Below, one piece after another: positions 1-64,000 of a stretch of 64,000 bases of DNA. Positions within the stretch are counted from its first letter, which is position 1, and the number at the start of each line of letters is the position of its first letter. This DNA comes from Cladochytrium replicatum (lineage: Eukaryota > Chytridiomycota > Chytridiomycetes > Cladochytriales > Cladochytriaceae), in contig JAHLKD010000047.1 in assembly GCA_025526935.1 (NCBI GenBank), positions 186,001 to 250,000 of the forward strand, read 5' to 3'. Under the pieces are notes generated by a model. It was not told the origin of the DNA and did no database searches. It was given only the letters and a program-made list of their open reading frames with translations. A program made the translations under genes and the position numbers.

Positions 1-806
1 TTGCCGTATTATTTGACGCTATAGGCCTCTACCTCGCACACCTCCAATACAAAATCTACGGTCGGACCCGATTTGTCGCGCACGGTGCCTCAATCGCAAC
101 CCGAAAAAGGGTGTTCAATTTCCACCTGTTCATGACTCTCCTAAAGTTGAATGTCTTCTTCAACATAGGAATCCTTGGTCATGTCGCACTGGGTAAGTCC
201 AGCTAAATTGGCCGTCTTTTGTTCTTGCGCTCACAAATTTTAACCGCAGGGATGTATTTTAACTACAGAAAGAGTCAAGGCAGCCCGACTTCCGATTGGT
301 CAACCAACGACCCGGTTTCTTCTACTACATTGGAACTCAAAACACTCATCGTCCCCGTCATCACCTCCGCCATTGCCATAGCACACTACCCCTTCGGCCG
401 TCTCGCAGCACGGACTCCGTCTCGCAGCGTGACCTGGAACTTCCAGGTCCTCGTCGTCGTCTACACCATTCTCCTCGGCAGCATCGCCTGGGATTCTCTA
501 ACCATGGTCATGGCCAGCCGTGAGAGCTCCTCTGCGGAAGCTGCGCCAGTGTCCTCGGCGTCTTCAGCAAACACTACTGCTGCGTATTTGCTGTGGTTCA
601 TTGGGATCCAGGTTGTACTGAACATTGCGACGCTCGTGGTTGCGGGCGTTGCGTTAAAGTTTGCGAGGAGCGGTGTGCCCAATGACGTTATTGTTGGTAA
701 GTGAGCAGTCAATGGACAATGGAATAAAACTGATGATGCATTTCTTCGTGTTTCAGGTCGGACTCGCTCAAGTGTACTGGAGAGAGAACGGACCGAGCTA
801 GACTGA
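1..806 (+). CDS. multi-pass membrane protein, 3' part only
   Basis: The reading frame is already open at base 3, so the 5' end lies outside the window. Exons are <3-192, 250-696 and 757-806, joined by gtaagt..cag and gtaagt..cag introns, and the frame is kept through both to TGA at 804-806. The protein shows at least four or five hydrophobic helices: around NFHLFMTLLKLNVFFNIG, LIVPVITSAIAIAH, FQVLVVVYTILLGSIAW and LLWFIGIQVVLNIATLVV. A Ser/Ala-rich loop lies before the last helix, and a short charged cytosolic tail (RSSVLERERTELD) ends it. I do not recognise the family. The layout suits an orphan chytrid 7TM-type protein, but no catalytic or ligand motif is visible. The call as a real spliced gene is firm; function is unknown. 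Confidence 0.75.
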
Positions 807-1776
807 TCGAAAGCATAGCACACACGCAAGATGTGTGTTATTGGTTTGTTCGCTAGCACTACTTTTGCTAAAGATGATGTTGAAGGACTATTAGACCTAT
901 TTTTCTTCTTGATGGACAACTTTTTTCTGTTTCTTATATTATCGATTTTTGAGCATACTTGCATTAGCGCTTATCTTGATTTTGGTCTCGCTTCTGCTCT
1001 TATCGGTTAAGATTTTCTTGGCGCTGTATATTGTCCCTTTTTTGGTAGCACGGTTTGTTTGTAGCTCAGTTGTTTATAGCAAGTTGCTTGATAAAGTTGT
1101 TGGAAGACCTACCTGGCCCTGCGTGTGTGCACGTTGCGGAAGCAGTGCTCCAGAGAAGATAGGCTCAGAAAAGGAAAAGAAGCTTCGAGATTGGTTGTCA
1201 TTGGATTGTGATGATGAATTCTTCTATTTTGCGCTCGACGCATTTGAACTTCTATTTGTTGTTCATTGTTGCAAAGACAGTTCCAAAAGCAGCTGTGCAA
1301 ATCGTATGCTTGCAACTCGACCACCAGCCAAAGAAAGGTCACCACTGCTGCCCACGATACCCTCCATATTGCTTCTGTCTGCTTTTGAACTCTTTCAACC
1401 AAGTAGTCTGCTCAGCAAGACCCGCCTCGGACCTGAGTTGCCCGCTTTCCCATGCTACCCTCCTACCCGAACTGGCTCCCCACCACGGACGCCCGTGTGG
1501 AGGAGCATATGGTGTATGCTTTGCTGGCAAACTATATGGATGAAAGCCATCTCGCGGTAATAGTGGGTCGGTATGAGGCGGAAAGCTCTTCGAAGGTACA
1601 ACAGGATGTCGATGGACACCGGTCATGAGGTATGATTGTTCGAGGGCGAGCATGGGATCATGATTTGACGGTGGTGGCGGCAGCCGAGTGTGCAACGTTC
1701 CCGTTCCACCAACTCTACCATAATCCCGCCTTGAGAGGCAAGATCAGTTTTGTGAGGATCGGCTGATCTAATAGCT
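807..1776. other. intergenic region with one short unexplained ORF
   Basis: This lies between two gene 3' ends (convergent). A 59-codon ORF at 1452-1628 (+), beginning MLPSYPNWLPTTDARVEEH, has protein-like composition but no recognised domain and no clear partners. A longer open frame at 949-1560 is leucine-rich by chance and lacks coding character. Both may be untranslated sequence or remnants. Confidence 0.3.
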
Positions 1777-4700
1777 TTACCGGTGCAATCCGGCCCGTGA
1801 ATGCTGTAGAGATTGAAACGTCTGTTTCAGTTCCATTTCTATTGCATCCATTTCTTTGCTCTTGCTAGTTATCGGAGTAGCCGCGAACGGTGCTGTTGTA
1901 GTGGTTCTGTCTTCCCTGTACAGCATTCCTTGATCGCGATATCCAGAGCTCTCTCCACTCCTATCGCGAAGGTCTGGGTCCGCATTCGTGTTGAGAGGGC
2001 TGAGAGCCGTTCCCGAATTCGCCGAGTTCGGTGCTTCCTCCTTAAATCTACTTTTCAGAACAAGAGGAAATTGCAGAACAGTATGGTAACCTCATTATAT
2101 CCAGCCATTTGAGTTCTTCGAACAATTTCCTTCTTCTCTGCGAGAACCTTTTCTTGTTTCAAGGCTCGCCGCCTTGCTTCCGTGATCCTATCGTACTCTC
2201 TTTTAAGCAACCATGCAATGTCGTTCTCCGCATCTCCGATGGACTTGCTTCTTTTCCTAAAACCATCATCACTTAGCAATCGAGTTCTGACAAGTGCGTT
2301 GTCACAAATCTCACTTTATCATTAAGCCGTGGTGATCCAGAGCAGATTCAAACAGCGAAGTCTCGTCGGAATGAGCATCACGGTCTTTCCGTCGGCCTCT
2401 CAGGCCTCCCGACGAATAGATATCTTTAATAGTGTCAATGAACGGGAAATGACAGTATTTGTGGAGCTCACCGGGCAAAATGTTCCATGGATCATCATCC
2501 AGTGAGTGCCTATTTGTGCGTCTTCGATTTAGCCTGTTGAAATCCCATCGGACTCCGTACTTTGTTTCAGGGTCTAAGCTTTCTGCGATCGAATCGTCGT
2601 CCAAGCCATCGTTCAAAACACTATCGTCATCACCGTCAAGATTGTCCAGGTGAACCTTCAGGTTCGCTTTCTTGCCTTTGCACTGGCCCCGGACCATCTC
2701 CAATTCGACTAGCCGTGCAGCTTCCTCCGCAGCCTCGTCTTCCACTTCTGCATCCCCAGCAATGTCTCCTCCAGACTCCATACCTTTCGAAAACCCTTGG
2801 ATCCTCGCTCTCTTGAGCGCCGCGTCTCTCTGCACCTTCTTAAGTGCCGCAACTTCATCAACCACTTCCCTACGAAGCCGCTCGATCTCCCTCATCTCCT
2901 TATCAACCGTCTCACGTTCCTCCACGGCTCTCTTGCTCAAAAGCTCCACCTCCATTCTCTCCCGCTCCATTTCGGTCTTGAGGTCACTGATCCTTCCACG
3001 AGTCGCGGTGATGTCACGCTCGGCCTTGTCCAGTGCGCTCCGCTGAGCCGCGAGCTCGCGTCGCCGTTCCTCGAGATCCCGCTCTTCCTCTTCCGCTGCC
3101 TCTCGATCGCGCGCAATCTTTTTGGCTCGGGATTCTGCCATGTACGTTGAAAATGCGCTTTCTAATCGGCCCGACTTTGCTTCCAGTTCCAGCTTCCGCT
3201 TTGTTAGCCGTTTCTCAAGGTTGTCCAGTTCTAATTCTTCGAGGGCAAGCTTTACCGTCCGCTGCTCGACGCCTGAATCTGCAGGCGGTTGCCCAAGTTC
3301 GGTATTATCGGAAGTGACATTCTTCTTAAGAGCATCAATTTGACCTGCACCCTCAGCTTCAATTTTGGCGATTTCGGCTGTGATCCGGGATTTAGCAGCC
3401 GCGATTTTGTTCTCGCCATCCTCTTTCAGTCGCGATAGCTCACTGTCTATGCTGTCTTCGATCTCGCTCTTCGCTATGGCCAGTTGATTTGCAATGCTGT
3501 CCCGTTTCTGTTGTATTTCAGCCTCGTATTTTTCTTCAGCGTCATCCACGCGCTTCATCGCTGATATTCTGTAATCCGCAATTCGCCTCTCCGCATCTGC
3601 AGTCAGCTGCTTACGTTCGTCCGCTTCCCGTGCCTCAAATTGAGCGCGGAGTATGGCCACTCGCTCCTCCAGTTTTGTCTTCTCCTCCTTCTCGGCGTCC
3701 TTCTGCAATTCAGCAAAATTTGCCCTCATTTTATCCAACGATCGCTGATGCGACGCTTGTGCCTCCTCTTTTGCGTTCCGCAGTTCCTCTGCACATTTCC
3801 GTTTAATGTCCTCCACTTCCTTCTGAACCTTTTCTGACTCAGCCCATTTGATTTCTTCCATATTCGTGAAGTTCATCCTCATCGATTCCATGTCCACATA
3901 CTCCTTTTCTAGTTGATGTTTCGAGTGCTCTTTCAGCTCTGTGATCTGCTTCTCTAGCAGTTCCCGCTGCTCCCTCTTTGCTGCTGAGAGTTTAGCGTCG
4001 TACTCCGTGTTCAGTTCTCTCTTGGCTTTCTCAAGCGCGTCTTGCGCTTCTTTCCTAACTTTCTCAAGCTCGGCCTCGGTCTTTTTAGCTGCAGCCTCGA
4101 TCTCCTTCTTCACCCTTTCCTCTTCCCTCTTCAAATCATCCAACCTTTTCGTGTGCTCTTGGGCAAGCTCGTCTGTCTCCTTCTTCTGCTCCTCTAGCCG
4201 TTTCATGTTGTCCTTCTGTTCTGCTTCCGCGGCTGCAAGCATCTCCTGCGCCTTCTTCCGCTGCTCCTCCGCTTTCTCCCGAGCCTCTTTGGCATCCTTT
4301 TCCGCCTTTGCGATCTCGTCGTCTAGTTTCTTCCTCAGTTCACGCAGCTTGTTCTCATGCTCCAACCGAAGCGCCGCCAGCTCCTTCTCGTACTGTCCAT
4401 TTTTCTGTTGCACGAGCGCGGTGTCGTCACTTGATGTGATGAAGATGCCGGTTGTCGATTTCTGCGGTTGAACAGGGACGGGTTTGATCTGCGTGTTTTC
4501 GGTTTTCAGCGGCCCGCTCGCCCGGCCCAGTAGGCCGAAATCGGACTTTCGCCGTGCACCACGAGCGTCGTCATCCTCATCGCTCAACGCATCGTCCTCC
4601 TCTTCTATCTCCTCCTCACTGATATCGCTCACTTCAAAATCATCGTCCCCATCTATCGTCTTCATCACCTTTTGCTTTAACGCTGCAAACGGCCGCCAGT

Positions 4701-5558
4701 TGATCAGTCTTCCAATACACACCACGCGTACTTGCTCACCAGCAGCACCAGATTTCTGATCCTTCCAATTGATCTCATCATCGCTTTCAGTCACCTCGTG
4801 TTTCAGCGGACTCCCGGTTCCCAGCTTCGATTTCGATCCAACAGCAAGCGAACCGCTACTTGCACTGGTGATGGTCTGCAGCGGTTGCTTTCCGATAGGC
4901 GCTAGCGGCGCAAGTTGGGGTTTCACTTGATGCAATGTCGTGGATGTATTTGTTGCTGGTGCGCTTTTTAGTTCCCGTTGCTATTGTCAAAGATCAGTGT
5001 GCGCTTCACATCATCGGTCAATCATGGAAGTCAACACACCGATTTTTTCTGCAGTTGTGCAGAGCCTCCTTCCCCAGGCTTCCCTTTCGCCTTTTCTCTC
5101 TCGTAAAGCTTTCGATAATGTTCGTCACACGGATGGTCCCATATGCTTTCCCCAGTCTTAAAATTAAAGTAATACACGTTGTTGTCTTCAGTCTGGCTGC
5201 AGAAATATTTCTTTGGTTTTAGCATATCTCGCCATCAGTTTCTTTCGGATGCGTACCAAGGTTTCCAATCTTCGGGTAAAGGTGCTTTGAGGGATTCCCG
5301 TGCGATCCATAGAAGGTGTTTCTCGTTTTCCGTGTCCATTCCCAGAAACTTTGCATATTCGATTACCTCTATGAAGGGTTCATATGAGATACGTTTGATA
5401 TTGGATGTGATGTTGATCAAAGGCAGTACCGTCTTCGGAAGGATCGTAGTCTTCGTCGAATTCTTCTTCCTAGTGATTGATTAACATTCATTTTGATGCA
5501 CTGAATAGTTCTCATCCGTAGTCGAGATTACCAGAACAATGCTCTTGCTCTTGGCCAT
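1777..5558 (-). CDS. CEP164: CEP164-like centriole distal-appendage / basal-body protein
   Basis: This is the orthologue of centrosomal protein 164, which docks the mother centriole to the membrane when a flagellum forms. Exons are 5558-5532, 5469-5430, 5368-5257, 5196-5040, 4980-2315, 2286-2091 and 2040-1777. They give about 1,153 aa, close to but shorter than the animal protein. The N-terminus reads EEEFDEDYDPSEDEVIEYAK, then a conserved helical block ending APLPEDWKPC, then a WW domain with YYFNFKTGESIWDHPCDEHY, the CEP164 signature. After an acidic low-complexity stretch come roughly 600 residues of charged coiled coil. The 5' exons fix the start at 5558 (MAKSKSIVL). The junction near 2287-2314 is uncertain: either a 28-base intron, or a 67-base intron starting at 2353 (gtttga). 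Both keep the same downstream frame. The 2041-2090 intron has an unusual gttacc donor. Identity is firm; the C-terminal splicing is less so. Confidence 0.88.
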
Positions 5559-6806
5559 GTTGTAGAGGTCTGAAGTCTAAAGTCTGGACCCAGACGCGTA
5601 ACAAGCCACCGCAGCAGCTTGTCCAGTCAAAGAGAATGAGTGGAGAGAACAGAACAGAACAGTGTCCTTCGCGACGCCCTTTGCAAGAGCACTGATCAAC
5701 GGAAAAGAAAGGATCATATCTGATTTCCTAATCATTTTGCAAAATGTGTATTCAAAATGCAATCAGAGTTGGCAACTTTTTTGTGGTAAAACAACGCTTC
5801 TGTGGGCTTCAAATGCACACCAGAATCACAAAATGGCTGGCCAGACCAACCACCAGCTCTATTTTTAAAAAAGCGTGTTCCTTGCTTCTTGCGATGGGAA
5901 GCAAAAACTGATGAATAGTGTTGTGAATCAGTGTTGTAGGTAGGGAACACTGCGTTACTTTGTTGTTCAGTAGGTCGATCCTGAGACTCATACACCCCAT
6001 TCAACCATCGAGCGCACCTTTTATACAGATGCGGCTTGATTACTGAACTACTGTTCCCAGTATGCAAATATTACTCTGATTGTTAAATATTGCTTCAATC
6101 ACACAATGGATTCTTTGTTCCTAATTGACAACAAAGAATACACTTGCATACGCGTAATGCATGCAATATTACCATATGTAACTCATAGAAAACACATAAA
6201 CGATTGGGGAGCTCGTGGATGCGTGAGGGGGAGGCTGGTACAAGAAAGCAAAGGAGCGCATGCAGAATAAGATTCAGCAGCTGACAGCGGCTAAGGGTAG
6301 TGTGCGTACGTCAATGAATTGTTCCACGGAGAATATCAAATCTTCGTTGAAGGAAGCAGAGCTGCAGTTTCTAGTGGAAGGGCAGGGGACAGCAATCGAA
6401 GCAATACAGTTGAAGGAGCATGTCGGGGTGAGAAAGATGGGCAAGGTATAGCTTGGGAAGATGTTCAGCAAACGGGATCTGTGGGGAAGTTTCGGTGGCG
6501 TTTCTGCTTTTTGCTTTTTTTCCAGCTGCTTTTCCCCCTCGAAGTCGCTGCTTTGTAAAGATTCCCATTCGACTCACCTTTCCGACAGCGTGTCGCTGAT
6601 TTCTCTCGTGAAAACACGGAGATGCCATAACAGGCAGGTGGTACCCCACGGCCATGTGATCGGAGATGTGGCTGATTACGTCACTGCAGCCACACCTTCA
6701 GCCACACAGCCATGACCTCATTCTCTGTTTAATAAGCTGCATTGCCCCTCACGCACACACTCAATAGCCGTCCCAGTACAGCATACGAGAACTCCTCCAC
6801 TGAAAC
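5559..6806. other. intergenic region between divergent CEP164 and thiolase genes
   Basis: About 1.25 kb holding the upstream regions of both neighbours. It is AT-rich in the middle (about 5,700-6,200). A stop-free stretch at 6231-6451 (+) would encode a charged, possibly coiled-coil piece (YKKAKERMQNKIQQL and on). It has no start-to-stop gene structure that I can defend and may be a gene remnant. Confidence 0.35.
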
Positions 6807-8296
6807 ATGTCCCAGCGTATCGCACAGGTCTCGTCGCACCTATCTGGTAATCTATCAATTCTCATATCAAGTGCATGCTTGCTCTGGATCTCTGATGATA
6901 ACGTTCATTATAAACAGGATCTAACTCCCGCATTGGGGTCAAGTCCCCCGATGACATCGTGATCGTTTCCGCTGTTCGCACTGCAATCACCCGTGCCCGC
7001 CGTGGTCCTTTCAAGGACACCACTCCCGATGCCCTCCTTGCCGCTGTTTTGAAGGGTGTTGTTGACCGAGTCAAGCTTGACCCCAAGCTTGTTGAGGACA
7101 TCCAGGTCGGCAATGTCTTGCCCCCTGGTGGTGGAGCTACCGCTGCCCGCATGGCTCAGCTCTACGCTGGGTAAGTCCGTGAATTAATAGGAAATGAATT
7201 TGTACATTTACCTCTGTGTTTGATCATTAGATTCCCCGATACTTCCTCCATCTCCACAGTCAACCGCCAGTGCTCATCTGGGCTCCAGGCAGTTCATTAC
7301 ATCGCCTCCTCCATCCAAAACGGCACCATCGACATCGGTATCGGCGCTGGTGTGGAGTCCATGACGGCCAACTACGGCTCGGCGTCTCTTCCCAATGTTG
7401 ACCCTGCCATTGGTGACTTTGGCCCCTCCAACGACTGCTTGCTTCCCATGGGGTAAACGAACAAATTTTGATCCTTTAACAGCGATTTGTTGACATTGTT
7501 TTTGTTCAGTATCACATCCGAGAACGTTGCCAAACAATTCGGCGTTTCGCGTCAGAAGCAGGATGCCTTCTCTGCTTTGAGCCACCAGAGGGCCTCGGCC
7601 GCATGGAAGAACGGTCTCTTCAACGAGGAGGTCATCCCAGTCGAAGTTACCATCGCTGACAAGGATGGAAACGAGAAGAAGGTTGTTGTCCGACAAGACG
7701 ATGGAATGCGCCCCGAGACCACCCCTGAGAGCTTGGCCAAGCTCAAACCTGCTTTCTCTGACGACGGAACCACCACCGCTGGTAACGCATCGCAGGTTTC
7801 CGACGGTGCTGCAGCTGTCCTGCTCATGAAAAGGAGCAAGGCAAATGAGCTTAAGCTCCCGATCTTGGCCAAGTTTGTCGCTTTTGCAACTGCTGGTGTG
7901 CCTCCGTCCGTCATGGGTATCGGCCCAGCCTTTGCCATCCCCAAGGTCCTTGCCAAGACCGGCCTTAAGATCAGCGACGTTGACGTTTACGAGGTAACCA
8001 TGAGCAGGAGAGCCATTTTTCGTTGCGAGTCTTAACTAGAACGGATGGCATAGATCAACGAAGCTTTCGCTTCCCAGGCTGTCTACTGTGTCGAGAAGCT
8101 CGGTATCCCGCTTGAGAAGGTGAACCCCAAGGGTGGTGCCATTGCCATTGGTCACCCTCTTGGCTGCACCGGTGCCCGCCAGATCGCCACCCTGTTGCCT
8201 GAGCTCAAGCGTACCGGCAAGCGCGTCGGAGTTACATCCATGTGCATTGGTTCGGGTATGGGTGCCGCTGCCGTCATTGAGAACGAGCAGTTGTAA
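6807..8296 (+). CDS. POT1: peroxisomal 3-ketoacyl-CoA thiolase
   Basis: This enzyme cleaves 3-ketoacyl-CoA with CoA in the last step of peroxisomal fatty-acid beta-oxidation. Exons are 6807-6846, 6918-7170, 7231-7452, 7510-7993 and 8054-8296 (413 aa, usual length). The N-terminus holds a textbook PTS2 import signal, RIAQVSSHL at residues 4-12, matching (R/K)(L/V/I)x5(H/Q)(L/A), so the protein is expected in peroxisomes via PEX7. The acylated cysteine lies in NRQCSSGLQA. The second active-site set is GHPLGCTGARQ (His) and CIGSGMG (Cys). The NEAFA motif marks the catalytic pocket. The frame closes at TAA 8294-8296. Its start was chosen because the PTS2 lies directly after it and a short first exon is typical here. 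Orthology to yeast Pot1 / animal ACAA1 is clear from the motif order. Confidence 0.95.
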
Positions 8297-8449
8297 GATG
8301 ATGTACTTTTTGGCGAGTTTTCGCTTGCATTGGAGAACTTGAGGACAGATGCAATACCCATTGTCCCATTTATTTTATTGGCTTAAAAAATAACGGTCTG
8401 GCTCTGCTCTAGTTCAGAACGGGACGCAATCCGTGGCAATTTTGCTTAG

Positions 8450-9548
8450 TTATGCCAGTGTGTAGCCGTTTTGCACTGGAAGACTTCCGACGATAACCAT
8501 GCGTCCATTATTGGTAGTAAGCAGAACGGGTGGCGATTCATCCACAGGAACCCCACTCTCGGTTGCTAGGCATCGAAGTTTCTCGTTGTCCTCAAATGGA
8601 ACAACCTTTCCATCATCCGGATTCTCCTCAGTGACATCAGCGTATCCAGGATTGGTCCATGCAAGCGACATTCTCCCCAATAGAGCCGAAACATTCACAT
8701 CCTTGTGAACTCTGATAATCGCTCTCCGTCGACTCGCCTGTTCATTTCCAAAATCAACTCCCACACGCACAGTCTTGTGTTCCTCTCCCGATTCCACAGT
8801 AGCTTCCACTTCGACCACAGTCCCCATTTCCAGCTCCACCTGTGCAAACTCGTCCCACGCAAGATCCCTCTCCACGTTCCCAACGACCTCCCCATCGTCA
8901 CCCAGCCCCGCAATCCCAATCCTCAACCCACTTACGACCTCCCCGGCCCCCGAGATCCACTCCGGCGTCACGACGACCGTCGACAACCTCTTGGTCTCAT
9001 AGTCTCCATTGGGAACCTGCACGCCCGTCACAAGCGCGTGCGAGCGGACTTTTCCGATCTGTTTTGAGGGGAAGTTGACTACGGTGCAGATATGGAGCGA
9101 GACGAGACGGGATGGGTCGGGATGCTGGGATGTGAGTTGGGCTGAGGATATGTAGAACTGAGACGGGGGTGGACCAGGTGATTTCTTCTTGGAGGCAGAT
9201 GAGGGTTGTGAGATTGTGGAGCGATGGGTGGCGAGGAGGGGTTCACCGACGTCCAGCTGAAAGGCAATGTAAATGGATGAGACTCTCTGGCTTTGGGCTC
9301 TTTTGCGATTGAGCAGGTAGAGAATTACCTCGAGGAGGTAGGCAGGAACTTTTGCGCTCTGGTTCACCACCGCGGAAACGATCCTTCCTTGTTTGAAATT
9401 GTGAGTTGCGATAAGGACGATAACATGGAGCCATCATAGGGTACCGGTGATCAAGACCACGCGCAGAAAGCGGGAGAGCGAGACTGGCGTTGCGACGGAC
9501 ATCGAAACGAATCGTCCAGTTGAGATCAGCACAATTTTGGGGGAGCAT
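8450..9548 (-). CDS. CsaA/EMAPII-like tRNA-binding-fold protein
   Basis: Likely exons are 9548-9445, 9383-9329 and 9256-8450 (321 aa). The first splice is less certain than the second. The central part matches the OB-fold tRNA-binding domain of CsaA and EMAPII proteins: RIVSAVVNQSAKVPAYLLEL, then SSAQLTS, then VVNFPSKQIGKVRSHALVTG. This last motif resembles the VVNFPPRQI..SEVLVLG core of bacterial CsaA. An insert rich in Ser/Pro/Lys splits the domain. About 150 further C-terminal residues contain beta-rich, acidic sequence that I do not recognise. Within the family this fold binds tRNA or structured RNA; the substrate here is unknown. The 72-base intron at 9257-9328 has no in-frame stop, so retention would give a slightly longer protein. 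The gene is divergent from the sideroflexin gene. Confidence 0.72.
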
Positions 9549-9607
9549 TCGTGCTTAAGACGGTTGGTGCGGTGGCACAGTCTTTCCGTTTGGGACACGG
9601 ATCAACA
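9549..9607. promoter_or_regulatory. 59-base shared 5' region of a divergent gene pair
   Basis: The ATG of the tRNA-binding-fold protein (9548, minus) and the ATG of the sideroflexin (9608, plus) are separated by only 59 bases. The two 5' leaders must therefore be very short or overlap, and any core promoter must be shared or lie inside coding sequence. No TATA-like box was seen. Confidence 0.5.
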
Positions 9608-11093
9608 ATGGGGGACGGGGACGAGAAGCTGGTAGTTGACATTGGTATTATTGGGAAAGAGGGAAAGTGGTATCACACTGAAAAGAGTACATAGCAAAAC
9701 CGAGATACGACCAGAGCACCTACTGGGGAAGACTCAAGCATTTCTCGGAAGTGACAGATCCTAGGTGTGCAATGGAGATACTTCTCCAAAAAAGTGCCAT
9801 TAACCGTTTTTTGAAGGAACTTGATCGCGACCGAGCGACAACTTCAGGATGCAAAAGCGTTGGTCGAGGATTACACTGCTGGCCGAGTTGCCCTCAAAAC
9901 GTCTGAAGAGGAGCGCTTGTGGAGGGCCAAAAAATGTATGCATCAGAGCGCAGTCAAATTCATCTCTAACGGAGTGTACCCTTGGTTGCAGTGGTTGACT
10001 CGACGTTTCACCCCGACACGGGTGAGAAGATTGTGTTCCCATTTCGCATGGCGTGCTTCGTTCCTACGAACGTGTTGATTGTCGCTGGAATGTTGCAGCC
10101 AAACCCCTCGGTGAGCACGAAACAATTGAATCGAGCCCTTCGAAGCGTTGACATCTCCGTCTCCCTAATATCCAGATCGCCGGGATCGTGCTCTGGCAAT
10201 GGATCAACCAGAGCGTCAACGTGGTAAGTCTTTTACTGCTATTCCTTCCCGTCGGCGGTATATATATTCATCTTTTTCCAAAGGCATTCAATTATTTCAA
10301 TGCCAACAAAACCACCAAAATGGATTACACGGAAACAGCGAGTAATGATTCGCTGTGTATCGTTTCCGCTTGGCTCACTGATTTGTAGCGGCATATGGTA
10401 CCGCTGTCGCTTCGTCGTGCACAATCGCGGTCGGCCTCAACGAATGGCTTAAGCGGTCGTCCGGAAAGATCAACCCCTCGACGTTTGCTTTGCTTTCACG
10501 CGCGGTGCCATTCACCGCTGTTGCAGCTGCAGGAACTTTAAACGTGTTTTTGATGCGACAGAAAGAGCTCAAGTAGGGCCAATGTTCTATATATTTCTCT
10601 TACACCAACGCGATTTATTCAGGGACGGAATCGACGTTTTTGGACCTGATGGTGTGGTGTACGGGAAATCACAGACGGCCGGGATGACTGCCATTTCACA
10701 GGTTCGCCACCAACTTATGCATGTCTGTTGTTTACGTGTATATGTTTCAAGGTCGCAATATCTCGTGTCACAACCGCTTTCCCTGCAGTGTTTCTTCCAG
10801 GTATCATTATGACGCAACTTGAGCGAACCGCATGGATGCAACGGAACCCACGTCTCGGGATCCCGATCAACCTCTGTGAGTGTCTGAAAGGTTTTTCGCA
10901 AGTTCGATGCGAATACTAGAATTTTCTTCCAGTGACGATAGCGGGATCGTTGATGGCGGCTCTTCCATGCTCTGTCGCCTTGTTTCCACAGAAGGCGAGC
11001 GCGTCCGTGTCCAAGCTTGAGCCACGCTTCCAAGGATTGGTCGATAAAGATGGAAAGAAAGTAGAAACTCTTTTCTTCAATCGTGGCCTGTGA
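9608..11093 (+). CDS. sideroflexin (mitochondrial amino-acid carrier)
   Basis: Sideroflexins are multi-pass inner-membrane proteins; animal SFXN1 imports serine into mitochondria for one-carbon metabolism. Ten exons: 9608-9644, 9695-9764, 9817-9935, 9992-10110, 10176-10223, 10284-10341, 10389-10572, 10623-10701, 10752-10875 and 10933-11093 (332 aa, the family length). Conserved blocks are all present: DIAKPRYDQSTYWGRLKHF, VTDPRNLIATERQL, FHPDTGEK, LWQWINQS, TAYGTAVASS, VPFTAVAAAGTLNVFLMRQ, ELKDGIDV and the C-terminal SVALFPQ. The first exon was placed by its donor at 9645, because only this keeps the family N-terminus in frame. All ten exons fit consecutive phases. Function is inferred from the family; the substrate is not visible in the sequence. 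Confidence 0.93.
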
Positions 11094-11227
11094 TTTTCTT
11101 TTGATATTGAGTTAATCGCAACACTTTCTCTAGAATTTAAGAAAGGAAATTTTCCAGCTGTGATTGGTGCCGTTGATTTCTCTCAGTATCTCGATGATCT
11201 GGTGGCTTGACGTCATCCTAACTCCAA

Positions 11228-13477
11228 ATGCTCAAGCAAGCTGTCTCGGCTGCACGAGCACCGCGCTCGCCATCCTCCTCAGCCCTCGGCATCCCCCGCA
11301 CAACAACCCCTCCCCTCCGCTCGCGATCCCATTCTCCCGCAACCCCGCGCTCTCGCACCTCCAGTCAAAGCCCATGCCGCCCGGCATCCCCTGCATCCGT
11401 CAGACTCGTCCACTCCTCATCCTCCCGCTCGTCCTCCATCTCCCAGACGCTCGAAAGCGCTGTGGAGCCTCTACAGCCCTCACCCACGCTCCAGAAAATC
11501 GCTGCGGCAGCTGCGGCGAGTGTGAAGTCTGTGAAGTCGGCCGCAGCGGGCGCGGGACGGAATCCCGTGCGCACGACTGCGGGGCCACTGGTGTACTATG
11601 AAGACCTGCTTGCGAGCGGGAAGCTGAGAGCCGACGAGCACCAGAGGTCGATTGTGATGCTTTTGCAGGACATGTATGAGCGTGTGATACTGTACCAGCC
11701 TCCCCCCGTGGTCCCGGTTAAGTTGGAGGACTACGATGTTGGGAATCAGAAGGTGCATCATGTCGGTGTCGAAGCTGTTGGACGTGCAGGAAGCATTGTT
11801 GGAATTGTGAGTGCCTGGGTGTTGGGTTTCAGTCATCATCGATGGCGTTGAGCTGACATGCGTGCTAGCTTTCGGACTTGTTCTCCTCGCAAAAGAAAGC
11901 TCCAGCACAGTCAATTGAAGCCAAACTGGGGCCGCAAGGTCTATACCTCTGGGGTGATGTCGGTTAGTATTTTATATATTTTCGAATGATCAGTGTTTGT
12001 TGATATTTTAGTTTCTAACAGGGACGGGAAAGACCATGGTGATGGGTAAGCAGTGCAGTCTTTTTTCCCCTTTGTCGCCGCTGATACTTGGTACTCTGTC
12101 AGACTTGTTCTACAACTCGATCCCAATAGAGCGGAAGCGACGCATCCACTTCCATGCATTCATGCACGATGTGCACCGTCGTATCCATGCAGCTCGTACC
12201 GCACTGAACGTTAAACACCAGCAGCAGTTCGATGCCATCCCTCCGATTGCGCAGGAGCTTGCGAATGAAGCCTGGCTTTTATGTTTTGATGAACTTCAGG
12301 TGACCGATATTTCGGACGCGATGATTTTGAGGTTTGGAAAGATCAGAAATCTTTGGGTTTCATGATAATCTCACGTGCAGTTGTTTGCAATTGTAGGAGA
12401 TTGTTTACAGAGTTGTTCAACAGAGGAACTGTGATGGTAACAACTTCAAATCGGCCACCAGATGGTAAGTGCTTCATGCACTTCTAGTCATGCTCAAAGA
12501 GCGAATTGTTGTGCTATAGATTTGTACAAGAACGGCATTCAACGTTCGAGTTTCGTTCCAACCATCGACCTCTTGAAGGAACGCTGCTTGGTTCATACGC
12601 TCAATTCTGGGATCGACTATCGACGACAAAGTAATTCTTTCAAATTGAGTGTCACAGTAGTGCTGACGGGGTTCTATTCCAGAACGTGAGAAGGTCGGAG
12701 TGTTCATGTGTCCCTTGAACGGAGAAACCAAAGCAGCAGAAGCGGAAGCATGGCGGCGTCTCACCCACGGCGAGGAAGGTGAGTCAAAATATACTTGCTT
12801 CCCTCCTTAACTTCTCATTACTGCTTCTGTCCAAAGTCAAACCCCGCAGCTTGCAATTCCTCGGCCGCAGTCTTGATATCCCTGAAGCTACAGTTAGCGG
12901 TTGCGCCAAACTCAGCTTTGCAGAATTGTGCGGAGAAGCACACTCTGCAGCTGACTACCTTGAACTCGTGAAACACTTCCGTGTCGTCATGGTCACAGAT
13001 GTACCTACAATGACGCTGACCCAACGCAACGAAGCGCGACGCTTCATCACACTGATCGATGCGCTGTATGAGAACAGGGTTGCGTTGCTGATGAGTGCGG
13101 ACGCGGACGATATTGCGGGATTGTTCTCGAGTGATGCGGGGCAACACGCGGATGTTGGTGGCGGGGTTCATAATAGCCATCGATTGCTCATGGATGACTT
13201 GAACCTTGGGACGGACCATGTACGTTCAAAAGGTGATTGGGTGGAAAATCAGCTAATAGTCTGGCCTTTGTAAGTTGTCTTCGCCTATTTTCACTGGTGC
13301 CGAGGAAACTTTTGCTTTCCAACGGGCCGTATCGCGACTTGTGGAGATGCAGAGTGTAGATGTAAGTGCGGAATAAGTATTGGCACTTTGCGGAGCGCAA
13401 GAAATAACTTGGATTTGGTTCCTTTCCAGTGGGTAGGAAAGGAGGTTCACGACCGTTTGACATCGCCCTTGCTGTGA
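11228..13477 (+). CDS. AFG1: AFG1/LACE1-type mitochondrial AAA+ ATPase
   Basis: Afg1 family ATPases act inside mitochondria in turnover of respiratory-chain subunits. Exons are 11228-11806, 11869-11962, 12022-12045, 12103-12331, 12397-12464, 12520-12630, 12683-12778, 12837-13219, 13275-13361 and 13430-13477 (572 aa). The first ~90 residues are rich in Arg, Ser and Ala and poor in acids, as in a mitochondrial presequence. The Walker A (GDVGTGKT) is split across exons 2 and 3. Walker B is LLCFDELQVTD, followed by the sensor region VMVTTSNRPP. The family C-terminal motif SSPIFTGAEETFAFQRAVSR is present. The C-terminus ends WVGKEVHDRLTSPLL. A 24-base exon (12022-12045) carries half of the P-loop. 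Identification is firm; the protein is somewhat longer than yeast Afg1 because of the N-terminal extension. Confidence 0.93.
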
Positions 13478-13670
13478 TCTAGATGGCGATGTTGGAGTTA
13501 TCGAGGTTGAGAAATTTTTCTCCGCGATGAGACTATTGCGGACTATAACCACAGCCATATTTTGGTGTGCTTCTTGAATCAGGTTTTAGAAGGGAAATCC
13601 AAGTTCTTTTCGTTCCATTTTTCATTTCCATTTCCCCACATTTTTCCCTCTCTGCGCCCCACACCTCCTT

Positions 13671-14519
13671 ATGGCCGCCGTGGGAGATTCTGCAGTAAAC
13701 ATCCGCAACGAATTCCGGCGTCTGTTGGCCGATCCGTCCCTGAAGGAATGGAACCTTGCTTCAACTGCGAACGGAGGGGCGCTGAAATGCTACTCCCGCC
13801 AGATTGATGAGCCGAAAGTGTGGCCCCACTGGATGGGCATTACCGTCCTCCCCTTCCCTGCTGAGGTGGTTTTCGCACTGGTCACTGACGGTGCGCGCAG
13901 ACCGCAATGGGATTCGGTCATGCCTGTTTACGTAAGTCATCCACTCACGCTCATTAAATATTTCGTACCCAATCCATTTTCTCAAGGACATTGTCCGTGA
14001 AATCCCCACACCAGATGTGCCTGAGCTCACTGCACACCTCACCTACTGCGTCACCTCAAGCATGCTCGGAGGGCTTATTGCCGCACGGGACTACGAAGAC
14101 GTGCGTGTTTTGGAAGTCCATGAAATCGACGGGAGGAAAGTGTTGGACATGTCGTGGGCTTCGATGCCCGAGCCGGAAGCTCCGCCGAGACCGGGTGCCA
14201 TTAGAGGTTCGAATTTTGTTGCGGGTATGGTGGACATTGTGCATGTTGCTGTAGCCTGGCTGAGCGGTTTGACACACAAGGATTGCGAGTCGAGGAGTTG
14301 GGACCGAATGAATCGAAGGTTTGTGTATGCAGTACTGTGAAGCTGTGGATGCAAATCAGCACGTTTACAATTCACTTTCAGCTTTATTACATGATCAGGT
14401 CGGATTTGAAGGGACAGATGTCATCGTGGGTGGTCAACAAGGGGATGGTTTCCGCGCTTACTTCCATCACCACATCCATCCGCAAGACACTTGAAGCAGA
14501 TGCAAAATCTAAGAAATGA
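13671..14519 (+). CDS. START-domain lipid-transfer protein
   Basis: Exons are 13671-13931, 13987-14224, 14281-14324 and 14382-14519 (226 aa, about one START domain with no other part). Features typical of StAR-related lipid-transfer domains are visible: an N-terminal helix with LKEWNL, KCYSRQ, the PAEVVFALVTDGARRPQWDS block that starts the beta sheet, and the C-terminal LKGQMSSWVVNKG followed by the lid helix (SALTSITTSIRKTLE). START proteins carry sterols, phospholipids or ceramide between membranes. The ligand cannot be read from the sequence. There is no signal peptide or transmembrane helix, so it is probably cytosolic. The second half of the 14225-14280 intron has coding-like appearance in another frame, but splicing restores the START frame. 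Confidence 0.85.
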
Positions 14520-14617
14520 GATGAGACGAAGTCAGCCTCGAAATTCTAATTGCGTTGCATGTCTATGTCATTGTCAACCAACTCACTTTTGCATCCTGAA
14601 TAGACGTACGCAATATT

Positions 14618-15861
14618 TCAAAGGGTCAATCTATGGGCTATGAGCACTTGCGAGCCCATGTTCGATGCTACTCGCCGGACAAAAAGCTCAGCTGACTATC
14701 AACTCCATGATACAAACGCTTACCAGGGTAGTGTTCGCCTTCGATGTGATCCAATCTTCACAAACGTACTTTATCAAGGTCTCATGCTCCTCATCTGTGA
14801 TCCCCATGGATTCCTTCTGGAACCCCGCTCCATTGTACAGCCGCATTCTCATATCCTCGTACCACATTCTGCTGACCACGTTATCCTCCCAACCAAGCGA
14901 CTGCCTGATTTCCGAGTGCTCGACTAGGTCAAACCTCCGATCCGCTTTCAACATGCCGTGAAGCTGTGGTGGGAAGTCGAGATCCACTCCGCGGGCAGCA
15001 TACATCCCTCTGAACAGCTGGTTCAGAACTTCGACGCGTGGGGTAGGGTTCATTGGGATCGGGTCATGCTCGAGAAGGTCGACCCATCCGCCGGGCTTCA
15101 AGACTCGTTGTAGCTCTGACAGTGCATGTGGCCAAAGATCAGCTGGGATCGAAAAGGCTAGAAAGCTCTGATGGATGTAGTTGAAGGTATTGTCTGGAAC
15201 TAAGGAACATCATTTTGAGCCTTTCCACGTGCAGCCAAAGGGGAATGGGATATTACATGGCAAGGATTTAAGGATGTCCCCACGCATAAACTGAACTTCA
15301 ACGCCTAGGTGTTCGTGATTTACTCTTTGGAACGCCTCAGCCCACTGTGAGCTTGCAATGTCCTGGTTTGTTTCGATGAGAATCGGTTGCCATGCTTGCT
15401 TTTCTTAGTTACCACTCCGAAATATCTCCCGTTCGGATAATCTCTGGCCATTTCGCACAACCATAGTCCCGTCCCGTATCTGAAAGAAAGCGTTGTCGTC
15501 CGTTACATAACTTTCTATTTTCGCCCACATCACTATTTACCCAACATCCAATACCCATACTCCAGCCTGAAGCTGCTCCTCTGTAACTCCGCGATAGTTG
15601 CGACCAAACATATCCTTAACAAGCTGATGCTTGGCGTTTTGTCGCCTTCCTTCTGCTGTATCGGTCGGAAGTACGTATATTGCGTCCTATTCGAAATGTC
15701 AAAAGATTGAATACATGGCCGTTCGGACATACTTTCGCATACGTATGCATCAAAGGGGTGCCGTCACCTACGCTCTGTGGACCATCCCAATTAGCAGCTG
15801 TCGCATCGTCCAGTTCGAGTCGAGTCACATCAACGTGAGGAAGACGTTCTTGGTTGTCCAT
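14618..15861 (-). CDS. class I SAM-dependent methyltransferase
   Basis: Exons are 15861-15733, 15686-15541, 15479-15413, 15362-15257 and 15199-14724, then a doubtful last exon 14695-14618 (about 333 aa). The SAM-binding motif I is split by an intron: LDVGYGTGLWLCEMA. Post-I is FGVDIASSQ, motif II LPFPDNTFNYIHQSF, and motif III LKPGGWVDLLEHDP. This order is that of the broad fungal methyltransferase group that includes LaeA/TAM-like enzymes. The start (MDNQERLPHVDV) was placed at 15861 because the preceding frame is closed. The final exon depends on a very short 28-base intron (14696-14723). Without it the frame stops at 14688, after ELIVS. Substrate unknown. Confidence 0.8.
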
Positions 15862-16034
15862 GAGAGAATAATGCAAATCTCCTCGTAATACTTGTTGGTC
15901 ACACTCGATTTCTTCAATATCCAAAATTTCCACATTTCAAATTTTCTCTGATCAGGGATCTGAGCATCTGAGCATCGTTTTTCGCTCTTGTGGTCGACCT
16001 CATTCTGATCTTCCTTGGATATCCCGAAAGTCAC

Positions 16035-16990
16035 ACATGCCTAGCATTCAGATGCGCTGTGGGCTCTTGACCTCGTCGCTGCAAAAACATCCAGGCTAAC
16101 ACTTGAATAGGAAAGTGCTATGACGTCCCGCGCAAAATTGCGACGGCTTCGAACATAAGTGTTTAAATCGCCTTTGCGGTGCTGATACTTGCGAGGTGTT
16201 GCAGTTTGGGTTCACGAAACCGCCTCTGTTTCCTCAAACTTTGAACCGTCAGTGAGTGTGAACAGACCAAAGGTGTTCTTGACAATAAATAACTCCAAAA
16301 TCATGCGTCATCATCGCATCCCCGATCTTGTACCGCCTCCGAGTCCAGCTCGGTTCCGGATCGAAAAGTTCCAAATGGTCAATATCCAATCCAACCATCA
16401 ATAAATGGCACCTCCAGATGCTTTCCAGAACTGCGCGTGGACGTTGCAAATGGAAATGAAGTTAGCTGACACCTGCTAATGGTACACTAACTGCTCGTTC
16501 TGGCATTGTTTGGGCATGGCTTTTGGTGTAAGTTCTGTTTATTGGTGTAACCCGGTTTATTTGGACTTTTGTTCACTAACTCACTATTGCGGTTGATGCA
16601 CTCATGCCAGGAGTAAATTTTATTTGTTGCCAAAAATTAATTCCGGCGCAAAGCTATTGCAAATCGACATTACCTTAAATCTCACTTCTTTCCAACATTG
16701 ATATGAAACAGATAAGGTGGTCGAGTCAAGACTCTCTCCCTGATGATGAACGATGGCGTTGTCTGCCAGGGGTGATGATCAGACACGGAGGGTGATGTTG
16801 TTCAAGTGCTTTTATTTTCGTAGCATGTACTCAAGAACACTGGAAAAATGCAGTTTATACAGGAAAAAATCTTCAACATCATTTTAAATCTCTAAATGGC
16901 AAGATCACAAGCGATTAAGTGTCCTTCGACGAGCGAGAGCGTCTAATGAGCTCCCGGATCTGGTTCAGAACTCTGTCACAATTTTCGACC
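16035..16990. other. intergenic region, no gene recognised
   Basis: Low coding signal on both strands. It is AT-rich from about 16,550 to 16,900. Short ORFs here have no conserved motif and no splice partners. Confidence 0.4.
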
Positions 16991-17860
16991 TTAAGCGACT
17001 TTGTGCATTGCTTCGGTAGAGCTGTTTTCCTGGTGGCGGAATAGAGGGCTGGGTGACATTCGGAAATTGTATGGTATGCCGCGGAAGGGAGACACCGTAC
17101 TCAAACGAGCAGCCGATATTGGTCCACTTCTTAAAGTCGTAAGTGCTACCCGAGCGGCTTCAGTTGGACTAACCAAAAACAAAATGTCGACCTTTTCTTT
17201 TCCAGTTGGGAGATCCAAAATCTCAATAACTCTCTTCTCTGTGCTGGCTCCACGATATGTAACTTTCGATTCTTTCTTGAATCGATTGATCGAAGTTTCC
17301 TCTGCCGATGCCATCGCCTCGACCGTGTTGTTAAGAGAAACAATCCTAGTCTCCTCCTTGGAAGTGTTGCCACAGTCAAGAGTTTCATACACATCCGCAA
17401 TGGCAGTTTCGATTAAATGGTCGCAACTGTGCACTATCATCGGTTGCTCGCTCGACACCAGCACTTCAGAGCTATCACAGCCCTCACTTTCAACCGTTAC
17501 GCAGTCATCCGCCACTGAGATAGCTTCTTCGTCCGGTGAGTCCAGCGCACTAGTCTTAGCAGATTCCGGCAATTCTTCGCTGCGTTGCATCGTTTTGAAC
17601 GGCAGCTCCGCTTGGGCTATGTCGTCATTGCTCGCCGCTGGACCAGTTGCATTAGAAGCATTGAGGTTCTTCTTCTCGGGGCAACCTTCACACTCAGCCT
17701 CAAGAGGGCTCGCTCGGTCCGAGGAAGTATCCATAATGGACGTTTCACTGTTCTGCTCGTATTGTACCGGCTGCTCTGCAGCAGGAGTGGCCATCATGGT
17801 GATGAGGAGAACAAGTTGATTTATCATTTCATCGTCTTCAATGTAAGCGGCAGCATTCAA
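16991..17860 (-). CDS. hypothetical acidic, low-complexity protein (partial model)
   Basis: An open frame of about 290 codons ends at 16991. Its composition is Ser, Glu, Ala and Asp rich, with SDRASPLEAE, DSPDEEAIS and VESEGCDSSEV stretches, as in a disordered protein. The end carries a more ordered stretch with ILDLPTGKEKVD. The first in-frame codon is not ATG, so upstream exons are expected. Acidic reading frames continue at about 17,870-18,180 but I could not join them in phase. A hydrophobic ATG-led piece at 18,506 (MPHLVFLSSHLLSY) might be the true 5' end. The opposite strand is also open at 17001-17819, so even the strand is not certain. The minus strand looks more natural. No function proposed. 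Confidence 0.4.
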   Translation of the reverse strand: MNAAAYIEDDEMINQLVLLITMMATPAAEQPVQYEQNSETSIMDTSSDRASPLEAECEGCPEKKNLNASNATGPAASNDDIAQAELPFKTMQRSEELPESAKTSALDSPDEEAISVADDCVTVESEGCDSSEVLVSSEQPMIVHSCDHLIETAIADVYETLDCGNTSKEETRIVSLNNTVEAMASAEETSINRFKKESKVTYRGASTEKRVIEILDLPTGKEKVDILFLVSPTEAARVALTTLRSGPISAARLSTVSPFRGIPYNFRMSPSPLFRHQENSSTEAMHKVA

Positions 17861-18587
17861 GTCGCGTTCATCCAGACATTGACCTGGTCGGAACTATTCT
17901 GTCCGCTTTCGGTTGCAATCACTGCGCTGTCCTCACCAGTGCCCACTGATTCTTCACAGATGTTCTCGATAGAGAGTGTAGCTTCAGCAGCAGCGTCACT
18001 GTTGGACGACTGTCAACAAAAACACCCTCCAGGGATCCCTTGGCCTCATTGTTGGACACTCCCGTGGACTCCTTGTCGTCGTACTTGGATACTCTCGTGA
18101 ACTCCCTGTCCTCGACAGAGACGTCTTCTTCCTCCAGGGTTTCTGCTGGAGTCTCCTCCCTGTGAACACCGCCGAGCTCCGTTGTTGTTCCAGTACCAGC
18201 GTAGATTCACTGGATTATCGAAGAATCTTACCGTTAAGAACCTTCGCCGACGATTTTCCAACGTGGGGTATGCTGTGGTAGATTGGGATGCGGGGATCAC
18301 CCGGAAATGGGGACCGGGGTGCGGGCGCGATCCAACGATCTAAAACAGATCACCATTAGCGTTGATCGTTTGGATGGCGAGGATGACTTACGTTTGGTCG
18401 GGCAGCGATGGACAGAGCAAAATGCAGAGTCGGGGGTTGTAAGGGCGGTTTGGTAGACGGTTGTGTAGCTCAGCAAATGCGAAGAGAGGAATACCAGATG
18501 AGGCATAACTTTGTTAATAACCTCGAGCAGTCCGACTCTGAGTCGGCTCAACAGCAAGCTACCATGTCTCGGTGAGCTCAAGGGCAT

Positions 18588-19079
18588 AGCGAAACGGGGT
18601 CTGAGGTCTCGGGGAAAGAGCCCATCACATTATTAGCGCATGCACGGGAAGCCTTGTAATAACAATGCTGTTGATATTGCACCGCGTTCGCGCGATCGGG
18701 ACTGAGAGGGTGAGGCTATGGGTTTATGGCCCTGCCTGTCACCGCCGTTGGGTAGTGGAGCACTTGTTGTGATGAAATGATTTGTGGGGGGATTTACTTG
18801 ATATATTAGTGCAGCACTCCTCTTGACCTCAATCGTGTGCCATAGTGAGGGAGACACCAGCCAACATGAAGTACAGAAAAGCGATTAACGAAGACCACAC
18901 CAACAAAAGAAGCAGGCTGATGGGAAGCCAGCATCTTCACAAACCAAAGTGGACGCCAAATCATGTTGAAATATCGAGCCACGACGATTCGTAAACATTC
19001 GAAGAGCCTTTCCTCGAAAGCTTTCTCACGTAAGAAGATATGATGTTAAAAGCAGCACATCACGGCCATATTTTATTTC
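18588..19079. other. intergenic region, no gene recognised
   Basis: No ORF with coding character, no RNA gene and no repeat that I can see. Confidence 0.35.
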
Positions 19080-19402
19080 CTAGGTAGCTGGGTTATACCA
19101 GGTTGGACACAAAAATTCCTTCCGCAATACAAAAGCCCAACCTGACTGCCTGTACATGTCTCGCCTCTGGAAATGGCGGGGAAACAGTGTGCATGGAGTT
19201 CTTGAAGATCTTGTTTCCAAAGCGAACCAGCCGGTAAAGTTGATAGTTGAAATATTTGACGAGCAGTACCGGATGAGTTTCGTATTACGAGCAACTGTCG
19301 CCACACTGCCTGACACTTGCAGACGGATATTCTCAGGATGGGTTTAGTCACCCCATAATTTCTTCTCGATACATAACACACCTGACCAGCATTTTGCGCC
19401 AT
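19080..19402 (-). CDS. small hypothetical protein, two exons
   Basis: A possible model is exon 19402-19382 (MAQNAGQ), then a 50-base gtgtgt..gag intron, then exon 19331-19080, giving about 90 aa. The second exon reads NIRLQVSGSVATVARNT and on to FLCPTWYNPAT, with a beta-rich look and four cysteines. Joining is in phase. There is no signal peptide on this start and no recognised family. It could be the last part of a longer secreted protein whose 5' exons I missed. Treat as tentative. Confidence 0.35.
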
Positions 19403-20457
19403 GATTTAGTCATGCTGAACCGGCCAATCCAAAACACGTCCAACACCACAATCGGAGAACGCGTGTCGCAAAGATCGCCTCCGTAAATTCGGCATCTAAC
19501 AATTGCTACCCATCAAGCTCGTCGTCTCTGTACTTAGCCTCGTGGCCATGTACCGCGAATGGAACATTCCTACCCCCTTTTTCCGACTCGTTTCGCCAAC
19601 CGCGACTCCTACACTTCTGGCGCTTCCGAGTATGTTTAATTTTAAATTGTGGCGGTGGGAATGGGGATCATATTTGCGCTCTTCTTGCTCGTCGTTGCAC
19701 CACGTGGATGTTTGGACTGGAGAGCTCGTGGGAAAGCTGGAAAGCTACTGTCAGGCATTCAATTGCGCATGGGATGGAGTGTGCCGGGGCTTTTGGGAGC
19801 TGGGTTGGTCGGTGGATTCTAACTTCTTGTTATGATTGCAATAGTGCACTATGTTGACTCAACGTTGTACAAGGATGCGATATTCTGCGTATAACCCCGG
19901 TTCCTGTTCAGGATGGGAATGCATAGCCATATTCTCACACATTGGCGGTATCTTTCAGAGCTTGCCGCTGTGTTTGGGGTGGATGCAGCAATTCATCATT
20001 GTTTGTGTGCGTGACAGTTGCTCCGGACGATGTTCATGAATCATGTTTTATTATTATTTTCAAAACAATGCTGATATAATGATACAATGTAAAAACGTCC
20101 ACTCAACCAAAGAGAGCGCACTAAAGAACAAAACAAATCAATGAAATCGAACAATGTCCAACAGTTAGTCTGTGACGACTTAAGAGTCGGGATCTGCCTT
20201 CCCGTACTGTCCTGTTGGCGTAGTGCCCCTGGCGCAGCGACCTTTGGGGTAGCTCGAGGTTTGGTGAACACAACCGCTGAACCAAAATACGAAGGAGGGA
20301 AGAGTTGAGAAACTAAACAAATCAACGAAATAGAAATACTGTTAAAATAAATGTAGAGATCAATTCAGTCCCTCCTGGTAAGTATGAATAGCAAAAAGAA
20401 AATGTCAAAAAAAGATTTGCGTCAAATTTACTGATTTACTGCTGTTCAAACGTACAG
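19403..20457. other. region with scattered membrane-protein-like pieces
   Basis: On the plus strand, 19503-19590 encodes KLVVSVLSLVAMYREW. Further on, in other frames, come a helix-like piece GIIFALFLLVVAPRG (about 19,660) and VMIAIVHYVDSTLYKDAIF (about 19,830). Stops and frame changes separate them, and no splice set joins all of them. On the minus strand near 20,178-20,275 a Cys-containing piece ending GQYGKADPDS follows a possible acceptor. These may be a decayed membrane-protein gene and an isolated secreted-protein exon. Confidence 0.3.
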
Positions 20458-22520
20458 ATGGACCATTTCATCGACCTCAGCCCGAAATCAGATTCTGCAA
20501 AAGCGGACAAAGCATTCACCTCCTTCCTCGCGCGCTACGGAAACGCACAGGCGATCGTTGGATCGAACCCCGACCTCGTCTCAAAGAAACGCACGTTCAT
20601 CGACGACACACTGGAAGCATTGGGACCAAACGGTGCTGCGGAGAAATGGTCACCAGCCGGTGAGTGGGTTTTGTTTGTTAGTCGGGGACGCAGGTATCGC
20701 TTTGAGCTGGAAATGCGGTTACTGCTGTAATGCATGGAGGTGCCTGGAGCGATTACTAATGCAATTCATTTGATAGTTGTCGCCAAGGCGTTGGACTGCC
20801 TCAAAGTCCTATGTAGAGAGCCCTCCGGCTCCGAATTCATCATATGCAAGGAGGTACTGTTATCTTGTCACAGTTTACGATTCCACATACTAACAGCTCC
20901 AAAATAGGGGATGCAGGTCCTCATCAAATACGCAGGCCTCGCGCAATCGCTCACATTCTCCGAGAAACCCATTGAATCCGAGTCGATGAAAGTCATGATC
21001 AACTGTCTCCGACACAGCCCCGAATGCCGCTCGTTCTACCACACCTCCGCCGCCCTCGCAAACTCCATCGCATACCTCCACGACCACCCAACAGCCTCCA
21101 TCGACTCCCGCTTCCTCATCCTCCGCCTCATGTTCCTCGCGACCGCGGACCCCTCAGCCGCACCACCGACGTCGCTGTTCTTCCCAGTCGTCACGACGGC
21201 GCTGAAAACCAGCACGGATGCGATCTTGAGGGACGCGGCTGGGGCGTATGAGCCTCCGCTGGCCGGCGCGGTCGCAAACGAGGTCGGGATCGTGTCCGAG
21301 GTGCTGAAGATTGTGTTTAACTTAATGCTAAGCGAGGGGGTGGGCGAGACGGGTGGGAGCGGTGGACCTTTGGGCGGGTTGTTGAAGGGGAACAAGAGCA
21401 ACACGAGTGTGAATACGATTGCGGAGCATGATCGGAAGTCACCCGCAACGTCGTTCAAGCCGTAAGTACTGAATACTGAATTCACGGACATGCGATGTGA
21501 TTTGGATTTGATCAAATATTTGCTCAGACTTTTGCCGGTCATAGTGGAACTGTATTCGAGGTTACCGCCAGCACCAGCGCCATACCCCGCGCTCTCACCC
21601 CCACACTCCCACGCGATCCACGTGCTCATGAGTTTCCCTGTGAGTTCTGCACCCTCGGCAGCGGACGACGAGGCCTGGATCGACTCGTGGTTCCCTGGCG
21701 GAAACTATGGTGTTGTGCAGCAGAGCCTGGAGATTCTGGAGCGCGTGATTGCACACGCATACGGTGGAGCCGACAGTGCCGCACCGGGATCTGTGGACGA
21801 GAAGCCTACCATTGGGGGTCAGAAGGTCGACGACGTGCTTTCGCCTTTGTTGATCCTGATGACGCATTTGGCGGCTGGCGATCAACGGGCGAGGGAGATG
21901 ATGCGCGGAAAGATCATGCCTGATGACATGTGAGTTTGGACAACGTTACAATGACTATTGTGTATAATGTGGTGTCTCTCAAAAAGTGATCGGTCGAAGC
22001 CGTTGGACAAGGGCTCTGCAGTCCCGAACGTAATGATTCGGTTCATGACGTCGGTAACCATGAACAATGTGCGCGAGAGCGCGAGCGAGCTGTTGTTCGA
22101 ACTGAGCGGTGCAGACGGTAGCTACCAGAAACAATTAGAAATTTATTCATTGTTTTGATTTCCTGAATTGATATAGCATCGGTGCTGTGCGAGTACGTAG
22201 GGTACGGCAACGCAGCCGGATTCCTGTTCCACAAAGGACTCCTTCCGAATCGACCCAGCGGAGCATCGGGTAGCAACGGCGATGACGCATCAAGCACGAT
22301 AAGTGGAGCGATATTATTGGGGCGTGGACAGGACGTCAACCCAATCACTGGAGAGACAGGCGAGGCTGAGCGGCAGAAGGCGGCACAAGCAGAGTGGGAG
22401 GCGATGACAGACGAAGAAAAGGAGCGGGAAGGAGAGCGGTTGCTTGTGTTGTTTGAGAGGCTGAATCGGACGGGGATTATTAAGGTTGCCACACCGAGGA
22501 CCGGGACAGGGCGGTCGTAG
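20458..22520 (+). CDS. RIC8: RIC8 (synembryn), G-alpha chaperone and exchange factor
   Basis: RIC8 folds and activates heterotrimeric G-protein alpha subunits in the cytosol. Exons are 20458-20659, 20777-20853, 20908-21461, 21528-21929, 21987-22117 and 22177-22520 (569 aa; family about 530-580). The armadillo-like body includes ALDCLKVLCREPSGSEFI. The hallmark C-terminal blocks are present: DRSKPLDKGSAVPNVMIRFM, CEYVGYGNAAGFLFHKGLL and a DVNPITGE motif shared with animal Ric-8. A Gly/Ser insertion lies near residue 280. Start chosen at the first ATG of the open frame, MDHFIDL. The window also encodes other 7TM proteins, which would suit G-protein signalling, but that link is inference. Confidence 0.94.
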
Positions 22521-22799
22521 AGTGAAAGCGGAAGAACTGTATTGGAGGGAAAGTCAAGTTCTTGTTCACCTCTTGAAATAGTACGACCGACCACAATACA
22601 ACCTACGGCTCGAGTGGATAAGTTACGTGGTCATGTGTATGTCCACTACAGTCACGTGCAGCACCCTCCCCACCCTCCCCACCCAGCTCAGCTCTCCTCA
22701 TTAAAAACACCTCAGCCCCACCACCCCCAGCTCCCATGTCGTTGTTCTATTGCGTTCTCTCATTAGCCTCCAAGTAATTGTTTTATCCTTATTATCATC

Positions 22800-23234
22800 A
22801 TGTTCAACTGGTTCTTCGCCCGCGACTCGTCCGCATCCACCACTGACCCCAACGTCCTCGCCGACGAGTGGATCATCGTAGACGAAAACCAGCACCCCAC
22901 ATCTGAGCACAAAAGCGACAGACCAGTCCGCTCGACTACCCAGCCCACCCACACCCCAATCACTCCAACCCTCCCTCCGACCGTTTCTTCCTCCCCGTCT
23001 TCCTCCGCTTCCCAAATGAACAGCCCAATCTACAAGCTCGCTATCTCCACTCTCCCGTCATCTGCTTCGCCTCCCAACGCTGCTATGCGCGCTTCACCGG
23101 GTCAGCTCTCGGGTGCGAGCCAGGACATCTTGGTCAGGATGCGTGATCGGGAGCAGAAACAGAAGAAGATGCAGAAACGCTCAACGCAAACCCACAAACC
23201 GCACCACAACGGTCGTCCTTTCAACTCTCGATGA
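22800..23234 (+). CDS. small basic-tailed protein with TP53INP/DOR-like DEW(I/L)(I/L)VD motif
   Basis: This is a single exon of 144 aa. It begins MFNWFFARD. Near residue 22 is ADEWIIVDENQ, which closely resembles the acidic DEWILVD motif of animal TP53INP1/2 (DOR) and fits the Atg8-binding LIR pattern (W-x-x-V preceded by acids). The middle is Ser/Thr/Pro rich and disordered. The C-terminal third has MNSPIYKLAI and a very basic end (RDREQKQKKMQKR). Acidic LIR first and basic tail last is the TP53INP layout, but length and middle differ. In animals this family helps autophagosome formation and shuttles to the nucleus. The match is by motif and architecture only. A poly(A)-like aataaa lies near 23,260. 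Confidence 0.6.
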   Translation: MFNWFFARDSSASTTDPNVLADEWIIVDENQHPTSEHKSDRPVRSTTQPTHTPITPTLPPTVSSSPSSSASQMNSPIYKLAISTLPSSASPPNAAMRASPGQLSGASQDILVRMRDREQKQKKMQKRSTQTHKPHHNGRPFNSR

Positions 23235-23335
23235 TCAACAAATATGGCTACTGTTTCAATAAAGTTTATCAGTCTTTGATGATGGATACCAATGATACTT
23301 TTTTTGTTGAATTGTGATGTTTTTGACCTTTACAT

Positions 23336-23464
23336 ATGAAGAAAACAACCATCGTTTTCGTCTGTCTCGCCTTGATTGGAAAGCACGCAAGGACCTCCTC
23401 CACCACCGCTCGGCAGCATGGTGGATCAAAGTCTCTCTCTACCAGCCAGTCCGTCGCGATCTGA
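23336..23464 (+). CDS. possible short secreted peptide or first exon
   Basis: The 42-codon ORF MKKTTIVFVCLALIGKHA... has a strong signal-peptide profile (KK, hydrophobic core, then polar Ser/Thr-rich mature part). It may be a stand-alone small secreted protein or the first exon of the next ORF. No family recognised; could be chance. Confidence 0.25.
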   Translation: MKKTTIVFVCLALIGKHARTSSTTARQHGGSKSLSTSQSVAI

Positions 23465-23779
23465 ATAGATTCGAGGTGCCAAACGTGGACGCAACCGAGG
23501 ACAGGAATCCCATTAGGAACCGCCGTTTGATCAGATACGTCATCCGACCCAACGCGATTGATTAGATACGGATATCACCACAACACGATCGCATGAGCGC
23601 TCAGATTCAAACCGGCTAAACTTTTATTGTCAGCAACCTGGGTGACCAAGTGTCCCCTTATCTTTTAATACTGTGTGCTTGGTGACTGGGTGGGGTGTCG
23701 CCATCCCAGGTTGCATAGAAACTATAAAGGCGGTTCCCATCCCTTTGCTGCCCCCCTTCCCGGTTCATCTCGTTCTTAG

Positions 23780-24585
23780 TGTCGCAGTCCTCGGTTGGAA
23801 CCACGGCTTGGATCCATTACCTCATACCTCCAATCCAAGTCGTGTGACGCACTTTCCTCGTATCAAGCTTGCCCAACCTGGCTGCCGCTAGTGAGGATCA
23901 AACGAATTCCGCGGGGACGCTCTTCCCACCGCCGCTGTCCCCAACAACCCAAATCCAAGACGATACGTTCGACTTTGACGAACACCCGGCTACTTCGCTC
24001 CAGTGGTTCCCCCCGAAACCGTCTCTAGAACTGACTCTCGACCCTGATGTTGCGAATGCAGGCGACACCCCGTTCGCTCGGTTCAGCAACGACCTGAATC
24101 GCGCTGGAGACGACCACTCTTTAGCCCTCGGCGCATTCATGGTCTTTGTTTCCTCGTTGACGGGACCCACCCACTCCGTCGAAACCACAATCTCTGACCC
24201 CATGATCCTCGACTCGGACCAAACCCCCTGCCCCATGTCCGACTACCCCTGTCTCCACTCCTCCTTCACAGCCTCCCTCGACCACGCCGACACATCACTT
24301 TCCCTCTCAACAACCCCAAGCATGACAGACTCGAGCCCAAGCCCGTCCTTCAACGACCGCTCCCTGGCATCTTCCCTCCCCGTCCCGACATACCACAACG
24401 ACTTCTTCTTCCTCTCGTTCCATCTCCGCGGCCGCGGGGTCTTCCCGATGCCGATTCGCAGGCCCACCGTCAGCAATAAACAACAGCCCAGCACGGCGGG
24501 GAGGCACACGCGTTCGTTCCAGGGTTTCGGAAACGATTGGAGCACCGCGTCGATTTTCTCGACGCACACGACACAGTCTGCATAG
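23780..24585 (+). CDS. hypothetical Ser/Pro-rich protein, 5' end unresolved
   Basis: Two exons fit in phase: 23780-23841 and 23892-24585, ending at TGA 24583-24585. The plus-strand reading has strong C-ending codon preference, as in the real genes of this window, which supports it over the open minus frame. The protein is disordered, with DDTFDFDEHPATSLQW, many Ser/Pro pairs and a basic C-terminus. No ATG opens the first exon, so at least one upstream exon is missing; the signal-peptide ORF at 23,336 is one candidate. No domain seen. Confidence 0.4.
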
Positions 24586-25791
24586 AAGAGAAACAAATAA
24601 AAAGCTCAAGCATTTCGCGCTTGGGATGGGTTTGGGTGGGGGGAGGGGGGGTTTAGTGCTGAAAATGCGTGGAGTACTAGGCCACATCACACAGCAAGAG
24701 CTTGAAGCGCTTCATGACGTGGCATTAGGGGAAAACCCAGTCTTTCCGGGAGAGCTTGGAAAGGTACACGATTCTCGGAAAAGCAGTTGGCCCCTTTGTT
24801 AGGTGCTCCTGGAATATACACATGTTGAAGTGAAGCTTGAGGTTCGGGTTGGGAGTTGCCGTTTGCGGATGTGTTGCTACGAAATAGCCTATATCTTGAT
24901 ACACTAACCCTAGTTACAATTCCTCATACAAGTTAGCTCAAACTGTTTTCATTGATGTTCCAGAAAAGTCAATTCCTCATTATACAATCAGTATTCTTCG
25001 TTGATGTTCCAGGACCACACATTTGAACACTCTATCAAATGCAGATCAGCGAGCGTCAAGGAAGAGAAGACGATTGAACTCACCAGCACCTCCTTGCCCA
25101 CCTCATCACCGCAAGGCTCAACCGGCACACACAACCAGAGTCTCAACGATTACAATGGATGGGCGACTTGTGTCACTCAACCTAACCCCAAAGAATCATG
25201 GCAGGCAAACACAACCGCTAACTCCAAGTGACCAACAATGGTGACCCAGCGCGAAGCAGGCACGCTGAATACGTAGAGATCAGAAGAGAGGAAAGAAGAT
25301 GGGACTCACCAGCACAGACGCACGAGTCTGCAACCACGGTCAGCGCCACGAAGACTGTTCTAATGTGGAAAAAGATTGAGGGGAAACGTTTCGATCTGAG
25401 GTAATGGAATGGATTTCACATCGGGAGCGGCGACCTTTTAAATGGAGAAACGCGGCGCTGCGTGCCACCCCCAAGATCCATTCAAAGACCCGCTTGACAC
25501 TTGATGGGCCAGCTGGACTACATTTACTCAAAATGAAAAAGCAAAGAAACCAAAAAAGCTTAGAAATCTATCTATTATTATAGGTTATCCATCACCTTCA
25601 ACAGAGACTCCACATCAGAAACATGAGCACCGCAAAAGGAGAGATATCTGACAGTTGGACCAGGTTTGGTAATGAGCACAAATGCCCAGTTCCAATGTTT
25701 GCGAATCATAGCTCCCAGATGCCAGCATTCCCTGTGATCTGACGTATCTCTCAGATATGTTATTATTGCATTTTACCGAAATGGCGCAGGC
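24586..25791. other. intergenic region with a short duplicated phrase
   Basis: No gene recognised. The phrase ttgatgttccag occurs twice, near 24,953 and 25,001, within a similar context. The phrase actcaccagcac occurs near 25,078 and 25,306; read on the minus strand each looks like a gtgagt donor. No start codon or coding frame could be attached. Confidence 0.35.
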
Positions 25792-28248
25792 ATGAGCGTC
25801 CCCAAACTCTCGTCCATCTCGGCATCGCTGCCAGCTTTCCAGATCTTCGGCGCAAACACCGGCGTAGGGAAGACGATCTTTTCTGCTGCACTGTGTCGTG
25901 GCGGAAAGCATGCTCTCCTCACTGATCTCGAGCGGTCATTGCTGATCAAATCGTCTAAAGAGAGAAAAGTGCACTACCTTAAACCAGTCCAGACTGGTTG
26001 GCCTGAGGACAGCGATGCCAGGTTTAAGAAGACTAGTAAAATGAGATGTGAAACTGACTTTGAATTTCTGTCTTCATCAATGTAGACACGTTGTTTCGTT
26101 CGCCCGGCCTGACTCTGCCGAAACGCTATTCCGCTACAAGCAGCCTGCTAGTCCGCATATCGCAGTAAGAACAGACCCAGCATTTGCGGGAGTCGTGCCA
26201 ACCGATGTGGACCTGGTAACCACAGTTCATGAGTATATCGAACGACTCAAATCGCGTGATCCAGCCGTTTTGTTTGTTGAGGCCGCTGGTGGTAAGCTTT
26301 GAGTGCATAATGCAAGCGTTATCAATAATTTAGCTAATTGAGTCTGTGATATACAGGAGTGAACAGCCCGACAATGTCAGGATCTCTCCAAGCGGATGCG
26401 TACCGCCCCTTCCGATTCCCCACAGTTCTTGTTGGGGATTCTAACCTCGGTGGAATATCTACGACCCTCTCTTCGTACGAGTCTCTCCAAATGAGAGGGT
26501 ACGACGTCCCGTGCATTGTTCTGTTCGACAACGCAGTTTACAACAACTACACCGAGATTGAACGCAACGTCGACACTCAATGCAAAGTATTCATCTCACC
26601 ACCTCCGCCGGAGATTGTATCTTCCTCAGATGCAGATGCGGAAAACCTTCGGAAGTACTATGCTTCGTTGGATCCTTGGAGTAAGGACGTTGCTGGTCAC
26701 TTGCTGAGTTGGCATGAATCCAGGCTGAAGAGACTGGACGAAATGGCTAAATCTGGTGAGAGCTCCATTTGGTGGCCCTTCACCCAACACAACGCGACCG
26801 TTGGACCAACAACAGTGTTCGATTCTGCACATGGCGACTGGTACACGACCTATATTCCAGGATCCAAGACTACAGCTCTATCTGCAGCCGGACCATCCAA
26901 TGATGGAAAGAGTATTCTGCAGTTTGACGCGTGCGCAAGCTGGTGGACTCAAGGCCTCGGCCATGGCAACCCCCGTCTCGCTCAATCAGCTGCCTACGCA
27001 GCAGGTCGCTACGGTCACGTCATCTTCCCAGAGTGCGTCCACGAGCCCGCGCTTGGTCTCACCGAGCGTCTTCTTCGCACTGTCGGAAAGGGCTGGGCCA
27101 ACCGTGTGTACTTCTCTGATGACGGCTCAACGGCGCTCGAAGTGGCATTCAAAATGGCTTTCAGAACCGCAGATATTGCGTTTGCCCAGAGGGATGGTGA
27201 AGACGCTTCTGACTATCGCTCCGGAGACCGGAAGCGCAACTTTGAAGTGATCGGACTCGAAGGGTCGTACCATGGCGACACGATCGGTGCAATGGATGCA
27301 GCGTATCCGAATGTGTACAACAAGACTGTGCACTGGTACTCCGGCAAAGGTCTGTGGTTCGAACCACCAACCGTCTCCCTAAAGAACGGCCGCTACGAAC
27401 TATCTCTCCCAGAATCCTTCAAGATCCGGTCTACACAATCTGACACGGCCTTCACATCCCAAGCCGACGTGTTCAAACTCGCCCGCGACTCCTCCGCCCT
27501 CGCACAAGCATACGAATCTCACATCACCTCCATCCTCACAATAGCCCTTTCCCAAAACCGCACCTTTGGCGCACTCGTCCTCGAACCCGTCCTCCTCGGC
27601 GCAGGCGGCATGCTCTTCGTCGACCCACTCTTCCAACGCACCCTCGTCCGCGTCGCGCGCGCCCACTCGATCCCCGTGATTTTCGACGAGGTCTTCGTGG
27701 GCTTCCACAGGCTCGGCCGATGGTCCGCATCCGAGCTGCTGGGCGTCAATCCCGACATCTCATGTTTCGCCAAAGCGCTTACGGGAGGCGTTGTACCTCT
27801 CGCCGTCACACTCGCGACCGAGGAGGTGTTCAAGGGTTTTGAGGGCGACTCGAAAGTCCAGGCTTTGCTGCACGGACACTCGTATACGGCGCATCCGGTC
27901 GGCTGCGCTGTCGCGTGCGAGACGATCGATATGTACGAAGCGATGCTTGCAGCAAAAGGGGCTGCGATTTTCGAGTGCCTTTGGGAGGCGGGGGTTGTTG
28001 AGGAGGTTTCGAGACATCCGAAAGTGAAGGGGGTTGTGGCGATCGGTACAGTGCTCGCTGTGGAACTTGAGAGTGCGTCGGCGGGGTATGCATCGACAGA
28101 GGCGGCGGAGTTGATTAGGAAGCTTAGGGAACAACACAATATGTATGCCCGGCCTTTGGGGAACGTGGTATATGTGATTGCGAGTCATGCGACAACCAAC
28201 GAGGAAGCTAGGATGGTGACTGGCGAGCTGTGTGCAGCATTGGGTTGA
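25792..28248 (+). CDS. BIO3-BIO1: bifunctional dethiobiotin synthetase / DAPA aminotransferase
   Basis: This single protein performs two successive biotin steps: PLP-dependent amination of KAPA to DAPA, and ATP-dependent ring closure to dethiobiotin. Exons are 25792-26021, 26086-26291 and 26357-28248 (775 aa, as for plant BIO3-BIO1 and many fungi). The N-terminal BioD half has the P-loop IFGANTGVGKT, KPVQTGWPEDSDAR, SPHIAVR and FVEAAGG. The BioA half starts about residue 330 with WWPFTQH and holds YFSDDGSTALEVA, GSYHGDTIGAMDA and IFDEVFVGFHRLGR. The PLP lysine is in CFAKALTGG, and HGHSYTAHPVGCAVA follows. An upstream ATG in another frame at 25781 is closed at once. The organism should therefore make biotin, with biotin synthase lying about 7 kb downstream. 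Confidence 0.95.
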
Positions 28249-28416
28249 GGGTTTCATTTGTTTTAGAATTGGGAAATAAACTCCATTAACAAGGCATCAT
28301 GGATGTATTATAGATCTCATGAAGATGAAGCATAATAGGTTCCATACTGTCAATAACTTGCTGGTGCATGTTAGCGCTCATCCAAAAAGTAAACCCTTTT
28401 GGCAAAATTAGCTCAA

Positions 28417-30752
28417 TCATAGATGATGACTCGGGTGGGCGGTCTTGGTGGATTTAGTAGAGGAAGTTTTCGTTGTAGTGGTCTTTGTAGTTTTGGTCGT
28501 GTGTTTGGTCGTAGTTGTCTTTGTAGTTTTGGTGGTAGTGGACTTAGTTGTCTTAGCGGAGGTCGTCTTTGTTGTCTTCGTTGTCGTGGTCTTTGAAGTC
28601 TTTCCGGTTGAAGTCTTCGTGGACGTTTTGATGACCGAACTGGCTGGCTTGGAGGTGATCACAACTGTGCTGGCAGTCGTGGCAACGGCCGTGGTCAGAG
28701 GCGAGGTAGCAACGGTTGTAGTGTTGTATACACCGGAGGGGGTGGGTCTAGCGGTAGTTGTTGAGCTGAAAATCAATTCACAATGTGAGCAAACTGAAAG
28801 CAAAATCAAACTCGGGTTTCCTTCATACCTTGTCGAATTGTAAGGCACGGGATCGAAAGCATCCGCGCCGTACAGGACATCCCATGCAAATGCACCGATC
28901 GTGCTTGCACTCGCCTTAGCCCCTTTCTCGACCAACAAGTCCCAAGTGCTGGTGTCATCCTTGTACACTTCGTAATCGGATGGGTTGTTTGGTTTCAAAA
29001 TCTCCCAAATCATGTGCGGCAACATGTACTTCTCAAAGTATGCGATCTGCGATGCAAAGTTTTTGGCCTTGTTGCTCGTAGCGCCGTATTCCTGCACAAA
29101 CGTCAACTTGTTGTACTGTCTCGCGAGAGTCAGTGCGCTGTTAAGACCCTTGTCCCACTTTGAGACGTCATAAGAGTGCACGGGGACGATATCGAGCGCC
29201 GGGCACGCGAAGTGGTTGGTGATGAGCGAGTCCTCGACGTCCGCGCCTCCACCGGTGCTGAGAAGGATGCGGGGGTGGACACCGGCAGCTCGAAGGGCGG
29301 TAGCACGGTCACAGGCCCAGTCGGGGTTGGGGAGAGGCAGAGCAGTCGGGTAAACACCAGTGTTGTACGACTGAGACTCTACAGGATACATGGTTCAATA
29401 ACAGTGAGGGGGGGGGAATTGGGTTGCTTCCGCACCATTTTCCATGTCAAAAGCAAAGATGGCTTCGGGAATCAACTTCCAAGGGCGGTTCCCAAAGTAC
29501 TTGTTCTGATGGTTCACGATGAAAGCGTAACGAGCATCGAGGTCCGCGTTGACGGCCGGGTTGCGGTAGTATTCAACCACGTTCGCGTTGGTACCGTCCG
29601 GAGTTTTAATGAGGTTGTACTTTCGTGCGTAAGCATCGCACTTCCACGTGCAGAGAGCATAGCGATCGTGAAGCGCGATGTTCAACTTAATCTTGTGCTG
29701 GAAGGCCTTGTACATCAGTTTGTCAACGGCCTCGAGAATGGTGCTGTTGAACACCCCAACATTGCCGGGTTCGACGTCCGGGTAACCAGAGTTGTTGGTG
29801 GCTTTCTCGTTCGGGTAAATCTCCGTGATGAAAATACGGACAACCTAGGTGAAGGTGTTCAGTACTTATCTCAGGAAATAATCGATTTGTCGTCACCTTG
29901 ATGTTCGCCTCAACCATCGCAGCCAACACCTCATCTTGGTCTGCGTCTTGCAATGCATACAGGAAGAAGCTGTTGGCAGAAGCAAACGAACGTCCGGGGA
30001 TTTGAGGTGGAGGAGGGAGTCCGGATTTGGACGGAACCGGGGCATCTGAACACTCTGAAGCAAAGTAATCAGCAATGTTTGCAAAGTCAGAAAATCTCGT
30101 TCGTACCCCAGCTGCCAGGCCTGCACGTTGCTGGTTAATGAGATCGTTAACCCCGAGCTTTAAACACATGTTCAGCCAAGTACCTTTTCCGGTAGCAACA
30201 TCTGCGATACTAACGCAGCACTTGGTAGCGGTCATGTTGGCTGTCTGGCAAGTGTCTTCTAGGAAGCTACAAAGGGAAGAGAGCGTCAGCACCATGGGCA
30301 AGACTTCGACGGGTCCATATATCACCAAGTGTTCCAGTCAGGGATGACGTCTCCAGTTGGAGCACCAGGACGAATCGGAAGGGTAGCATTGGAACATTCT
30401 GCGTTTACTTTGTTTAGGGGGACGGACTTCTTGGAATACGAATAGACATACCAAAGCCGCCAACTCTGCAGGTTGCTGCGAGAATGATCCGTAAGATACT
30501 GCTTGATAAGAGCCGTATGCCGCCCTACCTTTCCCAGTAACGGTGTCTTGAATACCGACACAGCAAATCGTCTGAGTTGTATCCGCCGTGCTGCAAGTAT
30601 CCCCAGCGTAGCTTTCGAGAATTCCAACTTTCAACCACAACTGCATCGTCTTCTCAGTTGGATTCTCACCATGTGTTCCAGTCGGGAATGATATCGCTGA
30701 ACACGACGCCGGTCAGGCCGAGCAGAAGAAGCGTACTCCAGAAGGTGGTCAT
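28417..30752 (-). CDS. secreted cellulase-superfamily (GH5-like) hydrolase with two Cys-rich modules and Thr/Lys tail
   Basis: Exons are 30752-30670, 30611-30529, 30475-30452, 30398-30326, 30266-30184, 30130-30107, 30054-29897, 29844-29436, 29378-28829 and 28765-28417 (611 aa). A signal peptide (MTTFWSTLLLLGLTGVVFS) is followed by two tandem modules of the form DW-NTC, DTC, CCV, TGKATCR, EC. These are carbohydrate-binding-like, but I do not know their family name. The catalytic part has RIFITEIYP, the acid/base block FAFDMENES and the nucleophile-type block FVQEYGA, as in the GH5-type (beta/alpha)8 clan. Mannanase or glucanase activity is likely but not provable. The C-terminus is a low-complexity TTTKTTKTT-type tail of about 90 residues, resembling a glycosylated stalk. 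No GPI signal is seen after it. Confidence 0.82.
28429..28650 (-). repeat. Thr/Lys codon repeat of the hydrolase tail
   Basis: On the minus strand this segment encodes runs of TTK and KTT units (imperfect aaractac-type repeats). It is a low-complexity coding repeat, likely variable in length between strains. Confidence 0.7.
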
Positions 30753-31765
30753 TTTGGTTTATCAAGTTGGGAAACGCTCGTCTTAAAATATCAACATCGA
30801 GTGCCACCTGCAGCAGCGAAAAACAGATAAAAGTTTTCTCTGTTTCGCTGTCTAAATGCCGCCACAACCATGCAACCACGCGGTCGGTCGAGAATTCTCC
30901 ATCAAAAAGTATCGAGCTGGCGTGCATAAATTGCAGCTGGGGAGACAAGAACATTTCTCGTGTGAAGACGGTGATGTGTGCTCAATACACCGTTTTACGT
31001 GCACCAACTACTTTGGTTTTGTTAAAGAACCTCTGCTCTACTAATAGAGCCAAACGATGTGAGCTTCTTGAGCACTGAACCAGAGACTCTTGTCGAAGAT
31101 CCTCTAGCATTTTCGATTTTAATTTACCCAATTGTGTATTCATATTTTATACCTGTGAAGGCGTCTAAAGCTGGTGTGCCATGCTCTTCAAGGTTAACCC
31201 TTTGTTCCCCGGTGTGCAGTTCAAGTTTGCTGCTAATATCTGTAAACTCACGGATTCTGGCTCATCTGACGTTGCCTCGTTCAGGCCATTCAGCTCTTCG
31301 TGCCTCATCAGAACCCCTCTCCTTGTGTTGGCCATTCATCAGGACTACTTCTCATTCAGATCGCAAATATCATTCGTACCCTGCCTCCGAATGCAAAACG
31401 ACATTTTGTAACCTCTGCGGTTCAATAACCACCCGAAATTTGTGGAGATCGAACAATTTCCATACAGCGAACAATTTATGAACAACATCCGATCACTTTC
31501 AATATCACGGTTCAAAAAATACCGGATCGGAAGAGCTAAATTTGCTTCTGGCTGGCTACTTTGGAAAGAAGAAAGGCCCGATGTGGTTAGAGAAGTCAGA
31601 ATTTTTTCTCCTACCGCCCTTAGCACAAAAATATCCACGCCCCACGATGCACACGGGAATGAAAAAATTTTGTTGATCCATTCTGAACGAAGAGACAACA
31701 TAGACTTGTTCTCAATCCTTACACCATCGACAGCCCACCTTTGGCACCTCTTTCTCAGCAACGCT
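30753..31765. other. intergenic region, no gene recognised
   Basis: Upstream of the hydrolase on one side and of the 7TM pseudogene on the other. Several short ORFs overlap on both strands but none has coding character. Confidence 0.4.
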
Positions 31766-33158
31766 GGAGTCGATCACCATAACCGTTTGGATTGCGCTGA
31801 GCTTCGGCATCTTCGCTATTCCCTTGAGCATCCTGACCGTCATTCTCAATGCTCGGCGATTCTCGTTCGAGGCGGAGACGGCAAGTGGACGCGGTTCCAA
31901 ACGCTTATGATGGTGGTGCTGCTGATTGTGTTGATTGCGGGCATGTGCTCAATAGGTGAGAATGCGTGTCATGGTTTTCGATGTCCATCCGAGAATAAAA
32001 TCCTTTAAAGCGTCCCTTGCACTGCTACTAGCATGGTTTTCGGAAAAACTTGGCAATCCCAAAATCATGTGCAGCGCTTATCTTCGACGAAGGATGGCTG
32101 CTCGGGTTGACTACAGTTTTGGAGTTGATATGGCAAGTTATATTTCAAGCTGAGGTATTTAGTGGATACTACAAATAAATTTGGAGCATTTATTTCGCGT
32201 TTCCTTTTAAGGAAACTGCTCTTTTCTCTGTCAACCCATTCAGTTTTCACATCAACGAATTTTAACAGAGTTCGCCTATTTTATGCTGAACCGATACTAT
32301 TCATTCCGAATGTTAATCCCAGGTTCGCCGATCAACAATTTTAGAGACTCCGATCTCAACATCTTTTGCAGGAGGAAAATCACAAGTAATTCGCATGACT
32401 TTATTTTTGATTGGCACTGTACTCTACCTCCTTACGTTCGAACAGAATATCATCGTAAACGTTTATCCACTTAGTTTGATACTCTCCGATCTGCGATGTC
32501 CTCACACATTCCAAATGGAACACGTCTCTTTCGTCGGAGCGCTGTGTTCTTTCAGTATCGCACGGCATTGATTTTGGATAGGTTCGATCCTGGTGGATAA
32601 TTTCGGGGCCACTTGGGCAAAGATCGTCGGAAGTCTCTTGGAGCATTGTGGACCACACCGAACTTGTATCGATGAATGAAAGGGCGAATTTATAACTCCG
32701 CTGTATGATACTTACATTCCGTCTGATGCAGAGCCCAACTGCATCCAGCCGCAGGCAACGAGTTGGCCAGGGATCCTTAGCCGCCAGTGGTTCCGAAGTC
32801 ACAGTGTATTCAACAACCATGATCACGCGGAGTCCACCTCCTCGCACACTCTTTAACGAATCTTTGCGAGCCGTCACCACTATCGGGTGACTTTGCTCCT
32901 CATCCTGGCCGCGACATGCAGATACTGGGCGGCTCCTTCTTAATCATTCCAGTGTCATTCCCTTGGCTCTCCGAGAAGTCTCGTGCCTATGAATCTATCA
33001 GCATGAATTTATATCTTTTGCACCTTTTGGTTATTCTATGGTTTCTCGAGTCATCTAAGGAGGTTGTCCTCGCGCCCGGAACCGGTGTGAGGGCAGGAGA
33101 ATACTTTTCGAGCATCACAGTCGGACCTCAGTCTGGAAATGCTGGAGCAAATTTGTGA
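31766..33158 (+). pseudogene. decayed copy of the 7TM gene at 41630-43410
   Basis: All five exons of the intact 7TM gene have counterparts here in the same order and strand. Exon 1: ITVWIALSFGIFAIPLSI, then after a one-base frame change DGKWTRFQTLMMVVLL (about 31,766-31,954). Exon 2: ASLALLLAWFSEKLGNP (about 32,011). Exon 3: FAYFMLNRYYSFRMLIP (about 32,273). Exon 4: GTVLYLLTFEQNIIVN and VGALCSF (about 32,410-32,565), then stops. Exon 5 end: LVILWFLESSKEVVLAP and YFSSITVGPQ (33,025-33,127). Comparable blocks in the intact gene are LASLWFLESFKEVVLAP and YFSSVTVDAA. Frameshifts in exon 1 and stops in exon 4 make a working product unlikely. Confidence 0.75.
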
Positions 33159-33317
33159 TCAACTTCCAGCTGCTTTTTTCTTCAACCCTTCTCAGTGGTT
33201 TAATCTTGCTTGCACACTTCATTTTTTTGGCTTCTTCTCTTATTTCAATAACTTTGTAGAACTAGACGAGTAGTCGTAATGTAATGAATAATAGCAATCC
33301 TTTTGGGACTTTTGACA

Positions 33318-35418
33318 TCAGAGCATGAGAGCATACAGCGAAAAGAGAAATGGCACAGAGTACATGAGCGAATCGATTTGCATGGCAACGGTCCACGATG
33401 TCCGAAGGCCGTCCTTTCCTTTTTCCTCCCCTTTTTCGTTTCCGTTTTGAATCGGTGGTGCACCCCGTACTCGTTTAGGTTTTGCCCCACTCTCCAGTAC
33501 TCCGCACCTTCTCCCTCGTTCGTCCAGATCTCCCGGCCCACGCCTTGCGTTCCCACCGAAGTCGCACTTTCCGTAACCGCTTTCAAAGTACGTGTTGTAA
33601 ATCCACGAGAGCTTGTCTACGAGTGGACATAGCGCGATCTCGGGAGGTGGCTGATTGCAAGCGCTGGGTTGTTTTAGTGAGAGAAGTCCACAAGCAACAG
33701 AGTACAGATCTTGAAGAGAAGTGGAGACGTTGGCAGTGGTCGAGTCGTGCGAATCGTACCGGCAGTTGAAAGATGCAGCTATACGTGCACATATGCATTC
33801 GTCTGCTGGCGGAGGAAGCTCTGATTTGATTTTTAGAGCTGCTTACCGGTTAATCAAAGACTATGCTCACGGTAGGATGCGAGCCATGTTGGAGACTGAG
33901 ATGGGCAAGTTGAAGTTTCTCCTTCAAAAGAGTAGGTAGATAAATCCCTCAGCTTAGGTTGAGCTGCCATAATCGCCTTCTTGAAATAATCGAATTCCGG
34001 CAGTCGCTCAATGGTGCTATACGTGAGGAAGCAAAGTCAGGATCGCATCCCTTTAAGACTTTGCGCAGAATATATTCCATACTTGTTTTGGTGCCATTCA
34101 ACAATCCCGTACTCGTTCTGTTCTTCCGTTAGTTCATACATTACCGCACCAGCAAACACAGTGCTCATGTTAGGTCCATATATGGCTGCTACCTGATCAG
34201 GTAGCCGTAGATTCAATAGCTGATTACCAAAATGGAGTTTATGAATTCACCTCCTGGAATTTTCGAGGTCGGACCACATTGCAGCCATACTCGCTAATTA
34301 TCACTGGTATTGGCGACTTTGAATATTCTGCTGTACGATCGGCGTATCCTGATATCTCGTAACTCGAGTGATCCCCGCACCAGCTTTTGAGAATGAAAAG
34401 CAAACTCGTGTCAAAAGCAATAAACACAGTATAGGTGTGGTTACATTGCTTACGAGTAGATATTTATCCCGTAAAAGTCCGCAATATCATCTCGATCGTC
34501 ACGACGGTCTCTCTCACATGAAAAGTAGCGAAACAGGTCAACTCTGATCTTCGCATCGTCATTGGATGAATATCCGATGGGAACCGGTGTCCGGTCAAAC
34601 TTCCTAGGAGAGTTTGACGGGTGCTCTGTGATGCTGTTGTTTCGTGTGTATGTCTTCAGGTCTCTGATGAGTGCCTTGACGAAGTTGGCAGACTTTGAAA
34701 TGACAACAATTAGCAAAGCAAGAAAAAACAGTCGAATCATTTTCACCTTGGTCGTTTCCACATCGTTTGCAACTTCATTACCAGCAAAGAAACCAAGCAC
34801 ATTATCATAGCCAGCGAAGACATCAACAACGGCTCTGAAACCCTCGAACGTCTCGACGTCGTATGTCGGATTCGAACGATCGATGTGCCGTTTCTGGTCT
34901 TGGCCAGAGCCAAGATCAAGTAAAAGGTACATCTGCTTCTGTGCTATTGCAGCCATGAATCGGTCGTGTGGTTGGGAAGGATCCACCTATAGGAAGTACT
35001 ATTGACCGAATTCCTTCTTGTTTCGTTGATTATACCTCATACACCCGAATCGTATTTAGGTGGAGCTCAGACGCGCACTCAAGGGCTACGCTCCACTCAT
35101 GCTCTTTTTCGTTACTTATGGGATCAGGAGCAACCGACTTAGATCCAGCACCACCTGAACTTGTCGGTTGAACTCGACTTCGTGGTTGGTAGGATATCCC
35201 TTTCACTTTGAACTCAATCCCAGAACTACCGCGAAGCATATGAAAGAGTTTCTTACAAAGAATGGTTGTTTGGGTCTGGGATCTCACCTTTGATGGAAGA
35301 ACTGCGAGCCTTTCACAATCAACGCTTCTGCTTCCACACCATTCACCCAGTAAAATGTGGAACTCAATGCGATGAGCAGCAGAATGTGCAAAAAAGGTAG
35401 TTTTGATGAACGAGGCAT
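33318..35418 (-). CDS. GAS1: GH72 beta-1,3-glucanosyltransferase with CBM43 (GAS/GEL type)
   Basis: GH72 enzymes cut and rejoin beta-1,3-glucan at the cell surface, lengthening wall glucan. Exons are 35418-35288, 35225-35036, 34986-34747, 34692-34454, 34383-34251, 34192-34083, 34016-33871 and 33820-33318 (563 aa). After a signal peptide ([20 protein letters not shown]) come [39 protein letters not shown] (acid/base Glu), [12 protein letters not shown] and VIISEYGCN (nucleophile Glu). The hinge PPPADECIC opens a CBM43/X8 domain with [26 protein letters not shown] and CDFGGNA. The C-terminus ends in a short hydrophobic stretch ([13 protein letters not shown]), consistent with a GPI signal. The upstream ATG at about 35,538 would put a long hydrophilic leader before the signal peptide, so 35418 is preferred. 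Confidence 0.92.
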
Positions 35419-35685
35419 TCGATAATTACGATGTTGCTTGCTATCTTCGGATTTATTCACAACGGGACCATTCGTCATACCAAACAAACTCTGATCTGCG
35501 TTAATGTGCCATAGTCGTGTGGGAGACATTACTTCCATCTAGCCCTCCTTTCTGCAAACATTCTTTCTCCATATGAACCCATGTTTCATTCTTGCCATGA
35601 TGTGATCCACTTTTGGTCGTTTCGGCTCTTTCCCACCCGCTGTGGCTTCTACCAACTTGCCAACATTCTGTCCATCCGATTTGAG

Positions 35686-37661
35686 ATGATGAACCTCTCG
35701 ACTTCAATGCGCGTCGCTCTCGTCCGTCGGTGCTCCAGCTCTATCGCAGCGTCCTCTACCCCTCTGTTGGTCGCTCGAACTCTCGCTCGCTCGATTCACT
35801 CAACCGCTCGTGTTGATCATGCTGCAATCTATGCAAACCCCAGTGTCGGCGCTACCGACTCCATCACACCACCGCCTCCCCCCCGCGAGGCTCACGATGC
35901 AGCGTACTATGCGGATCTCGCTACACGCGGCGTCATCAGGAACAACTGGAGCAAAGAGGAGATCCGCAGCATTTATGAGTCACCACTTCTCGATTTGGTC
36001 TTCCAGTCGGTGAGTAATACTAACAAGATACAGCATCCGTGAAGATTTCTTATAATGGTTCTTTCTAGGCGAAAGTCCACAGACTGCACCACAACCCTCG
36101 ACAGGTTCAACAATGTACTTTGCTCTCTATCAAAACCGGAGGATGCTCTGAAGACTGTGCATACTGGTGAGGCTCTCAAGAGCGTTACTCCATGCATTAT
36201 TTAGATACTGAATTTCCCCAAAAGTCCGCAGTCTTCGCGATACAAGACAACTGTCAAAGCGTCAAAACTTCTTCCTGAAGATGAGGTTCTCGCAGCTGCA
36301 CGCCGAGCAAAAGACGCTGGAAGCACACGGTTCTGCATGGTAACGCATGAAAGATTCCGACTGTCCGTCAAACTGACATTCCGGGATTTAGGGGACTGCA
36401 TGGCGCGACCTTGACGGCAGGAAGAGCAACTTCAAGCAGATCCTTTCATACGTGAAAGAGATTCGCGGGATGGGAATGGAAGTCTGCTGCACACTCGGCA
36501 TGCTTTCTGCCGACCAGGCAAAACAGCTCAAAGAAGCCGGTTTGACGGCATACAACCACAACGTCGACACATCTCGTGAATACTATGCCAAAATCATCAC
36601 GACCCGCACTTACGAGGAGCGCCTCAACACGATCGCACATGTTCAAGCTGCAGGTATCTCGGTGTGCAGTGGAGGTATCATCGGCTTGGGTGAGAGCGAC
36701 ACCGACAGGATCGGAATGCTGTACACACTCTCGAACCTGCCGACACACCCTGAGAGTGTGCCAATTAACGCTTTGCTGGCTGTTGAAGGAACTCCCCTGG
36801 AAAAGCAAGAGGTAGAGTATTTATTCGGACGGCGAACTTCATATTCTTACGCTTTTCTGGTAGCCCGTGAAAGTTTGGGAAATGCTCCGTATGATTGCCA
36901 CTGCTCGCATCATCATGCCTAGGGCAATGGTACGCTTGTCTGCCGGACGAGTTCGATTCTCTGCACCAGAGCAGGTTTGTTGAAATTTATTTCGCACTTC
37001 GTTGTTCGCTCAGGTTTGGTTATAATACTACCAGGCGTTGTGCTTCATGGCTGGCGCGAACTCGGTTTTCACCGGCGACAAGCTTCTCACCACCCCAAAC
37101 AACGACAAGAACGAAGACAAGGCAATGTTCGAGCTCCTGGGTAAGATTGAATGATCTTGAAATATTACCGAAGCTCCAGAAAACCTCATTAACACACTTA
37201 ACATAGGCATCACCGGCAAACCCGCCTTCTTCTCCGAAAGCTCGGCCACAAAGTCAGACTTCGGATCGTTCGAGGAACCCTCCACTGACACTGGTTCCTT
37301 CGAGAACGGCGCTGTCGACCCGAACTTTGTCTCGAAGCTGGACCTCAGCGAACCAGTTGACCTTAACGCACCCGGAGTCTCGAAGACGTGCCCGAAGAAG
37401 CAGTTGCTTGCGGAGCGTGAGAACGCGGACAGGGTGAGCCAGCGTGGTGTGCCAAAGCGCGATGAGGGTGTTCCGGTGCAAGAGAATGAGGATGAGAATG
37501 CGTACAGGGTAAATGACGATAGTGCATCAGAGCCGAAGAATGAGGATGAGTATGAGGATGCCGACAGGGGGAGCTATGGTGGTGTTTCAGAGCGGGAGAA
37601 TGGGGATCCAAACGCGGAATGGGCCAGGACGAAAGCGTTCTTGAATCTGCCTCGCCCTTGA
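35686..37661 (+). CDS. BIO2: biotin synthase (mitochondrial, radical SAM)
   Basis: It inserts sulfur into dethiobiotin to give biotin, using SAM and two Fe-S clusters in mitochondria. Exons are 35686-36009, 36071-36168, 36225-36339, 36392-36811, 36864-36974, 37035-37140 and 37207-37661 (542 aa). The first ~40 residues form an Arg/Ser-rich mitochondrial presequence ([13 protein letters not shown]). The radical-SAM cluster motif is split by an intron: [13 protein letters not shown]. Next come [32 protein letters not shown] and [10 protein letters not shown]. The second-cluster Arg region is VRLSAGR, followed by [18 protein letters not shown]. Past residue 430 the protein has a long acidic extension with repeated ENEDE/N-type units not found in ordinary biotin synthases. 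An in-frame upstream ATG exists at 35581. Confidence 0.94.
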
Positions 37662-38027
37662 CAGAACATTGGGACTGGTTGTGTATATATTGGGTGGTGG
37701 TGATGGATAGTGAAGTACTACTTACTGAGAGTCGGATATGGGAGGAATTTGTTTTGGTGCGCAGAAGTGTATCGATACGTGCTTCAGTTGTTTTAGCGTT
37801 TTTCTGATACTGACCTAACTCTTGCCTTTCCGAATGCTTTTCTTCCAGCCGACGATCTAGCCTAATTTGATTAGTATCTTCTCTGCCATTCCAGATAACA
37901 AAAGTTCGAAAATTTGCTATGAGTGCGACCAGGGGTCCATCTGTTTTTGAAAAAAATAAACTTGATTACCGAATGGTGAAAGGTACCTATATATTGAAGT
38001 GCACAAGAGTCAAAACAGGATCCAGCT

Positions 38028-39564
38028 TCACTCTCTGCTCAGATTGGGATTCCTCAACACCACCTGCCTCCAATCGATCTGCGTATTGGTGACAACGATG
38101 TTATCTCTATGAATCACAGTCTCCGAATCCATCCACCCAAGCAAATCCACAATCTCCGAGCTCCTACAGCCCTGAATCCTCTGGATATCATGCGACGAGT
38201 AATTCACAAGCCCCTTGCCAATTTCCACTTCCACTTCCACCTCCTCTCCTTCTCCAATCCTCAGATCCTCATTCGACGACCCCGGCTCTTCATCCTCGCT
38301 ACTCGGAACCGCCGCTGCCGCAGCCGCCCTCCGCATAACCGTCACCAACCTCACAGCCTGTTGCGCCACAAATGTCCCTTCGACTCTCACGATCCCAACT
38401 GCGAACAACGAGCTGCGGTTCTTCCCGACGACAGCACGCACGGCCCCAGCGTCAAGATACAGCGCGCCGTTCGTCGCGAGGCCGTGTAGGATCCACCACT
38501 TCCGATCGACCATCGGGTTCGGCTTGGCGATAAAGTGGGTCCCGAGCGTCGGTGCAAACTCGAGTAGTGGGTCGGAATGCAGTGCGGTATGGTATGCTGT
38601 GACCTCGTCGATGATCTCGGAGATCTTCTCGGGGTGCTTGCCGTTCGTGATGACGGTTGTGCAGCCGACCGCGGTTGCAAGGTCCGCCGCAATGAGCTTT
38701 GTTACCATGCCGCCGGTTCCAAGAGCAGATCCGGGAGAGGACACGGTCACTACTCTCAGCAATTAACATGAAAATGAAGTAGTGCTCTGATTTGTTAATA
38801 CCTTCTTCCTTTAGCTTTGCAATGTCCTTGACCACACGCACCGGCTTTGCGTCCGGGTTCGTGCGCGGGTTGTCGGTGTATAAACAATCCACGTCCGTCA
38901 ACAGGAACAGATAGTCTGCACCGACCATCCCAGCCGCAATTGCAGACAAGGTGTCGTTGTCACCGAACCGGATCTCGGCGTGCGAGACAGTGTCATTCTC
39001 GTTCACGATTGGAACAACGCCAAAGTTGAGGAGCTCACGGAAAGTGTTGCAAGCGTTAAGGTACTGCGCACGCTACGTACACGACACGGGATTAGCTTGG
39101 AAATGTTCAAACACTGTGATGCACACTCACCTCTGCCAGGTTGTCCCGGGTCAGAAGAATCTGTGCGATAGGCTGATCGAATTGACCAAAGAGCTCATCG
39201 TACAATGCCATCAGGCGACCTTGGCCAACAGCAGCAGCAGCCTGAATGGTATAAAGACTTGTGTGAACACATTCAACGTTTCGATTTACAACTACCAGAC
39301 CTGGACTTGAGGCAAGTGCTTCGGCCTCCGCTTAAGATTCATCCTCCGCATGCCAACGGCAACGGCTCCACTCGAGACCACAACGACCTTGTGTCCCTGA
39401 GACCGCAGTCTCACCACCGTCTCGACAAGGAGCGAAAGGTTCGAAAGCCGCGGGAAGAACGTCTTTTCATCGCATATCGAAGACGTGCCGAGCTTTATGA
39501 CAATTGAAAATGTTTTGCTGGATTCACCTCCAGTAGCAGTTGCAGTATTGTTGCTAGGGTCCAT
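38028..39564 (-). CDS. PRO1: glutamate 5-kinase with PUA domain
   Basis: It phosphorylates glutamate to glutamyl-5-phosphate, the first committed step of proline synthesis in the cytosol. Exons are 39564-39301, 39241-39131, 39072-38802 and 38752-38028 (456 aa). Motifs in order: [11 protein letters not shown] (phosphate loop), [92 protein letters not shown] and [12 protein letters not shown]. The C-terminal PUA domain begins around residue 340 and contains a low-complexity acidic insert ([12 protein letters not shown]). Start [13 protein letters not shown]; in-frame codons before it lack support. It is divergent from the RNA triphosphatase gene, with about 200 bases between the starts. Confidence 0.94.
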
Positions 39565-39767
39565 CGCTCGAGACAGGCTCCAACGCGCAAGATCCACCTA
39601 TCCACGTATTAAGCTATGCGATGCGATGCGATGCGCTCCACGGTCCCCGGCCAGACAAGTGACAATCTTTATTTTTTTTGGCCCTGACTCGACGTGGTTC
39701 TTTTGATCATCTTCCTCCGCACTGCCACGCGACCTCGTCCTCACCACCCGTTCAAAACGTTCAAAAA

Positions 39768-41321
39768 ATGGCCGACAACGACGTCGAATCCAGGAAGCGG
39801 CCATGGGTGGACTCGCCGCCAGAAGAGCGTCGCCGCTCGTCTTACGACCCCGTCCGAGATCACCACGTAACACTCACCCACAGCCGCAACTCATCGATAG
39901 AGAATCTGTCCTCCTCCGAGACAGCCAGCCCCGCAAAGCGTCCCGCGACGCCATCCACGATTGCACGAATCGAATCTGGAGGAGCTGAAAGCGGGCCGAG
40001 ATCAGCGGAATCGGATTCGATCACGCCGCGGAGCGGCACGTCGACTTCGTTCGGAGCCGAAGATACCCAGCAGGTGACTAGTACGGAGGACCGGAATCAG
40101 AACCAGCAGCACCATCAACATCAGCATTCCCAGCATTCAAATTCACAGCACCCGCAATCAAATACTGTGAAACTATCGCCGTCGGTGTGGGGCGAGAAGC
40201 CGTTGGATCCGATCGTGAAGAGACTAGACGACTTTATTCAGAGGAATCTACGTGGGAGACCTAATTGGGATCGGATAGAGGTACCCGCTGCGACTGTCGT
40301 CAACTGGTTGTGATGTAACACCCCACTCGAACATGTAGATCGAAGCAAAACTTGGGATCATTGTGGAGAAAAGGAGAGGATATCGGCTTTATCTACCCGT
40401 GCAATCGGAATCAGGTTCGCTTTGCAATTTTCGAATTATTCTGCGGGAGCTGAATACTCTCGCACCAGTTCTTGATCCTAGCTTTCAAGATGTTCGCTTT
40501 GAATCAAACATGACCATGGTAGGATCTTGCATAACTATATCAGATCCGCCATCTAAACTCTCTTTTTCTCAGCAACAGCACCAGCACTTCAATAAGCTTC
40601 TGAATGGCGTGGTGAGACCAGGCTCAGGTGTGACATACAAGCACCACCACCTCGTCGATTCTTTTTACAAAGGCCAACGTGGAGAGAAAATCCGCGTCAC
40701 AACCGATCGCAACACCGGGGAGGTGGGGTAACTGGTGATCGTTTCAGGACAAGCGTCTTACAATTGACTTTAGATTGTGAAAGACGGGGTAATTTCGAAA
40801 CAGACCATCGCACACATGAACGTTTACATGCCAGAGTGCAATCTCGACTACCGAATCACGCTCAGTGAAGAACGTTTAGGTGTGCTCACCGTCATATCTT
40901 GCTTGGTCTCTCTTTGGCTGACTTTTTCACACCAGTTCCAAAACCTAGCCCAGAAGCGGAGTGCACAAACCGTCGCGAGAAAGATCGCCTTTCCTACGAT
41001 CATCAAATTGTTCGCGTCGACCTGACTCAAGTGAAATCATCCTCGGTTAGCATAGCGTGATTTTGCTGTCGATTTTTATTAATCTTTTACGTTACAACCT
41101 AGGGCTACGGTAACCAGGAGTGGATGCATGAGCTGGAGGTGGAATTGGCGGTTCCAAAGCTCGCACATGAGCGAACAAAGTTACTCCAACATGGACCATC
41201 CCGCAGTGCCTATTATGATTTCCTTGCTACTTTTCTGAACAATGTGCGGTTGTTGGGTGGAAAGGCGCTGCCTCCTACACAGGGCGTGAACCTCGGATCA
41301 AATAACGAGAACCAACGATGA
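39768..41321 (+). CDS. CET1: mRNA 5'-triphosphatase (Cet1/tunnel family)
   Basis: It removes the gamma phosphate from nascent mRNA as the first step of capping, in the nucleus. Exons are 39768-40280, 40339-40414, 40469-40518, 40573-40722, 40774-40873, 40936-41045 and 41103-41321 (405 aa). The N-terminal 150 residues are disordered, Ser-rich and end with a His/Gln tract. The triphosphate-tunnel fold follows: motif A as IEIEAKLGII, the strand GEKIRVTTDRNTGE, then NLDYRITLSEE, REKDRLSYDHQIVRVDLTQV and the final ELEVELAVP glutamate strand. The paired Glu motifs that bind metal are intact. This is the fungal/protist metal-dependent type, distinct from the animal cysteine-phosphatase type. All seven exons fit by phase. 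Confidence 0.9.
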
Positions 41322-41629
41322 TGTTTGTACAGTAATGTTCATGCTTGTGCTTCCGGGATCAAAGAATATTTTTATTTGATTCAAACGCGGTGCACCCAAA
41401 ATAAGTTTTCAATGGGCTACACACCAATAACTCTCCGGTTGGGATCACGTTGTGATGAAACAATTCCGCCCCTAGATTTGTGATTCGTTCTGCTTCGCTA
41501 CATACACAGAACATCACATCGAGCGGGTCGATAACACTCTGCCGTGTCGGTGTGCTACAGTTGTACACTGCACCTTGACCCTGCAGCACAACTACTGCCC
41601 TTTTCACTACCAGCCTATTTTCCCACATC

Positions 41630-43410
41630 ATGAAACTCCAAGATGCCACCCGAATAGACCTGTGGGTGTCTGTCGGGTTCAGCGTGCTGGTGTTCATCTT
41701 CGGTGTCGGGGCTTTCATCCAAAACATCCACCGCTACTCCAAAGCAGCTCAAACACAAGTTGATGGACGATGGTCACGCTTTCAAAGAATGATGATGGTG
41801 TGCACTCTGCTCGAACTTATCGGGGCGTCACTCGCTATCGGTACGTTCAAAGACTTGCTGAAGATGCTCAGTTTAAAATCTGATTCTGTCAAAATCTTTA
41901 TAGTGATGGTACTCATGATGTGGTTGTGGTTTCCTGAAAGACTTGCAACTGGCATCGCCTGTGCTCGGTTAACCTTTGACCATGGGCCGGCGCTCATTGC
42001 TCTGTCAGTTATGGAAGTCGTGGAGCAGGTTATTCTCGAACTAGGATGTAGGTGTCAAAGGTTATGTCAACAGCTAGTTTGCTGTAACTTTCAGAACAGA
42101 TGTATTCTACTTCATCGTAATTATGGACAGATACCATGCTTTCCGCCTTTTCATTCCTGGTACTTTTTAAAACCCACGTTTTGCTGTTCACATTCCAACA
42201 ACCACGCATTCGCAGGTGGGACCTCAGCAACCGTTAGAATGGCAATCTATGCCTCTGGAGTCTTCCTATACCTTATCACCATTGTCCAACTCATCGTTGT
42301 GAACACGGGTGACCGCTCCGAGATACTCACTAAGGGCCACCCTCGCTGCATCACTGCCTTCGTCATGCAGTTTGGCTTTGTCGACCTCGTCGGTGCAGTC
42401 GACATCATGGTCGCATACCACCTCTGTCTCGCAGCACTAGGCTTGGATCAGACCGCTAAATTGCGCACATGGTCGATCCTAAAAGGCCGCTCACGTTCCC
42501 GTTCGGTTTCTCGAAGCGACCGCGAGCAGACCGAACTTTCCCCTATTCGGGTAAGTTTGATCATCCCGAAACTCCCAATTTACATTGTCCGACTTCCCCA
42601 TCCTCTACTATACAATAGTCCCCTCTCCCACCTTCCGAACACAACACCATCAACAAATACCCACTCTCTCAAGTGTCGTCCGACACAACCACAGCGAACC
42701 CCGAAACCCAGCACCTACCGCAACCCTTCCCTCAGCCCCGCCCTTCACTGACCCTCTACGAGCGCATCAACCTCACCCCTCACCGCCGCCGCGTCGTCCT
42801 CCTCCTCGCCGTCGCCCTCTCCATGGACTTCATCTCCCTCTTCCTCTGCATCCTCCCCTTCGTCATCCCCTCCATCGCCCTCGTCACACGCGCCTTCGAG
42901 CTCATCGCAGTGCACCTCGTACTGCTGCACATCCTCGCGAGCCTGTGGTTCCTCGAGTCGTTCAAGGAGGTGGTGTTGGCGCCGAGACCAGGTAGGGGCG
43001 GGCGGTACTTTTCAAGTGTCACCGTCGACGCGGCGGTGCAGATCGAGTCGAATGACAAGCAGAACGGGTCGAGGGGCAGAGGGTTTGCGTCGGAGCAGAG
43101 ACAGCAGCAGCACCAGCAGCAGCACCAGCAGCAGCACCAGCAGCAGCACCAGCAGCAGCTGGATTTGCATGGAGCCACAGGGTCTTCAAATTCGTCGATT
43201 CGGAGCGGAGTCGCTGGGTCCGCGACGTTCTGGACTGATGTGAAGCGTGAGCCGGGGATGTCGCCGTACAGTCCTTATGTGCAACCGGAGCTGTACGGAA
43301 CCCATGGAAGGAGTTTGTCGATTGGAAGGGAGATGAATGTCGAACCAGGACCGTCTCCATACAGTCCGTTTGTATACCATGACTCGGGCAACGCCACTAG
43401 ACAGCGCTAG
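41630..43410 (+). CDS. orphan 7TM membrane protein with Gln/His repeat tail
   Basis: Exons are 41630-41840, 41904-42051, 42095-42159, 42216-42550 and 42619-43410 (516 aa). Hydrophobic segments: about VSVGFSVLVFIFGVGAFI, MMMVCTLLELIGASLAI, ALIALSVMEVVEQVIL, ASGVFLYLITIVQLIVV, FVDLVGAVDIMVAYHLCLA, VVLLLAVALSMDFISLFLCI and LVLLHILASLWFLE, which suggests about seven helices with a long Ser/Arg/Pro loop between five and six. The cytosolic tail contains a CAG/CAC repeat coding QQQH units. The family is not one I recognise; a GPCR-like fold is possible but unproven. A decayed copy lies about 10 kb upstream on the same strand (31,766-33,158). Confidence 0.82.
43102..43161 (+). repeat. CAG/CAC tandem repeat coding poly-QQQH
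   Basis: About five copies of the 12-mer cagcagcaccag run in frame and encode Q-Q-H-Q units inside the 7TM tail. Perfect units suggest recent expansion and likely length variation. Confidence 0.9.
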
Positions 43411-44264
43411 AACGAAGTTCAGGTACAGCTGTTGGCTTTGGCATTGAGCGGACGCTTTAGCAAGTTTGAATGCGATTAGTTCGGCTATCGTTTACAATTT
43501 CGTAGAATCGCTTCAGCGTCCGGACATACTGTGTTTTCGGCTGTTTCCCTCTTTTGCAGTGTGCACACCAACGTTTTCTGCCAAATCATTGCTTTTATCG
43601 ACGGTTTGCAATCTGCTTCCCTTGCCCAGGACAAGCAAAGAATAGTTCTTCCATTTCTGAAGTGTACTGACAACGAATAAACTGATTATAAATTCTTAAT
43701 TGTTCCCATCACTACTCTTCTGAATAGTAGTTAACTATTGTACAACATGAAGGCTAGAACATTCACACAAGGTGTTATTCTCGCAATCGCCACGGCATCG
43801 CCATCACTCGGAATGATCCGACGAGTTAATTAACAGATTGGGGCAATAATTACTTCCTTGTTGGTATTCCAGCTTATATCAAGCCAGTCTCACATCAACA
43901 AACATCGAACAAACAGACTCCAACGAAATACCAAAATAAAATTACGAACACACAGGAGAGAACGGAGAAACATCACAACAAGACGCACCGCCATCAGTAC
44001 AATGACAGACAGGATTGCCAAGAGCTAAGAGTGACTACGAAAACAGACTGCAATGCTGAAGAGTTGGTTCATGGACGCAAGGAACAAACATAACAACACA
44101 GAGGACAGGGATCCGATATCAAAGGGCCAGAGTCAAAACTTGCAGACTGTTTTAGAACGAGCGAGAGACGAAGATTATGCTGAAGGTGTGAACGGCACGA
44201 AAAGGTTTCAAAAAGATTCGATTTGACGAGGGTAAGGTGGTGTGAAGACTGGGGTTGTGAGTGC
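43411..44264. other. intergenic region, no gene recognised
   Basis: AT-rich 3' flanks of two converging genes. A 28-codon ORF at 43747-43833 (MKARTFTQGVILAIATAS) looks like a signal peptide but is isolated. Confidence 0.35.
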
Positions 44265-45231
<967 letters not shown>

Positions 45232-45592
45232 TTAGGTAAATGGGATGGTCTGTGCACAACATATTACTGCAAGCCGAGGGTGGCTTGCTTGCTACGTGAG
45301 AAACGGGTGCGTCCGGAAGTTACACCTTATTGGGAACTTACGACTCTCAACGAGCATCTCAGTTCTAAGGTTAGGAGCCCTGCTTTCTGAACGCTATCCT
45401 CGATTCTCTCGCCTTCCCAACCACCTTTTCTTTGATCTGCCCATCATATGTCTAGTCGCCAGTACGACGTATCGTAATTTGCAAGAAACATATATCCCAC
45501 AATCAAGCTTACTGGAAGGGCATTGACTACATCGGTAAATTCATCAAGAAGAAGCAGCTGCTAATGATCAAGTCAAATTGTTCTTGTTAGTA

Positions 45593-45963
45593 TTGGCCCC
45601 GGTGTACACGGCCGCATCCACAGTAGGGAAAATTTCACCGGTGTCGAACTATCAACGTCCCCGAACCGAGTGCGTGGATGGAGCAAGTCGAGTCCACAGT
45701 GCAATGGTATTCGAGTCCAGTCGCCGCAAACAATCGAAGAAATAGAGGGAGAGCTGGTCGTGTTTGGGCTGCGCATGACCCAAGACGGGTTTCGAATCGA
45801 GAATATGGGACAAACAGGGGATGTGCACTTGGCTGACTTTGTCGTTCTTGATCGATTAGCGACGCTTGAAAAAATGGGTTTCTTGACCGTCGACAGAGAG
45901 GAGAATAAAGATATCGTGGGAATAAAGGCAAAGACAACAGGTGTGCCTCTAATGACCGTATAA
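45593..45963 (+). CDS. unrecognised ORF at left side of the mobile-element relic
   Basis: A stop-free frame of about 123 codons contains TIEEIEGELVVFGLRMTQDG and ADFVVLDRLATLEKMGFLTV. It reads like a real domain (helix/strand alternation) but has no family I can name and no clear start. The opposite strand is also open over 45573-46082. It may be a terminal exon fragment of the decayed element or an older gene piece. Confidence 0.3.
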
Positions 45964-46249
45964 CCAAAGAGATCCTGCTGTTTTTGTATGAGGGTCATGG
46001 TGGACATTCTAGCAAAAAAAGTAGATAACTCTGTGGAAGACAGAGCAGCATCTCTCCCTGGAAAAATCATATGTCCCTTCAAATGGAGTTGGATTTGCCT
46101 CCTCAGTCTGATTTGACTGCATGTCTGTCATCTTTGCATATTAATGAAAGTCGTATATCACAGCAAATTGCCAAGAACAATAATCCTATTGGATTCAAGA
46201 ATGCTTAACAGAATTATTCTCAAACTGCAGAAAGATCAGAAGGATCCAC

Positions 46250-48760
46250 GTGGGGAGTAGGTTGAGTTGGCTACGAATGATGGGGAGTGAAGATGAATCT
46301 GCTGATCCCTTTGGGAGGAATCAAGCTGTTGAAACACCACCCAACCTCTCAAACTTCTCAACTTCTCTGCCAGTCACAATCCAAGCTCAAGAAACACATC
46401 AGGAGGCACTGCTCAGTGGTATGAGAATTGGAACATATTGGCACACATCCCAAATGAGCTGTTTTCGCTGGATCGGGAGCCGAATGGCAAGGGCAAGCAG
46501 AAGAGAGGAATCATTCAAGAAGACAGAGACGACGAGGACAATTACGGTTTGTACATGCAATAAACTTTACATTGTCAGAGGTCTCATCTCTGTGCCTTCT
46601 TACCACCACAACAACTCCAAGACAATGCTGAACTTGGTGAGTCTCATTCAATTCACCTCTACATCCAACTACCAAAAATGTTCCTAAATAGCTGATGTCG
46701 AAACAAGTTCCCAGCTACTCTCTCGATCCAAGCGCACAGACAATTGCTGCAGCTCCTGTAAACAAGACGGGCCACAAAACAACCTGAAGCAAGAAGTGCG
46801 CTATTACATCGGCCTCGACAAATTTTCAAATCTACTATCCGGGTACCATCCACTTCAAGCGCATATTTGGAACCAATGGACTTGGATGAGAACAACACTG
46901 CAGGTGAGCAATATCACATGAATTTGTGAGATTAGGCAGCTCTAATTCAAAGTCTACCAGAGGGGGAAAGTGGCAACAAGAATGACAGTGAGAGAGGTGA
47001 GAGACTCCAAGAATGTTTGCTGCATCTAGATTTCTATCATGGCAACATCCTAAGGACTGAGAGCTCGGAGTATCTCCGTGCAGCTGCGTGACACAGCTAT
47101 TGATGCTCTCTTGGGAACTCCTCTGGCAAAGAAGGGGCGTGTCAAGCGGGACGACGTCTTTGTCAAAAATTACTGCATCAAGATTGGCATCGAGAAGGTC
47201 ATTATGGATGGTCGCCTGATTCCAGTCATTCAAAATGTTGCCGCCAAATGAGGAGGCTTTCTCTTATCATGTCAATAACCCTTCAGCAGACTGATGGAAG
47301 GGTTGACATTGCCCCAAAGGATTTCAAAAAGTCAGTTTGCTGCTTTGATCTGCCAAATTCGAATGCCACAACAAAGGATTAAGCTCCTGGAGGAGCGCAA
47401 CAACACCTTTGCCACAGCTGTGGTATCAGCTGTTGACTCTCTTCGTAATGATAGAGCTGAATTTCCGGACCTCTCATACTTGAACAATGCTCTTGTGGAG
47501 TTGGAGAAATGTGGTCGACCAATTTCTCTAACCATGTCTATGAATGTCCCAAGATTCGTGGTGATGTAGGAAAGTGGAGGCCATGGAGGTCTTTCCCCAA
47601 CATCAGCCAAGCAGCAATGGAGCCAAATTTGCGCTTGCTTTGAAAAACTGGGTGTAACTGACGTTAAAGAGGATGATGAAGGTCAGGATGAGGATGGCAA
47701 TGAGTACAATTTCAAGAATGTCAGTGATTCGAGTGAAAGAGGGGACCCCACTGAGTGCTGATCAGTGAGATTGACTTTGGTGTAGATGACGACTTGGATG
47801 ATGGCACCTTCAAGACTGATTTGTTTGTGGAAGTACTTGCTCAGCAGCTTGATTCCATGCTCCCTTACCTCCCAGTCCCACACAACCCTCGCAGGCTCGA
47901 CGACAAAGTCATCCAAAAGAACTGGACATTCTATGGTATGTTTGAATGATTGACACATTTGCCTTACTGAATCCCACTTCTTTATCAACAGTTCCCTTGA
48001 TATATTCAATTACAGACACTGTCACCAGAACACCTCCGCTAGTCCATGCACTCTGACAGCAGGCCAGGGACAATGTCAAGTTCGCCCACCAAAGCGAAAG
48101 CTCTGTCCCATTTTGAGCTTTACGCTGAAAAACTTTCCTATCGACGGAAAGCAGCTCATTGAGCTATACATGAGGTGCAAGAAGCAGCATCCTGAGGACG
48201 ATGACCTCCCAACAATCAAAGACATGGAGTCAGCTGAATTGTACGAGCTGTGGGTCAACTGTGTGTTCCACAAGATCACACTTCCAGATGCCCATGTACG
48301 CGATTCGGCAACTGGAAGTATCATCACAGACAGGGTGTCAGTTTCAATTCATCGTAGGAAAGGCAAGATCAAGGACTCGTCTCATCACCATCCAGATTAT
48401 GTGCCTTGGGACAAAGCGACGAAGCGCTTTGCTTGTCCGGAGGTTGGTATTGGAATGATTTGTATGCCAAATATACTGAAACACTCTTTCTGTTGCAGAC
48501 GCACTTCCAACCCACTCACTTTGTGCTAGGTGCCGATCCTGGAAAAGGGGACATCCGATTTACCGGCTCCCAAGTCCAGGACACCTGTACCACCCCAAAA
48601 GTCAATTTCCGGTACAGCTTTGCCGAGTATTATCAACGCGCAAACATCAGCTTAGCGCTAAAGTTCGATATGATCGCGATGTGTTGCGTGTGGTGACAGG
48701 ACATGCTGGCTTCACGCTGTGGATCATATCTTCTTGGACTCTGGATGATTGAACTCTTCT
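46250..48760 (+). mobile_element. decayed Fanzor/TnpB-like nuclease element
   Basis: A run of plus-strand protein fragments in changing frames spans about 2.5 kb. In order: NILAHIPNELFSLDREPN (about 46,430); DTAIDALLGTPLAKKGRVKR (about 47,090); RMPQQRIKLLEERNNTFATA (about 47,365); LPYLPVPHNPRRLDDKVIQK (about 47,860); PLIYSITDTVTRTPPLVHAL (about 47,995); SFTLKNFPIDGKQLIELYMR (48,116); GSIITDRVSVSIH (about 48,314); FVLGADPGKGD (48,520-48,552); YSFAEYYQRANI (about 48,613). The order NPRR/NWxFY, ITIDT-like, I-TDG-VSVSI-like, DPG and S-x-EYY-like is what I associate with eukaryotic TnpB relatives (Fanzor), where DPG is the first RuvC aspartate. Several stops and frameshifts show decay. RuvC-II, RuvC-III and the zinc ribbon were not found, nor were terminal repeats. 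Confidence 0.5.
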
Positions 48761-48941
48761 TCAGCTAAACTCTTTGTTCATTTCAAAATTGTATCAACCC
48801 ACATAGTCAGTCCAGTCCACCGAGGTCGTCATAGTAACCAAACCAAGCTCTTACACGCCGCAAAGAAGCAAAGCAAAAGGGGAAAACCGCACATTGGCAA
48901 ACTGCCATCTAAATTCCTTATCCATCCTTCAATCATCAGCT

Positions 48942-50220
48942 TCAGTAGTATTGGCCTCCCTGACCAGAGTATCCTTGTTGTTGTTGCTGGGGGTAGGCTG
49001 CCTGCTGCTGCTGAACATACCCAGGTTGCACATACGCTCCTTGGTACGCAGCACCGGCTGCCGAAGTTGGTGGGTATGCTCCTGCTGGCGCCTGAACGTA
49101 CTCTGCTCCTCCGTAACCATAAGCTGCATCCGCCCCGGTCGCTGCAACACCACCATATGCCGGATCCTGGTAGTAGTAACCAGCCTGCTGCTGCGGCTGC
49201 TGCGATGGGTCGATGTAAGCGTTCTGCTGATAGGCAGCCGAAGTCGTCGGAACAATGACTCCAGGCGAGGTCGGACGTCCAGCTCCATACACTCCCATCG
49301 CAACCGCACCACCTGCAGCCACTGCGGGAGAAAGCGGGCGCTGCTGCTGATACTGGGCTGCGTGCTGAGCGTCGTACACGTTTCCGTACTCGTCCTGGTA
49401 AGCAACGACCCCTTCCGCCTGCTGTCCCGGCAAAAGCTGCGTCTGCGAAGTGTACGTGCTTCCATACGCCTGCCCAAATCCTCCAGAAGCCAACGCAGCA
49501 TTTCCAGAACTGCTTCCTCCACCAGTATTGTTGTAGCTGGATGGTGAAGTCGCATCCGCCGCGTGCTGCTGCTGCCACCGCTTCTCTCGTCGCTCAGCTT
49601 CCTCCCCAGTTTTCTTAAGACGGTTCCAGATAAATAATCCACCTGCCGCCAACAGACCGAAACCAAGCACCGCACCAACTGCAATCAGTGCAGTCCTAAC
49701 TGTGCTGCTGAGCCCATTACCACCCCCACCACTACCACCTGTGGTAGGTGACGAAGTCGAAACATCAGTACCAGTTGAGGATGCCGACGGAGATCCGCTG
49801 GTGGTAGTAGTCGCAGAGGAAGCGCTGGTGGCTGCACTAGTAGCTCCAGTAGTTGCAGCAACGGTGGTCGTGCTTTTTGTATGAGCATCATTTGAAAGTG
49901 TAAGCAATAGTCTGAACTCTTTTGAAATAACCTCATTGGACTTACGTTGTACTACATACGGTGGTGTTCGATCATCGAATGAAATAATGAAACAGTATAT
50001 TTTAGCCGCTCCAAACAAAACAATCCGGAGTAACTTACGTCGTCGTGGTAGTGGTCGATATTCGCGGCGACGGGGACGGAGAAGGGGAAGGGGATGGTGA
50101 TGGCGATGGGGACGGCGACGGAGAAGTTGCCGCCGATGAAGTGATGGCGGTTCCCTGAGCATTAGCAGAAGCAGCCAGAGCGGCCAGGACAACGAAAGCG
50201 TATACCGCCTGGAATTTCAT
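48942..50220 (-). CDS. single-pass Ser/Thr/Pro-rich cell-surface protein with Tyr/Gln-rich cytosolic tail
   Basis: Model: exon 50220-50039, a possible 6-base exon 49951-49946, and exon 49872-48942 (372 aa, or 370 without the micro-exon; both in frame). The layout is a signal peptide (MKFQAVYAFVVLAALAASANA), then an SPSPSP repeat and a TTTT/Ser-rich ectodomain of about 110 residues, then a GGSGGGG hinge. A transmembrane helix (TALIAVGAVLGFGLLAAGGL) follows, then a WNRLKK stop-transfer and a long tail rich in Tyr, Gln, Ala and Gly (AYPQQQQQGYSGQGG at the end). This resembles the plan of fungal wall sensors (Mid2/WSC type) but has no WSC domain, so sensor function is only a guess. Confidence 0.78.
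49946..49951 (-). other. candidate 6-base micro-exon
   Basis: On the minus strand, an ag acceptor, TACAAC and gtaagt lie inside what would otherwise be a 166-base intron. Inclusion adds two residues in the Thr tract and keeps phase 2 on both sides. It splits the long intron into about 87 and 73 bases, the size usual here. Confidence 0.4.
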
Positions 50221-50514
50221 GTCGATGGTTATAGATGGTTAGCCAGTAACTCGGTGTCGAACAGAAATGGAAGAAGCCGAAACACACACAAAGTTCAGGT
50301 GTCTCGCAACCTGCAACGGGGCGGGAGATCAGTATAATTGCTGTTGTCGACACTGCCACTGCCAAGATCATTGGTCAAAAAAACTGCGTGTTCTGTTCGA
50401 AAAAGCATCAAGTTAACCCAATAAATCTACACGCACACGCACAAACACACTATAAATATGGATATGGGCTGTATTGTCCCATCACGCTGAAGGTCGGAAA
50501 CGTGCTCAGAATGG

Positions 50515-51075
50515 TTACTGAACAACCATGGCCTCTTCCGTCGTTGATGGTCGAGTGCTTGCTCGCCCGAGTCCAACCGCAGCTTCCGCCTCTTTCTGTG
50601 TGTATGCAGGCACCTTTAGCACCTTCACCCTAACAAATTTCAATATTCAGCTGAAACTCTCATTCCGCTTTCCGTCCGTCCATGTGTACCTCTTCTTGTG
50701 CACCTTTGTATTCAAATGAGCCTGCAGCGCCAAATCCGAAACGAAATGCTTTGCGCACTGAGAAAAAGTCGATCAAAATAGTTAGTTGTTCTCTTGGTTG
50801 AAAGATTTTGGTGGGCCTACGTGAATGCAGTAGTGGTTCCCTCCGCCAGGAAGGTCCTCATCGAGCTCCTTCAAAATTTTCTGCTCCTTCTCCAACCGTT
50901 CCGGGTACGCCATGTCCTCCTGGATTTGGTCGAGGTCCTTTGTTCTTGCACGGGTTCTGCTTGCACGCTTAACGTCACGAATTCTGCATAAGACGAGGTT
51001 TAGAAGAATACACTCTTGTTGGAAATTGGTACTTTACCGTCCATGCTGCCGCTTTCGTCCTACTTTGGGTCCCAT
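50515..51075 (-). CDS. BUD20: BUD20/ZNF593-type zinc-finger 60S ribosome export factor
   Basis: Bud20 is a shuttling factor of pre-60S ribosomal particles. Exons are 51075-51038, 50983-50821, 50757-50690 and 50629-50515 (127 aa). The N-terminus is basic (MGPKVGRKRQHGRIRDVKRA). The conserved linker RTKDLDQIQEDM and DLPGGGNHYCIHC lead into a C2H2 finger completed by C-x2-C, HFVSDLALQAHLNTKVHKKR. The family tail KVPAYTQKEAEAAVG follows. The 3' splice at 50630-50689 is needed, since without it the frame stops right after the finger. Length and block order match yeast Bud20 and human ZNF593. Confidence 0.92.
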
Positions 51076-51403
51076 GCCGCAAAACAATATTTTCTGGCAG
51101 GTTGCTGTGCCGGTGGCGCCGTTGCAGTTCACCACTTCCAATATTGCACTTTATGTATTGAATGTCAAGAATTCTTTTCATTCTCCAAGCAGTCGAAAAT
51201 TAGCTCATACGACTTCCCTCCACTAATAAGCTCATTGATGAGTGTTATCAAACATCGTTAAAACATTGGAACAAAATTTTGCGTGATTGTGGTGCAGCGC
51301 TCATGTGTCCATAAGGACTGTTGTGAAGTTCCCCGCATATATTCCACCGCCGAAATTACCGAATTCTCAGTCTTTCTTAAGGATTAGAAACGAATAAGCC
51401 TAC

Positions 51404-52440
51404 GTGAAAGTTTCCGATGAGGTCGGCTTGAACCAATTCTTGCTACCAAATGAAGTGAGATCTCAAACTCGAAGGGGTCCCATCCATTTTGGAGAAGCTC
51501 GAGTAGAGCAGCGTTATCTCACATCGAGCAATGGTCCAGTACGCGTGTTCGGGATCAATGGTGCTAGTGAAAGTAGCTCATCTCCCAAAGTCGAAGTCAA
51601 AACTTTGAACGCACCGGTTACTTTGAGCCGCGTTTCCGAAGTTTCAAAGCTTTCAGTGAAAACCAGCAACGCCAAAGTGGTTGCGGAAGACCTCGACGTG
51701 ACTACATCCATTGTGGCAAACTTCGCTAAAGATCACCACCGACAACGGCGAAATTGTCGCCTCCCGGATATGCGGATACGTCGCACTCGCCCTGGTGACT
51801 TCGAACGAAAAGTACTCATGCTTTGACGTTAACTCCCGAGTCGCTGTGGAAACGGAAGCGAAGTCTCGCGATGTCACCTCGAACTCTGCTTGCGGTGTTG
51901 AAGAAACGTACGGCCTTCATTCTGTGCGGATCCAGACGTCGAACGGTGCGGTGAAATTCGTCGGCGCGACAGCGGTGATCTCAGCAAGAAGAAGGACACG
52001 GAGACAGTGAACTTGCAGAACCTCACCGTCGGGAGCGCACTGACCGTGGCTCCGAACTCGGGAAGCGTGAAGGCGGGAAGCAGTGATAACCCGATTCAGT
52101 TTGGTGCTTCGATAGGCAAGGCGAAGAGAAGTATGGATGTCAAAGTATCCGATGTATCAAGTTGTACACGGCAACGTTTTGTGATAACTTGGCCCCCGAA
52201 TGCTCTGATCATCTGTCAATGCACACACAGCCATCTTCATACACCGGTTCCTTCGATATTCGAACTTCGAACGATGAACACAACGAGGTGTCCTCTGTAG
52301 GCGGCAACATTACCATGCTTAAATTTAGCCCTTCGAAGAAAATCAGATACAAGGGTAGTTCAAACTCTGTTCAATCAGGAAGATGAACGTTCACACGAGC
52401 TCTGGTGGTGTCACCCCCAATTTTGCATAATTGCACTCGG
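51404..52440 (+). pseudogene. decayed, N-terminally missing copy of the neighbouring repeat protein
   Basis: Frames covering 51404-51710, 51711-52007, 52007-52150 and 52190-52385 together match the beta-repeat part and C-terminus of the intact gene at 52585-54571. Examples: ITTDNGEIVASRICGYVALA against IYTSNGKISASRVYGYVIVT; LQNLTVGSALTV against LQELTIGNILSV; SGSVKAGSSDNPI against SGSVKAGRGERPV. The cytosolic and membrane part is absent and at least three frame changes occur, so it is a relic of a tandem duplicate. Confidence 0.7.
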
Positions 52441-52584
52441 TTATTTTCTAATTTCTGAAGAAGTTAAATCGGTGAGAGCCTGTGGCTTGACATCCGCGGT
52501 GTGTTTTGTGGCACGGATCACATATAACCCTGCTTCGCATCCTCGCCGGTGCTCTCGTGATCGCATTCACGTATTCGAAGTGCC

Positions 52585-54571
52585 ATGTCCAACCAAGAAC
52601 ACCCGCCCAGCTACGATGCGGCTGTCTCGTCAACCGGCTCGCGAAACCCCCACATCCGCGTCCAGCAAGCAGCGCTAGAGAAAGCGTCATGGATTACGAA
52701 ATCTGATAACGAGGATGCACCAGAAGTCTCATCTTCAGAAAATGCCCCGCTACTTCCACCGCGCAATGGCGAAATGCGCTCCACCCCGAACTACGGCGCA
52801 TCTGGACCCGTTCCTCCTCACAATGACTCGGTGGTTTACGTACCCCCGTTAGGGGGGAACTCTACAGTGCGCTCTGGAGACATTTCTAGAGGTATTCGGA
52901 TTTGTGAAGTGACGAAGCCCTTCTTGCAAAGGTCTGAACCTCCTTTTCTCACGCATAGGAACCTTTGGATCCGCCCCACCTGTGATTGTGCTCCGTGAGG
53001 CACCCAAGAAGAAGAAATTCAATTGGTGTCTATGCATCTTCGTATTCCTCTTTATTTTAGCGATTTTCGGAAAGTTTGAGAGCACCAGCGTTGTGCGCGG
53101 TGATTGTGCGCATCTCGATCCTTCCAGCAAGGTCCCAACAGTGTTTTCGTTCGAACTTTCAAGCTATTCGACGGGCACGAGTTTGATCATTGAAAAGCCT
53201 AACAGGACCGATCTTGACAGGCTCTCACTTGTAACCATTTGCATATGTTTTTTATTCCCACTACTCACCTGTTTTGCAGGTTTCTGATGTGATAATCGAA
53301 CCAACGAGCGAACCATTCTTCTCTTTCGAGGTTCAGATTGATTCTACTGTGGAAGGATTCAAAATGGTTCAAGACGCATCAGCCAATGGGGTTTACACGT
53401 TGAGACTCCACTACGAGGAACCGTCCGCGGGTGTTCGACGCGATTATGAGTGTGTCAGCATCCGAACTGTTGTAAAAGTTCCAGCATTTGTCGCGAAGCA
53501 GACGCTTTTCTCGATCAAAAACCAAAACGGGTCGGTGAAGGTCGCAAGCGAGTCTGGCATGGCGGACATAGTAATGCCGAAAGAAGTTCGGATCACGAGC
53601 TCTAACGGTTCGATCCGATTCGGACGTGCACATGTCAGTTTGTTGTACCTTACAACGAGCAACGCTCGAGCCGACGTGTTCGGGATTACGGGAACCACCG
53701 CTCGTGTGTCCAACCCCACAGTCGAACTAACTTCGTCCAACGGCGGAGTTTCCATTTCCACAATTTCGGATGTCGTGAACTTTGTGGTGAAAACCACGAA
53801 CGGCAGAGTAGTTGTCGACGACATTACGGTGAACGCGTACCAGAAGTCGCAGCTCCAGATCTACACGAGCAATGGAAAGATTTCAGCAAGTAGAGTCTAC
53901 GGTTATGTTATCGTGACGCTATCGACGTCGAACGAAGCTGTGTCGGTTACAGACCTGGTGGCACCTAGCGAGGCGAGCTGGAACGGGGAGCGTGTCCTCA
54001 CGATCACCACTTCGAACAGCCGATGTGAACTTAATGACGTTCAAAAGTTTGACATCGTGAAAGTGCAGACAACGAATGGGAGTGTCCGGACCAGAAAAGT
54101 GGCCGCGCGTGAAGTGTGGATCTCAACATCAACGGCTTCGGTGGATCTTCAGGAGCTTACCATCGGGAACATTTTGTCTGTTAAAACGACTTCCGGGAGC
54201 GTGAAGGCTGGACGGGGAGAGAGGCCAGTCGCGTTTGATGATTCCATTGCACTTTATTCAAGCAAACAAACTGTTACCGTGTCATCGTCAAGTGGATCCG
54301 TTACTTACTACGCCGTAAGTGAACAACATTGCTTCTCTCGTTTTGTACATGAAGTTGACCCCAAATTTAGCCTTCAACGTACATCGGCGCATTTGATTTG
54401 TCAACTTCCAGCAGTGACAAGGCGGAAGTTCTCTCGAACAGCGCAGATCTTACGCTCACTCAGTCGAGTCGCTCCAAGAAAGTGGGGTATAAAGGTCCCC
54501 TGGACAATTCTCGATCCTCCAAGATTACCCTGCACACGACTTCCAGTGGTGTTGATCTCATTTTTGTGTAA
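52585..54571 (+). CDS. type II membrane protein with PPSY tail and beta-solenoid (DUF4097-like) ectodomain
   Basis: Exons are 52585-52891, 52959-53230, 53280-54314 and 54371-54571 (604 aa). The N-terminal cytosolic part carries HPPSYDAA, a PPxY motif able to bind WW domains (for example of ubiquitin ligases), and ENAPLLPP. A basic KKKK then precedes one transmembrane helix (WCLCIFVFLFILAIFG). The rest is a long array of short strands with recurring TSNG / TTNG / SSNG turns (for example TSSNGSIRFG, TTNGRVVVDD, TSNGKISASR), as in DUF4097 or head-like beta-solenoids. Function unknown; adhesion or wall contact is conceivable. Relatives lie on either side (51404-52440 and 61371-61905). Confidence 0.82.
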
Positions 54572-54843
54572 TCAGATGTTTTCATGTTTTGAGAGCGGTT
54601 ACTTTATGGTATTGTCTATCAAGTTTCATTCCCAATCTCATATGTCTCCTTACCTGGAGTTTCTTTATGTCCCAGTCTATCAACGGGATAGCTCACCTAT
54701 TAAAGCACATCGATTCCAATTAATATCGCTGGATCACACCGTGTCGCGAGCACAATACTTGCTTAATGGTAAAGAAGGCTTTCCTCCCCACTTTGCTGCT
54801 TGCCAGGATGAAGACCTTCGAACCTGGGTCGGCATTTCCACTC

Positions 54844-55234
54844 ATGACGCATCCAGCATCTCCCGAACCCGCCTTTCCTGCAGCTGAGCTCTCATTTACC
54901 ACCAGAACGAACAAAGCACCGCGGTTCTACCTTGTTGGCTGCGGCCCTGGTGACCCTTCTCTCTCGCAACAAAAGTCCTCTTCGCAATCTAACAAAGCCG
55001 AACTCCCTGTCGCCGACCCCCTCCTCCATCCCTCCATGCTCGCCTTCACCCACACGCCAAAATCCTCGTGCGGATATCATGACGGTACGAAAACCCCTTC
55101 CCGCACCACAAACAAACTTGCACCGACTCAGATGCACAATCCGAGATCCTGCTATGGTGCGCTGACGCTCTTCGCGCAGGCAAGTCTGTTGTCAGGTTCA
55201 AGAACGGTGACCTTCAACAGTCTCCAGCATTCCG
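54844..55234 (+). pseudogene. uroporphyrinogen-III C-methyltransferase (SUMT) fragment
   Basis: The frame from ATG 54844 reaches FYLVGCGPGDPSL, the SAM-binding opening of SUMT/CobA/Met1 methyltransferases. One base off comes SLATKVLFAI, then a stop. A further frame gives KAELPVADPLLHPSMLA, corresponding to the family's ADxVVxDRLV-like block, and another gives ALRAGKSVVRFKNGD, the VVRLKGGD-like block. The family parts appear in order but in different frames, and nothing follows after 55,234. The intact enzyme makes precorrin-2 for siroheme. This copy looks dead and truncated. Confidence 0.6.
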
Positions 55235-56335
55235 TTAAGAAAGCGAAAGTAAGCCGGGCCATGAACGTGGACAGAAACGATACTGAGCGATGCACTGAAG
55301 ATGGCTGCGGGTTCATTTTATCACCATAATGCGTGTGATTCACGTAACGGCGGAAGCGCATCAAGTCTTCCGTATTGTTCAACTCTCGCATTTTTAGAGC
55401 CGCGCTGTTTGACCATCCCTGCAACTATTTCAGCGTGGTACGCGATTAACTTGACGGTTTCGGGTTGAGTTCTTTTGCTTCAAGCGATGACTACTTGGAT
55501 CCAAGAGCGATTGCTTCTTTCTGAGAGCCTTGTGTAACTTTGATGCGGCGAGGAGTCTCCAAAATATCATTATCATTTGGTAGGACTTATAAAAGTGGAT
55601 AGTGGAGCCATATTCTTGCATCAAATGCAGCGCTATTGCGAAAACGGAACTTCTGAAATCGAAAAGAGCATATCATAATTGCGTCCCCGAGACAAGATGC
55701 TTGCTCCATGTTTGATTGCGGTTTGAAACTGACCCAGCAAGACATCGAGACCACACCAGGTGATCACTGAAAGTATGTACATTGAGATCAAGTAACGATA
55801 ATAGTTAATTTACAAATTTACCTCTGCAACGGAAGCGGATGCTGAAGAACCCCGATTCCCTTTGTGGGAGCCGCCCACGATGCGTTCAAGGCTTCCATCT
55901 CGGCCGGACGCTCTTACTCTGCGAAGACCAGTCTCGAATGGGAGAAGTTCGGGGTCCCAGCTGGTAACGTTGTTGCAGCCAGTCTCGCCAAGGACACTGT
56001 GCATCTGCTCGGGTGCAGAGCAACCAGAACAGGAGCGGATCAGCCTGGAGGATCAGCGCCGGCCATCAGACGTGTCCGCGTGCTGTTTCGTCTGTTTCTA
56101 TGTCTTTGTAAGCATTGAAAAGACACACGTAAAGTGTTTGCCAAGGAAAATTGCCGGGTAAGCGAACACTTTCATACTTTCACACGGACAGACATGTCAG
56201 CAAACATGATGTGCTGTTGACGTTTTGATGGGATTGATGGGGTTTCTTAATACGTTGAAAAAAACAAATGGAACGCACAGCACTGTTTCGAGTTTGCGTA
56301 CAAAAAACCGTAAGGTCCAATGTTCGTTCCACAAA
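55235..56335. other. intergenic region with one gene-like fragment
   Basis: At about 55,857-56,000 (+) a stretch reads VGAAHDAFKASISAGRSYSA, then TSLEWEKFGVPAGN and ASLAKDTVHLLG. It looks like real protein but is not flanked by a usable start and ends in low-quality sequence. No family recognised. The remainder shows nothing. Confidence 0.35.
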
Positions 56336-57439
56336 TCAGACTGGCGATATCGCTTCGGCTGTTTTCTCTTCTTTGGGCTGCTTCTCTCTCGCAATCGTTT
56401 TCGAAGTCGAGGTGGCCACGTCAGTTTGCTGCGAAGGCCCACTTTTGCTCGATGCGTGTGACTCGTGCGGGACAACGCCTAGATAGTCCAGCACGGTTGG
56501 CGGCAAAAACATTGGCCCAATGATGGAGAGGTTCCCGATAGTAAACACGATCAGGTGCGAGATACCCCTGAACGTTCCACACAGGCCATTCATAGCAGTC
56601 AAAAAGTAGTCCTGGAACGTCGGGTCGTATGCCTGGATCGCACGGTTGATGGTCGGGAACGACCACAGCACAAAGTACTGTATTATGTACAGCGACGTGC
56701 AAAACAGGAACCTTTCCATCTTCCTGTTACGTTTCTGTCCACTGTTCATTAATTTGATCTCTTTGCGGATGCCCACGACGACTTTCACGATGATCCCAAA
56801 GGCCGTAGCGGATATCACGAATGCAATCCATGTCGGGACGTAGAGCGTCTCGAGGAGAAGGTCGCCCCAGGCCGCACGCATCGAGCACCACATGTACCTG
56901 CTCCCGATAATCGGACCAAGTTTATCGTTCTTGATGAAAGGCACCGGGATGAAGACTATGAAGGGGACAATCCACGCAAGGAGATGGTAGTAGAGGATTT
57001 TCTTCTCGAGGTCGGTCCATTTGCGTACGACAACTAGATAAACGTTTACTGCAAGGAATGTGATCCAAAAGGTGTCGGTCATGGCAAAGTATAGAATGAG
57101 GACTCCTTGGATCTGGCAGAGAGGACTGGTGTCACCAGCCAACGGCCCCCAGCGGGCGATGAACCACATCGCGGTGTAAATCAGGTTGCTCCACTCTGTA
57201 GTTGATGTTTGGAGGTTCCAGAGCAATGCACAAGTAAGGGAGCGCGAATTTGATGAGAAGGAAAAGGTACAAGAAGCTCAATTACCAGTATTGTAAATGA
57301 GCCGGTTTTGAATCGTCTGAAGACTTTTCGTGCGCCAAAACAATGTGATCAGAACAACCGAGCACATGAATGATATTGGTGCAGTGATTCGCAATGCGAG
57401 CACGATGCTGTCATAGTCGGCCAATGTGAGCTTTGCCAT
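56336..57439 (-). CDS. seven-transmembrane receptor (cAMP-receptor/class E-like GPCR)
   Basis: Exons are 57439-57286 and 57195-56336 (337 aa). Seven hydrophobic segments are seen, starting with ITAPISFMCSVVLITLFW. Next are LIYTAMWFIARWG, VLILYFAMTDTFWITFLAVNVYLVVV, LLAWIVPFIVFIPV, TWIAFVISATAFGIIVKVVV, FLFCTSLYIIQYFVLWSFP and GISHLIVFTIGNLSIIGPMF. A conserved-looking Cys (SPLCQIQG) at helix 3 and a Cys in the second outer loop (WCSMRAAWGD) could form the usual disulfide. The basic third inner loop (NSGQKRNRKMER) fits G-protein coupling. The tail is Ser/Lys/Glu rich. The pattern recalls Dictyostelium cAMP-like and Git3-like receptors, but the subclass is a guess. Confidence 0.75.
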
Positions 57440-57604
57440 TGTCCCGTTTCTCTCAGATTTTGTCCTGTAGATCGATTGTGGGTTTAACACCGTCAGAAAT
57501 ATCCATTTTATTCGGACCAGAGAAAAGCGTGATTGGCTTTAGATTTCGCTGTTTATTCCATTTTTGAACCTATGATTCGCAATGCTCTGGTATGACAACT
57601 CCTG

Positions 57605-57838
57605 CTAACGTGCAGAATTGAGGATAGTCTTTCCTAAACCCATACCCATCTTCCCAAAGCCATAGACTACAACCCCCAACATATCTCTCACGCTGACATC
57701 CATTCCAGCCGAGATCATCTCTGGACCAGTCTCAGCACAGATCCAGGACTGTAGATTCCTCCCGCAAACCTGTCGAATATTGGGGCCCTGAGTGTCTACG
57801 GTGCCATTACATCTAACACTGAGGTTGCTGATCTGCAC
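57605..57838 (-). CDS. small ORF or terminal exon, unrecognised
   Basis: A frame of about 78 codons reads QISNLSVRCNGTVDTQGPN and ends GKMGMGLGKTILNSAR. It holds four cysteines, an N-glycosylation site and a Gly/Met-rich end, so it could be the last exon of a secreted or membrane protein. There is no ATG and no obvious upstream exon. Confidence 0.3.
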   Translation of the reverse strand: MQISNLSVRCNGTVDTQGPNIRQVCGRNLQSWICAETGPEMISAGMDVSVRDMLGVVVYGFGKMGMGLGKTILNSAR

Positions 57839-58110
57839 ATTGATCCGTAATATGCTTTTATGTTTTGAACTTTGTATTTCATTTTTTTGATCTTTTCAAA
57901 AATCAAATTGGGAGCTGGCACCTAAGCTCATCCAAAGAAAATATAACCCAAAGGCACAGAAGACACCACACCAGGGCAGCCGAAAAATGCAGAGACCCGA
58001 TCGACTCGATAGTGGAGATAAATCAATCCCAAACAAAGAATAGTATCACGATAATAGAACCAAAAGAAGCGTCTCTCGACAAAACCAACATTTCAAATCC
58101 ATCATCTGGT

Positions 58111-60549
58111 TCAAACTTCTGAAGCAGGATCAATCGTCCTCGCCCCACCCCACTCATTCGAAACTCCCAACCTCCCTGATGCTTGTGGACTATCAAAGAA
58201 ACCTGCGGTCGAACCTGATCTGCCTGAACCCTTCATGTCATCGCCAAACCCAACCGTCGTAGTCTTCCCGTTAGCTCGTGTTGAACTTTCGACCTGTGTC
58301 CCGCTTTCGGTGCTGAATGATACGGACGAGTTTCCGTTGTAAGGAACTCGTGGGGCCGCAGTGTCGTCCGTGAACCCTGCGAAGGGCGACATGTTCGCAG
58401 CGGCGGGGACAAAGTGGTCTGATTTCATGGTTCCATCAGAACAAACGAAAATGTGGGACAGTCACAATTGACACTCACAAGCCATCTCGCCCATCTGCGT
58501 GATGTCCAATCCCATTTTCTCGGTTTTGTCCTTCACACGCAATCGAAGACCAGGGATACGGTCCATTGTGAAGCAAATGATGTAAGTGATTGTGAACGCC
58601 CACGATGCACTGTCGCGTAAAGGAAGATTAATTTCAGACAAATTCAACATGCCTGGCTGGATTTGTTACCTCGCAAGAGTCGCCGCAAGCTGGTAACCAA
58701 CTTGCTTGAAGTTACCATCTAGCCAACCTCCAACTGAGCCTGGAACATCCACAATGACCCATCCCTGGGCAAACACACCAGTAAGGATGTTTCCAATCTA
58801 CACAAAATGTTCAGCATTGGTTTGCAAATTCATCCTCACGAAACTCACCACACCACCAACTCCGTGGACGGCAAACACGTCAAGAGAGTCGTCGATCAAG
58901 TAGCTGTGGTGCGTCTTGACGCGATAGCACACAAATCGACATACAGTCCCGGCCACAATTCCAATCACCATGGCCGCCCATGGAGCGACAAACCCTCCCG
59001 ACGGAGTAATCGCAACAAGACCGGCAATAGCACCAGTGCAGAATCCGACCGATGAGTACTTGCGGGTCGAGAACCAGTCCAAACCCATCCACACCAATCC
59101 GCCGACACTTCCCGCCAGGTTAGTCGCGATGATCGTCATCCCAGCACGCTTATCAGCAAGCAGCGCAGAACCGCCGTTGAAACCAAGCCATCCAAACCAC
59201 AGCAAAGAGGTGCCGAGAACGACGTACCCGGTATTGTGCGGCTTGTCCTCTTCCATCGAAAATTGGTCAGCAGCCGCTTCGACTTCGGGGACGGGTCCGA
59301 GTTCGTGGTCATTGGTGGTATCGGGCTTGTTTGCGGGAGTTTGGAGGTGCGAGATTACGTTGAGAATGGTCGATGAGCTGCCTGAAGAGTTCAGTGGTTT
59401 GGAGAGGCGTTGGCGGTTGCGTCGCGGGCCTAAGTACAGAGCGAGCGCAAGCCCAGAGAATCCAGAGGCAACCTAGAAGAGTGTGTGTCAGGTTTGACGG
59501 AAACAACAACATATCTTCACACATGCCTCCACAGGGCATCCACCAGCGAAATCAAGGTAGCCCATCTTCTTCGCCCATCCGTTTGGTGCCCTGAAAGGCC
59601 AGTTATTCACAATCCAACAAACAAATCAGCTCTGAATTGAAACATACCAAGTCCAGTAAGCAATGAAATCTGTTGGAAAAGTCAAAGTACGCGAGTAAGC
59701 AAAGTGCCAAGGGACAAACCATATTCTTTCCAAAATACCGTAAACCAAAGTCGTCCAAATAAACACGAACAGAAGGGAAGGCAGCACCCGGGTGCGGTCC
59801 GCTGCAGATCCGAACGGAAGAGCCGCAGTCAGTGCAGCAAACATAGTCTGTTTAAGTTAATCCAGAGATCAATTCTCCTTAATCACGGGATCGCATCATG
59901 GTCGCATACCTGGAAGAAGCTGAACACGTCGGTTGAGACAGCAGTGCCAGGGTATGGTGTGTTCTCGACATTGGTGAATGCTGCATATTCAAAATTGCCG
60001 ATCATCGGACCTCCCGTTGGAGAAAATGATAGAGAGAATCCCCTGTTACAACCTTTTCAACCAGCTAATTTAAAAACACGGAGGTTTTCTAATTACCAAA
60101 TGAAGCTTTGAAGACTGCAGATCCAGTACGCAATTAGGTTTGTATTAGTTTTGTATTAGATACTATAAGTTATATACCTGACTACTGCAAGAGAGAGAAT
60201 GCAGACGTGTAGAAGGACCAGCGCATTCTTAGCGTGTGAGAGACCGGAGTAGAAGTATCTATAACACGTTACTCCAAGATCAACAAAAGTAGTCTTATCA
60301 CCAACAAAGAAAACCTACCCTGTAAGTTACAAGGGAATATCAGAAAGAGGCAACACTTTGTATTAGCAAACGGGGAATGACGAAGTCACACTTTTTGGTA
60401 CCTAGTCCAGGAATCTATGGATTCATTCTGGTTAGAATCTCAATAGTTTGCTAGATATACTTGCTCACCATGATTAAGACCAGCGCGGAAGACGCCATCA
60501 CCCAGGCATTTGCAGCCGGATCCACTCCCGGAGTTGTAGTCGATGACAT
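58111..60549 (-). CDS. MEP: ammonium transporter (Mep/Amt), 12 exons with micro-exons
   Basis: Amt/Mep proteins move ammonium across the plasma membrane as trimers with 11 helices. Exons are 60549-60469, 60414-60402 (13 b), 60319 (1 b), 60258-60178, 60114-60097 (18 b), 60042-59910, 59847-59648, 59590-59521, 59472-58849, 58797-58670, 58609-58479 and 58418-58111 (595 aa). Conserved parts: MIPGLGYFYSGLSHAKNAL, FIWGFSLSFSP, WAPNGWAKKMGYLDFAGG, GTSLLWFGWLGFNGGSAL, IATNLAGSVGGLVW, ITPSGGFVAPWAAMVIGIVA, DDSLDVFAVHGVGGV (signature His), IGNILTGVFA and DITQMGEMAYHF. An unusual 70-residue loop with Arg and Ser follows the AGG block. The tail is Ser/Thr/Gly rich. Phases are consistent only if the single-base exon at 60319 is used. 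Confidence 0.9.
60319..60319 (-). other. candidate one-base exon of the ammonium transporter
   Basis: On the minus strand the order is CTAG, a gtacca..cttacag intron, the single base G, then gtaggt..gttatag and ATACTTC. Only the sum G+G+A gives the Gly codon of the conserved PGLGYFYSG block and keeps frame. No other GT/AG pair in the interval does so. Confidence 0.6.
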
Positions 60550-61370
60550 GTTTATTCGGGTCGACTAGTATAGCCTTCTAACGGACACATTCTAGCATAA
60601 GAGAAACGTCCGTGATCCCAAAAACAAAGCATGAAGGGCGCGTGACGTTTCTTCTGACAAGCAGAGCACAGCACGCTGGTTCATCTTAGGACTATGGCTG
60701 TCATTGCTTGGCACATTTGCTATCTTATCTGAATCTTGGTCTTATCTCCCGGCCATTAAACCCCACAGGGATCATCTAACACTTACCGAAAACAGAAATA
60801 ATGAGGTGCGAGTAGCAGGTCAGACACGTCTGATGTCGATACAGCCGGGAGTGTCACTGATGCGTTCGCTTGTGCCTTGCAGGTCTGAATGTGGTGTGAT
60901 GAACCGCCGTTTTCAAGTTGGTGCCACATTTTTGATTCTGATTTTCGATAATCAACGGTCACGTGGTGATAAGCGATAAGACCATACTTAAACGATTATT
61001 TGCTTAACACATCATCACATCAATTACATCAATGTTAAAATCATCAATATTAAATTACATGCTCAGATCATCAAATGAGATTTTGAAGAAGTGCGGGTTC
61101 ACGCTTATTACTACCTCAAGCAAGTTTTCAGTTGGAACAGAAAAGTTTGAATTCGGCATGCAAAAACGAAAAGTGACTGACATTCCTGCATATAAACTGA
61201 GATTTTGAGAATAGCGCTGGTTGCCCGACGTCATTTCTTGTGCTCTGATCATTACTGAACGCTAGGTAGTAACATTCCAAATACTCCACTTTCCATAAAG
61301 GGAAATCGAACAAACTTGGCTGCTGCCAAAGATATTCCACATTCACTGCTGAGAAACCTTACGCTCCTGC
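60550..61370. other. intergenic region upstream of the ammonium transporter
   Basis: No gene recognised. AT-rich between about 60,960 and 61,100. It presumably holds the transporter promoter. The only candidate ORF (60704-60979) lacks coding character. Confidence 0.35.
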
Positions 61371-61905
61371 ATGGAAATGGATAGCCCACCGAGCTATGCC
61401 GCTGCAAACCTCGAGTTCAGCGTGTGGTTCTGGTCCTTCAGAACCTCCAACCAACTCGCCGATTAAACCCCGTCCAACTCCAACGAGACCTGCCAGAGAA
61501 AAAGCAACCAGAGCTCTTTCAAAAGACGAAAACGATGAGCCTCAGCAGCGCTTTGAGCACCTTGGAAGCCTACCAAATTAACATCCGCCGACACACCCAC
61601 AATCAGCACCCACTCTCCCTTCACTTTTCAACCCATTCTTTTGAGACCACAACGTTCGTTTCCTATAGGCGGAGGGCGTGTTACTGTAACCCCTTTTTTT
61701 CCAACATCCAGAGAATATCAGAGCAATATGAGCATCCCAGGGAAAATAGCCCGTTGTTGCCGTCAGGATGTGGATGTACCTCCCCAGCTTGCACCAAACT
61801 CTACAACTGGCTCTCGAACTCCCGGCAACGGTTCGATCGGTGGGAGTTCAAGCAGTGGTGGTGCGGTATCGACTCACCAAATCATCGATGGTCATTCGAT
61901 TTGAA
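61371..61905 (+). pseudogene. N-terminal relic of the PPSY repeat-protein family
   Basis: ATG 61371 begins MEMDSPPSYAAA, matching the MSNQEHPPSYDAA start of the intact gene at 52585. A frame change then leads to a Pro/Thr/Arg-rich stretch (PIKPRPTPTRPAREK). Near 61,735 comes RENSPLLP, the counterpart of SENAPLLPP. No membrane helix or beta-repeat part follows, so only the cytosolic portion is left. Confidence 0.5.
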
Positions 61906-61964
61906 TACTGGCGGTGGTTGGTCTGAATTTCTGATTTATGAGATAATTTGGTCCATTAGGCTTA

Positions 61965-62064
61965 CCTCGTGTGAGCGACTGACAAGCATCTTTGTGCCAC
62001 CCACGGCACATAAGATCTCTGCTGCAGACGGCAGCAACGAAACTACTCGCTTGGTGACGGTCAT
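61965..62064 (-). pseudogene. isolated first exon of a BtuF-like (cobalamin/siderophore-binding fold) protein
   Basis: From ATG 62064 the exon reads MTVTKRVVSLLPSAAEILCA, then VGGTKMLVSRSHE, and ends at a good gtaagc donor. This is the opening of BtuF/FecB-like periplasmic-binding-fold proteins (RVVSLLPxATE, then VGxSHEC). The next expected block (CDYP) is not found downstream on this strand, where the PPSY relic lies instead. A very distant second exon cannot be excluded. Confidence 0.45.
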
Positions 62065-62461
62065 CTCGACAAAAGAGTACGGGTAAAAAAATTCCTTATG
62101 GTTAACACTACGCAGAAAAACTGAATGATTCTGTTCCTGTGGTCTGTGAGGAAGGAAGGTCCTATTCAAATTCAACCATTTCCCTCTGAATATGAATACC
62201 AAATTTCGGGTTGGTTCAAAAATATTTTGATATTCTTCATACCAACTAAGTACAGATTGCCAAATATCTTTCTGGGAGCCTTTTCATTCAAACTAGCTTC
62301 TTTCTTAAAAATCCCATGCTCCCCATCCCTGCAGATCAAAACCAGCCACAGCGGAGAAACCGAGTCTTAGTAGCGTGGAAATATTATGTGCTGCTCATCA
62401 GTTTAAATACTTGTCACTCCGAGATAGTGTTTCGAGAGACTCTATTCTTGCAGTCATCACT

Positions 62462-63940
62462 ATGAGCAAAACAAAAGTCGCCATTGTCGTAAGCTTGCTG
62501 ATCTGGCGTGCAATCAATCCACATCTTCTCATTGCACAACAGGGTTCTGGTGTTTCGGGTCTCTCGGCAGCCTGGCTTCTGGCTCTTAACAAGGACGAGT
62601 TCGAAGTCACCATCTATGAAGCTGATTCGTACCCCGGAGGTCACACGCACACCGTGGATGTCCCGTCCTTGGAGAACCCAGACTCCAACGTTGGTGTTGA
62701 CACGGGATTCATTGTGTTCAACCCGGTCACCTACCCCAACTTTATCAACTTCCTCAAAGAGCTCAATGTGGCCCACGAGCGCTCCGACATGACCTTCTCG
62801 GTCTCCAGAAACGGCGGCGAGTTTGAATGGAGCGGGGACAATCTCGACAGTGTCTTTGCGCAGCGTGAAAACTTGCTTCCGTTCACCAAGGGCGGCTGGA
62901 CCGTCTGGAGGATGCTGGTGGATATCATCCGATTCCACTACCACGCAAAAGGGATCGCTTCTGAGGCTGACAAATATCAGTTCGACAAGGATGGAAATTT
63001 GAAAGAAGACGGTGCAAACATTTCTGAGCTAGGTATGATGCGATGTTATCTACCGTACAATGAGCTCTTATATTCACACCTCAGGCTTTGAGTACTCGAA
63101 GATGAATCTCGGAGAGTTCTTCAGAAAGTATAACTACTCGAGAGAATTCCAAGAGAACTACATCATCCCAATGACCGCTGCCATTTGGTCAACTCCAGCA
63201 AACATGACGATCGACCACTTCCCCCTCGTTACTTTGATCAGGTTCATGAGGAACCATGTGCTTCTCCAAATTGGGGGTCGTCCAAAATGGCGCACAGTCA
63301 CGAACGGGAGGTAAGCTCCCTTCACGAACAGCTTCTTTAGTTTCCTGATCATTCATCTTTGCTTTATACAGTCGGTCGTACGTCCAGAAAGTACTTCAGT
63401 TGGTTGAGGACATTCGGCTCAACACTCCAGTGACCAAGATCGAACGCTCCAATGACGCTGATTCCACCGCTCGTGGACAAGTTCGCATCACAGATGCAAC
63501 CGGAAAGACGGAGACTTTCGATCACGTCATCATTGCCACTCACACCGATCAAGCCCTGAAAATTCTTGGCGATGGCGCCACGGAAGGCGAGAAGAAGATT
63601 ATTGGGGCGGTCAAGTATCTCGACAACCGTGCAGTCCTCCATCGCGACACGACGGTAAGTGAGAGCTTCAAATATCGTACTTCTCTACTAAACACAGTTA
63701 CTCTGATAGCTGATGCCAAGTCGTCGGCTGGCGTGGAGCAGTTGGAACTATCTGACTGAGATGAACCAAGAGACTCGGTCCCAGAAACTTTCGCTCAGTT
63801 ACTGGATGAACCGGCTTCAGCCGTTTGTTGATCCAAAGGTGTACGGCGAAGTCGTTGTCACCATGAACCCGCTGTTTGAACCTGCGAAGGACAAAGTGCT
63901 CGGAGAGTGGAACTACACTCACCCCTTGTACACGGCCGAT
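62462..63940 (+). CDS. FAD-dependent amine oxidase-family protein, 3' end outside window
   Basis: Exons are 62462-62488, 62543-63032, 63085-63310, 63372-63654 and 63710-63940, at which point a gtgagc donor follows; the rest lies past the right edge. The FAD-binding Rossmann start is split by the first intron: KVAIVGSGVSGLSAAWLLA, with the acidic end of strand 2 in VTIYEADSYPGGHTHTV. Further family blocks: GVDTGFIVFNPVTYPNF, DMTFSVSRNGGEFEWSG, MTAAIWSTP, FDHVIIATHTDQALKIL, AVLHRDTTLMPSRRLAWSSWNY and YWMNRLQPF. This set matches the flavin amine-oxidoreductase group often found beside cyclopropane-fatty-acid synthases in bacteria and fungi. The substrate is unknown. At least 419 residues are present. 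Confidence 0.9.
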
Positions 63941-64000
63941 GTGAGCTTCTAACCCGGATGTTCGTTCGTCCCCGCTAAAGAGATCTGTCCAGACTATCGC

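Follow-up and report, generated by a model that had tools for sequence, protein, structure and literature searches.

A very probable single-nucleotide exon in an Amt/Mep ammonium transporter gene of the chytrid Cladochytrium replicatum

Our analysis of a 64,000-nucleotide stretch of the C. replicatum genome (hereafter the window) indicates that exon 3 of an Amt/Mep-type ammonium transporter gene is very probably a real and conserved single-nucleotide exon, judging from the sequence of two gene copies. This exon consists of one G, at position 60319 on the minus strand, flanked by ttacag on its 5' side and gtaggt on its 3' side. It is thus one base between the AG and the GT of two otherwise normal introns, two of the eight splice sites concerned in the two copies being weak. 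A conserved protein depends on the base for its reading frame, and the base is also conserved in a related gene, a diverged second copy located on contig C6. It splits a Gly codon as G|G|A within the motif PGLGYFYSG (motif context in the window, IMIPGLGYFYSG). Exons of this size probe the lower limit of what the spliceosome treats as an exon.

The transporter gene and its second copy

The gene extends from 60549 to 58111 on the minus strand and comprises 13 exons and 12 introns, encoding a protein of 570 amino acids. The coding sequence of 1713 nt, stop codon included, is open and in frame once G60319 is counted; without this base its length falls one nucleotide short of being divisible by three. 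The product belongs to the Amt/Mep ammonium transporters, as indicated by its score against the Pfam family Ammonium_transp (374.4 bits vs a cut-off of 23.2) and by its matches to solved Mep2 structures, which are the nearest structures by sequence (E-values down to 1.3e-104).

The first six exons measure 81, 13, 1, 81, 18 and 133 nt. Exon 1 (60469-60549), with the start codon at 60549, has the same length in the second copy (L013:4696-4616) and is followed by intron 1 (60415-60468), a GT-AG intron of 54 nt (53 nt in the second copy). Exon 2 (60402-60414) is a micro-exon of 13 nt in both copies, which encodes I P G L and the first base of the Gly codon. Intron 2 (60320-60401), from GTACCA to TTACAG, is 82 nt long in both copies; exon 3 (60319) supplies the G at the second position of the Gly codon GGA, and intron 3 (60259-60318), from GTAGGT to TTATAG, has 60 nt (61 nt in the second copy). 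Exon 4 (60178-60258; 81 nt) starts with YFYSGLSHAKNAL. Intron 4 (60115-60177; 63 nt, 55 nt in the second copy) separates it from a further micro-exon of 18 nt, exon 5 (60097-60114), which is kept in the second copy and precedes intron 5 (60043-60096; 54 nt, 53 nt in the second copy). Exons 6-13, with introns 6-12, form the remainder of the gene (58111-60042, minus strand). Within this part, intron 9 (59526-59473) is a GC-AG intron that begins with GCATGT, where the C6 copy reads GTATGT. The original prediction, in which the sum of 12 exons was divisible by three only with the lone G and three micro-exons stood in a row, was right about the frame and has to be amended in its exon count, which is 13; of the micro-exons, only those of 13 and 1 nt are adjacent, the order being 13, 1, 81 and 18 nt.

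It had also been proposed that the simple splice is one base short, and that the G within cag|G|gtaggt restores both the frame and the Gly of PGLGYFYSG. Both proposals are borne out. In both copies, joining the 13-nt exon directly to 60258 brings translation to an end after residue 56; with the G, the coding sequence of 570 codons is open, and the second copy needs the same base. Mep2 carries IMIPGVGLLYSG, with a Gly at the matching place and no insertion, in the three printed alignments, which concern near-identical entries. We enumerated the GT-AG models of the 5' part of the gene, allowing at most three introns, each of 45-160 nt. There were 531 open models, 125 with the right ends and two that contained PGLGYFYSG. 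Both of the latter use G60319, and their sole difference is the donor of intron 1, the alternative donor dropping VLIM. The predicted spliced junction, including the lone G, reads ...CCTGGACTAGGATACTTC... in the window and ...CCGGGACTTGGATATTTC... on C6.

A search of the genome yielded one close relative, the second copy on contig C6 (L013, minus strand, 4696-2312). The two genes have equal protein and coding sequence lengths (1713 nt), the same exons of 13, 1, 81 and 18 nt, and share 11 of the 12 introns. Of 323 fourfold sites, 118 differ between them, as does the amino acid at 23 of 570 codons; their 188 coding differences are distributed as 20, 7 and 161 over the first, second and third codon positions. 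In exons 2-4, counting the G places all 10 differences between the copies at third positions, and the frame is thereby fixed to either side of G60319. The site in the second copy reads CTT G|gtatga...ctaaacag|G|gtgaat...taacag|A TAT; ACAG|G|GT is kept, between introns of 82 and 61 nt.

The apparent divergence of the surrounding introns varies with the alignment chosen. In a MAFFT alignment, 51 of the 119 interior columns of introns 2 and 3 are identical, and only two identical runs of at least five bases occur there, one at the exon itself (ACAGGGT) and one, AGTGTGAC, close to where intron 2 begins. A separate gapped alignment gave an identity of 0.63 for the interior of intron 2 (200 shuffles: mean 0.52, maximum 0.63) and of 0.50 for intron 3 (shuffle mean 0.51), and also paired a GCTAAT of intron 2 between the copies. 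The chance that the six bases CAGGGT are retained by neutral evolution is about 0.006 at an identity of 0.43, about 0.016 at 0.50 and about 0.06 at 0.63. Retention of CAGGGT alone is therefore supportive and not decisive; the need for the frame in both copies weighs more. The 8-base identity AGTGTGAC (60392-60385) is conserved as well as the exon site.

On a larger scale, C47:207018-298371, which includes positions 21018-64000 of the window, is collinear with C6:175001-291988 in 15 blocks of approximately 78-84% aligned DNA identity, position 175001 of C6 being the edge of the compared stretch. Amt genes are apparently paired between C47 and C6, C21 and C16, C67 and C22, and C9 and C101. Collinearity and pairing together suggest a whole-genome duplication, a hybrid origin or diverged haplotypes that were assembled separately. 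The Amt copy on C101 (L015, C101:79500-84500) lacks matches to profile positions 137-319, in the middle of the family, and looks degenerate from its sequence.

A micro-exon screen of 105 segment pairs listed no other 1-nt exon, and most of its hits had weak splice sites; this screen is blind to G60319 itself, which was beyond its reach since no segment was obtained from exons 1 and 2. A conserved 10-nt micro-exon, TCTGGAATGG, is present at L027:3188-3197 (C47:263188-263197); it is bounded by cag and gtgagt in one copy, and by aag and gtaaga in its counterpart. Neither of the two peptides tested from this gene matched a Pfam family. Elsewhere in the window, a candidate intron of 113 nt (44740-44628; 109 nt in the copy) has a strongly conserved interior and precedes an RNA-binding-like segment (SRGFGFV); its splicing is possibly regulated.

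Splice sites, intron lengths and competing readings

Reference introns were obtained from an internal comparison of the collinear contigs C47 and C6. A column-by-column intron finder, applied to the DNA alignment, returned 24 introns, and one of the three that it listed in the Amt region was right; it was discarded. Protein-anchored joining connected 49 of 222 adjacent segment pairs and gave a looser set of 98 introns of 46-147 nt. The 173 unjoined pairs were dropped rather than scored as splicing failures, and those among them that were listed look mostly non-coding or in the wrong frame. A strict set of 84 introns was derived from 42 of the 49 joined pairs; it holds one false member, of 135 nt (126 nt in the copy), which corresponds to introns 4 and 5 of the Amt gene around the 18-nt exon. 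Strict introns have a median length of 58 nt, a 95th percentile of 112 nt and a maximum of 135 nt (seven of the 84 reach at least 100 nt and none at least 140 nt). Introns of 82 and 60 nt are ordinary by this measure, and an intron formed by merging introns 2 and 3 (143 nt in the window, 144 nt in the copy) would be unusual.

Splice scores were ranked against these reference introns, which also served to train the scores and include other introns of the Amt gene. The donor and acceptor of intron 2 fall in the 2nd and 43rd percentiles in the window, and those of intron 3 in the 27th and 19th; the corresponding percentiles in the second copy are the 56th, 45th, 10th and 49th. The two weak sites are the intron 2 donor of the window, with a score of 2.37, and the intron 3 donor of the second copy, with 3.07. 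Chance was evaluated with 4000 order-1 resamples of the interval in each copy (143 nt in the window). An AG|N|GT of any strength that leaves two introns of at least 45 nt arose in 27% of the resamples for the window and in 11% for the second copy. Both splice scores were at least as high as observed in 3 of 4000 and 1 of 4000 resamples, respectively, two figures that are not independent since the copies are related.

An identical protein could be obtained from a single non-canonical intron, either because exon 2 really has 14 nt (CTAGG) and is followed by a TA...AG intron, or because the intron ends one base early. Such a junction would be kept in both copies (CTAGG|TACC and CTTGG|TATG), and four of the 98 introns in the looser set measure 140-147 nt. 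However, each copy would have to use a non-canonical splice site, and at 142-143 nt the intron would be longer than any of the 84 in the strict set; nor would such an intron account for the conserved CAG|G|GT midway along the interval. We consider this reading distinctly unlikely. The principal canonical alternative is a later donor for exon 2, at 60391, which would produce PGLG-TKK-YFYSG and one canonical intron of 133 nt; we regard it as highly improbable. This model is in frame, its donor outscores that of intron 2 in the window (3.03 vs 2.37), and its GTGTGAC bases are identical in the second copy. Nevertheless, the three inserted residues are absent from the six other Amt genes and from the three printed Mep2 alignments, and the Pfam score falls by 8.7 bits (365.7 vs 374.4). 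Moreover, because this stretch is one base shorter in the second copy, the exon there would have 22 nt and not 23 nt, and would be out of frame unless the one-base G were also used.

The interval of the window offers another single-base candidate, T60355, which has a canonical AG|T|GT, is in frame and gives PGLVYFYSG with a nearly equal Pfam score (373.7). Both of its splice sites, however, rank in the 0th percentile among the reference introns, and it is without counterpart in the second copy, in which only the G lies within an AG|N|GT that keeps each of the two introns at 45 nt or longer; there is next to no chance that T60355 is the exon. The original prediction had itself named a one-base genome error as a way in which it might fail, and the loss of one base would indeed create an identical frame problem. 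The diverged C6 copy speaks against this, as the identical loss would be needed in two genes that differ at more than a third of their fourfold sites, which makes a shared assembly error very unlikely. Decay of the gene, for its part, is at odds with the preponderance of third-position changes among the coding differences (161 of 188), as in working genes. Error and decay together are hardly credible. We also rejected a stwintron, in which the inner intron would split an element of the outer one, since the donors (GTAGGT in the window, GTGAAT in the copy) and the acceptors are contiguous in both copies. A recursive splice site has an AG followed directly by a GT, forming a zero-length exon that leaves no base in the mRNA; it was ruled out here by the one base between AG and GT, which is needed for the frame.

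Predicted splicing and origin of the introns

If G60319 is an exon, as we favour, the two short introns of 82 and 60 nt, with their canonical GT and AG ends, would be removed in succession by intron definition. The AG of intron 2 and the GT of intron 3 are one base apart and could hardly be bound simultaneously, so that the factors at these two sites would compete and removal would probably be sequential. Once both introns are gone, the lone G would be left at the second position of the Gly codon (G|G|A) of PGLGYFYSG. We infer that the mRNA is spliced with the G, that this use is constitutive and that the order is sequential. In the window, the donor of intron 3 still reads AGG|GTAGGT after removal of intron 2, because exon 2 likewise ends in AG, and its score of 4.21 is unchanged; in the copy the score passes from 3.07 to 3.16. 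In both copies, the sequence GCTAAT, which we take to be a candidate branch site, precedes the 3' end of intron 2 by 42-43 nt. Between it and the CAG preceding the exon there is no AG in either copy, except one situated 7 nt beyond GCTAAT in the window.

One could go further and imagine the one-base exon as an old, selectively kept switch. Inclusion would then yield the transporter and skipping would yield a stop after residue 56, with a transcript presumably degraded, such that splicing fidelity would set the output of ammonium transporter. We regard this as unlikely. If it were true, the fungal cases would be convergent on one rule, an AG|G|GT placed within the codon for a Gly that belongs to a conserved motif.

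The segment through PGLG or PGLA is intronless in all six of the other, more distant Amt genes compared (L009, L010, L011, L012, L014 and L015), and introns 1-3 thus appear to be peculiar to the pair formed by the window and C6 copies. Intron 7 (59738-59670) is found in the window copy only, the matches of L009-L012 and L014 running through its site, and was probably gained later. In a genome search that skips very common words, introns 2, 3 and 7 match only themselves, indicating that they are not dispersed repeats; an introner origin was rejected for all three, as this search gave no second match anywhere in the genome.

Comparison with known single-base exons

Single-base exons are indeed very rare, as had been stated with APC11 as the established precedent; more precedents exist in nuclear genes, among them plant VPS55 and Fusarium CYP621A, and the Amt one-base exon is a further case of this known kind. 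Our literature search on single-base exons found none in an ammonium transporter. The single-nucleotide exon of Arabidopsis APC11 is reported to be constitutive, on the basis of cDNA and reporter constructs (PMC4674806). As in the Amt gene, the one-base exon is required for the frame; unlike the Amt exon, it is a plant exon, its base is an A and, according to the same report, its flanking introns lie within a 422-nt interval (PMC4674806). The 1-nt micro-exon of VPS55 in land plants, for which RNA-seq and RT-PCR evidence is described, is another single base that has long been kept and was overlooked by annotation; it differs from the Amt exon in being of plants and in its alternative use in some lineages (PMC8831610). 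The same account mentions that RNA-seq reads of soybean APC11 are lost unless the 1-nt exon is annotated (PMC8831610). More generally, annotations are described as tending to overlook single-base exons (PMC8831610; PMC12940212). A single-base exon has also been described in placozoan mitochondria (PMC5436844). The stwintrons (spliceosomal twin introns) of fungi, as they are presented in the source cited here, resemble the Amt arrangement in their two adjoining short introns and consecutive splicing (PMC5639578). In a stwintron, however, a splice element of the outer intron is interrupted by the inner intron, whereas the Amt introns are whole and have an exon base between them.

Closest to the Amt exon is the one-nucleotide exon of Fusarium CYP621A. 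It is backed by 18 RNA reads from two species as well as 20 orthologs, and its authors describe it as the first fungal case (PMC12940212). According to their description, it shares with the Amt exon a fungal host and one base in AGGGT, at the centre of a split codon for a Gly within a conserved motif. The interval occupied by the introns is also about twice the usual length or more in both (139 nt there, 143 nt in the Amt gene; PMC12940212). The two exons differ in gene family, and the Amt exon is known from two copies in the sequence of one genome. The Amt exon would add a fungal gene family with the Fusarium-like layout, and this shared AG|G|GT within a Gly codon suggests that such exons can arise, or be tolerated, by a repeatable route. 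The two diverged copies present in one genome form, in addition, a natural pair for finding the flanking bases that matter.
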